Shown: piece by piece, positions 1-64,000 of the stretch
How the letters are laid out: each line of letters begins with the position of its first letter
How positions within the stretch are numbered: position 1 is the first letter of the stretch
Source of the DNA: an uncultured Aquimarina sp.
Lineage (GTDB): Bacteria > Bacteroidota > Bacteroidia > Flavobacteriales > Flavobacteriaceae
Direction: 5' to 3'
Assembly (NCBI GenBank): GCA_947495425.1
Contig: CANLYR010000016.1
Location: 1-64,000 of the forward strand
DNA: 64,000 nucleotides
Position numbers and translations under genes: made by a program
The notes under the pieces: generated by a model
The model's database searches: none
Seen by the model: only the letters and a program-made list of their open reading frames with translations
What the model was told of the DNA's origin: nothing

Positions 1-162
1 ATCTTCTTACAACTATCGAAAATCATTCAAAAAATAAACAAATTGAAATTAGCGTAGCTATTTTCTGAAAGTGCCTAAAACAATCAAATCTCAACTCGAC
101 TATCGAGTAAAATGCTTCAACACGCTATCAAGAGGATCAAAGCAGTATACCTTATATCAATA

Positions 163-2796
163 TTAATTTTGCAAACCTTCTAAACTAGATTTTAGCATCG
201 TTATTTTGGCTTCTGCATCAGCTTCTTTCTTTCTTTCATTAGCTATTACTTGGTCTGGTGCATTATTCACAAAACGCTCATTCTGTAGTTTTTTCTGAAC
301 AGATTTCAAAAAACCTTCTGTATATACTAATTCTTCGTTGAGCTTTTTAAGCTCTTCTTCTACATTTATTGCTCCCGCTGTAGGAATAAAGTATTCATTA
401 GATTTCACTCTAAAGGATAGTGCTCCTTCTACTTGTGTTTCTACGTAATGTAAAGAAGTTAGATTCCCTAATTTACTAATCACAGGATCAAAAGTATCGG
501 AGTTATTTTCACTATTAAGCACAGATAGTTCTATGGTTTCTTTAAAGGAAATATTTTTCTCTTTGCGTATGGTTCGAATACCAGAAACCACATCTGCAGC
601 TATTTGAAATTCTTTTATTAAATCTTCATTGATTGCCTCAGATTTAGGCCAGTTTGATATAATTAACGCCTCCTCTGGAGTTCTATCGGATATTTGATGC
701 CAAATTTCTTCAGAAATAAAAGGCACGAAAGGATGAAGGATTTTTAAATTATCTTCTAAGATAGCGATCACCTCTTGATAGGTCTTAGCATCAATCGGAC
801 TTTGATATCCTGGCTTGATCATTTCTAATAACCAACTACAGAAATCATCCCATATTAATTTGTAGGTAGTCATTAATGCATCGCTTATTCTATACTTAGA
901 ATAGTTATGCTCTAATTCAATTAATGCTTGCTGAAATCTTGATTGATACCACTGTACCGCTATTGTTGAAGCTGCAGGTTGTTCTATGGCAGCATCTATT
1001 TCCCAACCTTTGATAAGCCTGAATGCATTAAATATTTTATTCACAAACGCACTACCTTGCTTACATAGATCTTCATCAAACATCAAGTCGTTACCTGCTG
1101 GCGAACTCAACAACATTCCCACCCTAATACCATCAGCACCATACTGTGCAATCAAATCTAATGGATCTGGAGAATTACCAAGAGATTTAGACATCTTACG
1201 TCTTTGTTTATCTCTAACAATACCAGTAAGATACACATTTGTAAAGGGTTTCTCACCTCTATACTCGTATCCTGCGATAATCATACGGGCTACCCAAAAA
1301 AATAGAATCTCTGGTGCAGTAACCAGATCATTTGTAGGGTAATAATAATTAATTTCTTTATTGTCTGGCTCTAATATTCCATTGAACACACTTATTGGCC
1401 ATAGCCAAGATGAAAACCAAGTATCCAGAGCATCTGCATCTTGAGTAAGGTCTTTATCTGTTAAAAAAGTATTTCCGGTTTTTTCTTTTGCTAATACCAA
1501 AGCTTCTTCTCTACTCTCTGCTACTACAAAATCTTCTTTCCCATCTGCATAAAAGTAGGCTGGAATTTGGTGTCCCCACCATAATTGGCGAGAGATGTTC
1601 CAATCTCTCACATTTTCCATCCAATGGCGATAGGTATTTACAAATTTATCTGGTACCAGATTAACATTATTCTCTAATACAGCATCAAGAGCGGGCTTTG
1701 CAAGTCCTTCCATTTTTAGGAACCATTGATCACTTAATTTTGGTTCAATTACAGCTTTTGTACGCTCACTAGTTCCTACTTTATTTAGGTGAGTCTCGGT
1801 TTTTTCTAGGGCGCCTATAGATTCAAGCTCTTTTACAATCTCTTTGCGAACTATAAAACGATCTTTTCCCTGATAATGTAATCCAAAAGAATTCAGGGTA
1901 GCATCATCATTAAAGATATCTACAACCTCAAGATTATGCTTGTCACCTAAAATTTTATCATTAGGATCATGAGCTGGTGTAACTTTAAGACAACCAGTAC
2001 CAAACTCTACATCCACATATTCATCTTCAATGATTGGTATAACCCTACCTGCAATAGGCACAATCGCCTTTTTACCTTTAAGGTGTGTAAATCTTTCATC
2101 ATTAGGATTAATACAAATAGCAGTATCTCCCATAATGGTTTCGGGACGCGTAGTAGCAATAGTAAGTGTATCTTCGCTTCCCTCAATTTTATATTTTAGA
2201 TAATATAAACTCCCTTGTTTTTCTTCATAAATAACCTCTTCGTCAGACAATGTAGTTTTGGCCTCAGGATCCCAATTAACCATTCTATATCCACGATATA
2301 TAAGTCCTTTATTATACAAATCCACAAAAACCTTAATCACAGATGCCGATAAGTTATCATCCATGGTAAACGCAGTACGTTCCCAATCGCAAGATGCACC
2401 GAGTTTCTTTAGTTGCTCTAAGATAATCCCCCCATGTTTATGCGTCCATTCCCATGCATGCTCCAAAAATTCATCACGAGTAAGATCGTTTTTGTCAATC
2501 CCTTGTTCTTTTAGCTTTGCAACAACCTTAGCCTCAGTAGCTATAGAGGCGTGATCTGTTCCCGGAACCCAGCATGCATTATACCCTTTGAGACGAGCCC
2601 TACGTATCAATACATCCTGAATCGTATTATTAAGCATATGCCCCATATGTAATACGCCAGTAACATTTGGAGGTGGGATCACTATAGTATATGCCTCTCG
2701 ATCATCTACTTCAGAATGAAAATAATTATGTTCCATCCAGTAGGTATACCATCTCTCTTCTACCGATTTTGAATCATATTTTGTAGCTAAAGCCAT
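163..2796 (-). CDS. valS: Valyl-tRNA synthetase
   Basis: Cytoplasmic class I synthetase that charges tRNA-Val and edits mis-activated threonine. Seen: the HIGH-type signature [13 protein letters not shown] at about residues 41-53, the KMSKS loop ([14 protein letters not shown]) at about residue 534, the editing-domain stretch [16 protein letters not shown], and a C-terminal coiled coil rich in Lys, Glu and Leu. With the ATG at 2796 the protein is 877 residues, normal for the family. A TTG start at 2829 would lengthen it by 11 residues, but that codon lies inside the predicted -7 promoter element (2827-2834), so the ATG is preferred. It is a stand-alone gene on the minus strand. Identity is secure. 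Confidence 0.97.
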
Positions 2797-2826
2797 ACTT
2801 TGGTCCAATTTTTGAGATTTAAAGTG

Positions 2827-2834
2827 CAAAAGTA
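2827..2834 (-). promoter_or_regulatory. -7 promoter element for valS
   Basis: Read on the minus strand the octamer is TACTTTTG, an exact match to the Bacteroidota housekeeping -7 consensus TAnnTTTG. It lies about 30 bases upstream of the valS ATG and overlaps the alternative TTG, which argues against that start. No clear -33 TTTG is visible, and heptamer repeats occupy that position. Confidence 0.65.
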
Positions 2835-2842
2835 ATTATTAA

Positions 2843-2863
2843 AGTACGAAGTATGAAGTACGA
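2843..2863. repeat. Three tandem heptamers upstream of valS
   Basis: AGTACGA, AGTATGA and AGTACGA follow each other without spacers, then a weaker TGTTAGA. The array sits 8 bases upstream of the valS -7 element, where the -33 box would be. A second heptamer array occupies the same place upstream of purM (30622-30649). Function unknown. Confidence 0.7.
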
Positions 2864-3021
2864 TGTTAGAAATATAGCCCAAGGATAAAAAATAAGACAT
2901 AAAACATACAGCATTAACGTTTTTTGATCTATAGAGCTAACGTCAAACTGTGTACATTTATTTACAATTTTGAAGTTGGATAAAAAGTAAGTACTTTTAC
3001 ACCCAACAAAAAACCTACACT

Positions 3022-3420
3022 ATGAAAAATATAATATTAATTTTATGTATTGGTTTTCTGAGCATAACCACAAACGCTCAAGATGCCAAAGCACAAATAA
3101 AGTTTGAAAGTGAAGTTATTGACTATGGTGAAATAGCTAAAGGAAGTAACGGTGTTCGCCAGTTTAAATTCACCAATACAGGAAACGCCCCTTTGGTAAT
3201 TTCTAGAGTATATTCTAGTTGTGGATGTACAATCCCAAAAAAACCTGAGAAACCTGTAGGACCAGGTGAGAATGGAGTTATCGAAGTAAAGTATGACACC
3301 AAAAGAGTTGGACCTATACGTAAGACAATAACTGTATATTCTAATGCTACCGAAGCAACTAAGGCCATAAAAATTAAAGGTACTGTATTAGATAAGAGCG
3401 TTCTTGAAAAGAAAAACTAA
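3022..3420 (+). CDS. DUF1573 secreted protein
   Basis: A 132-residue exported protein. Residues 1-20 form a signal peptide ending TTNAQ. The rest is one immunoglobulin-like DUF1573 domain with the family hallmarks: FKFTNTGNAPLVI at about 48-60, the cysteine pair SSCGCTIP at about 66-72, and a PGENGVIEVKYDT strand. The family is common in Bacteroidota, often as several paralogues, and has no assigned reaction. It is probably periplasmic or surface exposed. It is monocistronic, followed by a terminator hairpin and a convergent protease gene. Domain call is firm, role unknown. Confidence 0.88.
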   Translation: MKNIILILCIGFLSITTNAQDAKAQIKFESEVIDYGEIAKGSNGVRQFKFTNTGNAPLVISRVYSSCGCTIPKKPEKPVGPGENGVIEVKYDTKRVGPIRKTITVYSNATEATKAIKIKGTVLDKSVLEKKN

Positions 3421-3444
3421 TACGATTTAGAAATAATATCAATG

Positions 3445-3481
3445 AAAGGAGTTATACGAAAAGAAGTGTAGCTCCTTTTTT
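3445..3481 (+). terminator. Rho-independent terminator after the DUF1573 gene
   Basis: AAAGGAGTTA (3445-3454) pairs with TAGCTCCTTT (3469-3478) with one G-T pair and is followed by a T run. It lies between two convergent genes. Confidence 0.6.
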
Positions 3482-3484
3482 CTT

Positions 3485-4834
3485 TTAGAGCACTTTTTTA
3501 AGGTAGAACTCATATTCTATTTCTACTCCTAATCGATCGATTTTCATTTTAATTCTTTTACCTTCATCAAAATAGAATAAATCATTGAGGGCTGATAGTT
3601 TATATTTATGAATCTTCTTACCATTTACCTGCAAAATAACATCACCTACCTGTAATCCAATAACGTCTGCAGGAGATCCTGGTCGTATATCTGAAATCTC
3701 GTATTTAGGTTGTAGCACAAAATTATTTAATAACTCTAGTGTTTTTTTACTTTCTACTCTATTAAGACTTAAATACACTCTATCTTTTTCATTATAGCCA
3801 AAAGAAGCTATAAACCCACTATGCTGGATGGTGAGTCCACTCATATTATAATTAAACGGCTTATCAAAAAAACTATTCTTTTTAAACGATATATTCTTGT
3901 TGGGATAATCTACGATTAAATTAAATCTTCTTAAAACATTACCTCCCAGCGACCCTTGCCTTTTATGTATTGGTATTCCTTGTATATAAATTGAATCTGG
4001 AAAAGAAGTAGTTACATTTCTCATTGCAAAATTACCAATATAAAGCTCATCAATTTTTGTTCGCCTACCGTAGATGTCACCATTAAACCCCTTTCCTAAA
4101 AAATCTCTAAACGAATTATCAGGTACATCGATACCCAGATCCTTATTCTCAAACAACCATAGAGAAGAGCCAGATCCAGAATCTAATAGTAGGTTTATAT
4201 CAATAAGCCCTTTTTCTGATTTATATTTTGCTGTTACATATGGTTTTTTATTACGATCCCTAAAATCAATTTTAGTTTTATAACACTTCTTACACTTTTT
4301 ATACACATATGATTTAGGGCTGTTTATTTTTATGTTTTTTTTGGTATAATTAATATCTAATATAAACTTTTTAAAGAAGTCGTATCCTATGATGCCATGA
4401 ACTGGAAAACCCATTCTAGGAGAAAAATTAATTGACTCATCAAAAACCAAATATACCGTGTGATCACTACTAATGGCATCCCCAATTTTCAACTCATTAC
4501 CTAAGGACTTGATAGCCTCTACAGGCTCTCCCTCTCCTAACCCTTTTAAGTAAATCTTTGAAGCATTTTTGAGTTCTAAAGAAGCTTTATTGTCAACGCT
4601 AAATATAATTGTTGACCCTACACCTGTATCTAGAATAAAAGAGAGCTCTACGCCATTGAGTAATACAGGTATTATAATAAGATTATTTGCTAATTCAAAC
4701 TTAACCTTGCCATTATTAGCATTTTTTAACAGCTTAAAATCCGCTTGTGCTATGAGAGTGAAGTTAGAAACCAGAAATAGCACTACTATTTTGGTTTTAA
4801 TAAAATGATAAAAATTCAAGGATAAAATCTTCAT
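3485..4834 (-). CDS. Retropepsin-like aspartyl protease with C-terminal PDZ domain
   Basis: A 449-residue exported protein with an N-terminal hydrophobic signal (about residues 12-31). Two aspartyl-protease half-sites are visible: FILDTGVGSTIIF with DTG at about 69-71, and LLLDSGSGSSLWLF with DSG at about 218-220. Each is followed by the usual glycine-rich strand; GSLGGNVLRRFNLIVDY is the second flap-like segment. Between them lies CKKC at 181-184, a possible metal or redox pair. The last about 70 residues form a PDZ domain (IRPGSPADVIGLQVGDVILQVNG). The family (gag-polyprotein-like aspartyl protease plus PDZ) is frequent in Bacteroidota, and its substrates are not known. Both catalytic Asp are present, so it is probably active in the periplasm. 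Confidence 0.88.
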   Translation of the reverse strand: MKILSLNFYHFIKTKIVVLFLVSNFTLIAQADFKLLKNANNGKVKFELANNLIIIPVLLNGVELSFILDTGVGSTIIFSVDNKASLELKNASKIYLKGLGEGEPVEAIKSLGNELKIGDAISSDHTVYLVFDESINFSPRMGFPVHGIIGYDFFKKFILDINYTKKNIKINSPKSYVYKKCKKCYKTKIDFRDRNKKPYVTAKYKSEKGLIDINLLLDSGSGSSLWLFENKDLGIDVPDNSFRDFLGKGFNGDIYGRRTKIDELYIGNFAMRNVTTSFPDSIYIQGIPIHKRQGSLGGNVLRRFNLIVDYPNKNISFKKNSFFDKPFNYNMSGLTIQHSGFIASFGYNEKDRVYLSLNRVESKKTLELLNNFVLQPKYEISDIRPGSPADVIGLQVGDVILQVNGKKIHKYKLSALNDLFYFDEGKRIKMKIDRLGVEIEYEFYLKKVL

Positions 4835-4940
4835 TCTGCTAAATATAAAGAATTAGTTGAAAAATCATTTCAATTATGCAGTAATTTCTTAAATATTTTA
4901 AGAAATTTACCGCTATTTATTTTTTTTTAAAACAGATCGA

Positions 4941-6134
4941 ATGCCAATAGTATCTCTCAAAGGCAAAGCTATGCCAGAATCACCAATTCGCAAGTTGGTT
5001 CCTTTTGCAGAAAAAGCTGCAAAAGAAGGCAAGCATATATATCATCTTAATATTGGGCAACCGGATATTAAATCACCGATTGAAGCTATGGACGCTGTAA
5101 GGAATCACAAACTTGATGTTCTTGCTTATAGCCATTCTGCTGGATTCGAGAGTTTCAGAAAAAAACTAGCCGGGTATTATGCAAAACATGATATCACGAT
5201 ATCATCAGATGATATTTTGGTCACAACAGGAGGCAGTGAAGCTTTGATCTTTACTATGGGAAGCATTACTGATCCTGGTGATGAAATTATTGTTCCAGAA
5301 CCATTTTATGCAAATTATTATAGTTTTTCGACACAATCAATGGTAGAAGTAGTACCCGTACTCTCTACGATAGAAACTGGTTTTGCATTACCACCAGTCA
5401 AAGATTTTGAAAAATGTATTACTTCAAAAACCAAAGCGATACTTATTTGTAATCCTGGAAATCCAACTGGCTACCTTTATAGCAAAGAAGAAATAAAACA
5501 GTTATCAAAATTAGCTATCAAATATGATTTATTTTTAATATCTGATGAAGTCTATCGTGAATTTGTATATGATAAATCAGAGCATTATTCGATTTTACAA
5601 GAAAAAAACATGGATGACCATGCCATTGTTATCGATTCTGTCTCTAAACGATATAGTATGTGTGGAGCTCGAATAGGATGCTTGGTAAGTAAAAATAAAA
5701 GCGTAATGGAAACCGCCATGAAGTTTGCTCAGGCCAGACTAAGTCCTCCAACTTTAGCGCAGATCGCAAGTGAAGCAGCTCTCGAAGCACCCGAATCCTA
5801 TTATAAAGAGACTATAGCAAAATATAAATCCAGAAGAGATACTTTAGTTTCTGGGCTAAAAGAAATTCCCGGTGTAAAAGTCTCAACACCTAAAGGGGCT
5901 TTTTACTGTATTGCTCAGCTCCCGGTAAAAGATACTGATCATTTTACGAAATGGCTTTTGGATAAATTTGATTTAAACAAAGAAACTGTTATGTTAGCAC
6001 CAGCTTCAGGATTTTACTCAACTCCTGACGAAGGGAAAGATCAAGTTAGAATCGCCTATGTATTAAATCGAAGAGATCTCAAAAAATCAATTGCGATATT
6101 AAAATCAGGTTTAGAAAAATATAATAATCAATGA
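4941..6134 (+). CDS. Class I/II PLP-dependent aminotransferase
   Basis: A 397-residue fold-type I aminotransferase. Seen: ICNPGNPTGYLYS (substrate and PLP-ring region), the LISDEVY aspartate, the PLP Schiff-base lysine K236 in SVSKRYSMCGARIG, and a C-terminal arginine in QVRIAYVLN. The sequence type is the aspartate/aromatic aminotransferase (AspC/AATase I-gamma) group. The donor cannot be fixed from sequence alone. Its stop overlaps the murB start by 4 bases (ATGA), so the two genes are probably translationally coupled. Confidence 0.9.
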   Translation: MPIVSLKGKAMPESPIRKLVPFAEKAAKEGKHIYHLNIGQPDIKSPIEAMDAVRNHKLDVLAYSHSAGFESFRKKLAGYYAKHDITISSDDILVTTGGSEALIFTMGSITDPGDEIIVPEPFYANYYSFSTQSMVEVVPVLSTIETGFALPPVKDFEKCITSKTKAILICNPGNPTGYLYSKEEIKQLSKLAIKYDLFLISDEVYREFVYDKSEHYSILQEKNMDDHAIVIDSVSKRYSMCGARIGCLVSKNKSVMETAMKFAQARLSPPTLAQIASEAALEAPESYYKETIAKYKSRRDTLVSGLKEIPGVKVSTPKGAFYCIAQLPVKDTDHFTKWLLDKFDLNKETVMLAPASGFYSTPDEGKDQVRIAYVLNRRDLKKSIAILKSGLEKYNNQ

Positions 6135-7147
6135 AAATTGAACATAATAAATCCTTAAAAAAATATAACACTTTTGGAATTGACGTTATAGCCAGCGAGT
6201 TCATTGAAGTTACTTCAGAACCAGAACTCCAAAACGTATTATCCCAAAACCCAACTAGAGAACTTTTTGTATTAAGTGGTGGTAGTAATATGCTACTCAC
6301 AAAAAATCTAGAAACTTTGGTGGTTCATATTGCAATAAAAGGAATTACCGTTCTAAAACAAGCTAAAAACACTGTATTCCTATCTGTTAACGCAGGTGAA
6401 AATTGGCATGACTTTGTGCAATATTGTATTAAAAATAATTATGGCGGATTAGAAAATTTATCATTGATCCCTGGTTATGTTGGGAGTGCGCCTATTCAAA
6501 ACATTGGTGCCTATGGCGTTGAACTTAAAGATACTTTTGAAAGTTGTGAAGCTATTCATATTACTACTGGAAAAAAACATATATTCTCTAACAAGGATTG
6601 TAAATTTGGCTATCGCAATTCTGTTTTTAAAAGTGAAGTAAAGGGTAAGTATATTATAACCAATGTCACCTTTAAACTTACTCAAAACGAGCACATCTTG
6701 AATACAAGCTATGGTGCTATAGAAAATGCCTTAAGGGATAAGAACATCTCAACTCCAACCATTAAGGATGTTTCTGAAGTAGTAATTCAAATAAGAAAAA
6801 GTAAACTCCCAGACCCTTCAGAAATTGGCAATAGTGGTAGTTTTTTTAAAAACCCTATAATTTCTTCAGCACAATTTCTTGATTTACAAAAATCGCATCC
6901 AGACATACCATCGTATAAAATCGATGAGCAAAACATTAAAATACCTGCTGGTTGGCTTATAGAACAATGTGGTTTCAAAGGAAAAAGGTGGGGTGATGCC
7001 GGAGTGCATAAAAAACAAGCATTAGTTCTTGTAAATTATGACAATGCAACAGGAAAAGAAATTCTTACACTATCTCAAAAAATTCAGAAAGAAATTCAAC
7101 ATAGATTTAACATCAAATTAGAAACAGAAGTCAATATCATATCATAA
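6131..7147 (+). CDS. murB: UDP-N-acetylenolpyruvoylglucosamine reductase
   Basis: Reduces UDP-GlcNAc-enolpyruvate to UDP-MurNAc with NADPH and FAD, the second committed step of peptidoglycan synthesis, in the cytoplasm. The 338-residue length fits the long, E. coli-like type. Seen: FAD-binding segments FVLSGGSNMLL and SLIPGYVGSAPIQNIGAYGVEL, and the catalytic serine motif GNSGSFFKNP with the serine at about residue 237. The start codon overlaps the upstream aminotransferase stop by 4 bases. Firm identification. Confidence 0.96.
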   Translation: MKIEHNKSLKKYNTFGIDVIASEFIEVTSEPELQNVLSQNPTRELFVLSGGSNMLLTKNLETLVVHIAIKGITVLKQAKNTVFLSVNAGENWHDFVQYCIKNNYGGLENLSLIPGYVGSAPIQNIGAYGVELKDTFESCEAIHITTGKKHIFSNKDCKFGYRNSVFKSEVKGKYIITNVTFKLTQNEHILNTSYGAIENALRDKNISTPTIKDVSEVVIQIRKSKLPDPSEIGNSGSFFKNPIISSAQFLDLQKSHPDIPSYKIDEQNIKIPAGWLIEQCGFKGKRWGDAGVHKKQALVLVNYDNATGKEILTLSQKIQKEIQHRFNIKLETEVNIIS

Positions 7148-7222
7148 TCGGTTTCGTATAATTATTTGTGTATTGAATGCCCTTAATTTTTGTTTGATAC
7201 CATTATAGCCATACATTCTTTG

Positions 7223-7230
7223 TATCTTTG
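7223..7230 (+). promoter_or_regulatory. -7 promoter element for the 7260 gene
   Basis: TATCTTTG matches TAnnTTTG exactly, 30 bases upstream of the ATG at 7260. It starts transcription of the small cysteine protein and probably also the sigma factor 35 bases beyond it. Confidence 0.6.
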
Positions 7231-7259
7231 TAATTAATTTTGATATATTTTATATTGCT

Positions 7260-7466
7260 ATGAAACTTATATTACTTACCATAGTGCTACTTCTTCTGGC
7301 ATTTGCGGGAATTGCTATTAAATTATGGGCAAAAAAAGACGGGAAATTCGCTGGTACCTGTGCTAGTCAAAATCCATTTCTAAATAAAGAAGGAGAATCG
7401 TGTTCTATGTGTGGCAAAACACCTGACCAGTATGCAACTTGTAACGAGCAAGAGCATTCTAAATAA
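7260..7466 (+). CDS. Small membrane-anchored cysteine protein
   Basis: A 68-residue protein with one N-terminal hydrophobic segment (about residues 2-21) and a short exported tail carrying four cysteines, TCASQNP then SCSMCGK then ATCNE. The CxxC pair could bind metal or be redox active. Similar tiny 'membrane or secreted' proteins occur in Flavobacteriaceae. It is preceded by a good promoter and followed after 35 bases by an ECF-type sigma factor, so the two may be co-transcribed. Function not recognised. Confidence 0.75.
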   Translation: MKLILLTIVLLLLAFAGIAIKLWAKKDGKFAGTCASQNPFLNKEGESCSMCGKTPDQYATCNEQEHSK

Positions 7467-7501
7467 ATCACCACTATAGGTACCTATTCAAAATTATTTC
7501 A

Positions 7502-8074
7502 TTGAAAAAAGAACACCTCATCTCATTAGAGGATCATATAAAACAAGCAAAAGAAGGAAAACAAATATCTTTCAATTATCTTCTTAACACTTTTTGGAAT
7601 GATGTCTATAATTTTCAGTTAAAAAGAACTCAGGACGAATACGAAGCCGAAGATATCACAATACAAAGTTTCTCTAGGGCATTCGATAAAATTAATACAT
7701 TCAAAGAAGAGCTTAACTTCAAAACCTGGTTAATTCAAATCTCAAAGAACATCCATATAGATTTATTACGAAAAAAAAATGCTTCAATACGATCTAAGAC
7801 TACAACTGACGTAGATGATGTTGTATATCGTATAATCGATGACAATCCATCACCAGAAGACAAATTGATTACCGAACAAAATCTAGCACAATTGCTACTT
7901 TATATAAAGCAGCTAAAACCACATTATCAGAAGGTAATTAATCTTCGTTATTTTCAGGAATTGAGTTATAAGGAGATTGCAATCGAGTTGGATGAACCTA
8001 TGAATAATATAAAAGTGAAACTATTAAGAGCTAAAAAGTTATTGTCTGAAATTATTACCGCTACCAAAAGCTAG
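7502..8074 (+). CDS. ECF-type RNA polymerase sigma factor
   Basis: A 190-residue sigma-70 family protein with only regions 2 and 4. Region 2 includes YEAEDITIQSFSRAF and FKTWLIQISKNIHIDLLR. Region 4 includes the HTH VINLRYFQELSYKEIAIEL. The start is a TTG at 7502; no in-frame ATG is nearby, and the sequence before residue 20 still fits the family. No anti-sigma factor gene is adjacent, so control by a partner elsewhere or by transcription is implied. Its regulon is unknown. Confidence 0.88.
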   Translation: MKKEHLISLEDHIKQAKEGKQISFNYLLNTFWNDVYNFQLKRTQDEYEAEDITIQSFSRAFDKINTFKEELNFKTWLIQISKNIHIDLLRKKNASIRSKTTTDVDDVVYRIIDDNPSPEDKLITEQNLAQLLLYIKQLKPHYQKVINLRYFQELSYKEIAIELDEPMNNIKVKLLRAKKLLSEIITATKS

Positions 8075-8109
8075 CTTGATAAAGAAGAAAACAAAGTGTT
8101 TCTCAAAAA

Positions 8110-8340
8110 TTATCTAAGATTAAAAGAAGTAAATCTTTTTATTATGCTATACAGTGGATTAATCCACTTATCGTTAATTTTCTTATCGTATTTAACAAAC
8201 TTCTGAACCAATCCTTTTGGTGCTGATATCTCTTTTTCTAACGCGGTAATATTGATGTATTTATGATTTTTAACCAACCATTTCTCTACACGCTTACGAT
8301 TATTCAGTATTTTTTTTGAGGTTACTAATTCTTCGTGCAT
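8110..8340 (-). CDS. Small basic protein, possibly DNA binding
   Basis: A 76-residue Lys-rich protein convergent with the sigma factor gene. The segment NITALEKEISAPKGLVQKFVKYDKK reads like a short helix-turn-helix in which a basic helix follows the turn. No catalytic motif is present. Length, codon use and a clean ATG support a real gene, but I do not recognise a named family. A nucleic-acid-binding role is only inferred from charge and helix pattern. Confidence 0.55.
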   Translation of the reverse strand: MHEELVTSKKILNNRKRVEKWLVKNHKYINITALEKEISAPKGLVQKFVKYDKKINDKWINPLYSIIKRFTSFNLR

Positions 8341-8542
8341 TACTTTCTTTTTTTGTTAAAAACATAACTTTCAAATCATAAAAAAATTTTATGTTAACTA
8401 AATTTTAACCTAGTGTTAAATTAAATAATTAGCTGAATATCAAAATTTTATTGTGTGAAAAATTAGTATACAACTCCAAAACTGGCTAAATACACAAATC
8501 ACAACTTTTTATGTAACGTTATCGTAATCGATCCTTTCTTTG

Positions 8543-8550
8543 TATTTTTG
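8543..8550 (+). promoter_or_regulatory. -7 promoter element for lipA
   Basis: TATTTTTG matches TAnnTTTG exactly and ends only 8 bases before the lipA ATG at 8559, so the transcript would be leaderless or nearly so. The 200 bases upstream contain AT-rich GTTAA-type repeats but no gene. Confidence 0.5.
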
Positions 8551-8558
8551 TATAAAAC

Positions 8559-9440
8559 ATGGCTTGTATGAATAATGATGTTGCTTCTGTAGCACCACCT
8601 AAGGGAAAACCAAAGTGGCTACGAGTAAAACTTCCAACAGGAAAAAAATATACAGAACTTCGAGGTTTAGTCGATAAATATAATTTGCATACCATTTGTA
8701 CCTCTGGTAGTTGTCCCAATATGGGTGAATGTTGGAGTGAGGGTACCGCTACTTTTATGATATTAGGTAATATCTGCACGCGTTCCTGTGGTTTTTGTGG
8801 TGTAAAAACCGGAAGACCTGAGACCGTAGACTGGGAAGAACCCGAAAAAGTAGCACGCTCTATAAAAATAATGAATATTAAACATGCTGTTGTAACCTCT
8901 GTAGACAGGGATGATCTGGCAGATGGTGGTTCGATTATTTGGGCAGAGACCATTCAAGCTATAAGAAGAATGAACCCTGAAACCACATTAGAGACGTTGA
9001 TTCCTGATTTTCAGGGAAAAACTAAAAATATAGATCGAATCATTTCAGTAAAACCAGAGGTTGTTTCTCATAATATGGAAACTGTAAAACGGTTAACCCG
9101 CGAAGTTCGTATTCAGGCAAAATACGAACAGAGCTTACAAGTTTTGAAATATCTTAAAGACCATGGAATTGAGCGAACCAAAAGTGGAATTATGTTGGGA
9201 TTAGGAGAGCAAGAAGAAGAAGTAATACAAACCCTTGAAGACCTTAGAAAAGTAAATTTGGACATTGTGACCATAGGGCAATATCTTCAACCTAGTAAAA
9301 AACATCTTCCTGTAAAAGAGTTTATTACTCCTGATCAATTTAAAAAATATGAAACCATAGGTTTAGAAATGGGATTTAGGCATGTAGAAAGCGGCGCATT
9401 GGTGAGATCTTCATATAAAGCACAAAAACATTTAACATAA
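8559..9440 (+). CDS. lipA: Lipoyl synthase
   Basis: Radical SAM enzyme that inserts two sulfur atoms into octanoyl groups on 2-oxoacid dehydrogenase and glycine-cleavage H subunits. At 293 residues it is family-typical. Both iron-sulfur sites are visible: the auxiliary cluster cysteines C47, C52 and C58 in CTSGSCPNMGEC, and the radical SAM C73-x3-C77-x2-C80 in CTRSCGFC. The C-terminal RSSY motif (LVRSSYKA) supplies the serine ligand of the auxiliary cluster. It is followed 24 bases later by gap, probably in one transcript. Confidence 0.97.
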   Translation: MACMNNDVASVAPPKGKPKWLRVKLPTGKKYTELRGLVDKYNLHTICTSGSCPNMGECWSEGTATFMILGNICTRSCGFCGVKTGRPETVDWEEPEKVARSIKIMNIKHAVVTSVDRDDLADGGSIIWAETIQAIRRMNPETTLETLIPDFQGKTKNIDRIISVKPEVVSHNMETVKRLTREVRIQAKYEQSLQVLKYLKDHGIERTKSGIMLGLGEQEEEVIQTLEDLRKVNLDIVTIGQYLQPSKKHLPVKEFITPDQFKKYETIGLEMGFRHVESGALVRSSYKAQKHLT

Positions 9441-9464
9441 TTCAAAGTACGTAATTAAGGCTTA

Positions 9465-10469
9465 ATGAATACACCCATAAGAATTGCTATTAATGGCTTT
9501 GGAAGAATTGGTCGCAATCTTTTTAGATTACTAATAAATCATAAAAGTATACAAGTAGTAGCCATTAATGATCTTGCAGATGCCAAAACACTAAGTCATC
9601 TTTTAAAATATGACAGCATACACGGTGTTTTACCTTTTGAAGTATCACATACCGCTCATCATATTGTAATCAATAATAAACCTATACCACTATCTAACCA
9701 GCTAGACCCTGAAGATTGTGACTGGAAAAAGTATGATATTGATATCGTTGTAGAGTCTACCGGAAAATTCAAAACCAAACAAGATGTAGAAAAACATTTA
9801 AAAGCTGGAGCTAAAAAGGTTATCCTTTCTGCACCCCCGCTAGAAGATACTATAAAAACTGTCGTCTTGGGTGTAAATGATCATATATTAGATGGTACAG
9901 AAACCATAATATCTAATGCATCTTGCACCACAAACAATGCCGCCCCTATGATCAAAGTTATTAATGACCTGTGTGGGATTGAACAAGCTTATATTACTAC
10001 AATACACAGTTATACAACCGATCAAAGCTTACACGATCAACCACATAGAGATTTAAGAAGAGCAAGAGCTGCAAGCCAATCTATAGTGCCCACAACTACC
10101 GGAGCAGCCAAAGCATTAACCAAAATTTTTCCTGAGTTAAGTAATGTAATTGGGGGTTGTGGTATTAGAGTTCCCGTACCTGATGGCTCTTTAACTGATA
10201 TTACATTTAATGTTAAAAAAGAGATTTCAATTGCAGAGGTAAACCAGGCTTTTAAAAAAGCTTCTGATTCCTACCTAAAAGGTATTTTGGCATATACTGA
10301 AGATCCTATAGTATCCGTTGATATCCTAGGCAATCCATGTTCTTGTATGTTTGATTCCTTGATGACATCTGTTATAGGAAAAATGGTAAAAATCATAGGG
10401 TGGTATGATAATGAAATAGGGTATAGCCACAGAATAATTGATTTAATTATTAACATTTGTAAGAAATAA
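9465..10469 (+). CDS. gap: Type I glyceraldehyde-3-phosphate dehydrogenase
   Basis: Oxidises glyceraldehyde-3-phosphate with phosphate and NAD+ in glycolysis. Seen: the nucleotide-binding NGFGRIGRNLFR at 10-21, AIND with an acidic residue at position 36 favouring NAD+, and the catalytic cysteine C154 in SNASCTTN. PTTTGAAKAL and the C-terminal WYDNEIGYSHR are also present. Length 334 is normal. The genome may hold another gap; the order lipA-gap-kinase here is not a glycolytic operon, so this could be a second isoform. Enzyme class is certain, isoform role is not. Confidence 0.94.
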   Translation: MNTPIRIAINGFGRIGRNLFRLLINHKSIQVVAINDLADAKTLSHLLKYDSIHGVLPFEVSHTAHHIVINNKPIPLSNQLDPEDCDWKKYDIDIVVESTGKFKTKQDVEKHLKAGAKKVILSAPPLEDTIKTVVLGVNDHILDGTETIISNASCTTNNAAPMIKVINDLCGIEQAYITTIHSYTTDQSLHDQPHRDLRRARAASQSIVPTTTGAAKALTKIFPELSNVIGGCGIRVPVPDGSLTDITFNVKKEISIAEVNQAFKKASDSYLKGILAYTEDPIVSVDILGNPCSCMFDSLMTSVIGKMVKIIGWYDNEIGYSHRIIDLIINICKK

Positions 10470-10497
10470 CTATCTTAGTTGAGATTTTAAGAGGAAA

Positions 10498-12723
10498 ATG
10501 CCAACCCCTATTAGACATTCTATAGCTGTACTTTTACTTATTTGTTGTTTTTTCACGTATTCCCAAGAGGAAAATAACGCTGCAAAAAACAATCAAGTAA
10601 AGAATTCTATTGCAAATTATTTAAGAAAAGCTTCTAAGTCAATAGAGCAAGCTCAACTAGAACAAGCGCTTTCAAATGTAGTTGCCGCCAAAGAACTAGC
10701 TTTGCAATACCAAGACACAAAATACAGAGCAAATACAAATATGGTTCTTGCCAAACTCTATCGAGAGCTAGGAGATTTAAAAAAAGCCGAAGAACAAATT
10801 CTTAATGCTATCAAACTTCAATCTGAGGATAATAATGAAGATGGTCTTGCCTGCTCTTATACTACTTATGGATCTATAGCAACCAAATTACAAGATTACA
10901 AAACAGCAAATCAGGTTCTGGAAAAAGCACTCGATATATCTCAAAAAAATAAAATAGAAAATCAAATAGGAGCTGTAAGATTAAATCTAGGTCTTTTAGC
11001 GCTTGAAAATAATCAAGCTAAAAAAGCTGTTGATCACTTCAATAATGGGCTACCTGCGATAGAAATCTATGAGCAATATTATTTAAAAGCCAAATTATAT
11101 ACCAGTAAGGCAAAGGCACAATTAATGCTTAATCAGGTAGAAGAAGCCTTAAAAACCAATTCTCTGGCTATGCAAATTGGCAGAGAAAAAGGATATTCTG
11201 AAATTAGATCAGCTTGCTTTGAACTTTACAGCCAGATATACGAAAAGAAAAAAGATTATCCTTCTTCTTTAGACAATCTCAAAGCCCACCAAAAAATCAA
11301 AGATTCTTTATTCAATATAAACAAAGAGGTTATTGCACATGAAGCGGGAGCCAAATTAAATCTTGATGAAAGTAATGACTTAATAGAAGAATTAACCGAA
11401 GAAAATATACAACAACAAAAATCTTTAAAATTAGGACGCCTTACCACCATACTTAGTATCGCACTCATTACAATATTATCACTATTAACACTTTCACTCT
11501 ATAAAAATAACAACCTAAGAGCAAGAGCTAATGAGTTATTGCAGAATAAAAATACAGAATTGATCTTAGCAAAAGAAAATGCAGAAAGAGCAAGCGAGGC
11601 AAAAGTTCAGTTTCTTTCTACAATAACTCACGAACTAAGAACCCCTTTGTACGCGGTAACTGGCTTAACACACTTACTTTTAGAAGAAAGCCCTACACCC
11701 AACCAAAAAGAACATCTTAATTCTCTCAAATTCTCTGGAGAATATCTATTATCCCTCATCAATAATATTTTGGACCTTAATAAACTTGAAGCCAATAAGG
11801 TAGAAGTAGAAAACACCTCTTTCAACCTCAAAAAAAGAATAAACGATGTAATCATAGCGCTAGGTAAATCTGCAAAAGACAGAAACAATAGGCTACATTA
11901 TGAATTTGATGATGCTGTACCTCAAAAACTAAAAGGAGACCCTCTAAAAGTATCACAAATCCTAATTAATCTTATTGGTAACTCAATAAAATTTACACAA
12001 AACGGAGATATATGGATGCGCGTAAAATTAATTCAGCAGATTGATAACAAAGTATTTCTTAATTTTGAAATTGAAGATAATGGAGTAGGAATTTCTGAAA
12101 AAAAACAGCAAAGTATATTTGAAAACTTTACCCAAGGCTCTGTTCAAATCAATAGAAAATTTGGAGGTACCGGTTTAGGACTCTCGATTGTAAAAAATCT
12201 CTTGTCATTACTAGATAGCAAAATTCAGTTAGAGAGTGAACTTGGCAAAGGGTCTAAATTTCTTTTTAATTTAAAATTTGAAATCTTCGAGGATAAAGGC
12301 TCTAATTACGAGGAAGAAGCAAAGAAAATTGATTACAGTATTATGATTGATAAGCACATATTAGTTGTTGAAGACAATAAGATTAATCAATTAATCACAA
12401 GAAAAATATTAGAAAAAAATAAAATGAAATGTGATGTTGCAGATAATGGAGATATTGCCGTAAATAAAGCTCGAGAAAACTCTTTTGATTTAATTCTTAT
12501 GGATATTCACATGCCAGGAATCAGCGGTATAGAAGCTACTAAGCAAATTAGAGAATTTGATAAAGAAATACCTATCATTGCGCTTACCGCAGTGACTCTA
12601 GATGACAACTTAGACGAGTTTTATGATAACGGTTTTAATGATATTATTCCAAAGCCCTATAAGACCGAAGAGTTTTTTACAAAACTCCATAAGGCATTGG
12701 TAAAAAAACAAACCACTACCTAA
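10498..12723 (+). CDS. TPR-containing hybrid sensor histidine kinase
   Basis: A 741-residue membrane sensor. Order: signal peptide (about 1-23), periplasmic helical TPR repeats (about 35-290), one membrane segment (about 315-338, LTTILSIALITILSLLTLSL), HisKA with phospho-accepting H378 in STITHELRTPL, HATPase with NLIGNSIKFT, DNGVGIS and GGTGLGLSI, and a receiver with LVVEDNKINQ and phospho-acceptor D669 in LMDIHMPG. All catalytic residues are present. No HTH output or cognate regulator lies nearby, so it probably signals through its receiver or a phosphotransfer partner elsewhere. It lies 28 bases after gap. The ligand is unknown. Confidence 0.93.
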   Translation: MPTPIRHSIAVLLLICCFFTYSQEENNAAKNNQVKNSIANYLRKASKSIEQAQLEQALSNVVAAKELALQYQDTKYRANTNMVLAKLYRELGDLKKAEEQILNAIKLQSEDNNEDGLACSYTTYGSIATKLQDYKTANQVLEKALDISQKNKIENQIGAVRLNLGLLALENNQAKKAVDHFNNGLPAIEIYEQYYLKAKLYTSKAKAQLMLNQVEEALKTNSLAMQIGREKGYSEIRSACFELYSQIYEKKKDYPSSLDNLKAHQKIKDSLFNINKEVIAHEAGAKLNLDESNDLIEELTEENIQQQKSLKLGRLTTILSIALITILSLLTLSLYKNNNLRARANELLQNKNTELILAKENAERASEAKVQFLSTITHELRTPLYAVTGLTHLLLEESPTPNQKEHLNSLKFSGEYLLSLINNILDLNKLEANKVEVENTSFNLKKRINDVIIALGKSAKDRNNRLHYEFDDAVPQKLKGDPLKVSQILINLIGNSIKFTQNGDIWMRVKLIQQIDNKVFLNFEIEDNGVGISEKKQQSIFENFTQGSVQINRKFGGTGLGLSIVKNLLSLLDSKIQLESELGKGSKFLFNLKFEIFEDKGSNYEEEAKKIDYSIMIDKHILVVEDNKINQLITRKILEKNKMKCDVADNGDIAVNKARENSFDLILMDIHMPGISGIEATKQIREFDKEIPIIALTAVTLDDNLDEFYDNGFNDIIPKPYKTEEFFTKLHKALVKKQTTT

Positions 12724-12807
12724 TTCATAAATTGTAGGCTACATTGATTAGGCTAGAATTTGCGAGTTCATCTGAGTACGTCACACCATCTAAAAAGAAG
12801 AATCTAA

Positions 12808-13824
12808 TTACAGCTTATCTTTATTCACATAATTAAGTACTTGACTATCAAAATAATCACTATCGGTAATAAATTTCATCTCCATCGGTTGATACCATAA
12901 ACTTTTTTCAGAAAGATCAGAAATCAATCTCACATAATCCTTTTCTGTAGTAACTATCACCTCATAATTGCTCAACTCATTTAATTCTTTATTGGTAAAA
13001 TTATGATGATCAGGAAAACGAATATGATTATATTTCAATCCTAATGAAGTATAATATTCTAGCAATGGCATTGGATTAGCAATACCAGTCACCAACGTAA
13101 ACGTTTTGTCCCGTAATGAACTAATCGATTGCATTCCAGAAGCCCCAATAATATCATCCCCGTAATCGATCGTTGCAAAAAACAAGGATTGTTGATCCAT
13201 TATATTAAGCTTTTTTTTAATCTTTTTCATTTCCTTAGAAGAAATAGTGCTAGGGCATTTGGTAACAATAACAATATCCGCTCGATTAGCTCCTTTTCTT
13301 GGCTCTCTCAAATTCCCTGCCGGCAATACAATGTCATCACAATAAAGATCATAATATGCCGTAAGCAAGATATAAAACCCTGCTTTTACTCTTCTATGTT
13401 GGTATGCATCATCTAGAATAATAACTTCGGGATGTGGGTGTAGCGATCTTAAATTAGCAATTCCATTTCGTCTATCACCATCAACCCCAACAATAATATC
13501 TGAAAATTTAGTTTTGAACTGAAGCGGCTCGTCGCCTACTTCTTTTACTGTCGAAGAAGATGATACCAATTGAAAACCTTTAGTTTCCCTCTTATATCCT
13601 CTACTTAGCGTTGCTAATCGAACTTTGTCTTTTAGTAATCTAATTAAATATTCAACCATTGGAGATTTACCAGTTCCTCCTACGCTTAGGTTGCCCACCG
13701 CAATAACAGGAAAATCATAAATTACTGATTTTTTGATTCCCAGATCATACATTTTATTACGCAACCAAGTCACAATAAAATAAACAGCACCAATAGGAAA
13801 AAGTATCTTTCGCAATACATTCAT
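12808..13824 (-). CDS. lpxK: Tetraacyldisaccharide 4'-kinase
   Basis: Phosphorylates the 4' position of the lipid A disaccharide precursor at the inner membrane, a late step of lipid A synthesis. Seen: the P-loop GNLSVGGTGKSP at about residues 44-55, an N-terminal hydrophobic anchor (ILFPIGAVYFIVTWL), the LSRGYKRET and VGDEPLQF motifs, and ILDDAYQHRRV. The ATG at 13824 gives 338 residues, the normal length. Translation could be extended 22 residues upstream, but that part has no family similarity. It diverges from the Nif3-like gene. Confidence 0.94.
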   Translation of the reverse strand: MNVLRKILFPIGAVYFIVTWLRNKMYDLGIKKSVIYDFPVIAVGNLSVGGTGKSPMVEYLIRLLKDKVRLATLSRGYKRETKGFQLVSSSSTVKEVGDEPLQFKTKFSDIIVGVDGDRRNGIANLRSLHPHPEVIILDDAYQHRRVKAGFYILLTAYYDLYCDDIVLPAGNLREPRKGANRADIVIVTKCPSTISSKEMKKIKKKLNIMDQQSLFFATIDYGDDIIGASGMQSISSLRDKTFTLVTGIANPMPLLEYYTSLGLKYNHIRFPDHHNFTNKELNELSNYEVIVTTEKDYVRLISDLSEKSLWYQPMEMKFITDSDYFDSQVLNYVNKDKL

Positions 13825-13931
13825 GCATTTTAATTTTTGCAAATATTTTTCAATAACAAAAGTATAAAACGAAACTTTGATTATTGACAAAAGTTTTTTT
13901 ACATTAAATTTATATTCAAAAACACATCAAA

Positions 13932-15026
13932 ATGCAAATAAAAGAGGTAATACAACACCTTGAAGCCTTCGCTCCTACCACATACGCTGAAGATTTTGAC
14001 AATGTTGGACTATTAGTCGGAAATCAAAACACCACAGTAACAGGTGTTCTTGTTACCCTAGATACACTAGAAAGTATAGTTGATGAAGCTATTAAAAATA
14101 ATTGTAATCTAATTATTAGTTTTCACCCGATTGTATTTAAAGGAATCAAAAAATTTAATGGCAACACTTATGTTGAGCGTGTTGTTATGAAAGCCATCAA
14201 AAATGATATTGCCATCTTTGCGATTCACACTGCCTTAGACAATGCATACAATGGAGTCAACGATATGATGTCAGAACAGTTAGGGCTAATTAATCGTAAA
14301 ATTCTTATTCCGCAAAGCGGAACTATAAAAAAACTAGTTACGTATGTTCCAACTACAGAAGCAGAAAATATACGCACAAAACTTTTTGAAGCCGGAGCAG
14401 GAAGCATTGGTAATTATGATAATTGTAGTTTTTCTTCAGAAGGAACAGGGACTTTTAGAGCAACAGAACACGCAAACCCTTCAATTGGAACTGTAGGGAG
14501 AATGCATCAAGAAAAAGAAACCCAAATTCAGATCACCTACCCAAAGCACAATGAGGATAAGATACTAAAAACACTTTTTGATACTCATTCTTATGAAGAA
14601 GTTGCTTACGAAATTACTACCCTCGAAAATAAGAATCAACATATAGGAATGGGAATGATAGGAGAACTGCCCAAAGCCATGGAAGAAACAGAATTTCTGA
14701 ATCATATCAAAAAAGTGTTTAAAACCGGATGCATTAGACACTCTAACTTACTAAGAAAACCTATCAAAAAAGTAGCAGTTTTGGGAGGTAGTGGCAGTTT
14801 TGCAATAAAAAATGCAAAGCAAGCAGGGGCAGACATATTTATCACTGCAGATTTAAAATATCATCAGTTTTATGAAGCTGAAGAAAAGATCATCTTGGCA
14901 GATATTGGACATTATGAAAGTGAACAGTTCACAAAAAACTTAATTGTTAGTTATCTTAGAAAAAAAATCAGTAATTTTGCAATCATTTTATCGGATAAAA
15001 ATACCAATCCCATACAATACATTTAA
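13932..15026 (+). CDS. Nif3-like dinuclear metal centre protein (YbgI/YqfO family)
   Basis: A 364-residue member of the NIF3 family often annotated 'GTP cyclohydrolase I type 2', although that activity is not established in general. Seen: metal-binding histidines in ISFHPIVFKG and FAIHTALDN, and the C-terminal ADLKYHQFYEAEEKIILADIGHYESE. The central about 100-residue insertion (about 125-225) is the YqfO-type regulatory domain, typical of the long form. Four bases separate its stop from the next gene, a coiled-coil DUF164-type protein. Nif3 and DUF164 proteins are neighbours in many bacteria, which supports a functional link. Confidence 0.9.
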   Translation: MQIKEVIQHLEAFAPTTYAEDFDNVGLLVGNQNTTVTGVLVTLDTLESIVDEAIKNNCNLIISFHPIVFKGIKKFNGNTYVERVVMKAIKNDIAIFAIHTALDNAYNGVNDMMSEQLGLINRKILIPQSGTIKKLVTYVPTTEAENIRTKLFEAGAGSIGNYDNCSFSSEGTGTFRATEHANPSIGTVGRMHQEKETQIQITYPKHNEDKILKTLFDTHSYEEVAYEITTLENKNQHIGMGMIGELPKAMEETEFLNHIKKVFKTGCIRHSNLLRKPIKKVAVLGGSGSFAIKNAKQAGADIFITADLKYHQFYEAEEKIILADIGHYESEQFTKNLIVSYLRKKISNFAIILSDKNTNPIQYI

Positions 15027-15030
15027 AAAT

Positions 15031-15807
15031 ATGGCAAAGAAAGAAGTTACTGTTGAGCAAAAATTAAGAGCATTATATGATTTGCAATTAATTGACTCTA
15101 GAGTTGATGAGATCAGAAACGTACGTGGAGAACTACCTTTAGAAGTTGAAGATCTTGAAGATGAAGTAGCCGGATTAAATAAAAGATTAGATAAACTAAA
15201 CACTGACCTTGAAAGTATTGATGAGGACATCAAAACAAAGAAAAATCTAATCGAAGAAGCTAAAGTACTAATCAAGAAATACGGAGAGCAACAAAAAAAT
15301 GTACGCAACAATCGTGAGTACAATTCTCTTAGTAAAGAAATTGAATTTCAGGAATTAGAAATCCAGCTAGCTGAAAAGCATATCAAAGAACACAAGGCAC
15401 AGATTATTCAAAAAAATGAAATAATCAGTCAGACAAAAGAAAAAGTTTCTGAACGCAACGAACATCTTTCTCACAAAAAAGGCGAGCTTGACGCAATATT
15501 AGCAGAAACAGAAAAAGAAGAAAAAGCATTAATAGCTAAATCTGAAGATTACCAAAAAGAAATCGAAGATAGATTAGTTGCTGCCTACAAGCGAATCAGA
15601 AACAATGTAAAAAACGGATTAGCTGTTGTACCTATCGAACGTGGAGCTTCTGGGGGATCTTTCTTTACGATTCCGCCACAAGTACAAATGGAAATCGCTT
15701 CTCGTAAAAAAATCATTACCGATGAGCATAGTGGTAGAATACTAGTAGACCAAGAGCTTGCCAAAGAGCAAAAAGAGAAAATGAATACTCTTTTTTCTAA
15801 ATTATAA
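15031..15807 (+). CDS. Coiled-coil protein of the zinc-ribbon DUF164 family, ribbon cysteines lost
   Basis: A 258-residue cytoplasmic protein that is almost entirely long coiled coil (about residues 25-185, repeating Glu, Lys and Leu) with a small C-terminal domain. In the wider family that domain is a C4 zinc ribbon. Here it reads ERGASGGSFFTIPPQVQ and SGRILVDQEL, and the whole protein has no cysteine, so it cannot bind zinc that way. The ATG at 15031 is preferred because it begins 4 bases after the Nif3 stop; longer readings overlap that gene. The function of the family is not established. Confidence 0.88.
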   Translation: MAKKEVTVEQKLRALYDLQLIDSRVDEIRNVRGELPLEVEDLEDEVAGLNKRLDKLNTDLESIDEDIKTKKNLIEEAKVLIKKYGEQQKNVRNNREYNSLSKEIEFQELEIQLAEKHIKEHKAQIIQKNEIISQTKEKVSERNEHLSHKKGELDAILAETEKEEKALIAKSEDYQKEIEDRLVAAYKRIRNNVKNGLAVVPIERGASGGSFFTIPPQVQMEIASRKKIITDEHSGRILVDQELAKEQKEKMNTLFSKL

Positions 15808-15831
15808 CAAAAAGTTCTCAAGATAATGTAT

Positions 15832-15860
15832 AATAGCCTCAGTTTTTCTGGGGCTATTTT
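15832..15860 (+). terminator. Terminator after the coiled-coil gene
   Basis: AATAGCCTCAG (15832-15842) pairs with CTGGGGCTATT (15848-15858) over a TTTTT loop, with one G-T pair, and is followed by T residues. Confidence 0.7.
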
Positions 15861-15881
15861 GATATAAAGAATCATTAACAC

Positions 15882-17117
15882 ATGAATCATCTCCTAATCA
15901 TAGGTTTTGTTTGGCCAGAACCAAACTCTACAGCTGCAGGAAGTAGAATGATGCAACTCATTACACTGTTTTTATCTCAAAACTGGAAGATTACCTTTGC
16001 CAGTCCTGCTGCAGATACAGCACACATGGTCAACCTTGAAGAACACAACGTTACAAAAGTAAGTATAGCGATCAACAATACTAGTTTTGATCACTTTATC
16101 AAACAATTACAGCCAAGCATAGTACTATTTGATAGGTTTATCACAGAAGAGCAGTTTGGATGGAGAATTAGCAAACACTGCCCAGGAGCATTAAAGATCC
16201 TCAACACCGAAGACCTGCACAGTCTAAGAAAGACACGACAAGAATTGTTTAAGCGTAAAAAAGCTTTTGAGATCAAAGAATTGCTTAAACAAGATGTAAC
16301 CAAAAGAGAAATCGCAAGTATCTATCGGTGTGATCTTTCGTTAATTATTTCTGATTTCGAAATGAAATTACTAACAGAATCTCTAGGAGTTAAAGAAAAT
16401 CTACTATTTTATTTACCATTTTTACTAGCTCCAATCACTTCAGAAACAAAAAAAGATTGGCCAAATTATGAAAAAAGAAATCACTTTATCACTATCGGGA
16501 ACTTTCGCCATGAACCAAACTGGAATAGTGTATTATACCTCAAAGACACCATCTGGCCTTTAATCAAAAAAGAGCTTCCAGAAATAGAATTACATGTTTA
16601 TGGAGCCTATCCATCAGATAAGGTAACACAACTTCATAATCCCAAAGAAGGTTTTCTCATTAAAGGCTGGGCAGATGATGCACAAGACGTAGTAAGTCAA
16701 GCTCGTGTATCTCTAGCCCCATTACAATTTGGTGCAGGAATCAAAGGAAAACTCGCAGAATCGATGTTATGTGGCACCCCAAATGTTACAACCTCTATTG
16801 GAACCGAAGGAATGCTCTATGAAGATTCAGACTGGAATGGTTTTGTAGCCGATAACCCTTCGCCATTTGCAAAGGCAGCTGTGCGATTATATTCTGATAA
16901 AAATATTTGGCAACAAGCACAACAAAATGGTATAGAGATTATCAATACACGGTTTCAAGAAAAAAAGTTTATGCTGGATTTTATAACTAAAATCGACACG
17001 ATTAGAAACAACCTAGAAGAACATCGGATCAATAATTTTATAGGGAATATGCTGCAATATCACACTGTAAGAAGCACAGAGTATATGTCTCGCTGGATTG
17101 AAGAAAAAAATAAATAA
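15882..17117 (+). CDS. Group 1 (GT4-like) glycosyltransferase
   Basis: A 411-residue GT-B fold glycosyltransferase with no membrane segment. The N-terminal half begins HLLIIGFVWPEPNSTAAGSR, a donor-independent Rossmann start with the glycine loop. The C-terminal half has the nucleotide-sugar domain: ELHVYGAYPS, FLIKGWADDA, and SLAPLQFGAGIKGKLAESML with the conserved glutamate. A later TSIGTEGM segment also fits family 4. It stands alone between a terminator and a convergent gene, so sugar donor and acceptor cannot be read from context. A surface polysaccharide or glycoprotein role is possible. Confidence 0.85.
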   Translation: MNHLLIIGFVWPEPNSTAAGSRMMQLITLFLSQNWKITFASPAADTAHMVNLEEHNVTKVSIAINNTSFDHFIKQLQPSIVLFDRFITEEQFGWRISKHCPGALKILNTEDLHSLRKTRQELFKRKKAFEIKELLKQDVTKREIASIYRCDLSLIISDFEMKLLTESLGVKENLLFYLPFLLAPITSETKKDWPNYEKRNHFITIGNFRHEPNWNSVLYLKDTIWPLIKKELPEIELHVYGAYPSDKVTQLHNPKEGFLIKGWADDAQDVVSQARVSLAPLQFGAGIKGKLAESMLCGTPNVTTSIGTEGMLYEDSDWNGFVADNPSPFAKAAVRLYSDKNIWQQAQQNGIEIINTRFQEKKFMLDFITKIDTIRNNLEEHRINNFIGNMLQYHTVRSTEYMSRWIEEKNK

Positions 17118-17198
17118 GAAAAAATATTACCAAAGCCTAAATATCAATATCCTCAAAGAAAGCTGGGTTTTTAGTTTTAATAGCGGTTCAATATAACT

Positions 17199-17711
17199 CT
17201 AGCCCCTTCTTTTTTTATTCTTTTCTTCATAATATTTTTTATCTGCTATATATAATATCTTTGTAACTTCAGCAAAGACTTTTGAATCCTTATTCTGGAT
17301 ATTAATTTTTTTAGTGAGGTCTACCTCCTTATTTTGAGCAACGAGAGTTTTTATCTCTTCTATTTCTCTTTTTTTAAACTCAAATAAGGCGTACACTTTT
17401 TCCCTTACCGGAATTTTATAGCGAATTGTAGCCTCTTTATCCCAAACCACATAATTATGCCCTAATATCTGAATTAATTGAATCATCATAATGGGATCTG
17501 TTGCCGAGAATAAACTTCCGCCAAATATTGATCCAGAATAATTTCTATTCTTATAATTAATAGGAATCTCAATCTCTACAGAATGTAAATCATCTGAAAC
17601 CTTTACAACCTTCCCAACCGACCTTCTATACATTGGCGACACATTAAATGCCAATTTAAAAAACCATGGTTTTTTGAAATAGGGTTTGATAAAATTTACC
17701 AGTTTTTGCAT
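17199..17711 (-). CDS. DUF4442 hotdog-fold protein
   Basis: A 170-residue protein matching the DUF4442 (YiiD C-terminal-like, thioesterase superfamily) pattern: an N-terminal helix, LAFNVSPMYRRSVGKVVKVSDD, then NYSGSIFGGSLFSATDPIMMIQLI as the hotdog helix, and strands ending in VYALFEFKKREIEEIK. The classic acidic catalytic residue of thioesterases is replaced by the GGSLFSATDP segment, as in the family. An acyl-thioester substrate is inferred from the fold only. Monocistronic. Confidence 0.8.
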   Translation of the reverse strand: MQKLVNFIKPYFKKPWFFKLAFNVSPMYRRSVGKVVKVSDDLHSVEIEIPINYKNRNYSGSIFGGSLFSATDPIMMIQLIQILGHNYVVWDKEATIRYKIPVREKVYALFEFKKREIEEIKTLVAQNKEVDLTKKINIQNKDSKVFAEVTKILYIADKKYYEEKNKKRRG

Positions 17712-17790
17712 AGCCAGATTTTATCAATAAAATTAACATACATTTCTTACTTAGTATTACTTTAGGACAGTATCTTATTAAACTACAAAC

Positions 17791-17823
17791 AAAAAAAGCT
17801 CTTCCACAAAAGTAGAAAAGCTT
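17791..17823 (-). terminator. Terminator of rpsT
   Basis: Read on the minus strand, AAGCTTTTCTAC and GTGGAAGAGCTT form a 12-bp stem with two G-T pairs over a 4-base loop, followed directly by a run of T. Confidence 0.75.
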
Positions 17824-17848
17824 AATCGTATCGTAAAATCGTATGCTA

Positions 17849-18097
17849 CTATAATGCAGCTACGTACTTTGCTAATTGAGACTTGAGATTAGCAGCTTTA
17901 TTCTTATGAATAACATTGTTTTTTGCTAATTTATCAAGCATAGAAACAACAGTAGGAAACAAAGTTTCTGCTTCCTTTTTATCAGCCTCACGTAATTTTT
18001 TGATAGCATTACGTGTTGTTTTATGCTGATATCTGTTTCTAAGACGTTTTGTCTCACTACTTCTAATTCTTTTTAATGCTGACCTATGATTTGCCAT
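17849..18097 (-). CDS. rpsT: 30S ribosomal protein S20
   Basis: An 82-residue Lys/Arg-rich helical ribosomal protein that binds 16S rRNA early in 30S assembly. It begins [23 protein letters not shown], with the classic S20 N-terminus, and ends [22 protein letters not shown], the conserved NKAA segment. It lies just downstream of two tRNA-Glu genes in the same direction and has its own terminator hairpin. Confidence 0.97.
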
Positions 18098-18132
18098 CTC
18101 TCTCTTCTGTTAAATTTCTTACTATAAATTTG

Positions 18133-18204
18133 TAGCCCGTAGGGGAATCGAACCCCTCTTACCAGGATGAAAACCTGGCGTCCTAGCCGATAGACGAACG
18201 GGCC
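18133..18204 (-). tRNA. tRNA-Glu (UUC)
   Basis: A 72-base cloverleaf on the minus strand. The acceptor stem is GGCCCGT/ACGGGCT, the anticodon stem CCAGG/CCTGG closes the loop TTTTCAT (anticodon TTC), and the T arm is GAGGGGTTCGATTCCCCTA. CCA is not encoded. It is identical to the copy at 18271-18342. Confidence 0.96.
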
Positions 18205-18270
18205 ATTTTTCTTTTAAAGATTGTAAATTTATAGCTTTCGTTATAAACTTGCAATACATTTTACTATTTG

Positions 18271-18342
18271 TAGCCCGTAGGGGAATCGAACCCCTCTTAC
18301 CAGGATGAAAACCTGGCGTCCTAGCCGATAGACGAACGGGCC
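18271..18342 (-). tRNA. tRNA-Glu (UUC), second identical copy
   Basis: Same 72-base cloverleaf with anticodon TTC, 66 bases upstream of the first copy in the direction of transcription. The spacer is AT-rich and differs from the flanks, so this is a tandem gene duplication rather than a repeat of a larger block. Confidence 0.96.
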
Positions 18343-18420
18343 ATCTATTTGCCTAATTGCGGATGCAAAAATACAACTATTTTTTAATGGCGCAAGTGTT
18401 ATTTTATTTTTTTCACAAAC

Positions 18421-19899
18421 TTAATATGCCTTAGCAAATAACACCCTGATTTTTGAAGGTTTCCCGCTATAAACACAACTTCCCTTTTCTTCTTTAGCAT
18501 CAAAAGGGATGCATCGTATAGTGGCTTTTGTCAATTCTTTAATCTTCTCTTCTGTTTCTATGGTTCCATCCCAATGTGCAGATACAAAACCACCTTTATG
18601 CTCTAAAACCTCTTTAAACTCATCAAAAGTATGTACGGTAGTGGTATGGTCATCTCTATATTGAGTTGCTTTTTGATGCAAACTCTCTTGAATTTCAACA
18701 AGCAAAGATTCGATAGTGGTAACAACCTCATTCTTAGCCAAAAATTGTTTTGTTAGCGTATCTCTTCGTGCTAATTCAACAGTACCTTTTTCTAAATCTT
18801 TTGGACCAATAGCTATACGCAAAGGCACGCCTTGTAATTCATATTGCGCAAACTTAGCACCGGGTCTATGTGTATCACGATTATCAAACTTAACCGAAAT
18901 TCCTTTTGATTTTAAATCATTAACTAATTCGTTAGCTACTACAGAAATCTGGTCTAATTGCTCTTCTCCTTTATATATAGGAACAATCACAACCTGTATT
19001 GGCGCCAGATTAGGAGGCAGAACCAAACCATTATCATCACTATGCGTCATAATTAATGCCCCCATCAATCTTGTAGAAACTCCCCAAGATGTAGCCCAAA
19101 CATAATCCAATTTCCCTTCTTTAGAAGTAAATTTCACATCAAAGGCTTTTGCAAAATTTTGCCCCAGAAAGTGCGACGTACCCGCTTGCAAGGCTTTTCC
19201 GTCTTGCATCAACGCCTCAATGCAATATGTATCCTCTGCACCTGCAAAACGTTCACTTTCAGTCTTTCTACCTTTTATTACCGGAATAGCCATAAAATTC
19301 TCTGCAAAATCTGCATATATATTATTCATTTGCTCAGTTTCTGCAATTGCTTCTGCTCTTGTTTCATGAGCAGTATGACCTTCTTGCCACAAAAATTCTG
19401 CAGTACGAAGAAAAAGACGTGTTCTCATTTCCCATCGAACCACATTTGACCATTGATTGATTAACAATGGTAAATCTCTATACGATTGTATCCATCCTTT
19501 ATAAGTATTCCATATAATTGCTTCAGAAGTTGGACGAACGATAAGCTCTTCTTCTAACTTCGCCTTAGGATCCACAATCAACTTAGAAGAATCATTAGGA
19601 TCTGTTTTTAATCTGTAATGTGTAACAACAGCGCATTCTTTTGCAAATCCTTCTGCATTTTTTTCTTCAGCTTCAAAAAGACTTTTGGGTACAAATAATG
19701 GAAAATATGCATTTTGATGACCTGTTTCTTTAAATTTTCTATCCAATTCTGCCTGCATTTTCTCCCAAATAGCGTAACCATATGGTTTTATCACCATACA
19801 ACCTCGTACTGCTGAGTTCTCGGCTAAATCAGCCTTTACGACTAATTCATTATACCATTTTGAATAATCTTCGCTACGCTTTGTTAAATTCTTACCCAT
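18421..19899 (-). CDS. proS: Prolyl-tRNA synthetase (archaeal/eukaryotic-like short type)
   Basis: A 492-residue class II synthetase charging tRNA-Pro. Seen: motif 2 [22 protein letters not shown] (residues about 155-176), [14 protein letters not shown], motif 3 [12 protein letters not shown], the anticodon-binding domain starting VVIVPIYKG, and the C-terminal extension ending FAKAY. It lacks the bacterial-type INS editing insertion, as usual for the Bacteroidota short form. Start ATG at 19899. Upstream of two tRNA-Glu genes and rpsT on the same strand, so a long translation-related transcript is possible. Confidence 0.96.
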
Positions 19900-19963
19900 A
19901 AACTGCTATTTGGCACAAATGTTGTTGCTTTGTTAAATAAAAAATTGTTAGCGCAAAACTAAC

Positions 19964-19971
19964 TAAATTTG
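19964..19971 (+). promoter_or_regulatory. -7 promoter element for the Gly/Trp-repeat lipoprotein
   Basis: TAAATTTG matches TAnnTTTG, about 29 bases before the ATG at 20000. It lies in the short region diverging from proS. Confidence 0.55.
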
Positions 19972-19999
19972 TAATGTTCAACAATAAAAGTAAGAAGAT

Positions 20000-21148
20000 A
20001 TGCAGTCTAAAAATTATTTTCATAGAAATGCCACGATAGGAGTTTTCCTGATGGCAGCCGTAATAATGTTGACTTCTTGTGGTTCTACAGAATATATACC
20101 TTACAATGATGGGGTTTATGGCGAACCAAGCAGCCGAAGAAACGTTGAAGTTCCACGAAGAAATATTGAAACTCAACCCAGAAATACGGATGAAAAATCG
20201 AATTATTATTCTAGCTATTTTTCTGAAAAATCTGCGCAAATAGATAATGTAGTCGAAAACAATGAGGTATTTACTGATGTTGATGCTTATTCTAGCGAAG
20301 AATACGATGCAGAAAATACGATGCCCAATGAAGCCTTAGCTTATGAAGCCGGACAACCGTCTTGGGGAAGTAACCCTACTGAAGTAAATGTTAATTTATA
20401 TAATACTGGTTGGAATAATTGGGGACCCGGATGGGGATGGAATGCAGGATGGGGAGGCCTTGGTTGGAATAATTGGGGACCCGGATGGGGATGGAACGCT
20501 GGATGGGGAGGATTTGGTTGGAACAATTGGGGACCCGGATGGGGATGGAATGCAGGATTTGGATGGGGAGGCCTTGGTTGGAACAACTGGGGACCCGGAT
20601 GGGGATGGAATGCAGGATTTGGATGGGGAGGTCTTGGGTTTTATGGAAATCAAAGATTCCGCGGATACAGAGGTTACAATCAATTTGGACGAAATCGATA
20701 TGCAGCGTATAACAGAGGTAGCCGAAATTCTTTAGCATCTTCATCTAGAAGCAGTGGATCAAGATACAACACCAGATCGAGAAATTCTTCAAATTACAAT
20801 AATAGAAGTAGACAAAATTATAGCAATCAAAGAAGAATATCTGCAGACTCACGCAGTAGAAGCAGAACATCTAACTATTCTACTAACTCTCGTTCCAGAT
20901 CTTCGGCAAATAGCAGTAGTCCAGGTCGATATTCATCAGGATCAACAACCAGGTCCAGAAGTAGTGCACCTAGTAGCAGCAGAAGTCGAGGGTATTCACC
21001 TTCATCTACCAGAAGCAGAAGTTCTAACTCTGGATACTCTAGAGGCAGCTCTTCATCCCGCAGTAGCGGTTATCGTTCTAGTGGAAGTAGATCTAGAAGT
21101 AGTGGTAGTCGTGGTGGAGGCAGTAGAAGCAGAGGAAGAGGTAGATAA
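20000..21148 (+). CDS. Lipoprotein with Gly/Trp repeats and a Ser/Arg-rich tail
   Basis: A 382-residue predicted lipoprotein of low complexity. The signal peptide has a lipobox MLTSCGS with acylated C27. Residues about 137-212 are four near-identical units of GWNNWGPGWGWNAG followed by WGGL, WGGF or FGWGGL. From about residue 230 to the end it is almost only Ser, Arg, Gly, Tyr and Asn. There is no catalytic motif. Similar low-complexity lipoproteins occur in Flavobacteriaceae without a known role; a surface matrix, adhesion or RNA/polyanion-binding tail is speculation. It lies 91 bases before an outer-membrane porin gene in the same direction. Confidence 0.85.
   Translation: MQSKNYFHRNATIGVFLMAAVIMLTSCGSTEYIPYNDGVYGEPSSRRNVEVPRRNIETQPRNTDEKSNYYSSYFSEKSAQIDNVVENNEVFTDVDAYSSEEYDAENTMPNEALAYEAGQPSWGSNPTEVNVNLYNTGWNNWGPGWGWNAGWGGLGWNNWGPGWGWNAGWGGFGWNNWGPGWGWNAGFGWGGLGWNNWGPGWGWNAGFGWGGLGFYGNQRFRGYRGYNQFGRNRYAAYNRGSRNSLASSSRSSGSRYNTRSRNSSNYNNRSRQNYSNQRRISADSRSRSRTSNYSTNSRSRSSANSSSPGRYSSGSTTRSRSSAPSSSRSRGYSPSSTRSRSSNSGYSRGSSSSRSSGYRSSGSRSRSSGSRGGGSRSRGRGR
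20408..20635 (+). repeat. In-gene tandem repeat, units of 54, 54, 60 and 60 bases
   Basis: Units start at 20408, 20462, 20516 and 20576. They are nearly identical in DNA, differing at a few third positions and by a 6-base (Phe-Gly) insertion in the last two. All units keep the reading frame. Such DNA-level identity points to recent slippage or recombination. Confidence 0.9.
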
Positions 21149-21239
21149 GATCACACCTAAAAATATGATTATCAAAGAACTATCATCTTGATTTTCTTCT
21201 AATTTTTGAGATATTTTGTAACTCAAAAAAATAAAAACT

Positions 21240-22754
21240 ATGAAAAAATTATTTTTATTTATAGGTGTTTTATCAATGTCTTTTTTGAATGCTCAAGATT
21301 TTACGGAAGCATTGCGATACTCACAACAAAATATAATGGGTACAGCTCGTTTTAGAGCAATGAGTGGTGCTTTTGGGACCTTAGGAGGTGATTTATCTGC
21401 ATTACAAATTAATCCTGCTGGGTCTGCAATTTTTAGAGATTCTCATGCTTCAATAACACTCTCGAGCACTCGTATTGAAAATGAGGCAACATATTTTAAT
21501 GATTTTAGTAATAGCAATACATCAAATTTAAATTTGAACCAAATAGGTGCAGTATTCGTTCATGATTACTATAGCAATAATACCAAGGGAATTAATAAGT
21601 TTTCTTTAGGGCTAGCATATGACCAAACTGCTGATAATGTAGATGAGTTATTTGCTTTTGGACGAAGCACAAATTCTATAGATAGTTTTTTTCTAAGTGA
21701 AGCACAGGGAATTCCTTTAGACTTGATTACACCAAGAGTTAACGAGCCTATTAATGATTTGTATGCCTTTTTAGGTGAAACCGAAGGGTACGGCACGCAA
21801 CAAGCCTTCCTTGGCCACGAATCATTGTTAATAGAGGCAAACGATTTGGACAATCCAAACAATACTTCATATTTTTCTAATATTGCCAGCGGCAATTTTG
21901 ATCAAGAATATTTTTATGAAAGTACGGGTCTCAATGGTAAATTCACGCTAAATGGAGGTGCACAGATTAATCAAAATTATTACGTTGGTTTCAATCTTAA
22001 TTCTCATTTTATCAGTCATGATAAAATCACTGAGTTCTCTGAGAGGAATAGTAATACTGGTAGTGTAATCAATGAGGTTTTATTTATCAATAGACTATCG
22101 ACAATAGGCGCTGGGTTTTCTGCTCAAATAGGTGGGATTGTAAAGGTGTCAAAAATACTTCGTATGGGGGGCTCTTATGAGACGCCGACCTGGTATTTTA
22201 TTGAGGAAGAAACTACTCAGCGACTTCGAACCAATGGCACCTCGAACATAAGAGTAGATATAAATCCTAGGGTTATTAATCTATTTCCAGAATACAGATT
22301 ACGCACTCCTGCAAATGCAACCAGCAGTATTGCTTTTCTATTTGGCCAGAAAGGTTTGATTAGCATAGACTACTCCTACAAAGATTACGGCACTATCCGT
22401 CTGGATTCTGATGAAGGTGTTGATTTTTCTACTGTAAACAACGAAATCAATAACAATTTACAAGGTGCGTCTACGATAAGAATCGGAACCGAATGGAGAA
22501 ACAAAAATTGGAGTTTACGAGGAGGAGCATTCTATGAAGAAAGCCCGTATAAAGACGATATATTTCTTGGAGACAAAACAGGATTTTCTCTAGGTGGCGG
22601 ATACTCTTTTGAAAAATTCAGGTTGGACGTAGCGTATGATTATTCAGAGCAACAAAGAGAACAAGATTTTTTTCCAGGATCAAGCTTTACAAATTTTACG
22701 GTAGTGAACTCTTATCGAGATAATCTCACATTCACTTTAGCCATGAATTTCTAA
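21240..22754 (+). CDS. OmpP1/FadL/TodX-family outer membrane transporter
   Basis: A 504-residue outer membrane protein. A signal peptide (MKKLFLFIGVLSMSFLNAQ) is followed by the FadL-type N-terminal region with AFGTLGGDLSALQINPAGSAIF, the family NPAG motif. Many alternating amphipathic strands follow, and the protein ends with an aromatic residue (LTFTLAMNF), a typical barrel terminus. The family takes hydrophobic molecules such as fatty acids or aromatics across the outer membrane; the substrate here is unknown. Convergent with the T9SS gene. Confidence 0.88.
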   Translation: MKKLFLFIGVLSMSFLNAQDFTEALRYSQQNIMGTARFRAMSGAFGTLGGDLSALQINPAGSAIFRDSHASITLSSTRIENEATYFNDFSNSNTSNLNLNQIGAVFVHDYYSNNTKGINKFSLGLAYDQTADNVDELFAFGRSTNSIDSFFLSEAQGIPLDLITPRVNEPINDLYAFLGETEGYGTQQAFLGHESLLIEANDLDNPNNTSYFSNIASGNFDQEYFYESTGLNGKFTLNGGAQINQNYYVGFNLNSHFISHDKITEFSERNSNTGSVINEVLFINRLSTIGAGFSAQIGGIVKVSKILRMGGSYETPTWYFIEEETTQRLRTNGTSNIRVDINPRVINLFPEYRLRTPANATSSIAFLFGQKGLISIDYSYKDYGTIRLDSDEGVDFSTVNNEINNNLQGASTIRIGTEWRNKNWSLRGGAFYEESPYKDDIFLGDKTGFSLGGGYSFEKFRLDVAYDYSEQQREQDFFPGSSFTNFTVVNSYRDNLTFTLAMNF

Positions 22755-22790
22755 TATGTGTGTTATAACCCTAGAAAAAATAAAATATTA

Positions 22791-24284
22791 TTATCGAATT
22801 AAAGAAAAATTACCTGCAAACACCCTTCTTCTCATATTAGGATCTCTAGGTTCATTAAACTCTACCCTAAACCAATAATCGGAAGAAGGCATGATTTTAC
22901 CATTATAGGTCCCATCCCAGCCTGGACCTCCCGGTCTTAATTGTTTTAGCAATTTACCATATCTATCGAATATATAGATCAATGCACTGGGCTGATCTTC
23001 GATATTAATAAGATTCCAGGTTTCATGAAAACCATCTCCATTAGGTGTAAAATATTTAGGGTATCCTAAGATCATAAAAACTTCTGACTCTCTTTCACTA
23101 ATTTCACAATTTGCATATCTTGCAGTTATTCTATAGTCACCCGGAGGAACATTGGCAAATACAGGAGACGACTGAAAAACTCTATACGTAACAAAACCGT
23201 TCCCTAAATCCCGATCAAGTCTGTACTCAAAATTATTAAATTCGGCAGCTGAAACTTCCTGTGTTGCTTCTACTTCTGCCGTGATGGTATATCCACCTGC
23301 AAAAGATTCTTCGGCAATACTGTGCCCTACAGAAATTACTGCTCCCGATACATCCAAAACAACCAAATCATCTCTATCTACTTCTATTGTCCTTCCAGCA
23401 TCAGAATATCCTATTAGTTCATATACGCCGGGGCTGTTAACTTCTAAAAACGGCACTCCTCCCTCGGGATCAGGGACATCAACAAAATTCGTAGTACCTG
23501 CTTCAGCTCTTCTCCATCTATAACTAACGGCATCAGGAAATCTTCCTTCTATTGTAACAGGAAATTCTCCGCAAGTAGCAATATCTGCTCCAACACCTGG
23601 TTCGAGAATACTACAATCTGTTGTACCTGCATTAGCTGCATTAAGATTTGTTTGTTGGAGTTGAATCACCCCTGGCTCATCAGAAAAATTTGTGATTAAA
23701 ATCATATAGTATTCCCCAGATTGTGCTGAGGGAATCGTGAAGGTTTCTATAAAAATATCTTCTTCGGGAGTTCTTGCATAACTACAATCAATGATATTAG
23801 TATTGTCTTGATTTTCTATGTAATAAGCAGGATCATCGACATTATTAACACACTCTTCAGGCCTCAAGTTCTCTCCATCTCCATTATTATCACAACCTCT
23901 AGCTAAAATATCACAATCAATAAATGAAGTTTCGAATGGACCCCAGGCTACAAAATCAACATCCAGCTGCCTTTCTCCTCTATCCAAATTATTATTCTCT
24001 CTAATTTCTACCCACTGCCGAATATCAAAAATTAATTCTCCTGGCTGATCTATACGAATAAAATACCACGACGAATTTCTGGTTGTATTAAGGCATCCTA
24101 ATCCTCTAAAACTAATGTCTTCGCCGGTTATATTGGGGAAAGTTAACTCTTGTGAGGCATCTGAACAAAAAGGATTAGCTGTTCTACATGCAAGATCATC
24201 ATCTTGTCCATAGACGGTAGTATTAAACAAAAGAACAATACTTATAAATAATAGAATCCGAGGTAGTATTTTTGCCATTTTCAT
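22791..24284 (-). CDS. Secreted protein with T9SS type B (gliding-associated) C-terminal domain
   Basis: A 497-residue exported protein. The N-terminus has a signal peptide; ATG at 24284 or 24278 are both possible. The middle has cysteine-rich beta-sandwich segments, including QSGEYYMILITNFSDEPGVIQL, and Ig-like strands. The last about 85 residues are the CHU_C/type B sorting domain: YFTPNGDGFHETWNL, IYIFDRYGKLLKQL and WDGTYNGKIMPSSDYWF. Known role of that domain: export through the type IX secretion system and attachment to the surface. The cargo part may bind a ligand; no enzyme motif is visible. Confidence 0.9.
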   Translation of the reverse strand: MKMAKILPRILLFISIVLLFNTTVYGQDDDLACRTANPFCSDASQELTFPNITGEDISFRGLGCLNTTRNSSWYFIRIDQPGELIFDIRQWVEIRENNNLDRGERQLDVDFVAWGPFETSFIDCDILARGCDNNGDGENLRPEECVNNVDDPAYYIENQDNTNIIDCSYARTPEEDIFIETFTIPSAQSGEYYMILITNFSDEPGVIQLQQTNLNAANAGTTDCSILEPGVGADIATCGEFPVTIEGRFPDAVSYRWRRAEAGTTNFVDVPDPEGGVPFLEVNSPGVYELIGYSDAGRTIEVDRDDLVVLDVSGAVISVGHSIAEESFAGGYTITAEVEATQEVSAAEFNNFEYRLDRDLGNGFVTYRVFQSSPVFANVPPGDYRITARYANCEISERESEVFMILGYPKYFTPNGDGFHETWNLINIEDQPSALIYIFDRYGKLLKQLRPGGPGWDGTYNGKIMPSSDYWFRVEFNEPRDPNMRRRVFAGNFSLIR

Positions 24285-24414
24285 ATAACGCTATTAACTG
24301 TATTTTTCGTGTGTCAAGATTAGATTTGGAAATTTAAATATACATAACTTCTATAAAAAACCTATTAAATATAATTGTTTAACATAGCTTTCTCCAAGTA
24401 AAACAACAAAATCG

Positions 24415-24422
24415 TATCTTTG
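24415..24422 (+). promoter_or_regulatory. -7 promoter element for folE
   Basis: TATCTTTG followed by C, an exact TAnnTTTG match. Transcription would start near 24430 and leave a leader of about 135 bases before folE, long for this group. Confidence 0.55.
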
Positions 24423-24491
24423 CAGTCAAATTATTGGATAGTATTTGATAATACTCCATTTACATCCAAAAAGGTAGTAATTAAAGGTGAA

Positions 24492-24554
24492 ATGAGCGTG
24501 ATTTCGTTGATTAAACTTTTATATATCCTTTGTTGGATTTTAGTAGTAAATTAA
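24492..24554 (+). CDS. Possible 20-residue hydrophobic leader peptide
   Basis: An ATG-initiated ORF in the folE leader encodes MSVISLIKLLYILCWILVVN and stops 11 bases before the folE GTG. It is strongly hydrophobic. Its reading frame is open for at least 24 codons further upstream but without an ATG. An AT-rich region can yield this by chance, so it is listed only as a candidate. Confidence 0.2.
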   Translation: MSVISLIKLLYILCWILVVN

Positions 24555-24565
24555 AAAATTGAAGT

Positions 24566-25243
24566 GTGAAAATTGACAAAGCCCTCGAAGCTATTGAAGC
24601 GCTAGGTGATAATCATGTAGCTACTAGCGCTACCACTCCTCTAAGAGAAGATGCCTTTAAACTTAGTGACAAAGAAAAAATTGCTTTGATTAAAGAAGAT
24701 GTTGCACACATTTTGGAAACTTTAGGGCTAGACCTAACAGATGACAGTCTTAAGGGCACTCCACAACGTGTAGCTAAAATGTTTGTAAATGAAATCTTTT
24801 CTGGGCTGCATCCGCAGAGAAAGCCAGATGCTTCTACTTTCAGTAATTCATATAAGTACGGTGAAATGTTGGTAGAAAAAAATATTACTGTATATTCTAC
24901 ATGTGAGCATCACCTGTTACCAATTGTTGGTAGAGCCCATGTGGCTTATATTTCTAAGGGTACAGTTGTAGGTTTGTCAAAAATGAACCGTATTGTAGAT
25001 TATTATGCAAAACGTCCTCAGGTACAAGAACGTTTGACCATGCAAATTGTACAAGATCTTCAAGTAGTGCTAGGTACCAAAGACGTAGCTTGTATTATTG
25101 ATGCAAAACATCTTTGTGTAAACTCACGTGGGATTCGAGACATCGAAAGTAGTACGGTAACTAGTGAGTTTGGTGGTAAATTTAAAGAAGATGCTGTAAA
25201 AAGAGAATTCCTAGACTATATAAAATTAGACACTACTTTTTAA
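24566..25243 (+). CDS. folE: GTP cyclohydrolase I
   Basis: Converts GTP to 7,8-dihydroneopterin triphosphate, the first step of folate (tetrahydropterin) synthesis, as a cytoplasmic homodecamer. A 225-residue protein starting with GTG at 24566. Seen: the zinc-binding cysteine and histidine in VYSTCEHHLLP, GRAHVAYI, GLSKMNRIVDYYAKRPQVQERL, and the second zinc cysteine in HLCVNSRGI. Followed 38 bases later by cysS. Confidence 0.96.
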   Translation: MKIDKALEAIEALGDNHVATSATTPLREDAFKLSDKEKIALIKEDVAHILETLGLDLTDDSLKGTPQRVAKMFVNEIFSGLHPQRKPDASTFSNSYKYGEMLVEKNITVYSTCEHHLLPIVGRAHVAYISKGTVVGLSKMNRIVDYYAKRPQVQERLTMQIVQDLQVVLGTKDVACIIDAKHLCVNSRGIRDIESSTVTSEFGGKFKEDAVKREFLDYIKLDTTF

Positions 25244-25281
25244 TCACATTCAACAATAATTATTTAGCATTACACTAGATT

Positions 25282-26775
25282 ATGGCGTCAGCTTTGTACA
25301 AAAAACAAGAATTAAAAATCTATAATTCTATTTCTGGAGAAAAAGAAACCTTCAAAGCTATTACAGAAGGTAACATAGGAATGTATGTTTGCGGACCAAC
25401 AGTATACAGCAATGTGCATTTGGGAAATTGCCGAACGTTTATTTCTTTTGATATGGTGTTTAGGTATTTAAAGCACTTGGGATACAAAGTTCGCTATGTC
25501 AGAAATATTACTGATGCCGGGCATTTGGAGAATGATGCAGATGAAGGAGAAGATAAAGTTGCAAAAAAAGCACGTTTAGAGCAATTAGAACCTATGGAAA
25601 TTGTTCAGCGATATACGTTAGATTTTCATAAGGTAATGTCTAAGTTTAATAGTTTTCCTCCCAGTATTGAACCAACTGCCACAGGCCATATCATAGAACA
25701 AATTGAAATTATTAAAACCATTATCGACAATGGTTTTGCTTATGAATCTAATGGGTCTATTTATTTTGATGTTCAAAAGTTTAATAAAACCAACCATTAC
25801 GGAAAGTTAAGTGGTCGCAATCTAGAAGATATGATCGCGAACACAAGGACCTTAACAGCGCAAAGCGATAAAAAAAATCCTCAGGATTTTGCACTTTGGA
25901 AAAAAGCTGAGCCGCAGCATATTATGAGATGGCCTTCACCTTGGAGCGACGGTTTTCCTGGATGGCACTTAGAATGTACTGTAATGAGTACCAAATATCT
26001 TGGTGAGCGTTTTGATATACACGGCGGTGGTATGGATTTAAAATTCCCGCATCACGAGTGTGAGATTGCACAAGGAGAAGCTGCCTGTGGTCAAACTCCT
26101 GTGAATTATTGGATGCATGCCAATATGCTAACGCTTAATGGAAAGAAAATGTCTAAATCTACTGGTAACACAATTTCACCTGGAGAATTATTTTCTGGAA
26201 AAAATGATTTCCTTGGCAAACCGTTTGATGCTAGTATTGTTCGGTTCTTTATGATGCAAGCACATTACAGAAGTATTTTGGACTTTTCTAATGATGCATT
26301 AGAAGCTTCAGAAAAAGGTTTTCATAAATTAATGGATGCTATTCAAACCTTAGAAAATTTGAGCACCGGCAACCAGACCGAAGGATTTGATGTTAACATC
26401 TGGAGGGATTCATGCTACGAAGCAATGAATGATGATTTTAATACTCCTATTTTGATTGCCAAATTATTTGATGCTGTTAAATTTATTAATACTGTAAAAG
26501 AGCAAAAAGCTTCATTATCAAAGGAGGACTTAGCATTGCTTAGAGAAACTATACATGGTTTTATCTTTGACGTTTTAGGTTTATTGAATAGTAACGAAAC
26601 TTCTACTGATATTAGTGACAAACTTTCTGGAACTGTAGAATTATTAATTACACTCAGAGCCGAAGCTAGAGCAAATAAAGACTTTGCTACCAGTGACAAG
26701 ATTAGAGATGAACTTCTTGAAATGGGAATTCAGCTTAAGGATGGACGTGATGGCACTAGTTTTTCGTTAAACTAA
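25282..26775 (+). CDS. cysS: Cysteinyl-tRNA synthetase
   Basis: Class I synthetase of 497 residues. Seen: the catalytic zinc cysteine and HIGH-like motif in [16 protein letters not shown], the remaining zinc ligands in WHLECTVMS and FPHHECE, and KKMSKSTGN for the KMSKS loop. The C-terminal DALR-like helical bundle is intact. It lies between folE and yidD on the same strand with short gaps, so a shared transcript is likely. Confidence 0.97.
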
Positions 26776-26791
26776 ATACGTATCTATACCA

Positions 26792-27058
26792 TTGGCTTCA
26801 AAAATTGGCATAAAGAAAATTATAATTTTACCATTCGTAGGATTGGTTAGATTATATCAAGTTTTAATTTCGCCACTAACTCCAGCTACATGCAGATATC
26901 AACCTACTTGCTCGCATTACACTATTGAAGCATTGCGAAAGCATGGATTGTTAAGAGGTGGCAAACTATCAATAAAACGAATTTTTAGCTGTCATCCCTG
27001 GGGTGGTAGTGGATATGACCCCGTTCCTGAAGTCAAGAATAAATCAATAAGGAAATGA
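26792..27058 (+). CDS. yidD: Membrane protein insertion efficiency factor YidD
   Basis: An 88-residue protein with the YidD signature: [30 protein letters not shown] with three conserved cysteines, followed by [19 protein letters not shown]. It assists YidC-dependent insertion of membrane proteins at the inner membrane. The start is a TTG at 26792; no suitable ATG precedes the conserved part. It lies 16 bases after cysS. Confidence 0.93.
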
Positions 27059-27141
27059 AGTAACGTAGTGTACACTATTAAAAACTGTCTGCCGTTTTCT
27101 CATATAAATACCTATATTTACCTGCAAAATAAAACTCACAC

Positions 27142-28074
27142 ATGATATTATCAAAAATTATCTGGAACCCTGTTGAAGGAATAGATCTTGGCTTTTTTGT
27201 TATCCGTTTTTATAGCTTAATGTTTGTTGTTGCTTTTTCATTAGGATGGTATTTAATGAAAAAAATATACATCCGCGAAAATGTATCCATAGAAAAATTG
27301 GATACAATTTTCATCTATGCAGTTGTAGCAACTTTGATAGGTGCTCGTCTGGGGCATGTATTCTTTTACGATTGGGATTACTATAAAAATAATCTCTTAG
27401 AAATCATTTTACCTTTTAGGTTCAAACCTGAATTTGAGTTTATTGGTTTTCAGGGATTAGCTAGTCACGGAGCAGCTATTGGGATTATTATTGCCATGTA
27501 TTATTATTCTAAAAACGTAATTCAGAAACATATTTTGTGGATATTGGATCGAATCGTTATCCCTGTAGCTTTTGGAGCCATATTTGTTCGTTTAGGTAAC
27601 TTTTTTAATTCTGAAATTATAGGCAATGAATCTGGAGATTCTACTTTTGGAGTTAAGTTTGTACGAGAGGGATTAAGAAAGTCTGAAGCCGTGCGAGAGA
27701 CAGGAATAAAAAACGTGAACGATGCCTATGCTGCTATTGTTAATGATCCAAAATTCGCAGATACGCTAGAGGCTATTCCTTATCGTCATCCTGCTCAGTT
27801 ATACGAAGCGTTTGGCTATATTTTTGTTGCTGTTATTCTTTGGCTTATTTATTGGAAAACAGATAAGCGCAACAATCCCGGATTTCTTTTTGGGGCATTT
27901 CTGATTTTATTGTGGACGGTACGCTTTATTGTAGAATTCGTTAAAAAAAGCCAGGGAGGATTTGAAGATTCTTTGGGAGATGCCTTATCAACAGGTCAGT
28001 GGTTAAGCATTCCTTTTATCATAGCTGGACTCTATTTTATAATACGATCGCTGAAGAAAAAAGAAGTCGTGTAA
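27142..28074 (+). CDS. lgt: Prolipoprotein diacylglyceryl transferase
   Basis: Transfers diacylglycerol from phosphatidylglycerol to the lipobox cysteine of prolipoproteins, in the inner membrane. A 310-residue protein with about seven membrane segments. Seen: the Lgt signature GAIFVRLGNFFNSEIIGN with the essential arginine and asparagine, the conserved histidine of GLASHGAAIG, and YRHPAQLYEAFGY. The last gene of the folE-cysS-yidD-lgt run, ended by a strong terminator. Confidence 0.95.
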   Translation: MILSKIIWNPVEGIDLGFFVIRFYSLMFVVAFSLGWYLMKKIYIRENVSIEKLDTIFIYAVVATLIGARLGHVFFYDWDYYKNNLLEIILPFRFKPEFEFIGFQGLASHGAAIGIIIAMYYYSKNVIQKHILWILDRIVIPVAFGAIFVRLGNFFNSEIIGNESGDSTFGVKFVREGLRKSEAVRETGIKNVNDAYAAIVNDPKFADTLEAIPYRHPAQLYEAFGYIFVAVILWLIYWKTDKRNNPGFLFGAFLILLWTVRFIVEFVKKSQGGFEDSLGDALSTGQWLSIPFIIAGLYFIIRSLKKKEVV

Positions 28075-28115
28075 GAATTAACCGAAAGAATACATTTAAC
28101 TATTATAAATACATG

Positions 28116-28158
28116 TAGTATAAAAAAAGGAAGACCTGGTCTTCCTTTTTTTATACTA
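28116..28158. terminator. Bidirectional terminator between lgt and prfA
   Basis: A perfect 43-base palindrome: 28116-28136 is the exact reverse complement of 28138-28158, centred on base 28137. The core AGGAAGACC/GGTCTTCCT is flanked by A and T runs on both sides, so it can end transcripts from both convergent genes. The real loop must open by 3-5 bases. Confidence 0.9.
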
Positions 28159-28169
28159 TAGTTTTTGTA

Positions 28170-29246
28170 TTAAAACACTTCATTAGATTCTTTAAGCTTC
28201 TCTGTATTGGCTACCAATTGAAGTTCATCTACGATTTTTTGTATATCACCATCAATAATATTACCCAGATCATATAGCGTTAGCCCAATTCTATGATCAG
28301 TTACTCTACCCTGCGGATAGTTATACGTTCTAATTTTTGCTGATCGATCTCCAGATGAGACCATGCTTTTACGTTTTTCAGAATCTGCGGCTTGTTTTTT
28401 GGCGAGTTCCATTTCATATAATCTTGAACGTAATACTTTTAAAGCTTTTTCAAGATTTTTATGCGACGACTTCTGATCCTGACAGCTAACAATCATACCC
28501 GTTGGCTCGTGATGTAGTTTAATTGCAGAATATGTAGTGTTTACAGACTGGCCTCCTGGTCCTGTAGAAGTTGTTCGTTCTATCCTCACCTCTGTCATAT
28601 CTAATTCTACATCAAACTCTTCTGCTTCGGGCAACACCATCACTGTAGCAGCACTAGTATGTACACGACCTTGAGTTTCGGTTTGAGGAACACGCTGTAC
28701 ACGATGTACTCCAGCTTCAAATTTTAGTGTACCGTATACATCTTCACCATTGACTTCAAAAATAATTTCTTTATATCCCCCACTGGTACCTTCATTAAGA
28801 TCAACGACACTGGTACTCCATCCTCTGCCTTCACAATATTTAGTATACATTCTAAATAAATCTCCTGCAAAAATACTTGCTTCATCACCACCCGTTCCTG
28901 CACGAATCTCGACCACACAATTTTTTGCATCCTCAGGATCTTTAGGCACAAGCATAAAGCGTATTTCTTCTTCAAGTCCTGGCAATTCTTCTTTTGCTTC
29001 TTCTAATTGCATTTTGGCCATGTCCACCATTTCGGCATCGCTACCATCCTCAATTATCTCTTCTGCCTCTTTGATATTATTTGTAAGCGCTATATAGATT
29101 TCTCTTTTATCCATTATAGCCTTGAAGTCTTTGTACTCTTTATTGAGCTTTATATATCTCTTTTGATCAGCAATAATATCAGGTTGGATGATCAAATCAC
29201 TTATTTCATCAAATCGTTGCTTTACAATATTTAATTTATCAATCAT
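28170..29246 (-). CDS. prfA: Peptide chain release factor 1
   Basis: Class I release factor for UAA and UAG. A 358-residue protein with the GGQ catalytic loop ([18 protein letters not shown]) and the RF1-type codon-recognition tripeptide as PQT in [18 protein letters not shown], where many bacteria have PAT; RF2 would show SPF. The N-terminal helical domain and C-terminal [19 protein letters not shown] are complete. Its promoter element is at 29273-29280. Confidence 0.96.
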
Positions 29247-29272
29247 AATGTGTGTCCTAACTATAGAAGATA

Positions 29273-29280
29273 CAAAAGTA
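29273..29280 (-). promoter_or_regulatory. -7 promoter element for prfA
   Basis: On the minus strand the octamer is TACTTTTG, matching TAnnTTTG, 27 bases before the prfA ATG at 29246. Confidence 0.6.
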
Positions 29281-29406
29281 AGGTTTTTTGATGTAATGAA
29301 GTAGTCAAATCTCTCTGTGAATAGCGTAAAACATTAATCTTTGATCACACTATTTATGAATGCTGTTGCCTAAAAAAATAAATATTCTTTTTTTTGGTAT
29401 GTTTAT

Positions 29407-30588
29407 CTAACTATACATGTATGTTCCGAACTCACTTTGTATAGTAAGTTTTTTTTCTTCGGAAGCCTCTACTCTACCTACAATCTGTGCATCTACATCA
29501 AAGCTTTTAGAAATTGAAATAATCTCTTCTGCGATTTCTGGTGAAACATATACCTCCATACGATGTCCCATATTAAATACTTGATACATTTCTTTCCAGT
29601 CTGTACCTGAGTTTTCTTGTATAAGTTTAAACAGTGGAGGAACATCAAATAAATTATCTTTGATGATATGCATGCTATCAATAAAATGTAAGATTTTGGT
29701 TTGGGCACCACCACTGCAATGCACCATTCCATGAATAGTCTGGCTATCAAATTTTGACAATATCTTCTTGATAATCGGAGCATAAGTTCTTGTAGGCGAC
29801 AACACCAACTTCCCTGCATTTACTGGCGAATCCTTAACCTTATCCAGTAGATTTGTTTTACCAGAATAAACCAAATCAGAAGGAACGGAAGGATCAAAAC
29901 TTTCTGGATATTTTTCTGCTAGAGTTTTAGTAAACACATCATGACGTGCAGAGGTCAATCCATTACTTCCCATACCGCCGTTATATTCTTTCTCGTAGCT
30001 AGCCTGACCAAAGGAAGCCAACCCAACAATTACATCACCTGCTTTAATATTTGCATTATCAATAACATCCTTACGCTTCATACGAGCAGTCACGGTAGAG
30101 TCTACGATAATCGTTCTTACCAAATCGCCTACATCTGCAGTTTCACCTCCTGTAGCATGAATTTGCACACCAAAATTATTGAGCTCTTCAAGCAATTCTT
30201 CGGTGCCATTTATGATGGCTGAAATCACTTCCCCAGGAATCAAGTTCTTATTCCTTCCAATAGTAGAAGATAGCATGATATTATCCGTAGCTCCTACACA
30301 CAACAAATCATCAATATTCATGATTAGTGCATCTTGTGCTATGCCTTTCCAAACGGAAACATCACCAGTTTCTTTCCAATACATATAGGCTAAGGAAGAT
30401 TTGGTTCCAGCACCATCTGCATGCATAATTAAGCAGTATTCATCATCATTAGTAAGATAATCCGGAACAATTTTACAAAAAGCCTTTGGAAAAAGTCCTT
30501 TATCTATATTCTTAATTGCATTGTGCACATCTTCTTTGGATGCAGAAACTCCACGTTGTGCATAGCGCTTGCTTACTTCTTGACTCAT
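29407..30588 (-). CDS. purM: Phosphoribosylformylglycinamidine cyclo-ligase (AIR synthetase)
   Basis: Closes the imidazole ring of AIR with ATP in de novo purine synthesis. Seen: the PurM fold start RYAQRGVSASKEDVHNAI, HADGAGTKSSLAYMYW, DALIMNIDDLLCVGATDNIMLSSTIGRN with the metal-binding acidic residues, GGETADVGDLVRT, and the glycine-rich IHGMVHCSGGAQTKI. The ATG at 30588 gives 393 residues, the long form usual in Bacteroidota. A TTG at 30609 lies inside the predicted -7 box and is rejected as start. Confidence 0.93.
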   Translation of the reverse strand: MSQEVSKRYAQRGVSASKEDVHNAIKNIDKGLFPKAFCKIVPDYLTNDDEYCLIMHADGAGTKSSLAYMYWKETGDVSVWKGIAQDALIMNIDDLLCVGATDNIMLSSTIGRNKNLIPGEVISAIINGTEELLEELNNFGVQIHATGGETADVGDLVRTIIVDSTVTARMKRKDVIDNANIKAGDVIVGLASFGQASYEKEYNGGMGSNGLTSARHDVFTKTLAEKYPESFDPSVPSDLVYSGKTNLLDKVKDSPVNAGKLVLSPTRTYAPIIKKILSKFDSQTIHGMVHCSGGAQTKILHFIDSMHIIKDNLFDVPPLFKLIQENSGTDWKEMYQVFNMGHRMEVYVSPEIAEEIISISKSFDVDAQIVGRVEASEEKKLTIQSEFGTYMYS

Positions 30589-30606
30589 GGTATTGAAATT
30601 AAAATG

Positions 30607-30614
30607 CAAAGATA
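30607..30614 (-). promoter_or_regulatory. -7 promoter element for purM
   Basis: On the minus strand TATCTTTG followed by C, an exact TAnnTTTG, 19 bases before the purM ATG. It fixes the start codon choice. Confidence 0.65.
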
Positions 30615-30621
30615 GTTCAAA

Positions 30622-30649
30622 TTCAGAATTCAGAATTCAGAATTTAGAA
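30622..30649. repeat. Four tandem heptamers upstream of purM
   Basis: TTCAGAA three times and then TTTAGAA, without spacers, beginning 8 bases upstream of the purM -7 element. The period and position match the heptamer array upstream of valS although the sequence differs. Confidence 0.75.
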
Positions 30650-30655
30650 TTATTC

Positions 30656-32152
30656 TTATTCCCAATCTGGCATAGCTGCATTTTCTAGTATCGTTGTTCT
30701 TACATCCAGATCTGTAATGGATACGACTTGGATATTTTTAACAGAAATACCATCGTTGGACGTGTTTACAAAAATTATACTCGCTTCATTAGGAGAGAAT
30801 CTTGCATCAAGATCATTTGTTCCGGCTGCTTTATCTTCAGATAGATTCACAGCAGGGTTTGTAGATCCAAATGTATAAATAAATAAGTCAGAATCTAATT
30901 GACGATAATTAGGAGGAGTTTCCGACCCTGACACATCACGAGTATACAATAATTTTGTACCATCAAAGGAAAAATCAATACCTCCTGCTGCTCCCATAAC
31001 ACCTGACAATACTACATCCTGTTCTACTCCAGACTCATCAATTGTAAAAATTCGTACCGAATACCCCTGTGAATCATTAGTTTTTAAGGCTATTATTCCT
31101 GTGTTTTCATTTTTATCGACTTCAGAAATAAGCTCACCTCCTACGGTTTGATATAGTTCCTCTAGCCCACTTCCATCTACATTAATAGTATACAGTTTAT
31201 CTTGATTAGGAAACAATAGTTTCCCTCCATTGTCATCCCAAGCAAAATCTATTTCTTCCAAATTAAATCCAGACACGCCAATCGAAGAGGTCACCTGTTT
31301 AATCTGTGATCCATCTTCGTTCATTGTAAATAAATGTATTTGTGATCCTACAGATTGAAGAAATGCTATTTTTCTGGTATTTACATTTCTTCTTGGTCTA
31401 AAACTATTTTTTGATGTAGGCGTAAGAGCGATTTCAGTAGCTCCGCTTTCGTTGGCAGAATAAATAACACTATTACCATCGATCAACCTGGTAAAAACAA
31501 TTCTGTTATCTGGTGGTGTATCGGTTTCAAAAGCAAAAGTAGTACTATTCACCGGGCTATTAATGTCGTCACTAGTAGCGACATCCCAAAAGTATTTTAC
31601 TCCATAAGAAAGTCCGGAAAGTGTGAATGTAGTATCTGTTATATTTTCAAAACGTTCCACGGTAGTGTTTTCATCATTTCGTAAACTCACCGTATAGGTA
31701 AGTGTATCATCATCGGGATCACTGGCTGTCCATATCAGTTCAACATCTATAGGAAGATTTTCTGCATTATCAACAGGAGCTACTAGTGTAGCCGCTGTAG
31801 GAGGACGATTACCTGCAGTTTCTATATCCATTTCAAAAACCACTTCTAATTCTCTATCTGCTATCACTGTAATCCCTTCAAATACGGCTAATAGGTCTTC
31901 GCGCTGTGCGGAAAGCGAATATTCTCCAGAAGGTATATTCTCTAAAACATAAGTGCCTTCTGCATTTGTGAAAACAGTACTTGATCCTGGGTTTGTCGAT
32001 ATTTTCACATTCTCCAAAGGTTCATTTGTTCCTATTCTAACAACGCTACCTTTTACAGACCCTAAGCCTTCTACGTCTATTGTATCTTCACCACAAGAAA
32101 TTGTAATTAAAACAACAAAAACACTTACTATTTTTATGATAAATTCTTTCAT
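30656..32152 (-). CDS. Lipoprotein with regulatory-like, FnIII-like and propeller domains, end of the curli block
   Basis: A 498-residue lipoprotein. Lipobox LITISCGE gives acylated cysteine at about 20. Then a carboxypeptidase-regulatory-like beta sandwich (about 30-110, GSVVRIGTNEPLENVKIST), a FnIII-like domain (about 115-210, WTASDPDDDTLTYTV), and a TolB/PD40-like propeller (about 215-498) with repeated FSFDGTKLLYTRD and ARFSPNEASIIFV blades. It starts 37 bases after csgG in the same direction with no terminator between, so it is probably part of the curli transcript. It may help anchor or fold curli at the outer membrane; that is inference. Confidence 0.8.
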   Translation of the reverse strand: MKEFIIKIVSVFVVLITISCGEDTIDVEGLGSVKGSVVRIGTNEPLENVKISTNPGSSTVFTNAEGTYVLENIPSGEYSLSAQREDLLAVFEGITVIADRELEVVFEMDIETAGNRPPTAATLVAPVDNAENLPIDVELIWTASDPDDDTLTYTVSLRNDENTTVERFENITDTTFTLSGLSYGVKYFWDVATSDDINSPVNSTTFAFETDTPPDNRIVFTRLIDGNSVIYSANESGATEIALTPTSKNSFRPRRNVNTRKIAFLQSVGSQIHLFTMNEDGSQIKQVTSSIGVSGFNLEEIDFAWDDNGGKLLFPNQDKLYTINVDGSGLEELYQTVGGELISEVDKNENTGIIALKTNDSQGYSVRIFTIDESGVEQDVVLSGVMGAAGGIDFSFDGTKLLYTRDVSGSETPPNYRQLDSDLFIYTFGSTNPAVNLSEDKAAGTNDLDARFSPNEASIIFVNTSNDGISVKNIQVVSITDLDVRTTILENAAMPDWE

Positions 32153-32189
32153 CTCTTGATCATTTTATTCTTTTAGAAACTATATCAAT

Positions 32190-33578
32190 TTATTTTTTAC
32201 TACTATTTCTTTTAACCGGATTACCAAAATACCAATTAAGTCCCAAAGAAAAATTAAAATATTGATCGTCTCGTTTTCCTTGTATCACACCATCTATCTC
32301 ATCACTCAAAATAAGATTATGAGAAGCATTAGCGGTGATTCCGATTGTATCTGAAACCAAATATTCTACTCCTCCTCCATATTGAAACTTAAACGATGTC
32401 ATCTCGAAATCATCATCATTTACAACTCCGACTCCGGCATAAAAGAACGGTGACATTTTTTCGAAGGGTAATAGTGTGAGTTCTGTATTAAGCCCAAAAG
32501 CATTAAATCCTTTTGAAAATGCATTTTGATTAGTAAGTTCAAATTTATTAATACTTGCATTTACATTAAGATACGGATTGAAATACCATCTTGCTCCTAT
32601 TTGGGCATCATAGGTAAATTCGGGATTATTATAATCCCCACTAATCAATGCCGTACCGCCTTTTATAAAAATAGATTTCTTACTTCTTCTTTCCTTAAAA
32701 TATCGATCATATAGTGCGGTATTTTGAGCTTCATCTTTTTCTGATTTATACGATTCTACTAATTTTTCTACAGCCTCTGGCTCAGCTTTTGCAGCCCATA
32801 ACTTATCTTCTACCCCTTCTATAATCAAGGATTCTACCGCTTTTTCAACTGCTTCGGAAACAGCTAATTGCGCTGGTTCGTTTTTGGTAAAACCAGTTTC
32901 TGCCTCAAGCAATCTTCTAAATTTCACATATCTGAAAAGACTTGCATCCAATGCTTGTGATAGAATCGTTTTAGATACATATACTGTTTTTAGTATCTTA
33001 CCACTAGATGTTGATACTGCTCGCAAGTATACCGTAATTCTATCTTGTCTGTATTGGGTAGATCCTCCTACACCAAAATATCGAGCTCCCAAACCTCCTG
33101 TAATTATATTCGAGTCGTAAGAGACGATTCCTCCTTCTAGAATTATTCCTGCATATAATAATGGTGGTAATTGAGGCTCGTTTGGATTTTTAGTTTTTCT
33201 GTACTCTTTTCTGGTAGAACGAATAATATTACGCTCATTAAGCAGATTGCTTAAATTTTCTCTTTCGATAGGCACAAACCACTTAGAATCTTCGAGTGCT
33301 TTGATCAAAATTGTTGTTGCACCTTGAGTCACTGCTGTACTAAACGTATTGCCCCCTTCTGTAGGTTTATACTGCCCTGTTTGATCTCTAAATTTATATA
33401 CCCCAACAACCACTGGTTCTACTGGTGGCGGGAAATCTCTTAGTGCCTTGGTCGCTTTTGTATCCTCTCCAATTCTAGCTTGCTCTACCGTAATAGGTTG
33501 ATTAAAGTATGCTCCGCAACCGGTTAATAAAAGTGCGCAAGAAATTGTTGCGATTACTTTATAGAACTTATAATACAT
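32190..33578 (-). CDS. csgG: CsgG curli secretion channel with C-terminal beta-barrel extension
   Basis: Outer-membrane curli export lipoprotein. Lipobox ALLLTGCGA. Residues about 35-265 are CsgG-like: VVVGVYKFRDQTGQYKP, FSTAVTQGATTILIKAL, FVPIERENLSNLLNERNIIRST, AGIILEGGIVSYDSN and ITVYLRAVSTSSGKIL. Residues about 290-462 form a second part of alternating strands ending GLNWYFGNPVKRNSSKK, like a small OmpA-type barrel (GGTALISGDYN, YAGVGVVNDDDF). E. coli CsgG stops at about 277 residues, so this is an about 180-residue addition. Six bases after csgF. Confidence 0.9.
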   Translation of the reverse strand: MYYKFYKVIATISCALLLTGCGAYFNQPITVEQARIGEDTKATKALRDFPPPVEPVVVGVYKFRDQTGQYKPTEGGNTFSTAVTQGATTILIKALEDSKWFVPIERENLSNLLNERNIIRSTRKEYRKTKNPNEPQLPPLLYAGIILEGGIVSYDSNIITGGLGARYFGVGGSTQYRQDRITVYLRAVSTSSGKILKTVYVSKTILSQALDASLFRYVKFRRLLEAETGFTKNEPAQLAVSEAVEKAVESLIIEGVEDKLWAAKAEPEAVEKLVESYKSEKDEAQNTALYDRYFKERRSKKSIFIKGGTALISGDYNNPEFTYDAQIGARWYFNPYLNVNASINKFELTNQNAFSKGFNAFGLNTELTLLPFEKMSPFFYAGVGVVNDDDFEMTSFKFQYGGGVEYLVSDTIGITANASHNLILSDEIDGVIQGKRDDQYFNFSLGLNWYFGNPVKRNSSKK

Positions 33579-33584
33579 TAAAAA

Positions 33585-33992
33585 TTAATTAGGAATTATT
33601 ACTTGGGATTGGTCTCCGGTATTTGTGTCTAAAATATTGATCACCAAACCATCTCCAGAAGGAAAAACTTCTATAAAAAGTGATCCAAAATTAAAAGTAC
33701 CTTCTGTAAGACCTTCTTCTCCAAACTGATCACTAAATAATGATCGCGATATTTCATTTAATAATTGGTTATTCAGGCTTTCTGTAAATCTCTCAAGATC
33801 AGATCTTTGATCTCTAGATAAATCATTAGGATCTCTAAATGTATTTTGTGCCTCAGCAGAACTAAGAAGCCATTGATAATTAAATGTATCCCCTCCAAAA
33901 GCTGGATTTACAGGTCTATACACCAAGTCCTGACCAAAAGAAAGGCTATGTATTGAAAAAATAAAAAATATACTAACTACAATTGATTTCAT
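33585..33992 (-). CDS. csgF: Curli assembly factor CsgF
   Basis: A 135-residue exported protein. A signal peptide (about 1-20) precedes the diagnostic CsgF start DLVYRPVNPAFGGDTFNYQWLLSSAEAQN, which in E. coli inserts in the CsgG pore and couples nucleation to the surface. The rest has a helical neck and C-terminal strands IEVFPSGDGLVINILD. Lies 13 bases after csgE and 6 before csgG in one operon. Confidence 0.92.
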   Translation of the reverse strand: MKSIVVSIFFIFSIHSLSFGQDLVYRPVNPAFGGDTFNYQWLLSSAEAQNTFRDPNDLSRDQRSDLERFTESLNNQLLNEISRSLFSDQFGEEGLTEGTFNFGSLFIEVFPSGDGLVINILDTNTGDQSQVIIPN

Positions 33993-34005
33993 CCCTACAT
34001 ATTGT

Positions 34006-34731
34006 TTAATATCTAAAAATATCTTCTTTTTGATTTTTGAGATCTTTGAAATACTTATATACTTTTCGAATTGAAATTTTAGACATCTGCTCCAAATATT
34101 CCAAATCGGGTTTCCCTATAAACTTATGAATTACATTATCCTCTATTTTAACCTGAATTATTGTGGTACGACCAAAACTCAACGACTCATATATCCCTAC
34201 TACCTTATTGCCGTTTATCTGATTAAGCGAATACGAGTTATAGAAAAATTCATAAAAATCCCTGCCTGGCTTGGTTTTGGTTTCTTCTATAACGATACCT
34301 CTTAACTCTAATCCATCATCAGATGGTTTTTCTTTAACGGTTTGAGGTTTTTTATTTATTTGTTCATTAAACACCAAACGGTCTTTTCCAACAATTTCTT
34401 CTTCTTCATATACGAGCAAAAGTACAACTACTTTATCAACACTATCTATATTTATCGAAGTTCTTGATAATTCTTTACTTTCATTTGCTTCTAAAGTAAA
34501 TCTACCTTCTTGATTATTTTTTGATACATTATTTTGGGCATCGGTTCTAAAAACTGAAAATACATACTTTAAGCTTTTATAAACCTCTGTAGTATTGGTA
34601 GCACTATTGATTAAAGAAACAGCCCCATTTATGGCTTCTGTTTTGATCTTGGCTACTACATCAACATTCGTAGATTGAGCAATCGAAACCTGAAAAACTA
34701 AAGCAAGAAGTATAATTAGTTTTAGTTTCAT
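34006..34731 (-). CDS. csgE: Curli periplasmic adaptor CsgE
   Basis: A 241-residue exported protein. The C-terminal half (about 135-235) is CsgE: GLELRGIVIEETKTKPGRDFYEFFYNSY then KVVGIYESLSFGRTTIIQVKIEDN, matching the family that caps CsgG and delivers curlin subunits. The N-terminal about 110 residues are extra, with strands like VVVLLLVYEEEEIVG, compared with about 130 residues in E. coli CsgE. Sits 17 bases after the csgB-like gene. Confidence 0.88.
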   Translation of the reverse strand: MKLKLIILLALVFQVSIAQSTNVDVVAKIKTEAINGAVSLINSATNTTEVYKSLKYVFSVFRTDAQNNVSKNNQEGRFTLEANESKELSRTSINIDSVDKVVVLLLVYEEEEIVGKDRLVFNEQINKKPQTVKEKPSDDGLELRGIVIEETKTKPGRDFYEFFYNSYSLNQINGNKVVGIYESLSFGRTTIIQVKIEDNVIHKFIGKPDLEYLEQMSKISIRKVYKYFKDLKNQKEDIFRY

Positions 34732-34748
34732 GTACTTTAATGTGCTTG

Positions 34749-35267
34749 TTAAAAACTTCTAACTATTATCGTTTTAGCATCACCAGACATTCTAAACTTC
34801 AGGTTCTTGGATAATTCATTGCTTCCATAACGTTGAAAAATTAAATTATCCCCATCTTGTATTAACTCTAAACTTGTAGATATATCAGAATTAAAAGAAA
34901 AATCAGTGACCGAATTATTATTACCGGTTTGTAAAATTACTTTTTCTATTGTTCTTGAAGACTCATCAATTTCGATATTATTTTCATTTCCGTTTTGTAA
35001 TATTTTAATATCAGAAGATTCTGCAACGATGTTGGATAAGACAGTATTGTCTGCTCCAATTTGTTGAATAAACACTGCGTTCGTTCCCTGTGCAACAGAT
35101 GCTCTGTTTATAGCAGCCTGAGACGTAGCATTATCAAGCTGCGACAGCGCTATGAATTTTTCCTGATCTGAAGCAATGCTTTGTCCTTTTTCATCCAAAC
35201 TTTGAGCATACGTTGTTGCTGAGATTGTAAAAAACAATACTACGGATATAAAAATAATATTCTTCAT
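34749..35267 (-). CDS. Minor curlin / nucleator-like protein
   Basis: A 172-residue exported protein with curlin-type repeats: VFIQQIGADNTVLS, IKILQNGNENNIEI, VILQTGNNNSVTDF and LELIQDGDNLIFQRYG, the Q-x-G-x-x-N spacing of CsgA/CsgB. It is smaller than the neighbouring major curlin and ends in a basic tail (AKTIIVRSF), as CsgB does. Its place between csgA-like and csgE supports a nucleator role. Sequence alone does not prove that it is CsgB rather than a second fibre subunit. Confidence 0.8.
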   Translation of the reverse strand: MKNIIFISVVLFFTISATTYAQSLDEKGQSIASDQEKFIALSQLDNATSQAAINRASVAQGTNAVFIQQIGADNTVLSNIVAESSDIKILQNGNENNIEIDESSRTIEKVILQTGNNNSVTDFSFNSDISTSLELIQDGDNLIFQRYGSNELSKNLKFRMSGDAKTIIVRSF

Positions 35268-35292
35268 CTTTTCTGAATTAAAAAACTAAGAA

Positions 35293-35324
35293 AGAGTTAC
35301 GGTTATAAATCTATAAACGTAACT
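35293..35324 (-). promoter_or_regulatory. Hairpin between major and minor curlin genes
   Basis: GAGTTACGGTTATA (35293-35306) faces TATAAACGTAACTC (35311-35324) over a 4-base loop, a 14-bp stem with one mismatch. On the minus strand it is followed by TTTCTTAGTTTTTT. It can partly terminate the transcript or protect the csgA mRNA 3' end, giving more major than minor curlin. Confidence 0.6.
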
Positions 35325-35356
35325 CCTTCAGTAAAGGATTATATTTTAAAAATGTA

Positions 35357-36937
35357 CTATAACGAACCTCTTTGTGTCACTATAGCGGCATTGTTAGCTC
35401 CTGATTGTAGGATTACACTATTATGCAAATCTCCCGTTTGTCTAACAAGTGTTGTATTCTCTGTTCCGAACTGAGTATCTTGAGCAACATTTTCATTACC
35501 TGATTGAAGTATATCACTCACATTACTAGCCCCATTTTGAGATGTAATTGCAGTATTCGCATCCCCTAACTGGATTTGATTAACTACATTATTTTCTCCA
35601 AACACCCCAGTAACACCTTCTTGAGAAGCTTCAGCGATGTTACCATTCCCAATTTGAATTTGTTGTGTAAAGTTACTTCCTCCAAAGAATCTTAGGTTTT
35701 GTGTCGCCGAAGCACTGTTACCGTTTCCTATTTGACCTTGATTAACTGTATTGTTGTCTTCTTCATGTTGAGCAGTGGCCTCATTTCTTTCTCCTAACTG
35801 TAGTTGATCTATTGTACCTCCTCTAGAATCAAACAAAAAACTACCTTGTATAGCAGTTGCAACATTACCAGCACCTGATTGGCTTTGGATATTTGTGTTA
35901 TCAGAACCATTCTGTGTTGCGTTAGCTACGTTACCCATACCAACTTGATCTTGATCAGAAGCATTGTTAGTTCCGCTTTGTGTTGCAGTAACTGAATTTT
36001 CATCGCCATTTTGTAATTGATCAGAAGCATTAGTGCTACCATTTTGTGAAGCTACAGCTGTGTTTCCGTTACCAACTTGCACCTGAATAGAAAAATTTTC
36101 TCCGCCAAAAGATCCTAAATTCTGTTCAGCACTTGCACTATTTGCATCCCCTAATTGTCCCTGACGAATAATATTGTTATCTTCTTCATGATTAGCAAAT
36201 GCTGTATTCTCGTCTCCAATTTGTATTTGCTGTACTTCTCCTCCTCTTGAAACGAAAGTCGCACTACCTTGCAAAGAACTTGCTACGTTACCGCCTCCAT
36301 CTTGATCCTGGATCAAAAAGTTACTTGCTCCCCATTGCTCTGCATCTGAAAGATTAGCATCTCCTAACTGGATTTGTTGTGAAGAATTACCCTCTCCAAC
36401 CTGTGCTATAGTAGCAGTATTAAATGCTCCTGCTTGATTACTATCGCTAAAATTAGAAGTTCCTTCTTGAGTAGCTGATGCCGAATTAGCATCACCAGTC
36501 TGTACTTGTAGTGCTAAATTCTCCATCCCTTCCTGAGATATTATGGCAGTATTACCATTTCCTTCTTGCAACTGATCTGCAACGTTACCACCGCCTAAAA
36601 ATTCAAGATTTTGTGCAGCAGTTGCAGAGTTTCCATCTCCAATTTGTACTTGAAATATTCCATTACTATCTTCTTCATGTTGCGCTGTAGCAGAGTTTTT
36701 AATTCCGGTTTGTGTTTGTTCTACAACACCATTTCTAGAGTCAAATGCTCCTCCTTGATTAGCTGTTGCGCTGTTGGCCATTCCTTCCTGAAGTGTAGCA
36801 GAGGAGTTAGTGCTACCTATTTGTGTAATATTAGCCAAGTTATCTTCCCCTGTTTGATTAACATTGCTAGCATTAGACTGTGCAACCATTACTGTAGCGC
36901 TTAATAAAGCTGCTATACTAAGAATTTTTGTTTTCAT
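35357..36937 (-). CDS. Major curlin-like amyloid subunit, long repeat form
   Basis: A 526-residue secreted fibre subunit. The signal peptide (about 1-19) is followed by about 22 curlin-type repeats of about 22 residues with Q-(I/V/L)-G-x-x-N-x-A pattern, for example QIGDGNSATAAQN. E. coli CsgA has five repeats. On top of this is a higher-order repeat: an SR-x-G turn, then a curlin repeat ending in HEED (87-90, 250-253, 391-394), an N-x-x-FGG insertion and further repeats. Cysteine is absent. First gene of the curli block, so it is expected to be the most expressed. Confidence 0.9.
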   Translation of the reverse strand: MKTKILSIAALLSATVMVAQSNASNVNQTGEDNLANITQIGSTNSSATLQEGMANSATANQGGAFDSRNGVVEQTQTGIKNSATAQHEEDSNGIFQVQIGDGNSATAAQNLEFLGGGNVADQLQEGNGNTAIISQEGMENLALQVQTGDANSASATQEGTSNFSDSNQAGAFNTATIAQVGEGNSSQQIQLGDANLSDAEQWGASNFLIQDQDGGGNVASSLQGSATFVSRGGEVQQIQIGDENTAFANHEEDNNIIRQGQLGDANSASAEQNLGSFGGENFSIQVQVGNGNTAVASQNGSTNASDQLQNGDENSVTATQSGTNNASDQDQVGMGNVANATQNGSDNTNIQSQSGAGNVATAIQGSFLFDSRGGTIDQLQLGERNEATAQHEEDNNTVNQGQIGNGNSASATQNLRFFGGSNFTQQIQIGNGNIAEASQEGVTGVFGENNVVNQIQLGDANTAITSQNGASNVSDILQSGNENVAQDTQFGTENTTLVRQTGDLHNSVILQSGANNAAIVTQRGSL

Positions 36938-37039
36938 ACGTAATATAAATTAAAATGATTAATGAGTTAACTCTTCCTAAAAAATAAAGCATATATACAA
37001 AGGCTAGAAATTTCTAATCCTATTATAATATGATTTAAG

Positions 37040-37047
37040 CAAAAGTA
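37040..37047 (-). promoter_or_regulatory. -7 promoter element for the curli operon
   Basis: On the minus strand TACTTTTG followed by C, matching TAnnTTTG. The leader to the curlin ATG would be about 95 bases. No -33 element is evident, which fits a promoter needing an activator. Confidence 0.5.
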
Positions 37048-37151
37048 TTTTTGGGGGAAATCTTGGTGTATTGCCGATATACATCGACAGCGACAAATTT
37101 AAGAAATATTAAGTCTATTTTTACGAATTAAGCAATAATTCGATGAAAAGC

Positions 37152-37170
37152 GTTACGGAAAAACCGTAAC
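37152..37170. promoter_or_regulatory. Inverted repeat, possible curli operator
   Basis: GTTACGG and CCGTAAC separated by five A, about 105 bases upstream of the curli -7 element and the most GC-rich point of this region. It may bind an activator; no regulator gene is adjacent. Confidence 0.35.
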
Positions 37171-37265
37171 AATACTATATCATTACGAATCTTAAAGGAT
37201 TTAACAAAAATATTTTTTTTGTTAAAAATAACACAAAACAAAAAATAAGTCAGTTAATTCTTACT

Positions 37266-39452
37266 TTATCGTGTAAAAAGCAACTCTCTATATTTGGTTA
37301 ATGGCCATAATTCATCATCAACGATTAATTCTAACTTATCACAACTGTATCTAATTTGATCAAAAAGCGGCCTTACTTTGTTACAATAATTAGCGGCTTT
37401 CTTATCTATATCAGTTAGTTTATTGGCTTTTCTTCGTTCATTCGTCATTTCATCTACCTTAGTATTGATTTTGCTGATATACTCAGAGATTTCTTCTATA
37501 ATTTGCATTTGCTCTTTGGCATATTTCATAAAATCTTTCCCATAGAGTTCTTTTAAACCAGAGACATTATTAATCAATGTATTTTGATACTTAATCGCAG
37601 TAGGGATGACATGATTACGAGCAATATCACCAAGTACACGTCCTTCGATTTGGATCCGCATTGCATATTCTTCTATCTCTATTTCATATCGAGCCTCGGA
37701 TTCGATTTTATTCATCACCCCCATTTTCTCAAAAAGATCTAGATTCTTTTTTGAAACTTTAGCTTTTAGAGCTTCTGGCGTTGTCTTGTTGTTGCTTAAT
37801 CCTCTTTTCTTAGCTTCTTTTTCCCATTCTTCACCGTAACCATTACCTTCAAAAAGAATATTTTTTGATTTCTTTATATACTCTCTCAATATATTAAATA
37901 CAGCTTCGTCTTTTTTCAGCCCTTTTTTATCTATTAAAGCGTCCACTTCTTTTTTAAAATCAAGTAACTGTTTCGCTACAATGGTATTGAGAATGGTCAT
38001 CGGATTCGCACAATTAGCTTTCGATCCAACTGCTCTGAATTCAAATTTATTTCCTGTAAAGGCAAATGGAGAAGTTCGATTACGATCTGTATTATCCAAT
38101 AAGATTTCAGGTATTTTACCCACCACATTTAATTTTAGGTCCGTTTTTTCTTGCGGGGATAATTTACCATCGGTTACCCCTTCTAATTCCTTAAGTACAG
38201 CGCTTAACTGCTGCCCAATAAATACAGACATGATAGCTGGAGGCGCTTCATTTGCTCCAAGACGATGATCATTACTAGCAGAAGCAATACCAGCTCTCAT
38301 TAATTCTTCATTATCATTGATTGCCTTAATTGTATTAATAAAAAATGTTAAAAACTGAAGATTACTCATTGGGGTTTTACCAGGTCCCAAAAGATTAACA
38401 CCTGTATTTGTTCCTAAAGACCAATTATTGTGTTTTCCTGATCCATTTACTCCAGCAAAGGGCTTCTCATGTAGCAATACTTTTAAATTATGCCTGGCGG
38501 CAACTTTTTCCATAACATCCATAAGTAATGAGTTATGATCTACTGCTAAATTTGTTTCTTCATATATAGGTGCGAGTTCAAATTGATTTGGAGCAACTTC
38601 ATTATGCCGTGTCTTCACCGGAATACCAAGCAACATACATTCTACTTCCAAATCCATCATATAGTTTAGGGCTCTTGTAGGTATGCTTCCAAAATAATGA
38701 TCGTCTAACTGCTGCCCTTTTGCCGAAGAATGGCCAAGTAGTGTTCTTCCTGTCATTACAATATCTGGTCTTGAATAGGCAAGCGCACTATCAATCAAAA
38801 AATACTCTTGTTCCCAACCCAAAGAAGCGTTTACTTTCTTTACATTTTTATCAAAATATTTTGCTACGGCTGTTGCTGCATGATCTACAGCTTGCAAAGC
38901 TCTTAATAGTGGTGTCTTATAATCTAATGCCTCACCCGTATAGGCTACAAAAACAGTAGGAATAGATAAGGTTGTACCATAAATAAATGCTGGAGAAGTA
39001 GGATCCCACGCAGTATATCCTCTAGCTTCAAATGTATTTCGAATTCCACCATTAGGAAAAGAAGAAGCATCAGGTTCTTGCTGTACCAATTGTCCCCCTC
39101 CAAATTTTTCTATAGCCTGCCCGTTACCAATGGTTTCAAAAAAAGCATCGTGCTTCTCTGCAGTAGCCCCGGTAAGTGGCTGAAACCAATGTGTATAGTG
39201 TGTTACTCCTTTTGATAATGCCCAATCTTTCATAGCAGAAGCTATTTGATCAGCTATCTTACGATCAATTTTAGCTCCTTTATTTATAGCATCCATTACA
39301 CTATTGTATGCATCTTTTGTTAAAGATTGAAGCATAGTTCTTTGATCGAAAACATTTTCACCAAATAATACAGAGCGACGTTCTGTCTCATTAACGATTA
39401 CAGAAGTGCGATGTAACGTTTCTTTTAAAGCTTGAAATCTGAGTGTTGACAT
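37266..39452 (-). CDS. glnN: Glutamine synthetase type III
   Basis: Large GSIII that makes glutamine from glutamate, ammonia and ATP. 728 residues, the usual length. Seen: the N-terminal GSIII-specific segment STLRFQALKETLHRTSV, the catalytic beta-barrel with LGWEQEYFLID, the ammonium/glutamate region VAPNQFELAPIYEE, FAGVNGSGKHNNWSL, RTSPFAFTGNKFEFRAVGS, and the helical C-terminus. It diverges from a type II glutamine synthetase across a 221-base control region. Confidence 0.97.
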   Translation of the reverse strand: MSTLRFQALKETLHRTSVIVNETERRSVLFGENVFDQRTMLQSLTKDAYNSVMDAINKGAKIDRKIADQIASAMKDWALSKGVTHYTHWFQPLTGATAEKHDAFFETIGNGQAIEKFGGGQLVQQEPDASSFPNGGIRNTFEARGYTAWDPTSPAFIYGTTLSIPTVFVAYTGEALDYKTPLLRALQAVDHAATAVAKYFDKNVKKVNASLGWEQEYFLIDSALAYSRPDIVMTGRTLLGHSSAKGQQLDDHYFGSIPTRALNYMMDLEVECMLLGIPVKTRHNEVAPNQFELAPIYEETNLAVDHNSLLMDVMEKVAARHNLKVLLHEKPFAGVNGSGKHNNWSLGTNTGVNLLGPGKTPMSNLQFLTFFINTIKAINDNEELMRAGIASASNDHRLGANEAPPAIMSVFIGQQLSAVLKELEGVTDGKLSPQEKTDLKLNVVGKIPEILLDNTDRNRTSPFAFTGNKFEFRAVGSKANCANPMTILNTIVAKQLLDFKKEVDALIDKKGLKKDEAVFNILREYIKKSKNILFEGNGYGEEWEKEAKKRGLSNNKTTPEALKAKVSKKNLDLFEKMGVMNKIESEARYEIEIEEYAMRIQIEGRVLGDIARNHVIPTAIKYQNTLINNVSGLKELYGKDFMKYAKEQMQIIEEISEYISKINTKVDEMTNERRKANKLTDIDKKAANYCNKVRPLFDQIRYSCDKLELIVDDELWPLTKYRELLFTR

Positions 39453-39471
39453 AATTATGTGAGTTTTACTG

Positions 39472-39479
39472 CAAATATA
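39472..39479 (-). promoter_or_regulatory. -7 promoter element for glnN
   Basis: On the minus strand TATATTTG followed by C, an exact TAnnTTTG match, 20 bases before the glnN ATG at 39452. Confidence 0.6.
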
Positions 39480-39542
39480 AAAGAAGTTTTTATTGTTGAT
39501 ATGAAAATTTTCTTCTTTTAAAATTAATTATTCTTAAAAATA

Positions 39543-39600
39543 CCCCCTAAAAAACAAGGGGGTTAATAAATTTTAAATAAAAAACACATATTAACCCCCT
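39543..39600. promoter_or_regulatory. Three G5/C5 half-sites between the glutamine synthetase promoters
   Basis: CCCCCT (39543-39548), AGGGGGTTAAT (39557-39567) and ATTAACCCCCT (39590-39600). The last two are a perfect 11-bp inverted repeat with 22 bases between, and the first pairs with the second over six bases. They lie between the two divergent -7 elements, 64-128 bases from glnN's and 29-86 from the type II gene's. A shared operator for a nitrogen regulator is the simplest reading. Confidence 0.6.
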
Positions 39601-39628
39601 CTTTTTTTATGTATATAAAAAATAAAGT

Positions 39629-39636
39629 TAAATTTG
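39629..39636 (+). promoter_or_regulatory. -7 promoter element for the type II glutamine synthetase
   Basis: TAAATTTG matches TAnnTTTG, 38 bases before the ATG at 39674 and downstream of the G5/C5 half-sites. Confidence 0.6.
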
Positions 39637-39673
39637 TTAACTATTAAAGAGTTCAATTTATAACGTATTAATT

Positions 39674-40699
39674 ATGAGTAAGTCTAAATTAGAGTATATC
39701 TGGCTAGATGGTTATGTGCCAACTGCTAATCTAAGAAGTAAAACAAAAGTTGAAGAAAATTTTAGCGGAAAGCTAGAAGATTGTCCAATGTGGTCTTTTG
39801 ATGGTAGTTCTACGAAACAAGCAATAGGCGGTTCTTCTGATTGTTTATTGAAGCCAGTTGCTATTTACCCTGATCCTTCGAGAAATAATGGTTATCTAGT
39901 AATGACAGAGGTTTTAAATGCTGATGGAACTCCTCATGAATCTAATGCTAGAGCTACAATCGATGATAATGATAATGATTTTTGGTTTGGTTTTGAACAA
40001 GAGTATTTTATTATGGATACCGCAACACAGTTACCGTTAGGGTTTCCTGTTGGTGGTTATCCTGGTCCACAAGGCATGTATTATTGCTCTGTAGGTGGAA
40101 GAAATACACACGGTAGAGATTTTGTTGAAGAACATGCAGATTTATGTATTGCAGCCGGGCTTAATTTTGAAGGAATTAATCAAGAAGTAGCTAGTGGGCA
40201 ATGGGAATTTCAATTGTTTGCAAAAGGAGCTAAAAAAGCAGGTGATGAAATATGGATAGCTCGATATTTATTAGACCGTCTAACAGAACAATACGGATAT
40301 TATATCGATTATCATCCAAAACCTATTAAGGGAGATTGGAATGGTTCTGGTATGCACGCTAACTTCTCTAACGAAGTATTAAGAACTTGTGGTTCTAAAG
40401 AAGTGTATGAAACAATTTGTGAAGCATTCAGACCAGTGACCAAAGAGCACATTGCTGTATATGGTGAGTTTAATGACCAAAGATTAACGGGAGAACACGA
40501 AACACAATCTATTCATGAATTCTCTTATGGTGTATCAGATAGAGGAGCATCGATAAGGATCCCTATTATTACTGTAGAGAACGGATGGAAAGGTTGGCTA
40601 GAAGATCGTCGTCCTGCATCAAATGGAGATCCTTATAAGATTGCAGCCAGAATTGTAAAAACTGTTAAAACTGCAGATGTACAAGCTGTTTTAGCATAA
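39674..40699 (+). CDS. Glutamine synthetase type II (eukaryotic-like)
   Basis: A 341-residue GSII. Seen: WSFDGSSTKQA (GSII N-terminal), FWFGFEQEYFIMD with the metal-binding glutamates, the eukaryotic-type PQGMYYCSVGGRN, INQEVASGQWEFQLF, GDWNGSGMHANFS, and the C-terminal SIRIPIITVENGWKGWLEDRRPASNGDPY that binds glutamate and ATP. Cytoplasmic. Divergent from glnN, so the cell carries two unrelated synthetases under linked control. Ends with a strong terminator. Confidence 0.97.
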   Translation: MSKSKLEYIWLDGYVPTANLRSKTKVEENFSGKLEDCPMWSFDGSSTKQAIGGSSDCLLKPVAIYPDPSRNNGYLVMTEVLNADGTPHESNARATIDDNDNDFWFGFEQEYFIMDTATQLPLGFPVGGYPGPQGMYYCSVGGRNTHGRDFVEEHADLCIAAGLNFEGINQEVASGQWEFQLFAKGAKKAGDEIWIARYLLDRLTEQYGYYIDYHPKPIKGDWNGSGMHANFSNEVLRTCGSKEVYETICEAFRPVTKEHIAVYGEFNDQRLTGEHETQSIHEFSYGVSDRGASIRIPIITVENGWKGWLEDRRPASNGDPYKIAARIVKTVKTADVQAVLA

Positions 40700-40737
40700 C
40701 AAAACACGCTGAACTGACTACTATGTTAGTAAACGCT

Positions 40738-40769
40738 AAAAAACCTCTGATAACTTCAGAGGTTTTTTT
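40738..40769 (+). terminator. Terminator after the type II glutamine synthetase
   Basis: AAAAAACCTCTGA (40738-40750) and TCAGAGGTTTTTT (from 40756) form a perfect stem over TAACT, ending in a T run. Confidence 0.85.
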
Positions 40770-40820
40770 ATGGTTGGTACTAAACTCATCTTGTGCAATG
40801 AATATTAATCCAATACCAGT

Positions 40821-41780
40821 TTATTTCAGTAATACCAATGCTATAAAAATACAATACCCCACAAAAATAAAAAGACCTTTTGGTCTACCTATACGCATCT
40901 TTTTAGGAATAAAAGCCAAAGGAAGCAAAATCATTGCAAAACCAAGCATCCAATAAATATTGACACTCATTAAAGCTTCATCTTTAACAGCTATAGGTTG
41001 AATTAACGAAGTTATTCCTAAAACAGAGGCTATATTAAAAATATTAGACCCTATGAGGTTACCCAATGAGATTGCTTTTTCTTGCTTAAGAGCGGCAATT
41101 ACCGAAGCCGCTAATTCTGGAACACTTGTCCCTACAGCGATAAGAGTTACTGCAATAACACCTTCGCTAATACCCATTTTTAAAGCGATAGTTTCAGCTC
41201 CATTAACTAATAATTCAGAACCAAAATATAATGTACAACCGCCGATCAATAACCAAATGAAAATTTTAAAATTTGAAGTTTTTTGCAAAGAATCATCCAC
41301 TTCTTCGACCATAGCGCCCGAAGATTTTCTGGCGCGTCTAATCAATAGAAAAAGATATAACAGTAAAGACAAAAGTAACCCGAGCCCCTCTAATTGAGTC
41401 AAAACCCCATCATTTTCTAATAAAAGAAATAAGGCAAAAGACAAAAGCACCATCACTGGCCAATTGAATTTATAAAAATCACTATCGATCGTTAATGGAC
41501 CAATTATTGCCGTTATACCCAATACCAAACCTATGTTAGCTATATTAGATCCAACAACATTTCCTAAAGATATATCAGATAATCCGCTTAGCGCTGCCTG
41601 AATACTAACTAGTAGTTCTGGTGCAGATGTGGCAAAAGAGACTACAGTTAAACCAATAACCATACGAGAAAGTTTAAGCCTAAAAGATAATGCAACCGAA
41701 GACCTAACCAAAAACTCTCCTCCAACCACAAGAAGAACAAATCCTATTATTACATATAGCACACTTACTATCATAACCAA
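40821..41780 (-). CDS. Calcium/sodium antiporter (YrbG-like, CaCA family)
   Basis: A 319-residue inner membrane exchanger with about ten membrane segments and the two family alpha repeats: GLTVVSFATSAPELLVSIQAAL near residue 45 and VTLIAVGTSVPELAASVIAAL near residue 205, each with the ion-binding Glu in a PEL motif. LGNVVGSNIANIG and LGNLIGSNIFNIAS follow, as expected. Exports Ca2+ against Na+ or H+; the ion is inferred from family. Monocistronic. Confidence 0.93.
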   Translation of the reverse strand: MVMIVSVLYVIIGFVLLVVGGEFLVRSSVALSFRLKLSRMVIGLTVVSFATSAPELLVSIQAALSGLSDISLGNVVGSNIANIGLVLGITAIIGPLTIDSDFYKFNWPVMVLLSFALFLLLENDGVLTQLEGLGLLLSLLLYLFLLIRRARKSSGAMVEEVDDSLQKTSNFKIFIWLLIGGCTLYFGSELLVNGAETIALKMGISEGVIAVTLIAVGTSVPELAASVIAALKQEKAISLGNLIGSNIFNIASVLGITSLIQPIAVKDEALMSVNIYWMLGFAMILLPLAFIPKKMRIGRPKGLFIFVGYCIFIALVLLK

Positions 41781-41865
41781 AAATTTACCTGCGAATATAG
41801 GATAAGTATAGCATTGTTTATCAATTAAAGCTTATATTTTTTCGTGTTTTTATTATCTTCGAAAA

Positions 41866-42018
41866 ATGAAAAAATCACTATTTTTAGTACTTGCAAAGCT
41901 GAACAAAATACTCCTTCCTAGTTTTACCAAAAGACGCTTGGATCTTGGTAAAGCTTCAAAATTACAGCTTCTTATATTTGGATGGCGATTATATGTTACA
42001 AAAAGAGTTTTAGACTAA
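41866..42018 (+). CDS. Conserved 50-residue flavobacterial protein
   Basis: ATG at 41866, stop TAA at 42016-42018. The product starts MKKSLFLVLAKLNKILLP and ends in a basic tail with LQLLIFGWRLYVTKRVLD. Proteins of this length and pattern (LAKLNK, LPSFTK, DL-x-KASK, GW-x-x-YVT) recur in Flavobacteriaceae, and are sometimes annotated 'SsrA-binding', though they lack the SmpB fold. It is too basic and short for a soluble enzyme; a membrane-surface or nucleic-acid contact is possible. A weak -7-like TATCTTCG lies just upstream. Confidence 0.6.
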   Translation: MKKSLFLVLAKLNKILLPSFTKRRLDLGKASKLQLLIFGWRLYVTKRVLD

Positions 42019-42129
42019 CACTACTATCACATTGACTAAAACACTATTTTTTGCAACACCGGCTGCTTTTTTTCGTAATTAAGATAGCGTTCAAAATATT
42101 CTTTAAATAAAAAATTATAAATATTTAGT

Positions 42130-42948
42130 ATGAAAAAAAAGTTCATCTTAGGATTGGGCATACTAGGTATGCTTTCCTTAACAGCATTCACAAAAACCAC
42201 AGCGCATCTATTCGTTGAAGATACACTACAATCTGACGAAATAACGGCTATAATTAACAAAAACACCTCTGAGAAAGAATTAGAAGATCTCAAAACATTC
42301 TTTGCAGAAAATGGTATTGAGCTAATTATTAAAAAAATAGCGTATAATGATAAGAACGAAATGACAAGTCTTAGCATTATACTAAAAAAAGGAAATTCAA
42401 AAAGTCAATATTCTTCTTCATCCAATCAACCTATTTCAGAAATTAAGTTAGGCTACAAGGACGATAGTCTTTATATCACTAATTCTGGCATGTTTGACAT
42501 AGCTGCCTGGAGAGGTCAATCCAGTTTTAACTATCCCAAAATTGATATGGATAGTATTATGAAAAAACACAATTTTGCTTTTGACTTTAATTTTGATGAA
42601 GAAACTGACTCCCTATCTGTTAATGGACATTTTAATATCCAAAAATTCAAAGACCAAATCATGCAGTCATTTAATTTTGAAGAAGATGAAGATGGTAATT
42701 TCTCTTTTAACGGTCAACAAATAGGTCCTTTTCTCAATTCACATAGCCAAAGATTCAATTTTGTAGACAATCCAGATATAGAAAAACTAATTATCATAGA
42801 CGGTAAAGAATCAAACTTTGAGACATTAGACCGCATGGCGAAATCAGATCAACTTGCAGAAGTAGATTTTCTTAAACCTAAAACTGCTATTAGTATTTAT
42901 GGCAATAAAGCAAAAGATGGTGCCATAATTGCAACTACAAAAAAGTAA
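42130..42948 (+). CDS. Secreted protein with TonB-plug-like C-terminus
   Basis: A 272-residue exported protein with a signal peptide (about 1-26). The middle is rich in Asp, Ser and Phe without recognisable enzyme motifs (for example FNFDEETDSLSVNGHFN). The last about 60 residues, KLIIIDGKESNFETLDRM then AISIYGNKAKDGAIIATTKK, resemble the plug tip of SusC/TonB-dependent receptors (VDG ... IYG-x-x-x-x-NGVI-x-x-TTKK). The same tail appears on some BlaR1/M56-type sensors in this phylum. Role unknown; a partner-binding tail is possible. Confidence 0.65.
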   Translation: MKKKFILGLGILGMLSLTAFTKTTAHLFVEDTLQSDEITAIINKNTSEKELEDLKTFFAENGIELIIKKIAYNDKNEMTSLSIILKKGNSKSQYSSSSNQPISEIKLGYKDDSLYITNSGMFDIAAWRGQSSFNYPKIDMDSIMKKHNFAFDFNFDEETDSLSVNGHFNIQKFKDQIMQSFNFEEDEDGNFSFNGQQIGPFLNSHSQRFNFVDNPDIEKLIIIDGKESNFETLDRMAKSDQLAEVDFLKPKTAISIYGNKAKDGAIIATTKK

Positions 42949-42979
42949 ATTATTTGTAAAAAGATGACCATGACGAACT

Positions 42980-43018
42980 AAACCAAACCCCTGCACTTGC
43001 GGTGCAGGGGTTTGGTTT
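42980..43018 (+). terminator. Terminator after the secreted protein gene
   Basis: A 17-bp perfect stem: 42980-42996 pairs with 43002-43018 over a 5-base loop; the core is CCCCTGCAC/GTGCAGGGG. A short T run follows. Confidence 0.8.
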
Positions 43019-43082
43019 TACAACATAAATTCATTTAGAAACATTTAATCTCTTTTTTAGTTATTAAAAAGTCGATATAAAT

Positions 43083-43114
43083 TTTGTTAGCAATATAAAA
43101 AACATTTATATTTG
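43083..43114 (+). promoter_or_regulatory. Promoter of tRNA-Arg
   Basis: TTTG at 43083-43086 (-33) and TATATTTG at 43107-43114 (-7) separated by 20 bases, the closest full match to the Bacteroidota consensus in this window. Transcription would start a few bases before the tRNA at 43127. Confidence 0.7.
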
Positions 43115-43126
43115 CACCCGCAAAAC

Positions 43127-43200
43127 GGCCTCGTAGCATAACTGAATAGTGCACTTGATTACGGCTCAAGAGGTTGCAGGTTTGAATCCTGCCGAGGTCA
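43127..43200 (+). tRNA. tRNA-Arg (ACG), integration target
   Basis: A 74-base cloverleaf. Acceptor GGCCTCG/CGAGGTC with one G-T pair, anticodon stem CTTGA/TCAAG around loop TTACGGC (anticodon ACG), T arm GCAGGTTTGAATCCTGC. The 3' end, from 43187, is the attL core of an integrated element, and the gene stays intact. Confidence 0.95.
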
Positions 43201-43202
43201 CA
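43187..43202 (+). other. attL core direct repeat
   Basis: TCCTGCCGAGGTCACA, covering the tRNA-Arg T-stem end, acceptor 3' strand and the following CA. The same 16 bases occur at 58961-58976. Confidence 0.9.
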
Positions 43203-43205
43203 TCA

Positions 43206-43237
43206 AATCCCTTTAAAACATTAGTTTTTAAGGGATT
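43206..43237 (+). terminator. Hairpin just inside attL
   Basis: AATCCCTT (43206-43213) pairs with AAGGGATT (43230-43237), extendable through A and T bases. It lies 6 bases after the tRNA and takes the place of the chromosomal terminator now beyond attR (58977-59015). No strong T run follows, so termination is only likely. Confidence 0.45.
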
Positions 43238-43243
43238 ATTTAT

Positions 43244-43267
43244 TTTATGGTGACAGATTTGGTGACA
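43244..43267. promoter_or_regulatory. Probable integrase arm sites at the left end
   Basis: TTTATGGTGACA at 43244-43255 and a second GGTGACA at 43261-43267. The 12-mer recurs at 58839-58850 near the right end. Repeats of this kind near both ends are typical of arm-type binding sites for a tyrosine integrase or excisionase. Confidence 0.5.
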
Positions 43268-43271
43268 GGAT

Positions 43272-43682
43272 TTATTTAAGTATTTCAAGAAAATCTTTAC
43301 TGAAATTGAACTCAACAAATTTCCTTTCTATTGAATATCCTCTGTTTTTAAAAACTAGAAGGGATTCCATTAACATATTACTATCTGTTTCACTATGATC
43401 TATAGCAATATTTTTCTTACTAGTTTCTTTGAACTGATTTAAAAATGATTCAAAACATTCTGTTTTAAATCCACTTTTTTTTATTTCACGATAGTATAAT
43501 CTTTTTCTTTTAGGTTTAATAGTCCCTTTTTCTCCAACATATGAAAATTTAATGATAATTTCATTGAATTCTATCTCTTCTTCTATGTATAAAAGAAAAG
43601 CAATTAATTCTTCATCTTTTTCGGTTAAATCACTAAAGTCTTTGTTTAAAAACAATTCAGCTTTGCTTTTCATATTAATCAT
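43272..43682 (-). CDS. Hypothetical acidic protein at the element left end
   Basis: A 136-residue soluble protein rich in Glu, Lys and Phe. I recognise no domain. The segment EEIEFNEIIIKFSYVGEKGT looks like a beta hairpin, and the C-terminal part (NRGYSIERKFVEFNFSKDFLEILK) is helical. Two ATG codons (43682 and 43673) are possible starts. Outermost cargo gene, 120 bases beyond the AbiEii gene, so it might be a separate transcript. Confidence 0.55.
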   Translation of the reverse strand: MINMKSKAELFLNKDFSDLTEKDEELIAFLLYIEEEIEFNEIIIKFSYVGEKGTIKPKRKRLYYREIKKSGFKTECFESFLNQFKETSKKNIAIDHSETDSNMLMESLLVFKNRGYSIERKFVEFNFSKDFLEILK

Positions 43683-43802
43683 TCTGGTTTACCTAGTACT
43701 TTTATCATTACAATAAAAAGGTTATCATTATAGCCTTTTATTATTTTTCACAATACGTAAATAATCATTTTTTCTAATCCCAGCTGGTAAGTTTCTCAAA
43801 AA

Positions 43803-44798
43803 TTACCAAGTTAAACCATTATTAATCTGTTCTTGTAATTTGACAAGTTGTTTTATCAAATCATCCCAGGACAGAGATTCTCCTGCAAACATACTTTCTT
43901 GCATTTCCTGATAATCATTTTTATATGCTGTTATTATGTTGTCAGGCGGAATAATACGAAGACTTTCTGGTTTATGATGGTCATAATCTACTCCTCTTAT
44001 TGGGTTAAAAGATTTACGATGGTTGACAATGTTGTAAAAGAGATCTTTGTTTTGCAAAGCTTCTTTTGCATAAGGAGTATTCATAAGTCTTTCAATATCA
44101 TAAAGATGCCTACTTAGTCTTTCTATACGAATATCTTTCTTTTGCCATTCTTCATGTAAAAGAAAGATTTTTTCAAGAAAGGTTCGTTGTGGCAAAACAG
44201 TTTGCACTGGAAATGCAGCCTTTGCAAACGTTGAGTCATCAAACTCATTATCTATTATTGCTTTTATAAGTCGTTCTTCAAAAGGTTCTCTTAATGATCG
44301 GCAACTTATTTCTAAAAGTACTCTGGGAGGCAAGTATTCGATTTTTTGTGTCAATGGTTCATATGTTACATATACACGCAAAGGATCTGTATCGGAATCC
44401 TTATATGGTTCTACACCAATTGATGTGATTGGTAACTGTTCTGTTGTGATAATTACATGTACATCATTTAATAATTGATTGCTTATAAAGTTGGCACTTT
44501 TCTTTCTAAGGTTTTTTATTTGGGTACGACTAAGTTCTCCATCAAATTGAAAATACCCTCGATCAATAGCTAAATCAATATCTTCAGAAAAACGATTAAT
44601 AAGATTGTATCCTTTGCTTAGCGATGTACCTCCTTTAAATACAAGCGAATCTGCATATGGTAAGGAAAATACTATACGCAATAATTGGGTAACCCACCAG
44701 TCTTTTTCTATAGCAGAGGAAGGTAATCCCGTTTTTGCTGCAACTTGAGTGAATATTGCTTTTCGTTGAGTATCGCTCAGGGTAATAAAATCACTCAT
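43803..44798 (-). CDS. AbiEii-type nucleotidyltransferase toxin
   Basis: A 331-residue member of the AbiEii/AbiGii toxin family, a DNA polymerase-beta-like nucleotidyltransferase that acts through a type IV toxin-antitoxin system and can give phage abortive infection. Seen: the motif FKGGTSLSKGY (GGTSLS at about 56-61) and the catalytic acidic pair in SEDIDLAID (D73, D75). The C-terminal helical half has HEEWQKKDIRIERLSRHLYDI. Overlaps the antitoxin stop by 8 bases. Confidence 0.92.
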   Translation of the reverse strand: MSDFITLSDTQRKAIFTQVAAKTGLPSSAIEKDWWVTQLLRIVFSLPYADSLVFKGGTSLSKGYNLINRFSEDIDLAIDRGYFQFDGELSRTQIKNLRKKSANFISNQLLNDVHVIITTEQLPITSIGVEPYKDSDTDPLRVYVTYEPLTQKIEYLPPRVLLEISCRSLREPFEERLIKAIIDNEFDDSTFAKAAFPVQTVLPQRTFLEKIFLLHEEWQKKDIRIERLSRHLYDIERLMNTPYAKEALQNKDLFYNIVNHRKSFNPIRGVDYDHHKPESLRIIPPDNIITAYKNDYQEMQESMFAGESLSWDDLIKQLVKLQEQINNGLTW

Positions 44799-45411
44799 AA
44801 TAGTACATTAATAGATTACTAAATATCTCTTTAATCCAGGATGGCGCAAGTTTCATATCGTGATAGAGATGCTCTGGTTCTTCTTTTTTTAAAATCTGCT
44901 TGATTTTGTCCAGCTGTTCTTTCGTGACTTTGTCCTTTCCAATAGATTTAAGAGCCTGTATTACCAATCCACTTAATTTTCCTTTCGTAGATAAGTTTTT
45001 TGGACTTGCCTTTTTGAATTTAATATTGCGATTGCCTATTTTAATCGTTCTTGGACTTCCGTCTGTTAGGTAGACTTGGTTAAGAGGTACTTGTGTAGAC
45101 AAACCTAATACATTTAATGCTTGAATTCCGGTAGGTATAATTCGTGCATTGTCTCTGACAGCAATAGCCTTTGCAATTTCCTCTATTTCAGGAATAATAT
45201 TTCCTAGAAGTTTATCTTGTTTAGGATATAAATATATACCTCTAGCAAGTCTGACTACTATATTTTTTTCAGATAATCTTTTCAGAGCTTGCCTAATGGC
45301 AGCATCTTCTCCTAAGTATTCAAAGGTTTCAGTAAAAAAAATAAGTCCACGTTTCTTCTTGTTTTTAAGAAGGCTTTGTATTTGTTTTTCTATGCTATTG
45401 TGAACATTCAT
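44791..45411 (-). CDS. AbiEi-type antitoxin (DUF6088 family)
   Basis: With the ATG at 45411 it has 206 residues. The N-terminal winged helix (FTETFEYLGEDAAIRQALKRLSEKNIVVRLARGIYLYP) binds DNA; the C-terminal domain (NARIIPTGIQALNVLGLSTQVPLNQVYLTDGSPRTI) is the toxin-neutralising part. Earlier in-frame starts exist but lie upstream of the operator and have no family similarity. Known family behaviour is negative autoregulation through an inverted repeat at the promoter, which is visible here. Confidence 0.88.
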   Translation of the reverse strand: MNVHNSIEKQIQSLLKNKKKRGLIFFTETFEYLGEDAAIRQALKRLSEKNIVVRLARGIYLYPKQDKLLGNIIPEIEEIAKAIAVRDNARIIPTGIQALNVLGLSTQVPLNQVYLTDGSPRTIKIGNRNIKFKKASPKNLSTKGKLSGLVIQALKSIGKDKVTKEQLDKIKQILKKEEPEHLYHDMKLAPSWIKEIFSNLLMYYYE

Positions 45412-45453
45412 ATTGTCACAAAAGTAGTATATTTTTGTGACAATATGAATGTT
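45403..45453. promoter_or_regulatory. AbiE operator: perfect 21-bp inverted repeat
   Basis: 45403-45423 and 45433-45453 are exact reverse complements separated by 9 bases. The left arm contains the antitoxin ATG (45411) and most of a -7 element (TACTTTTG, minus strand 45419-45426), so the transcript would start at or next to the start codon. Occupancy by the antitoxin would block both transcription and possibly initiation. Confidence 0.85.
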
Positions 45454-45512
45454 TATTATTTGCTTTAATGAATTTAGCAGACAGTGTCTGCTAAATTTTT
45501 GTACTCTTAAAA

Positions 45513-46007
45513 TCATCTACGCTTTTTCCGAACTTTCTTCTTCTTTTTAATTTTTTGTTCTTCACGTAATAAATCTATTGCACTATCCACAGACATGCAA
45601 CAAATATTACCAAATAAACTCTCGCCATTAGCTTGCAATTCATATGCATTAATGAAATTATGATATGCTGTTATTGCTTTTGGATTATCTTTTGCTTCTA
45701 ATAAAGTCTTGTATGAAGATATTCTATACTCTTCTGCAAAGATATCGTTTACATATTGTTCGAGTACTTGATCTGAAACTGAAACTTCTTTATTCAGTTT
45801 ACTCCAAAATTCTTTACTCTTCTTTCTGGAATTCTTTTTATCGAATAGATTTCTTAATTCTCCTTTTTTGTATGCACTATAATCTTGTTGATTTTCCACA
45901 GGGTTCGCGCCTAAGGAATTTCCCTTTTCATCTGGTTGGTATAACCAGAATCCTTTTTTAAGTCTTTTCTTAGTCTTTCTTGGTAGTCTGAATTCCTTTA
46001 TCTTCAT
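45513..46007 (-). CDS. Hypothetical basic protein next to the PLD-family gene
   Basis: A 164-residue protein with a very basic C-terminus (KIKKKKKVRKKRR) and N-terminus (PRKTKKRLKKGFWLY). The middle includes NDIFAEEYRISSYKTLLEAKDNPKAITAYHNFINAYELQ, predicted helical. Not recognised. An upstream TTG (46022) would overlap the preceding stop by 4 bases, so coupling is possible; the ATG at 46007 is preferred. The basic ends suggest contact with nucleic acid or membrane; inference only. Confidence 0.6.
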   Translation of the reverse strand: MKIKEFRLPRKTKKRLKKGFWLYQPDEKGNSLGANPVENQQDYSAYKKGELRNLFDKKNSRKKSKEFWSKLNKEVSVSDQVLEQYVNDIFAEEYRISSYKTLLEAKDNPKAITAYHNFINAYELQANGESLFGNICCMSVDSAIDLLREEQKIKKKKKVRKKRR

Positions 46008-46018
46008 TTTACATAAAA

Positions 46019-46780
46019 TCAATTAATAGGCTCAGGATACAATTGTGATCCCCAAAAATTAACACTTACTTCGGGTAATTCTTCATTTTCAAACAAGTCA
46101 TCAATTTCATCATTTAATCTCTTTATTACTTCAGTATCTCTCATTTTAACTCTGGTTTCGTGATTGGTTTCCGTTCCGCTTTTTGTAAAATTAAGTGACC
46201 CCAAATAAGCCATTTTGTTATCAATAATATATATTTTACTGTGAATATATGCTTCTCCGTAACTATAACCATCACTTTGCAATATGACTTTAAATGGAAA
46301 TAATTTTGTGTAGCGATAATTGTATATTTTTTTGTTCTGAATCTTTTTGAGGTATGATTTACGAACTATATAAAGAATTATAACTGGTATTGCTCCGATT
46401 GTAAGCATGAATTCTTGTAGAAGAAAAGCTAAAACTATAAGCATTATAAATATCCCTATATTGATGAAAAGAAGTTTTTTAGCAAACTCTATCCAATTAT
46501 TTCTTTTCTCTTCTGCTTCAGTATCAACAATGCGATTTTGAATTATGAGTTTATGAATATTCTTTTCATAATCACCATGATAATCTTCTATGTTATTAGT
46601 AGTAATTAACTCTATATCTATATTTCTTTCATAAAGTCTGATAAGGTGTTTTACCAAAGATGGAGATAAAAAGGGAGAAACTATCTTTATTGATTTTTCG
46701 GCATTATTTATGTCTTTTAAAAGCCTAGAGCCTGCACCAGTACCGACATAAATATCACACTTTACACCATTGTAATACAT
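46019..46780 (-). CDS. Membrane-anchored phospholipase D-family protein
   Basis: A 253-residue protein. N-terminal PLD-like sandwich (SIKIVSPFLSPSLVKHLIRLY), two membrane segments at about 103-123 and 127-140, then the catalytic HKD motif H180-x-K182-x4-D187 in IHSKIYIIDNKMAYLGSLNFTKSGTETNHE. Only one HKD motif is present, so a dimer would be needed for a complete site, as in single-HKD nucleases. Membrane PLD proteins of this sort are seen in defence islands and as lipid-modifying enzymes; substrate not determined. Confidence 0.78.
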   Translation of the reverse strand: MYYNGVKCDIYVGTGAGSRLLKDINNAEKSIKIVSPFLSPSLVKHLIRLYERNIDIELITTNNIEDYHGDYEKNIHKLIIQNRIVDTEAEEKRNNWIEFAKKLLFINIGIFIMLIVLAFLLQEFMLTIGAIPVIILYIVRKSYLKKIQNKKIYNYRYTKLFPFKVILQSDGYSYGEAYIHSKIYIIDNKMAYLGSLNFTKSGTETNHETRVKMRDTEVIKRLNDEIDDLFENEELPEVSVNFWGSQLYPEPIN

Positions 46781-46922
46781 TGTTATAATCTGAGTTGGTT
46801 AATAATCAATCTCAAACTTATGAAAATATTGATTAAAAAGAATGTCAGAGTACAGTAAAAAATCAGTAAGCTTCTGTATAAATCGAAATGTTGTACCGAA
46901 GTTTGAGTTAATTTATCATAAA

Positions 46923-47522
46923 CTATTCAGGTGAATTGATTTTCAAGAACCTATGCTTTTCATAAAGCTGCTTCGCTTTTTCATAATCATCTCCCATTAT
47001 ATCACCAATTTCACAATAAGTGAAAATAAGTTTAGCTTCCTCTTCACTTAGCCCAATAGATAAATATTTTCTATAGATATAAGCTCCGGGGCATATACAT
47101 CCTTCAGATGCCCATTCTTCATTTGTTAATTTACAATCAAAGAAGTGTTTTCTAGGTGGGCTATTTTTTGCTTCCAAAAATATTCTGTCGATAACGTTCT
47201 CTGTATGTTTATCTTTTCTTTTAGGCTTTGGAGATAGCATTGCATCAAGCTCAGATTCTTTTTTCTCTAACAATTCTAGTATTTCCTTATATGTATTTTT
47301 CTGTGCATTCAGATACCCAATAGGATGACCTGTTCCTTTTGCAACTTCCAAAATATTTTTAATACCGTGTTCTATATTACCTGAAAATGAATATTCATCT
47401 GCAGGAGTATTTATTATTTTTGTTTGTTGTTTTTCAAACTTTTTGATTTCTCCATCAAAATCGAAATCAGATAACCTTTTTTCAATCACTTTTTTGATAT
47501 AATTCAATTTATCTAAACTCAT
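46923..47522 (-). CDS. Hypothetical protein with conserved cysteine cluster
   Basis: A 199-residue protein. The N-terminal half is helical (IKKVIEKRLSDFDFDGEIKKFEKQQ). The C-terminal half has FDCKLTNEEWASEGCICPGAYIYRKYLSIG, with three cysteines (DC, CIC) that could bind metal, and EAKLIFTYCEIGD. Not recognised. It follows a metallophosphoesterase by 13 bases, so the two products are probably made together. It may be a partner of that enzyme. Confidence 0.62.
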   Translation of the reverse strand: MSLDKLNYIKKVIEKRLSDFDFDGEIKKFEKQQTKIINTPADEYSFSGNIEHGIKNILEVAKGTGHPIGYLNAQKNTYKEILELLEKKESELDAMLSPKPKRKDKHTENVIDRIFLEAKNSPPRKHFFDCKLTNEEWASEGCICPGAYIYRKYLSIGLSEEEAKLIFTYCEIGDIMGDDYEKAKQLYEKHRFLKINSPE

Positions 47523-47535
47523 TATTTAGTATGAT

Positions 47536-48075
47536 TTAAGTTAATCCCTCTTTGTTTTGTAAAATCATTTGTACTTCCTCATAAGAAATAGGATAAAAAT
47601 TATGACAATCCACACCTACATCTAATGCAGTATTTCTTTTAAAGTTTGTTAGTTTACCATGAGAATGCCCAAATAAATGAAAGGAACCGCTATACTTTCC
47701 TTTCCAAGTCATTAAAGGGTAGTGCATCATCACAATAAGTTGATTATTGGCAGAATTCGGATCTGGAAGCTTTAACTCGTGGTAATCTTTTATCCATTCA
47801 AATCGTTCCTTGCAATTACGGTTTAAGTCATCATGATTTCCTCTGATTAAATGGATTTTACCATTTAATCGTTCCAGTATCTCAACCAGTTTACCAGATG
47901 CCATTAATCCGATATCACCTAAATGATATACAATGTCATTCTTTTTAACCTTCTCATTCCATCTTAGAATCATAGTTTCGTTCATTTCTTCTACTGATCT
48001 GAAAGGTCTTTTTGCATGTTTGATTATTCCTTTATGTCCAAAGTGATGATCAGAGGTAAAAAATATAGTATTCAT
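47536..48075 (-). CDS. Calcineurin-like metallophosphoesterase
   Basis: A 179-residue dimetal phosphoesterase. Metal ligands are all visible: D9 and H11 in FFTSDHHFGH, the GD at 53-54 in HLGDIGL, GNHDD at 79-83, H118 in VMMHYP, and GHSHG at 136-140. This short compact type resembles YfcE/phage-type phosphodiesterases acting on phosphomonoesters, cyclic nucleotides or nucleic acid ends. The substrate cannot be read from sequence. It starts 14 bases after the membrane/zinc-finger gene in the same transcript. Confidence 0.9.
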   Translation of the reverse strand: MNTIFFTSDHHFGHKGIIKHAKRPFRSVEEMNETMILRWNEKVKKNDIVYHLGDIGLMASGKLVEILERLNGKIHLIRGNHDDLNRNCKERFEWIKDYHELKLPDPNSANNQLIVMMHYPLMTWKGKYSGSFHLFGHSHGKLTNFKRNTALDVGVDCHNFYPISYEEVQMILQNKEGLT

Positions 48076-48089
48076 AATAATTAAGATTC

Positions 48090-48791
48090 TTATGTAGCAG
48101 ACAATGATTTATTTTTACCATTTAGCTTATTCTTGGGGTTGTCCTTGCAACCTCCTATATGATTTCGATAAGCACTAACGGATTTCTGTAGTTGACTACA
48201 ATAAGGACAGGTAAGTTTTTCATTGGCTTCTTCTAGACTACCAGTAGTCCTTTGTAGGTTTTCTTTAGTCTGAAATAGTTCTTCTTTGGACTTTTGCAGG
48301 ACTAAACCAGACTTATCCAGTTCCTTTAATAGACTTTCATTTTGATCTTTTAGTTTTTGAAAGTCCAGTAACTGTTGTTCTAGATTTTTGATTTGATTAT
48401 ACTTTTTGACAAATAAATCTGCATATAGGTAATCAATCAGCCCTAGAAGTAAACACATAAATACACTAGTCAAATACCAATTGAATGATTTTATCTCCGC
48501 AGAGAAAACATCAAAAAATAATAAGGTCATAAAAAAGCTGCAGAAACCGAAAATTTCAGGAAACCCAATTTTGTATTTATGTTTTAGTAAGTTAGAATTA
48601 ACGCTAGTTAACAATAACGGAAAGGCAACAGCAATTCCGAGCATAATAGAAGCAAAGAGTTTTAGGTCTTTGTTCATATCCTTGGGCAATACTCTATAAA
48701 ATAAGACTCCCGCATCCACAATAAATGCAATGAGTAATATGAGCATCGGTATCAAGATAGCCTCCAGAGAGTTTAAAAATTTCGCGATCAT
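48090..48791 (-). CDS. Four-helix membrane protein with coiled coil and C-terminal zinc finger
   Basis: A 233-residue protein. Membrane segments at about 10-33, 45-65, 80-97 and 105-127, then a long coiled coil (about 130-193, many Leu, Gln and Glu), then a CCHC-type finger with C195, C198, H211 and C215 in CPYCSQLQKSVSAYRNHIGGC, and a basic tail. The finger faces the cytoplasm if both termini do. Domain order is unusual. With the following phosphoesterase it forms a candidate membrane sensor-effector module. Confidence 0.7.
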   Translation of the reverse strand: MIAKFLNSLEAILIPMLILLIAFIVDAGVLFYRVLPKDMNKDLKLFASIMLGIAVAFPLLLTSVNSNLLKHKYKIGFPEIFGFCSFFMTLLFFDVFSAEIKSFNWYLTSVFMCLLLGLIDYLYADLFVKKYNQIKNLEQQLLDFQKLKDQNESLLKELDKSGLVLQKSKEELFQTKENLQRTTGSLEEANEKLTCPYCSQLQKSVSAYRNHIGGCKDNPKNKLNGKNKSLSAT

Positions 48792-48827
48792 TTTTTTAAA
48801 GTTTTCATTTTTTCCCTTTTGTTCAAA

Positions 48828-48938
48828 GTGCAGAGTTAGCGTTTTTCGGAAGTATGGAGAAATTCGCTAACTCTGCACCTCTTTCAATTAACTCTTTGTA
48901 TTAATGAGGTACGAGTTAAGGCAAAGTGTTAATTGAAA
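48828..48938. other. Structured intergenic region with two long hairpins
   Basis: A 274-base gap (48792-49065) without a gene. Hairpin 1: GTGCAGAGTTAGCG (48828-48841) and its exact reverse complement (48865-48878), 23-base loop. Hairpin 2: 17 bases at 48882-48898 against 48922-48938, one mismatch. They are separated by 3 bases. A third weaker stem CCTGT/ACAGG follows near 49000. It could be a small RNA, a second transfer origin or a cargo insertion joint. Confidence 0.6.
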
Positions 48939-49065
48939 ATATTAATGCTCTAAATTTTTGCTTAGCGAAGGAAAAACGAGCAAAGATTTCTGGTAAGTGC
49001 CTGTATAGGCCTTAACAGGAATTTTGTGAAGTTTTTTCGAGATAAGTAAAATTTAGATTCCATTT

Positions 49066-49524
49066 TTATAGCTGACCTAACAAAACTAGGTTTGTTTGAT
49101 CTTTGTATTTGAATTTGGTATGCCTGCCAGATGTCTTATCGAACTTTAAATAAGACACTTGATATTGATCTAAGATTTTGCTTAGTTTTCCAATCATTGT
49201 TGCCAAGCCGATAAAATCATTTTTACCTTTTGAATATAAAAATTCAAATGAAAATATTACCCTATATTCATCGATGTTAGGTTTTACTTTAATTAATCGT
49301 AAATCCAAAAACTTTACGAATTTTAATTTTTTGCAGTAATTAGGATACTCATTACATCTTTGATAAAACATATCTTTCAAATCTTCAGAGGCATTGAAGC
49401 GTATAGGAAAAGAATGTATGGTAGATTCAAATACTAAGTTTTTTATAGTGCTATGAGTTAATTCTTGAGCGTTTATGTGAAATGCGATTAATAGTACGCC
49501 GATTATAATTATTGATTTTTTCAT
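49066..49524 (-). CDS. Secreted hypothetical protein
   Basis: A 152-residue exported protein with a signal peptide (about 1-19, ending NAQ). The mature part has strand patterns such as FESTIHSFPIRFNASEDLKDMFY and YRVIFSFEFLYSKGKND; two cysteines (RCNEYPNYC) may form a disulphide. Not recognised. Its position just downstream of the TraQ- and TraO-like genes in the same direction suggests an envelope role in transfer, by context only. Confidence 0.6.
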   Translation of the reverse strand: MKKSIIIIGVLLIAFHINAQELTHSTIKNLVFESTIHSFPIRFNASEDLKDMFYQRCNEYPNYCKKLKFVKFLDLRLIKVKPNIDEYRVIFSFEFLYSKGKNDFIGLATMIGKLSKILDQYQVSYLKFDKTSGRHTKFKYKDQTNLVLLGQL

Positions 49525-49546
49525 TTTTTAATACTTTAGTTATTGT

Positions 49547-50617
49547 TTATTCGTAATAATCAACATTGATAGATTTTTCATAAGTAGCTCCGTTGGAATC
49601 TCTAAAATGAAAGGTTACAATACCACTTCTGGGCGAAACAACACCTAATTGTATAAGTTTACCACCGTTAGATATTCTATTACCAATTTTTCTTTCGAAA
49701 CCTTGGACAGTATTGTCTTCATTTCCATTAATATTATACATTAAATTCCCTAATCCCGTTGATGTGATATACAAATAATATTCGATTTCTTGTTTCAGGT
49801 TTTCTGGACGTTGAATGAAGTAAGTGAAATTTAATTCCCATAAATAAAAACCAGCCATGGGATCTGGGGTCATCACCACTTCAAAATTTGTGAGCAAAGT
49901 TTTGAAATTGATCATTTGAGATTTTACCATTCCGTTAGAAGCTTCTACTACAAATTCAATGTTAGTTTCTTGAGCAAGTTTCCCTTTAAATTGACCAAAG
50001 GTTATCCCTTCTGCTAAATCAAATAGTCTATTCTGAAATATGGTTTCATCTTGATCATTGAGTTTTATTTCACCTTCCACATTTTTGAAATATGCTTTAT
50101 AAGTCAAGGGTTCTATACCCTTTTTCTCAATATTGATATTGAAAGAGGTTTTCTCATGGATATAGTTTTTGCTTTTGTCAAATAAAACTTCAAAATCAAA
50201 ATCAGTATTTTGAATAGTAATAGGAGCAGAAACACTCTTTGATATACCATTTGAAGCAGTGATTTCAAATACTATATCTCCCGATCCTGTTTTATTACCT
50301 GTGTATTTGATACTGGTATAACCCTCTTGCAATGATGTTATACTTTCATCGGGTAAATATGTATTTCCATTAATAGAAAATTCACCTTGAATACCATTAT
50401 CAAATAGCTTTAATGTATAAGTAAGTTTTTCAGTAATCGGTTTAATGGGTTCTATTAGTAGATTATACTCTATCGTTTCATTTATAATGAATGATTCTTT
50501 GCCTGAATTGACAGCAATCTTAAAGTCCGTCGGTTCTAGCTTTTGAATATCTATTTCAGATTCTTCACATGATACTATTAAAAAAGCTAAACTGATTAAT
50601 ACAAGTATTTTTTTCAT
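49547..50617 (-). CDS. Lipoprotein with repeated Ig-like domains, possibly TraQ-like
   Basis: A 356-residue lipoprotein with lipobox LIVSCEE (Cys17). The mature part has at least three similar beta-sandwich domains of about 100 residues: DFKIAVNSGKESFIINETIEYNLLIEP at about 32, DFEVLFDKSKNYIHEKTSFNINIEK at about 139, and NFEVVMTPDPMAGF at about 245. Bacteroidota TraQ (DUF3872) has one such domain and follows TraO. The order TraO-like then this gene supports the link, but the three-fold repeat is unlike TraQ. Moderate certainty on the domains, low on the name. Confidence 0.6.
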   Translation of the reverse strand: MKKILVLISLAFLIVSCEESEIDIQKLEPTDFKIAVNSGKESFIINETIEYNLLIEPIKPITEKLTYTLKLFDNGIQGEFSINGNTYLPDESITSLQEGYTSIKYTGNKTGSGDIVFEITASNGISKSVSAPITIQNTDFDFEVLFDKSKNYIHEKTSFNINIEKKGIEPLTYKAYFKNVEGEIKLNDQDETIFQNRLFDLAEGITFGQFKGKLAQETNIEFVVEASNGMVKSQMINFKTLLTNFEVVMTPDPMAGFYLWELNFTYFIQRPENLKQEIEYYLYITSTGLGNLMYNINGNEDNTVQGFERKIGNRISNGGKLIQLGVVSPRSGIVTFHFRDSNGATYEKSINVDYYE

Positions 50618-50621
50618 TTTT

Positions 50622-51275
50622 TTAAAATTTAAATATTAGACCTATTCCAAGTAAAAATTTGGTTTTTCCTATATCACTATTTGGATGATAGAAATGTGTA
50701 TATCGAACTATTCCAGATAAGTTTTTGAAGAATTTTATATCTGCTTCCATAGCTCCATAAACTCCATATATGGTTCCGTCATTTGTAGAAATGGATTCTA
50801 ATGGTTGTAACTGGATTTTTGAATCGTTAATAGATTCATTTCCGATAGTTCCGCCAGCGCCAACATAAAATTGAAAAGCACTGGTTTTGCTGCTTAAATA
50901 TTGAATATTAACAAAGTAGCCTATATTCAAAGAGTAAACTTCAATAGGGATGTTATATCTAGTTTGTTTTTCCTCAATAGAACCAGCATAACCACTTATT
51001 TCATAATATCTCTTGACACTTTTGTTTGGAAAATATTTGAATCCAGCTAGTAATCCATAACCGTTTTCAGAGTAACCTCCCAAGGCAAAAATTCCATTTT
51101 TTTGTTTACTTTTTAGCTTTAATTCTTGAATGTTTTCATCCAGTTTATCTATTAACTTGTCCGTTTTTTGTGTCAATTTATCAAGTTCTGCCAAGGTTTC
51201 ATCTGCAGTTTGACCTGATACTATAGAACAACAGTATATCAGTATTGTAGAGAATAAAACTGTTAGTTTTTTCAT
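50622..51275 (-). CDS. TraO-like outer membrane protein
   Basis: A 217-residue exported protein. A signal peptide and a short coiled coil (ELDKLTQKTDKLIDKLDENIQELK) precede an eight-stranded barrel-like region. FALGGYSENGYGLLAGFKYF and the closing GKTKFLLGIGLIFKF show alternating strands with a C-terminal Phe. The block AFQFYVGAGGTIGNESIN with DGTIYGVYGAMEADIKFF resembles conjugal TraO of CTnDOT-type elements. The coiled coil is an addition. Four bases separate it from the next gene. Confidence 0.68.
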   Translation of the reverse strand: MKKLTVLFSTILIYCCSIVSGQTADETLAELDKLTQKTDKLIDKLDENIQELKLKSKQKNGIFALGGYSENGYGLLAGFKYFPNKSVKRYYEISGYAGSIEEKQTRYNIPIEVYSLNIGYFVNIQYLSSKTSAFQFYVGAGGTIGNESINDSKIQLQPLESISTNDGTIYGVYGAMEADIKFFKNLSGIVRYTHFYHPNSDIGKTKFLLGIGLIFKF

Positions 51276-51396
51276 TTTGTTCTTTTTTTTATTAGTAATT
51301 GTTTTCGTTCGAATAAGGGCAGAATGTTCCTGTGTAGGTATTCTATCTTATAGATTACCTACGCTTTTTTAAGCATTATGTCATATGAAATGGTTT

Positions 51397-53103
51397 TTAG
51401 GTGAGTACTATATTGAAATCTTCAGAAGTATCTGTTTCTCCTGAATTATCTCCCCTTATCTTTTCGACTTCAGAGTAGATTTTTTTGAAATTTTCGCTTA
51501 ATGAAAAAGGTTCGTCATTGACTTTAAATTCTCGTTTTGTATCTGGAACCTGTTTTAATTGCACTCCTATCAATTCTTTCACATTACCTTCTGCAATAGT
51601 TCCATAAAACTTCCCTGCAGAAAGGTTGATAATATCAGATACCTTTACTCGTTCTCTTTGTTGTATAGATTGTGATACTGATTGATTATGACTAGAAGAT
51701 GAATTGCCACTTAAAAAACCTCCAGAACTTGATCCTGAACTTGTAGAAGAAGAATTGTAAGTTACATCGTGTTTACCAAATAACCTTACAATCATGTCAG
51801 CTGTTTTTTCATTAACAGTTCGCCCATAAAATTGATTTCCCAAATTACTAATCATTACCTGTGCTTTGTCAGCTCCATATTTGTCTACCATCTGGCTGTA
51901 ATCTTGCAACCCATATACAGTAGCAACACGATTGCTACGTGCAGTTGCCGGGATTTGTTCAAAATCGGGTATATATAAAGTTGGTGCTTCATCTAGTATA
52001 ATCGCACTACGGTGTTTGTTGGGTTGATTCATTTGTCTGACACAAACACTTATGACTAATGAGATTATTGGCGCATATGTATTGGATAAGGTACTGTCAT
52101 TACCAATAGCAAGAAAAGTTGGATTCTCTTTATTGTTTAATTCAAGATTGATTTGATCATCAGATAACAAATAAAATATCTCTGGAATATTTAATTGTGC
52201 TAAAGCATTTTTAATTGTTCCTACTACACCTGCGATTTGCTTTTCTGCTTTCATTTCATAAGCTTCTTTCAAACTGGAAATCATTCCTGCAGTTTCAATA
52301 TCTGAGCTGAGCTTTTCGATTAATTGAACAGAGGGGAAAGAAAGAATCATTGCAATCAGATGGGGTAGTGAGCATAGGTGAGGGTGATTGTTTCTCAGGT
52401 ACCAGATAGATCCTGCAATTACCGAAATAGAACTTCTGGTCCAATAATCTTTTTTCTTAATGGATTCTGGCAGTAGATTGTTAACCAAAACGGTTGCCAT
52501 TTCAAATGCAATCGCTTGTTTGTTTAAATACTTAGGTGAAAGAGGGTTTATTCTTGCAGACTGTTTAGCACTCTTAAAATTTAAAAATGCAAATTTCACA
52601 GCATTTTGCTCATTATGAAACGAATATGCAAATTCAGATAATTCTGGGGATTTAAAGTCGTAAAGAATACCTGCAAAATCATTTTGAATGAACTGTTTTA
52701 TAATCGGGTAAAATAATGATCTGGATTTTCCTGATCCAGCAGACCCACTAATGTAACATCCCCTCCATGGATTAGCTATTTCAATAACCCCTTTGCTACT
52801 TTCCAGATAAATGCTATCTGGATTATCCATCTTGAATTCTTTAACTTTCTCTTTTTTATTTTTCTTTTTTACGATTTTTATAATCCTAATGGTAGTTAAT
52901 ATTATAAATACTAGGGCTATCGCCCCAACAGCAGGCGACATTGTGAATATTATTAATAAGTTGATTACGATACTCAGCAAAATACTAGGTATGATTCTTA
53001 ATTGTTTGTTTAGCCATAAAAAGAATTGAACAGCCGAAAGTATACAAGCTATTACAGCAATTATATCTATGAATGCATTTGTTTTTATAAATAGAGTAAT
53101 CAT
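51397..53103 (-). CDS. Type IV coupling protein, VirD4/TraG family
   Basis: A 568-residue inner membrane ATPase linking the relaxosome to a secretion channel. Three N-terminal membrane segments (about 12-75), Walker A GSAGSGKSRS at about 120-129, Walker B AIILDEAPTLYIPDF near residue 367, and the arginine-bearing TARSNRVATVYGLQDYSQM. A Ser-rich stretch (SSSTSSGSSSGGFLSGNSSSSH) sits near 455. Starts 14 bases after MobB. Complete, although no channel genes accompany it. Confidence 0.9.
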   Translation of the reverse strand: MITLFIKTNAFIDIIAVIACILSAVQFFLWLNKQLRIIPSILLSIVINLLIIFTMSPAVGAIALVFIILTTIRIIKIVKKKNKKEKVKEFKMDNPDSIYLESSKGVIEIANPWRGCYISGSAGSGKSRSLFYPIIKQFIQNDFAGILYDFKSPELSEFAYSFHNEQNAVKFAFLNFKSAKQSARINPLSPKYLNKQAIAFEMATVLVNNLLPESIKKKDYWTRSSISVIAGSIWYLRNNHPHLCSLPHLIAMILSFPSVQLIEKLSSDIETAGMISSLKEAYEMKAEKQIAGVVGTIKNALAQLNIPEIFYLLSDDQINLELNNKENPTFLAIGNDSTLSNTYAPIISLVISVCVRQMNQPNKHRSAIILDEAPTLYIPDFEQIPATARSNRVATVYGLQDYSQMVDKYGADKAQVMISNLGNQFYGRTVNEKTADMIVRLFGKHDVTYNSSSTSSGSSSGGFLSGNSSSSHNQSVSQSIQQRERVKVSDIINLSAGKFYGTIAEGNVKELIGVQLKQVPDTKREFKVNDEPFSLSENFKKIYSEVEKIRGDNSGETDTSEDFNIVLT

Positions 53104-53117
53104 AACTTTTGTTTTTT

Positions 53118-54071
53118 TTAGATGCTTAATTCATTATCTCTCTCCTTTTTGAAAACAGGTTTGATTTCCTGGGAGAGTTCTTTGTCTTTCTCGGAATATG
53201 AATTCCGAAAGTCATATTGGTTAATTAGTTCTTTTTCTAACTTTTGCTTTTGTACTGGGTCACGAATGTTGTTTATTTCTGAAGCTTTGATAGGGTCTTT
53301 ATCGGCTTGTATTCGATACTCCACTTTTTCACTTGGATTTCTTTGATAATTAAAATTCTTATCGAATACGCTTTCCGCTTTTATATTGAAAAGGTTACGG
53401 TCAAATCCGCGTTTTACAGTCTTACCATTTAACTTACTTTTTGTGCTATTTTTTTCATTTGCCAAAGGAGACAATTTGAATCGTTGCTCTTTATCTTTTC
53501 GGCTCATAATAATATGAACATGAGTTTGTAAACCTTCTTTCTTTTGACCACTTTTAACTTGATTCATTTTAACTTCTGGATCCGTTCCTTTGTGAAATCG
53601 TTGATTTTCGATTTTGGCATAGTATCTAAGCTGGTTTCCAGATTGTAAATCTTTACGGCCAAAATGAGATGCATATTCATTCATTGTTTTTCTAGTATAA
53701 TCCACCAACATTTTTTCATATGCAGCACGTTCATTTTTGTTCAATTCATTGATGCTGTTGATTTCTTTATTAGTGATACTTTTCAATAGATGTTTTTGTT
53801 CTTTAGTACTTGGAGAGATTGTTAAAGCATAAAATTTGGCATCTTCTCTTCCTAGCGATTTTTTATTAGTATCAATTTTTTGAATTACTTCACTTTTAAA
53901 AATACCTGTGTTATGATGATCAAAAAATCCAGTTCTTGGCTCGGGCAATTCTCCTTTTTCAAAAGCTTTATTTTCATTCATTATATCTTCTTTTTCTAAA
54001 TAAGAAGCCAAAGCATTTGCACTGCCTTTATTTCCATTTGCTTTAGAACTTGTTTGAATCTTGATATGCAT
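53118..54071 (-). CDS. MobB-family relaxase (DUF5712)
   Basis: A 317-residue mobilisation protein. Seen: the histidine motif THVHIIMSRKD with H184 and H186 in the position of the HUH metal site, an N-terminal KANGNKGSANALASYLEKED segment typical of the family, and a Lys/Glu-rich C-terminus. In this family the protein binds or nicks oriT with BfmA/BtgA as accessory. A candidate catalytic tyrosine is Y81 or Y125, not decidable here. Coupled to the RHH gene by 5 bases. Confidence 0.85.
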   Translation of the reverse strand: MHIKIQTSSKANGNKGSANALASYLEKEDIMNENKAFEKGELPEPRTGFFDHHNTGIFKSEVIQKIDTNKKSLGREDAKFYALTISPSTKEQKHLLKSITNKEINSINELNKNERAAYEKMLVDYTRKTMNEYASHFGRKDLQSGNQLRYYAKIENQRFHKGTDPEVKMNQVKSGQKKEGLQTHVHIIMSRKDKEQRFKLSPLANEKNSTKSKLNGKTVKRGFDRNLFNIKAESVFDKNFNYQRNPSEKVEYRIQADKDPIKASEINNIRDPVQKQKLEKELINQYDFRNSYSEKDKELSQEIKPVFKKERDNELSI

Positions 54072-54076
54072 CTTGT

Positions 54077-54424
54077 TTATTTTTTTAGTTTGTCTACAAT
54101 TGCCTGGGCGAGTTCCATCATAAATTTTTTATTTACAGTTTCTTCTTCCATATAATTCATAAATCGATCTATTAATAAATCTTGTTTTTTAATGAGAGGA
54201 TTCAACTTGTCTTTCTCCTGAGTTCTTATAAAAGAGATCAATTGATTCTTTAACTTTTTAACTTCCGAAGTCACATCAGAAGGATCATTAGGATCAATTC
54301 CTGTATTAATAAAGTACTCACACATAGCTGCTGTAAGCTCCGTTTTAGAAGCTTTATAAGTACTACAAAGCCTATCTAATTCATCAAAAGTTTCATTATA
54401 TATTCTTATTGTTTTGTACGGCAT
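54077..54424 (-). CDS. BfmA/BtgA-family mobilisation accessory protein
   Basis: A 115-residue protein beginning MPYKTIRIYNETFDELDRLCSTYKASKTELTAAMCEYFINTG, a ribbon-helix-helix with the typical strand-helix-helix, followed by a helical tail. These proteins bind DNA near oriT and load the relaxase. The likely oriT lies 125 bases upstream. Confidence 0.85.
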   Translation of the reverse strand: MPYKTIRIYNETFDELDRLCSTYKASKTELTAAMCEYFINTGIDPNDPSDVTSEVKKLKNQLISFIRTQEKDKLNPLIKKQDLLIDRFMNYMEEETVNKKFMMELAQAIVDKLKK

Positions 54425-54548
54425 TATGCATTGGTTTAAGCATTGGTTTTCAGTTACTATAGGTACTATCTTATCTACTGCATCAAAAAGTGCATAATCA
54501 ATCTTTAAATGATTTTTTTGTAATTATTTGATTTTCATAAAATTGCTA

Positions 54549-54590
54549 GCCCCGCAGGGCAAGGTGGATCGGGCTCTGCCCGAGTCCGCC
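54549..54590. other. Candidate oriT: GC-rich double hairpin
   Basis: In an AT-rich element this stretch is sharply GC-rich. Hairpin 1: GCCC (54549-54552) and GGGC (54557-54560). Hairpin 2: GGTGGA-T-CGGGC (54563-54574), loop TCT, then GCCCG-AG-TCCGCC (54578-54590), a long stem with one mismatch. It lies just upstream of the mobilisation genes, between them and the DnaC-like gene, where oriT is expected. Confidence 0.6.
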
Positions 54591-54609
54591 TCGCTACGTT
54601 ACACATACA

Positions 54610-55446
54610 TCAAAATCTCCGAGATTTGCCGTATAGAGGTATCACGTTAAACATGTGGTAAATACGATCTTCTATACGCTTGTGGTTATCTTTAGATCCT
54701 TTGTCATATTTGTTTACTAGTTCAGAAATTGTGAGATTAGTTGAACAAAAAGTTTTTGTTCCAAAATCTTTAAATCGTTTATAACGCATCTCCAATATTT
54801 CACGCATCAATTCTGTTTTGATGCCGTAAGATTGTACTTGTGGTTCTGATCCTAAGTCATCAAAATACACCTTGCCTTTTGAGTAGTTTTCTAAAACGCT
54901 TTCACCACTAGAAAATTTATTTGTTTTACTTTCTTTATTAAATTGAGTGGTTATTTCAAGAGCAGAAATATTCGTAAACCATAGTTGAGGAATGTTATGT
55001 TCTTTACCAATGCTTTGCGTAATATCAAAGATTGAAGTTTTTCCTACTCCACAATTTCCAACTAACATTATCCCTTTTTGTAATTGACCATTTTCTACTA
55101 TTTCTTCAAATGATGGATCATTAGCAAAATACCTGCAGAGGATATCTAGAATATGTTTATTATTGTCATCTATATCAAAGGCTCTCCTTTCTTTTAAGAA
55201 GTATTCTTTGGCTGCTTTATTGAATTCTGTTTTCATCCACTCTAATGGAATTATAATATTGCTCATGTCTACGGGTTTTGGTTTATTATGAATGGACTCG
55301 AAGTATTCTATAGTTTTTGCATTGTTTTTTCTTTCTCGCGCAACTCTTTCTTTTTTTTCTTCAGGAGTTTCTAGACCCATTTTAATCTTGACTCTGTTTC
55401 CTAGCAAGTTTGGATTTTTGTTTTTATTTCTTTCTGGGATTTGCAT
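54610..55446 (-). CDS. DnaC/IstB-like ATPase, probable helicase loader
   Basis: A 278-residue AAA+ ATPase. Walker A GNCGVGKTS at about 130-138, Walker B KVYFDDLGSEP, sensor-1 region TFCSTNLTISEL, and the arginine finger region NHKRIEDRIYHMF. N-terminal about 55 residues are charged. Together with the winged-helix gene it resembles phage and plasmid replication pairs. Start ATG at 55446 overlaps the upstream gene by 23 bases. Confidence 0.85.
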   Translation of the reverse strand: MQIPERNKNKNPNLLGNRVKIKMGLETPEEKKERVARERKNNAKTIEYFESIHNKPKPVDMSNIIIPLEWMKTEFNKAAKEYFLKERRAFDIDDNNKHILDILCRYFANDPSFEEIVENGQLQKGIMLVGNCGVGKTSIFDITQSIGKEHNIPQLWFTNISALEITTQFNKESKTNKFSSGESVLENYSKGKVYFDDLGSEPQVQSYGIKTELMREILEMRYKRFKDFGTKTFCSTNLTISELVNKYDKGSKDNHKRIEDRIYHMFNVIPLYGKSRRF

Positions 55447-55867
55447 TTATCTTTTTTGTTTTTTCTCTTTTATTAAAAGATGTATTATTACTATGTATTA
55501 TTATGTTGTCACTTTTCGCACTTCGCGGATCCTGTATCTGCGAAGTGCGAACTGCTAGATTCTGGGAGTGCGCAATAGCAGTTTTCAGGTAGTGCGAAAC
55601 ATTCAAATATCGAATAGAACCATTTTGTGTTCTTACTACTTTTCTAGTGATCATATTTTTGTCTACAAGTGTTTTGATGATATCTGAAACTCTGCTTTCA
55701 GATAACCCAAAGAAGTCAGAGAAATATTTATTACCAGCATAACATCCACCTTTAACATGATCTTCGAGACTATCAATTTCTACTATGAATATTTTTTCCT
55801 GGATAGATAATTCTTTACTAAGCCAGATTTCTTTAGGTATCCATATTCCTTTGAATGACCTATTCAT
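55424..55867 (-). CDS. Winged-helix replication-type protein
   Basis: A 147-residue protein. The N-terminal about 85 residues are a winged helix (WLSKELSIQEKIFIVEIDSLEDHVKGGCYAGNKYFSDFFGLSESRVSDIIKTLVDKNMI), like the DNA-binding part of phage and plasmid initiators. The C-terminal tail (about 95-147) is low complexity, and its DNA carries inverted and direct repeats. It overlaps the DnaC-like gene and abuts the excisionase-like gene, so the three are co-transcribed. It is either a replication initiator or a regulator. Confidence 0.75.
   Translation of the reverse strand: MNRSFKGIWIPKEIWLSKELSIQEKIFIVEIDSLEDHVKGGCYAGNKYFSDFFGLSESRVSDIIKTLVDKNMITRKVVRTQNGSIRYLNVSHYLKTAIAHSQNLAVRTSQIQDPRSAKSDNIIIHSNNTSFNKREKTKKINANPRKK
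55516..55600. repeat. Inverted and iteron-like repeats inside the winged-helix gene
   Basis: TCGCACTTCGC (55516-55526) and GCGAAGTGCGA (55540-55550) form an exact inverted repeat. AGTGCG recurs at 55545, 55567 and 55591, spaced 22 and 24 bases, close to a helical repeat pattern of iterons. The region lies in the tail-coding part of the gene. Confidence 0.5.
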
Positions 55868-56169
55868 TATCTACGACTCGATTTTACTAATTCAGGGTTT
55901 TTACGAGCAAGTTTTAAAAGCTCTGATTTTGAGAAGAAGATTGACCTGCCTATTTGATAATAAGGAACTTTGCCCTTTTTCTTCCAGCTTATAAGACTCG
56001 TTACAGATATGCCAAGAAATTTAGCTGCTTCTTTTTGTGTGAGTTTATCTTCCTCAGAATTTACGTTTGATTCAGAGATGGTCTCGGTTTTCCGAATTTC
56101 GTCGATAATCATACGAACAGCTCTTTTTAGATCTTCCTTGTTATGCGTATAAAACAATACATTGCTCAT
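55867..56169 (-). CDS. Excisionase-like HTH_17 protein
   Basis: A 100-residue protein with a MerR-like winged helix near the C-terminus: KEAAKFLGISVTSLISWKKKGKVPYYQIGRSIFFSKSELLKLA. This is the helix-turn-helix type used by excisionases and recombination directionality factors in Bacteroidota elements. The N-terminal helix is charged. Its stop overlaps the next start (TAATG). It likely controls element excision or its early genes. Confidence 0.8.
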   Translation of the reverse strand: MSNVLFYTHNKEDLKRAVRMIIDEIRKTETISESNVNSEEDKLTQKEAAKFLGISVTSLISWKKKGKVPYYQIGRSIFFSKSELLKLARKNPELVKSSRR

Positions 56170-56276
56170 AGTTTATTCAATTTTAGTCTATTCAACTTGA
56201 ATTAGAATTTCTATTGACAAAGTTTGATTAAAAACAAGGTTTAAATTAAAGAGAAGGTTTTTTGGGTAAGAATTTT

Positions 56277-56313
56277 TAACTTAAAATATTTAAAATCAAT
56301 ATTTTAAGTTAAA
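56277..56313. promoter_or_regulatory. Perfect 15-bp inverted repeat upstream of the excisionase-like gene
   Basis: TTAACTTAAAATATT (56277-56291) and its exact reverse complement (56299-56313) with a 7-base gap. It lies between the end of the unknown 393-residue gene and the start of the HTH gene (56169), so it may be an operator for the HTH gene or end the upstream transcript. Confidence 0.55.
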
Positions 56314-56345
56314 GTATGGTTTTGACAGAAGATAATTTGGGTAAT

Positions 56346-57515
56346 TTACAAAAGTGAATTTATATGTTTTATCAAGAATTCTTTATGTGTTTTAAAGAAC
56401 TGTCTCTCTTGAAACTTTTTCAAATGGTATCGTATCGTCTCTTCCTTAACATTGCAAATGAATGATTGCCTTATAAATTTAGTAAGTTGCCGATCTGAAG
56501 ATTTTAATATTTTTTTACAGATTAGATACTTACTTAAGTGTAGAATAAACTCTAAATTATCATTATCAACTAGTTCAATGCGTTTATAGGTGTTGGCTAA
56601 ACCATTGTCGAGATATTTTTTATAATGTTGATTTTCGGTAAAATCAAATTTATAAATTATTAGGTGCTTTAGATTTTCAGCTCCTAAATAATCTATTTTG
56701 ATATAATCAAACCCTTTTTTATAAATTGACATTATTGTATTTTGATTATAGTTGTCACTTATAGTTAACTTGCTTAAATTTTCTGAATCTAATTTGTAAA
56801 TTAATCCATTTAAGCTATAATTAATACTTATATCTTTTTTTTCAATATTAATAATGTTTTTTAATAAGTCATTTGAATTGATTGTCTTTATAAAAGTATT
56901 AGAGTCTTTTCTGTAAGACTCTAATAAGTTTGAGTATAATTCTAATATTTTGGTTTCCAAAAAAGAGATGACATCTAGTTCCACAAATTTTGGATTATAG
57001 TGATTTACTAGCATCTCATATACATTCTGATTTATTTTTAACCCTTCTTCGTATTGCTGATATGGAGAGGAATACATTTCAACAAACTTTTTATTAAAGT
57101 TAAACCAATATTTATCACTTTTTTCTATTTCATTAATTTCAAATGATAGTAAAGTTAATTTGTCAAAAATATTGGTGCGAGTATTTATTTCTTTAGATAG
57201 TTTCTCTTTAAAAAATGGAATTAAATCAAGGACTTTTTTTGCCCCGACTTTATGCTCCCCTTTAAATGAAAACAAATCAATGTATTCCATTATGGAAATT
57301 AATCTTTGAGGTTTTTTTATTTTATTGCTTTTAGATAGGCTATAAATATATTCTATAAATTCATGATAGCTTAATTCGTCAAGTGTTTCTGTAAATTTAA
57401 AATTCAATTCTTCTTCCTTACTCTCTTCATACTCATCATAGAAAGTATATAAGAAGTTTAGTTTATCGGTAATTGTTATTAATGGATAAGTATATTTCAT
57501 AATTCTAGCAAACAT
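56346..57515 (-). CDS. Unknown protein next to the integrase
   Basis: About 389 residues, AT-rich codon use, predicted mostly helical with many Lys, Asn and Tyr. N-terminal YPLITITDKLNFLYTFYDEYEES and C-terminal SDRQLTKFIRQSFICNVKEETIRYHLKKF suggest several helical modules; the latter part reads like an HTH. I recognise no family. ATG codons at 57515 and 57500 are both possible; an earlier TTG is unlikely. It lies 33 bases after the integrase and may help recombination or regulation. Confidence 0.6.
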   Translation of the reverse strand: MFARIMKYTYPLITITDKLNFLYTFYDEYEESKEEELNFKFTETLDELSYHEFIEYIYSLSKSNKIKKPQRLISIMEYIDLFSFKGEHKVGAKKVLDLIPFFKEKLSKEINTRTNIFDKLTLLSFEINEIEKSDKYWFNFNKKFVEMYSSPYQQYEEGLKINQNVYEMLVNHYNPKFVELDVISFLETKILELYSNLLESYRKDSNTFIKTINSNDLLKNIINIEKKDISINYSLNGLIYKLDSENLSKLTISDNYNQNTIMSIYKKGFDYIKIDYLGAENLKHLIIYKFDFTENQHYKKYLDNGLANTYKRIELVDNDNLEFILHLSKYLICKKILKSSDRQLTKFIRQSFICNVKEETIRYHLKKFQERQFFKTHKEFLIKHINSLL

Positions 57516-57548
57516 TAAAATAAACAAAAGGGAAAATAAAACAGCTTA

Positions 57549-58799
57549 TCATTTCTTGGTATTAACTTTATCCCAAGTATTATCCATTTCACTGCGTTTT
57601 AGGTCCTCTGCAATCTTTACATAACGTCTAAACGACTCTTCCTTTTTATGACCAGTAATATTACGCACTACCATTTCCTTCATTCCAAGTACCAGACTGT
57701 TGGTCACAAAAGTTTTACGAGCCGTATGGCTCGTAATGAGGTCATATTTAGGAACCGTCTTATCAATTCGTTTTTTTCCTATATACCTGGTTATTGATGT
57801 TGGTGTATTAATTTTTGCTTTTTCACAACATTCTTTGATGTATTTATTAAACTTCTCTGCAGATATAGAAGGTATAGGTTCGTAGATTGTGTCCTTATAC
57901 TTTTCTAATAACTGTTTTGCAAAATTGTTAAGTGGTATTTTATGGTCTATTGTTTTAGTCTTTTTAATGTTCAATTTCAAATGATCATCGTATACATTAG
58001 AGACTCTTAATTGTTTGATATCAGAAAACCGAAGTCCTGTAAAACATCCAAAGCAATAGGTATCTTTTACATGTTCTAACCTTTGTGAATCAAACTTATG
58101 ATTAAAGAGCTTCATAAGTTCATCCATTGTCAAATAGATGACCTCTATCTCTTGCTCTGGGGCTTTGAATTTCCTAAAATCCAAATTCTCATGATATCCA
58201 CGATCATATGACCAATTCATAAAAGTCTTTAAAACCGAAATAAGCTTTGAGAAGTAATTATTTAGAGTATTCTTATGCTCGAATGCGTAATCTCGAAACT
58301 TCTCAAAGAAATCGACTGTAATAGTATCAAACCGCAGCGGATAATCTTCATATTCAGAAAAATCTTTATAGAAATTCAATGCAGTCCTGTAACGCCTTAG
58401 TGTGCCGTCTGTTTTAATATTTTTACCCTTCTCAATAAACTCTTCAAAGCTTGGAAAAAATTCGTTGGTAAGATTAACGGAGTCTAATCCAGAATTTAAC
58501 TTATCCAACACAAATTCTTTGGTAGGCTTAATTTCGTTTAAATGAATGTATCTAAAAAGTTGTTTGAACTGGCTATCCAAATCATCAATGATTTTGTTGT
58601 ATTCTATGTGAAAGTTATATGCTTCAGATTTAAGAGAAGCTTTTATCCTCTGCTCTTTCTTTTTCCAATGGGAAGGTAAGCACTTTACTCCTTTTACTTG
58701 TTTGCGTATTCTTTGATTGTTCAACGTCAAACTATAGTAAATTGGTGCTAGTCCTTTTTTATCTAACTTATTTGCAACTAAATAGAATGAAACTTGCAT
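57549..58799 (-). CDS. Tyrosine site-specific integrase
   Basis: A 416-residue phage-type integrase for tRNA-Arg. An N-terminal SAM-like arm-binding domain (about 1-100) and a core-binding domain (about 110-210) precede the catalytic domain. Catalytic residues seen: the arginine in FTGLRFSDIKQL, the HxxR in TSHTARKTFV, the second histidine in ITGHKKEESF, and the nucleophile tyrosine in RRYVKI. Start at 58799, 162 bases from attR, the usual arrangement. Confidence 0.95.
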   Translation of the reverse strand: MQVSFYLVANKLDKKGLAPIYYSLTLNNQRIRKQVKGVKCLPSHWKKKEQRIKASLKSEAYNFHIEYNKIIDDLDSQFKQLFRYIHLNEIKPTKEFVLDKLNSGLDSVNLTNEFFPSFEEFIEKGKNIKTDGTLRRYRTALNFYKDFSEYEDYPLRFDTITVDFFEKFRDYAFEHKNTLNNYFSKLISVLKTFMNWSYDRGYHENLDFRKFKAPEQEIEVIYLTMDELMKLFNHKFDSQRLEHVKDTYCFGCFTGLRFSDIKQLRVSNVYDDHLKLNIKKTKTIDHKIPLNNFAKQLLEKYKDTIYEPIPSISAEKFNKYIKECCEKAKINTPTSITRYIGKKRIDKTVPKYDLITSHTARKTFVTNSLVLGMKEMVVRNITGHKKEESFRRYVKIAEDLKRSEMDNTWDKVNTKK

Positions 58800-58838
58800 T
58801 AATGTTTAAATGGGTTAAATTTGATTAAAATGGTGTCA

Positions 58839-58850
58839 TTTATGGTGACA
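58839..58850. promoter_or_regulatory. Probable integrase arm site at the right end
   Basis: TTTATGGTGACA, the same 12-mer as at 43244-43255, with an inverted copy of TGACACC beside it at 58831-58837. An AAATATGAT/ATCATATTT inverted repeat (58872-58892) lies between it and attR. Confidence 0.5.
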
Positions 58851-58960
58851 CTTTTAATATAAAAATTTATAAAATATGATTTAATCATATTTCACTTAAC
58901 CCAAATATAATGATTAATAAGGAGTTAAACAGGTTAAATTATGTTTAAAAATAAAGGTAC

Positions 58961-58976
58961 TCCTGCCGAGGTCACA
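58961..58976 (+). other. attR core direct repeat
   Basis: TCCTGCCGAGGTCACA, identical to attL and to the 3' end of tRNA-Arg. Upstream bases differ, so this is the element-chromosome junction and not a second tRNA gene. Confidence 0.9.
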
Positions 58977-59015
58977 AAAAAACTCCTTTAAATACTGATT
59001 TTAAAGGAGTTTTTT
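58977..59015 (+). terminator. Displaced chromosomal terminator of tRNA-Arg
   Basis: AAAAAACTCCTTTAAA (58977-58992) faces TTTAAAGGAGTTTTTT (59000-59015) over a 7-base loop, ending in a T run. It directly follows attR, so it is probably the original terminator of the tRNA, now separated from it by the element. Confidence 0.75.
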
Positions 59016-59039
59016 GTTTTTAGGGCAGCATAAATAAGT

Positions 59040-59342
59040 TTACTCATTTTTTTGAAAAGGTTCTGTTAATTGATGTTTAAGCGAATACAACACTAATCCT
59101 ACTTTACTTTTAACATTTAACTTTGCAAACAATCTCCCCCTCTGTAGAAATCAACCGATTTTACAGAAACATTCATTTTATCTACTATTTCGTTGTGCGT
59201 GTATTCATTCTTTTAGCTTTAACCTTTTCTAATATCAATTCAATTCCAACTTAAATTTACTCAATAAAACAGCCTTTTTTGTCTGATATTTCAAAATAAA
59301 ATAGAACCGTAGCCCTGCCTTTGCTTCAATTTTCTTTTTCAT
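59040..59342 (-). pseudogene. Decayed LuxR-type regulator
   Basis: On the minus strand the bases from 59206 down to 59140 encode EYTHNEIVDKMNVSVKSVDFYRG, a LuxR-type HTH. A run of five C (plus strand 59136-59140), two more than needed, shifts the frame; in the next frame RLFAKLNVKSKVGLVLYSLKHQLTEP follows to a stop at 59040. Further upstream a 35-codon ORF (59235-59342, KKKIEAKAGLRFYFILKYQTKK) and shifted pieces are likely remains of the N-terminal part. Several stops break it, so it is not functional. Confidence 0.8.
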
Positions 59343-59593
59343 CTAAGCTAAAGATTGACTACTTTTCTTATGAGTAAATTTAAATCAGAACTGATACAAT
59401 TACAAAAATCATGAAACTATAGCTTTGTTAGTTTTGTATTTGCAGTAGCAAGTTTATTGAGGATCAATATATTGTCAGCTTTTATAAATGTTATGTCAGC
59501 TTTTATAAAGTTAATTTTCGCTTAAACACGAGATGATTTTATATATCTTTCGCTTCTAGAAAAGTTTCCCCTACATCTATTTACAATTTACTT
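59343..59593. other. Non-coding region upstream of the synthetase gene
   Basis: 251 bases with no gene that I can support. It contains two 16-base direct repeats (listed separately), a weak -7-like TATCTTTC at 59544-59551, and a 40-base leader to the ATG at 59594. Confidence 0.6.
59473..59509 (+). promoter_or_regulatory. Two tandem 16-base operators upstream of the synthetase gene
   Basis: TGTCAGCTTTTATAAA at 59473-59488 and again at 59494-59509, exact copies with a period of 21 bases, two helical turns. They end 35 bases before the weak -7 element and 85 before the ATG. Direct repeats with a 21-base period are typical of LytTR regulators and some other activators. Confidence 0.7.
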
Positions 59594-62500
59594 ATGAAAA
59601 CACAAGATCAAGAAGTGTTGTCATTATCATATGACACCTTAGCAGATGTATTTAATTATCATTTATCACATACTCCAACTAAGATTGTTTACCGTTTTTT
59701 AAAGAATGGAGAAGAAGAGTTGGGTTCCAGAACGTATCAAGAACTATACAATCGAGCTCACTGTATCGCCACTCACATATTGTCTCGGGTAAATCCTGGT
59801 GATCGTGTTGTATTGCTATACCCCAGTGGTTTAGATTTTATAGATGCCTTTTTTGGTTGTATATTGGCTGGAGTAGTTGCGGTTCCTTCGGTTGTTCCTG
59901 GCAGTAAGCGTCATATTGGTCGTTTAGCGCATACGATATTGGATAGTGGTTCGACTTTGTTTTTAACCACAGAGCGTATATATCAAAAAAGTAAAGATTG
60001 GTTTTCAGGTTCTTCTGGTGGCAACATTCCATGGTTATCCACAGATACTCTTGATCGGGTCATTGATGATGTATTTTTTCCAGAGATTACCAAGGATACT
60101 TTGGTATTTTTACAATATACTTCTGGATCTACGGGCACTCCCAAGGGTGTTATGGTAGACCATTCTAATATGATCCATAACAGTCGTTTGATTCAGCGAT
60201 GCTTTAATCATACAAGGCGGTCTGTTGGGGTAGGCTGGTTACCTATCTATCATGATATGGGTTTGATCGGTAATGTTCTTCAGCCTTTTTATGTAGGTTT
60301 TGAAGTGATTTTAATGCCCCCCACGGCTTTTGTTCAAAAGCCGCTTCGATGGCTTAGGGCGATTTCTAGGTATAAAGCTACCAGTAGCGGAGGTCCTAAT
60401 TTTGCCTATGATTTATGTGTCAATAAGATCCCCAAAGAAGAGCTTAGTGATTTGGATCTAAGCAGCTGGCAGGTAGCTTTTAATGGAGCCGAACCGATAC
60501 ACTGCAGTACTCTGGATCGTTTTTCGGATTATTTTACGAGGTGTGGTTTTAGGGATACTTCTTTTCTTCCCTGCTATGGTATGGCAGAGACCACTCTTAT
60601 TGTTAGTGGAGTGTTACATCATAGTGTTCCTAATAGGCTTAGTGTATGTACTACTGCCTTCGAGCAAGGATTCATTAAGCCAGAAGCAGTACCGGCAGTT
60701 CGCTCATCTACAAAAAAGCTGATTAGCAATGGGGCTGTTTTAGATGGGCTTTCTGTAAAGATTGTAAATCCTACCACCCTGGTAGTGTGTCAGGATGATG
60801 AAATAGGAGAGCTTTGGGTGATGGGTCCTAGTGTGGCTAAGGGGTATTGGAACAATTCAAAAGCCACCGAAGCATCTTTTGGGGCTTATATACATGCTCA
60901 AGATGGCCAAAAAGAGGGTCCTTACCTGCGCACGGGCGATCTAGGGTTCTTATATCAGGGCGAGGTTTATGTATCGGGCAGGCTTAAAGAACTACTGATC
61001 ATCAACGGTGCGAATCATTATCCCCAGGATATAGAACATACGGTTCAGTTATCAGATCGGGCATTACAACCCCACGGCGGAGGGGCCTTTACCATTGAAG
61101 ACAAAGGAAGTCCTAAACTAGTGGTGGTACAAGAGGTTAAACGTAGTCATTTAAAGGAGTTGAATTCCTCAAAAGTGATTACTGCCATACAACAGGCCGT
61201 TATGATGAACCATCAGTTGGCGTTGCATAGTATTATATTAGTAAGCCCAGGTAGGGTACCTAAGACCTCAAGTGGCAAGATCCGTCGATTGGCCTTACAG
61301 AAGTTTTATATTGCTAAAGAGCTCAAAGGCGTATTGCTGGATTGGTCCAAAGCGACCTTGCCATCAGAGAAGAACCCTTCTTTGGTATCAGATTCTCAGG
61401 ACGCTGTAATGCTTTCTCCTACCCGGGCCTGGTTACAAATCGCCTTGTCACAAGTATTACAGGTAGACTTCTCTGAGCTTACCGCCCAAAGTTCGTTTGC
61501 CTCCCTGGGGATGGACTCCCTCACTGCCATTAACCTGTCGGGAAAGATCAATACCCAGTTTGGGATTGACTGTGATGCTACCGTATTATTTGAATATGCT
61601 ACCATAGAAGCTGTAGCGGGATATATTGATACCGCTATACAAGCCAAAGATGCTCCTGCCAGAAACAATACGATCTCTTCCCTGCAATCGTATTCAAACC
61701 CTCAGGAACACTATCCTGTATCCTATACCCAGGAGGCACTCTGGCTAACCGATCAGTTAGAGGGTAGTTTTGGGTATCATATTTTCAGGGTATTACATAG
61801 TAAAACTACACCCAACGTGGCCCTGCTACAAAAAGCTATGGATACCTTATTGGATCGTCACCCAGTGCTGCGCACTGTGATCAAAGAAAAAGAAGGCCTT
61901 CTTTCCCAAAAGATAATCCCCGATACCCTATTTACTGTTGATACTGTAACTGTTTCGAATGCAGATGATCTCAATGAGTGTTTGTATCAACATATTTATC
62001 GTCCTTTTGATCTATCTGGTGATATACTGATAAGAATAACCGTATCAAACACCCCAAAGAGATATTACCTGGCATTTGTATTTCATCATATTGCTTGCGA
62101 TGGTCTGTCAGAAGCCACGTTGTTAAACGAATTTATGTCGATTTACACAGGTTTAAGCCAGGGTAATCCGGTGGTATTTTCACCACTGCCTTTGCAGTAT
62201 AGTGACTATGCCTTATGGCAACGTAGCGATGAACAACAACAACAGATCGCAGCATCCTTACCCTTTTGGAAAAACCATCTGGATGGAGTCTCACCTCTAC
62301 AGCTTCCTTATGATTTGGTAAGAAGTGATGACTCCTTATATACTGGAGGCGAATATCGCTTTGAGATTAAAGATAACTTAACCGATCAGCTCCTTGACTT
62401 TTCAAAATCTTATGAGGCGACCGTATTTATGGTTATGTTATCAGCTTTTAAGGTGTTAATGTATCGTTATAGTGGTCAACAAGACATTTGTGTGGGGGTA

Positions 62501-64000
62501 CCCAGTGCTAATAGAACAGATCCTGCCCTTAAGGATATGGTAGGGATGTTTGTCAATACACTTCCGATACGAACTGTAATGGATCCTGATCAAAATACTT
62601 TAGATCTTGTAGCCAAAATAAAATCTGCTACTCTGGCAGGGTACAAACATCAGCATGTTCCTTTTAAAGAGATGGTCTCGGCCGTTCTGCCAGAACGACA
62701 ACAGGGCATCAACCCGATCTTTCAGGTAAGCTTTGGTGCACACAACACTCCGGAGGTTGAGATATCATTAGATAGGGAATCATGGCGCCCCTATCCATTA
62801 CCACCACAATATGCCTTGTTTGATGTATCATGTACCGTAGATCAGCAAAAGGACGGGATCTCTATAACGATTCATTATCGTAGCGATCGTTTTAGCAAAG
62901 CGATGATACAACGTATGGCAGGGCATTATCAGGAATTATTACAAGTTATGGTTGCCAGACCAAAGCTATCCATAGGAGACCTGTCTATACTCACTCCCAA
63001 AGAAGAGCACCAGCTTCTGGTAGAGTGGAACGACACCACAGTAGATTATCCAAAGGATCAATGTATCCATGAGTTATTTGAAGAGCAGGCAGGCAAAACC
63101 CCCGATGCGATAGCTGTAGTATTTGAGGACCAGCAGCTCACTTATCAAGAGCTGAACGAAAAATCCAACCAGCTGGCCCACTACCTGCAACAACAAGGAG
63201 TACAACCTGAAGTATTGGTAGGGATTTGTGTAGAGCGTTCGCTAGAGATGATGATAGGTTTACTGGGCATCCTCAAGGCAGGAGGTGCGTATGTGCCTAT
63301 AGACCCGGCCTATCCCCAGGAACGTATTGTGTATATGTTAGAAGATTCAGCAGTACCAGTGCTGTTGACTCAGCAGCGGTTAGTTGACCATTTACCAGTA
63401 AATCAAGTACAAGTCGTATGTTTGGATACCGATTGGGTAAAAATAGCTCAAGCGTCACAAGAACAAGGTAGTAGTGAGGTACAACCCCATAACCTGGCCT
63501 ATATGATCTATACCTCGGGATCAACAGGGAAGCCTAAGGGGGTGATGATTGAGCATCATAGTGTAATATCTTTAGTTAAAGAGAATAAATATTTAAATTT
63601 AAATGAGGAAAAGCTCTTTTTACAACTTGCTCCTATATCTTTTGATGCATCAACATTTGAAATTTGGGGTTGTTTCTTAAATGGGGCTAAATTAATAATT
63701 TATCCGGATCAGGTAATATCCTTCAAAGAGTTAGGTCAAATTATAAAAAAATATAGTATTACTACTTTATGGCTAACTGCAAGATTATTCCATGCTATGA
63801 TCGATGATTATATTGAAGATCTTGACTCACTTACTGAACTATTAGCTGGTGGTGATGTCTTATCTAGTTCCCATGTTAAAAAAACTTTTCATAGACTAAA
63901 AGGCTGTCAATTAATTAATGGGTATGGCCCTACTGAAAACACGACTTTTACCTGTTATCATTTAATAACGAATTCAAGTGTATTAGGAGGCTCTATCCCC
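59594..64000 (+). CDS. Lipopeptide synthetase start module: fatty acyl-AMP ligase, ACP, condensation, adenylation (runs off the window)
   Basis: The frame is open from ATG 59594 to the last base (1469 codons), so the gene is cut by the window edge. Order: fatty acyl-AMP ligase (about 1-580, [18 protein letters not shown] near 172, [13 protein letters not shown], and [25 protein letters not shown]); carrier domain with phosphopantetheine serine in GMDSLTA near 640; condensation domain with HHIACDG near 832; adenylation domain from about 1160, with [16 protein letters not shown] and [17 protein letters not shown] near 1306, [11 protein letters not shown], and [11 protein letters not shown]. By hand alignment the specificity code is D-A-F-W-L-G-G-T-F, like known valine codes. 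An acyl chain starts a peptide whose first residue is probably valine or a similar branched aliphatic. Confidence 0.93.
   Translation, partial: [1469 protein letters not shown]

Follow-up and report, generated by a model that had tools for sequence, protein, structure and literature searches.

The glutamine synthetase locus

The window, i.e., the whole 64,000-nucleotide stretch of Aquimarina DNA that was analysed, carries two divergent glutamine synthetase (GS) genes with a 221-bp intergenic region between them. The features discussed here are, in order of position:

37266..39452, minus strand: GSIII (glnN) gene, 728 aa (PF12437, PF18318, PF00120)
39472..39479, minus strand: predicted -7 box of GSIII, TATATTTG (from sequence; conserved by eye in Aquimarina-type loci)
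39542..39563, no strand: predicted distal operator dyad ACCCCC-N10-GGGGGT, the conserved core of the putative array (from sequence comparison)
39557..39568, plus strand: left arm of a 12-bp perfect inverted repeat, not conserved
39589..39600, minus strand: right arm of the same repeat, not conserved
39594..39600, plus strand: predicted proximal operator half-site ACCCCCT, at 52 bp from the dyad's left arm (a full dyad in some relatives)
39629..39636, plus strand: predicted -7 box of GSII, TAAATTTG, lying 35 bp beyond the half-site and 87 bp beyond the dyad start
39674..40699, plus strand: second GS gene, labelled GSII, 341 aa (PF00120, PF03951)

The 341-aa protein carries the Pfam domains Gln-synt_N and Gln-synt_C and is 96% identical to its A. 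algiphila counterpart. The name GSII is the label used in an earlier sequence-only reading of this DNA, and Pfam alone cannot split GS types I and II. That reading also proposed divergent TAnnTTTG promoters 150 bp apart, and both boxes are present, TATATTTG for GSIII and TAAATTTG for GSII. Passages of PMC9723704 give TAnnTTTG as the consensus of the Bacteroidota sigma-A -7 box and place the flavobacterial box at -12 to -5. Exact matches to this box occur in 62 of 86 GSII and 74 of 86 GSIII upstream regions.

Two neighbouring gene groups can be mentioned in passing. Next to GSIII are curli-like genes (34006-36937) which encode a CsgE-like protein of 241 aa and proteins of 172 and 526 aa with curlin repeats. 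At 43803-45516, an AbiEii-type nucleotidyltransferase toxin gene and its DUF6088/AbiEi-like partner make up a probable type IV toxin-antitoxin pair.

The long inverted repeat

Between the promoters, the sequence-only reading picked out CCCCCT (39543-39548), AGGGGGTTAAT (39557-39567) and ATTAACCCCCT (39590-39600), all of which are there, and described the last two as a perfect 11-bp inverted repeat. The repeat is real and perfect, but its length is 12 bp (39557-39568 with 39589-39600). Inverted repeats of at least 11 bp with at least five G/C per arm appeared in 0 of 1000 dinucleotide shuffles of the 221-bp region; when arm composition was ignored, repeats of at least 11 bp appeared in 209 of 1000. 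None of 14 Aquimarina-type relatives has kept the 12-bp repeat, and we therefore rejected AGGGGGTTAAT/ATTAACCCCCT as a functional unit. A search for the exact 11-mer before other nitrogen genes, as the reading had suggested, came back empty: the 4.77-Mb assembly contains it in a single place, this locus.

Inverted repeats near a gene start can also be an RNA element (a terminator, attenuator or riboswitch) instead of a protein site. A T run follows the right arm in the window's genus, CCCCC is able to pair with either G block, and the minus strand has two predicted terminator-like sites, compared with 0.2 in shuffles. We nonetheless consider an RNA element very improbable, given that both predicted -7 boxes are downstream of the dyads, the long stem is gone from all 14 relatives, and no Rfam family matches at its gathering score (the one sub-threshold match, to a microRNA family, reaches 29.4 of 74 bits).

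A conserved dyad with a second site

By sequence comparison, the unit that relatives conserve is not the long repeat but the putative operator made up of the dyad at 39542-39563 and the half-site at 39594-39600. In general form this is a 20-22 bp dyad, ACCCC-N10-GGGGT, with a second copy (usually only half) 52 bp closer to GSII.

The comparison used the best 80 of a larger number of small-GS matches, from named genomes. A divergent GSIII lies beside the small GS in 72 of these 80, which together with the window gives 73 regions. The best ACCCC-N9..11-GGGGT match (maximum score 10) scored 10 in 17 regions, 9 in 41, 8 in 13 and 7 in 2. Thus 58 of the 73, the window (9/10) among them, scored at least 9, vs 11 of 1460 shuffles. 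A spacing of 10 was best for the dyad, and control arrangements with direct or everted arms had no such peak. The sequence-only reading had proposed aligning relatives to look for a shared operator, and such an alignment supports it, i.e., the dyad is conserved where the gene pair is kept.

The second site also recurs. A single best third site could be named in 30 loci, 21 of which have a further ACCCC in the same direction at +51 to +53 bp; the other 43 loci tie for this site, and most ties include 51-54. In some Tenacibaculum loci (L050, L054), the proximal site is a full dyad.

The GTTAAT flank of the middle site shows some conservation of its own: the motif GTTAATAA is found in 31 of the 73 GSIII/GSII regions vs 3.6 in mononucleotide shuffles, and its window copy is at 39562-39569. 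It often follows the distal dyad directly and may be a second conserved element.

Spacing to the promoter boxes

The dyad has a fixed register with the GSII promoter. Among 51 loci in which TAnnTTTG is perfect, the box begins 86-88 bp from the dyad start in 40. The remaining distances are 89-91 bp (six loci), 34-37 bp (four loci in which the script took the proximal site as the dyad) and 114 bp (one locus). Anchoring 70 regions on the box and on a CCC approximately 35 bp before it gave an information profile with peaks outside these anchors, CCC near -86 and GGG near -72. Counting without anchors gave the same positions: among the 62 exact-box regions upstream of GSII, ACCC is at -34 to -37 in 49 and at -86 to -90 in 44, and GGGT is at -70 to -75 in 48. 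For glnK, the corresponding counts are 8, 6 and 7 in 8 regions with an exact box.

Many upstream regions of the target genes have no exact TAnnTTTG within 130 bp (24/86 for GSII, 11/19 for glnK, 16/20 for the porin described below, 23/25 for amtB, 15/16 for gltB and 7/7 for ald), so the fixed register is well shown for GSII only, plus glnK on few loci.

For GSIII, the distance from dyad to box differs among genera and has several peaks; in the window's genus it departs from the GSII spacing by approximately 3-5 bp. Because strict register holds for the GSII promoter alone, it is less certain that both genes are controlled equally. The sites might even act on GSII only, GSIII being a mere neighbour with its own control, and the fixed register on one side and spread on the other would fit this. 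However, loci with only one of the two genes make it improbable. GSIII genes without an adjacent GSII still carry the dyad (L094, L103, L121, L136 and L138), with exact boxes 36 bp (L094), 46 bp (L121), 47 bp (L136), 89 bp (L138) and 90 bp (L103) from the dyad start. Conversely, of the eight GSII loci without a visible divergent GSIII, seven have no dyad, their best matches reaching 5-7 of 10. In the remaining one, L027, the dyad scores 8 and has the canonical geometry; only 296 bp of contig lie upstream there, however, and GSIII may simply be cut off. With the dyad mostly missing from GSII loci that lack GSIII and present at lone GSIII genes, both enzymes look like targets. The earlier claim of one operator array common to GSIII and GSII therefore holds in part: a conserved dyad in relatives and related sites at other nitrogen genes support it, while strict register with GSII alone makes the equal control of both genes less certain.

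Dyads at other nitrogen genes

Exact ACCCCN{8,11}GGGGT occurs in seven places in the window's genome vs three for the control. Three of the seven are at nitrogen genes:

Dyad on L087/L091: before glnK-amtB, with gltB divergent
Dyad on L089/L092: before a BBP2 porin gene beside a second glnK
Dyad on L083/L090: ahead of a 110-aa ORF with no Pfam match, inside the nitrate-assimilation cluster

The remaining four have no nitrogen gene next to them. At glnK, ACCC is at +53 and the box at +89. The porin dyad, read from the sequence by eye, is 35 bp before the near-box TAGTTTTA, with a degenerate second dyad farther up. The nitrate-cluster site has GGGT at +69, and an exact box is absent at the canonical place. 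We also looked for a site at ald of the window's own genome and found none. Elsewhere in the nitrate cluster, a 479-aa protein (L090:8317-9756) combines a nitrite/sulfite reductase half domain with a rubredoxin domain, and its neighbour is what we take to be the assimilatory nitrate reductase.

Across 120 family genomes, ACCCCTN{6,8}AGGGGT is present in 52, and a hand count gave 79 forward matches vs 23 for the reversed-pattern control. In 29 automatically chosen loci from this search, dyads with an 8-bp A/T-only spacer were beside nitrogen genes in 8 of 10 cases vs 0 of 19 for other dyads (Fisher 1e-5). In 30 automatically chosen loci, tandem sites with at most six further G/C were beside nitrogen genes in 10 of 11 cases vs 2 of 19 for the rest (Fisher 2e-5); the cut-off of six is arbitrary, and the two exceptions have 7 and 8.

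Tandem sites related to the GS-pair array precede glnK-amtB, the BBP2 porin/gltB and, in some genera, ald. We picked 20 A/T-rich tandems by eye, all of them beside nitrogen genes: 12 at the porin (11 of these with gltB on the other side), 3 at glnK-amtB, 3 at GSIII or the GS pair and 2 at ald. The loose tandem pattern is not clearly over control in many whole genomes, so it is no regulon predictor by itself. Among PII loci of the family, a perfect dyad occurs at L163, where its longer stem is terminator-like, and none occurs at L161 or L162 (glnK).

Single dyads of this kind also occur away from nitrogen genes, as would be expected if they were chance G/C runs in an A/T-rich spacer. As an account of the array, chance is already refuted by the 73-locus comparison, the fixed spacing and the association with nitrogen genes, and we give it practically no weight.

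The BBP2 beta-barrel porin recurs between gltB and amtB or glnK-amtB under dyads (L092:8697-9854; L296-L301, L306, L308, L310-L313). It may be an outer-membrane channel of the nitrogen response.

How the array might work

Judging from sequence alone, we think it likely that the intergenic region is an operator array of one DNA-binding protein which serves a nitrogen-assimilation regulon of the Flavobacteriaceae. Each ACCCC-N10-GGGGT dyad of 20 bp would be bound by a dimer. Where the sites are in tandem, the distal dyad would be followed 52 bp later by a proximal one, either full or half, and both would keep a fixed register with the GSII box. With that box at -12 to -5, the centres fall near -90 for the distal dyad and near -38 for the proximal site. 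At approximately 10.5 bp per turn the two are five turns apart, and they would therefore present themselves on one helical face. The sequence-only reading had suggested looping between sites, which is unnecessary at 52 bp.

The bound protein probably activates: the nearer site would cover the -33 region, and spacing this rigid would be needless for a repressor. The same overlap can also be read the other way, with the protein covering the GSII -33 region as a repressor when nitrogen is plentiful and the distal dyad stabilising it. We consider repression less likely, however, because the spacing to the box is rigid across genera, which repression does not need. GSIII would be controlled together with GSII. 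It is the target genes alone that point to nitrogen state as the signal.

Such an array would tie glutamine synthetases, PII-AmtB, glutamate synthase and the BBP2 porin into one response. The site is sharply defined and has fixed spacing, which should make the regulator findable by DNA affinity and the regulon readable from genomes.

Candidate regulators

Our search for the binding protein covered the HTH_8, Crp, AsnC and GerE families. We compared the persistence of regulators across eight genomes of the family, of which three measure 1.6-1.7 Mb. Five of the eight showed the operator (G008, G028, G043, G059 and G099).

One Lrp/AsnC protein, the L154 type, has a reciprocal best match in all eight genomes at 63-86% identity. 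A second, the L155 type, has one in six of the eight plus G008 (87%), with G059 not assessable. A sigma-54 activator without a receiver domain (L145 type) was found in six of eight, with the other two not assessable. The Crp HTH is in seven of eight genomes; the one without it, G095, is 83% complete and the operator was not shown there. The best reciprocal CRP-type pairs with the window's genome reach 27-33% identity, in four of eight genomes. GerE matches were found in all six genomes searched. The GerE response-regulator type is common to the window's genome and two of the five small genomes searched, G043 and G046 (46-49% identity), and is not among the fetched loci of the other three (G064, G095 and G099); other GerE types give at most 49% identity over partial alignments.

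Lrp/AsnC proteins, kept even in reduced genomes, are therefore the best candidates of the four families tested, and a member of this family is our leading, though tentative, guess for the operator-binding protein. Conservation of an Lrp orthologue where the operator is found is necessary but far from sufficient. The L154-type gene is near ald in the window's genome and several relatives, and not in all small genomes; this proximity, together with the operator at ald in some genera, is a link to Lrp that is suggestive only. As for autoregulation, none of the dyads with neighbours listed precedes a recognisable regulator gene.

The LuxR-type regulator of the nitrate cluster was rejected as the operator binder, because that cluster has a different palindrome. 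This palindrome, AAGTATTAATACTTA, occurs with related TACGTA/TACTTA repeats in the intergenic regions of the nitrate-assimilation cluster of the window's genome (L090:1794-1809), and the gene for the LuxR-type response regulator adjoins it (L090:1948-2637). The same 15-mer is upstream of glnK in another family member (L162:1948-1963). AAGTATTAATACTTA is possibly the operator of the LuxR-type response regulator.

Extent and literature

Flavobacteriaceae rank among the main degraders of marine algal biomass. To look beyond the family, we used 30 PII loci fetched from 99 genomes of the phylum, 26 of them outside Flavobacteriaceae. Within 500 bp upstream, the dyad score stays at 8 of 10 or below in 25 of these 26; L188 scores 9, and L187 and L176, from the same other family (f10), reach 8. 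Many of the Bacteroidota drawn had no GlnK match, so the PII sample is small. The matches in L176, L187 and L188 sit 187-191 bp ahead of the PII start, where the three loci share an inverted repeat resembling ACCCCAATACATTTGGGG.

Our literature search found no named regulator or operator of flavobacterial nitrogen assimilation, which is weak evidence since most subscription papers and preprints were outside its scope. In Prevotella, amtB, glnK, glnN and gltBD respond together to ammonium, although the direction differs between passages of the source (PMC5552732). Searching that text for "transcription factor" or "promoter" gave no match to either term.

Comparison with known nitrogen-control systems

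We scored consensus sites of known regulators in the window and the 73 loci against shuffles. None of the sigma-54/NtrC, GlnR/TnrA, NtcA, NrpR, CRP, Lrp and NarL sites was found in the window, and in the 73 loci they were at approximately shuffle level. The counts in the 73 loci were 2 for the -24/-12 promoter GG-N10-GC (3.8 in shuffles), 0 for the NtrC site TGCAC..GTGCA, 3 for GlnR/TnrA TGTNAN7TNACA (1.2 in shuffles), 4 for NtcA GTA-N8-TAC (2.7 in shuffles), 0 for CRP TGTGA-N6-TCACA and 0 for the E. coli Lrp consensus. Lrp sites differ between orthologues, so this last zero counts only against the E. coli form.

The NtrC/sigma-54 system of Proteobacteria is similar in that GS and glnK-amtB are under one nitrogen regulator with paired dyads. 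Here, however, the promoter has a TAnnTTTG sigma-A box, the sites are at -38 and -90, and there is no NtrC site or -24/-12 element. GlnR/TnrA (MerR family, Firmicutes) dyads sit near the genes for glutamine synthetase, the PII-ammonium transporter pair and gltB, as the dyads described here do, but the TGTNAN7TNACA site is missing from the window. NtcA (CRP family, cyanobacteria) shares a dyad near -40 that activates GS and ammonium transport genes. In contrast, GTA-N8-TAC is missing from the window, and there is no well-conserved CRP-type orthologue across the eight genomes.

The nearest geometry to the two-site array is that of E. coli class III CRP promoters, an activator type in which two tandem dimers bind approximately 52 bp apart. 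Lrp/AsnC regulators act on amino-acid and nitrogen targets, including ald, and bind cooperatively at multiple sites. They resemble the present case in these targets, and two Lrp types are conserved in reduced genomes, but the dyad arms are farther apart than in the 13-15-bp sites of the family.

Taken as a whole, the system may be one so far undescribed, in which a dedicated regulator (Lrp/AsnC or another family) activates flavobacterial sigma-A promoters via two same-face 20-bp dyads at approximately -38 and -90. We are evenly divided on whether this full picture is right; if it is, the regulator would be the flavobacterial counterpart of NtrC, GlnR or NtcA.
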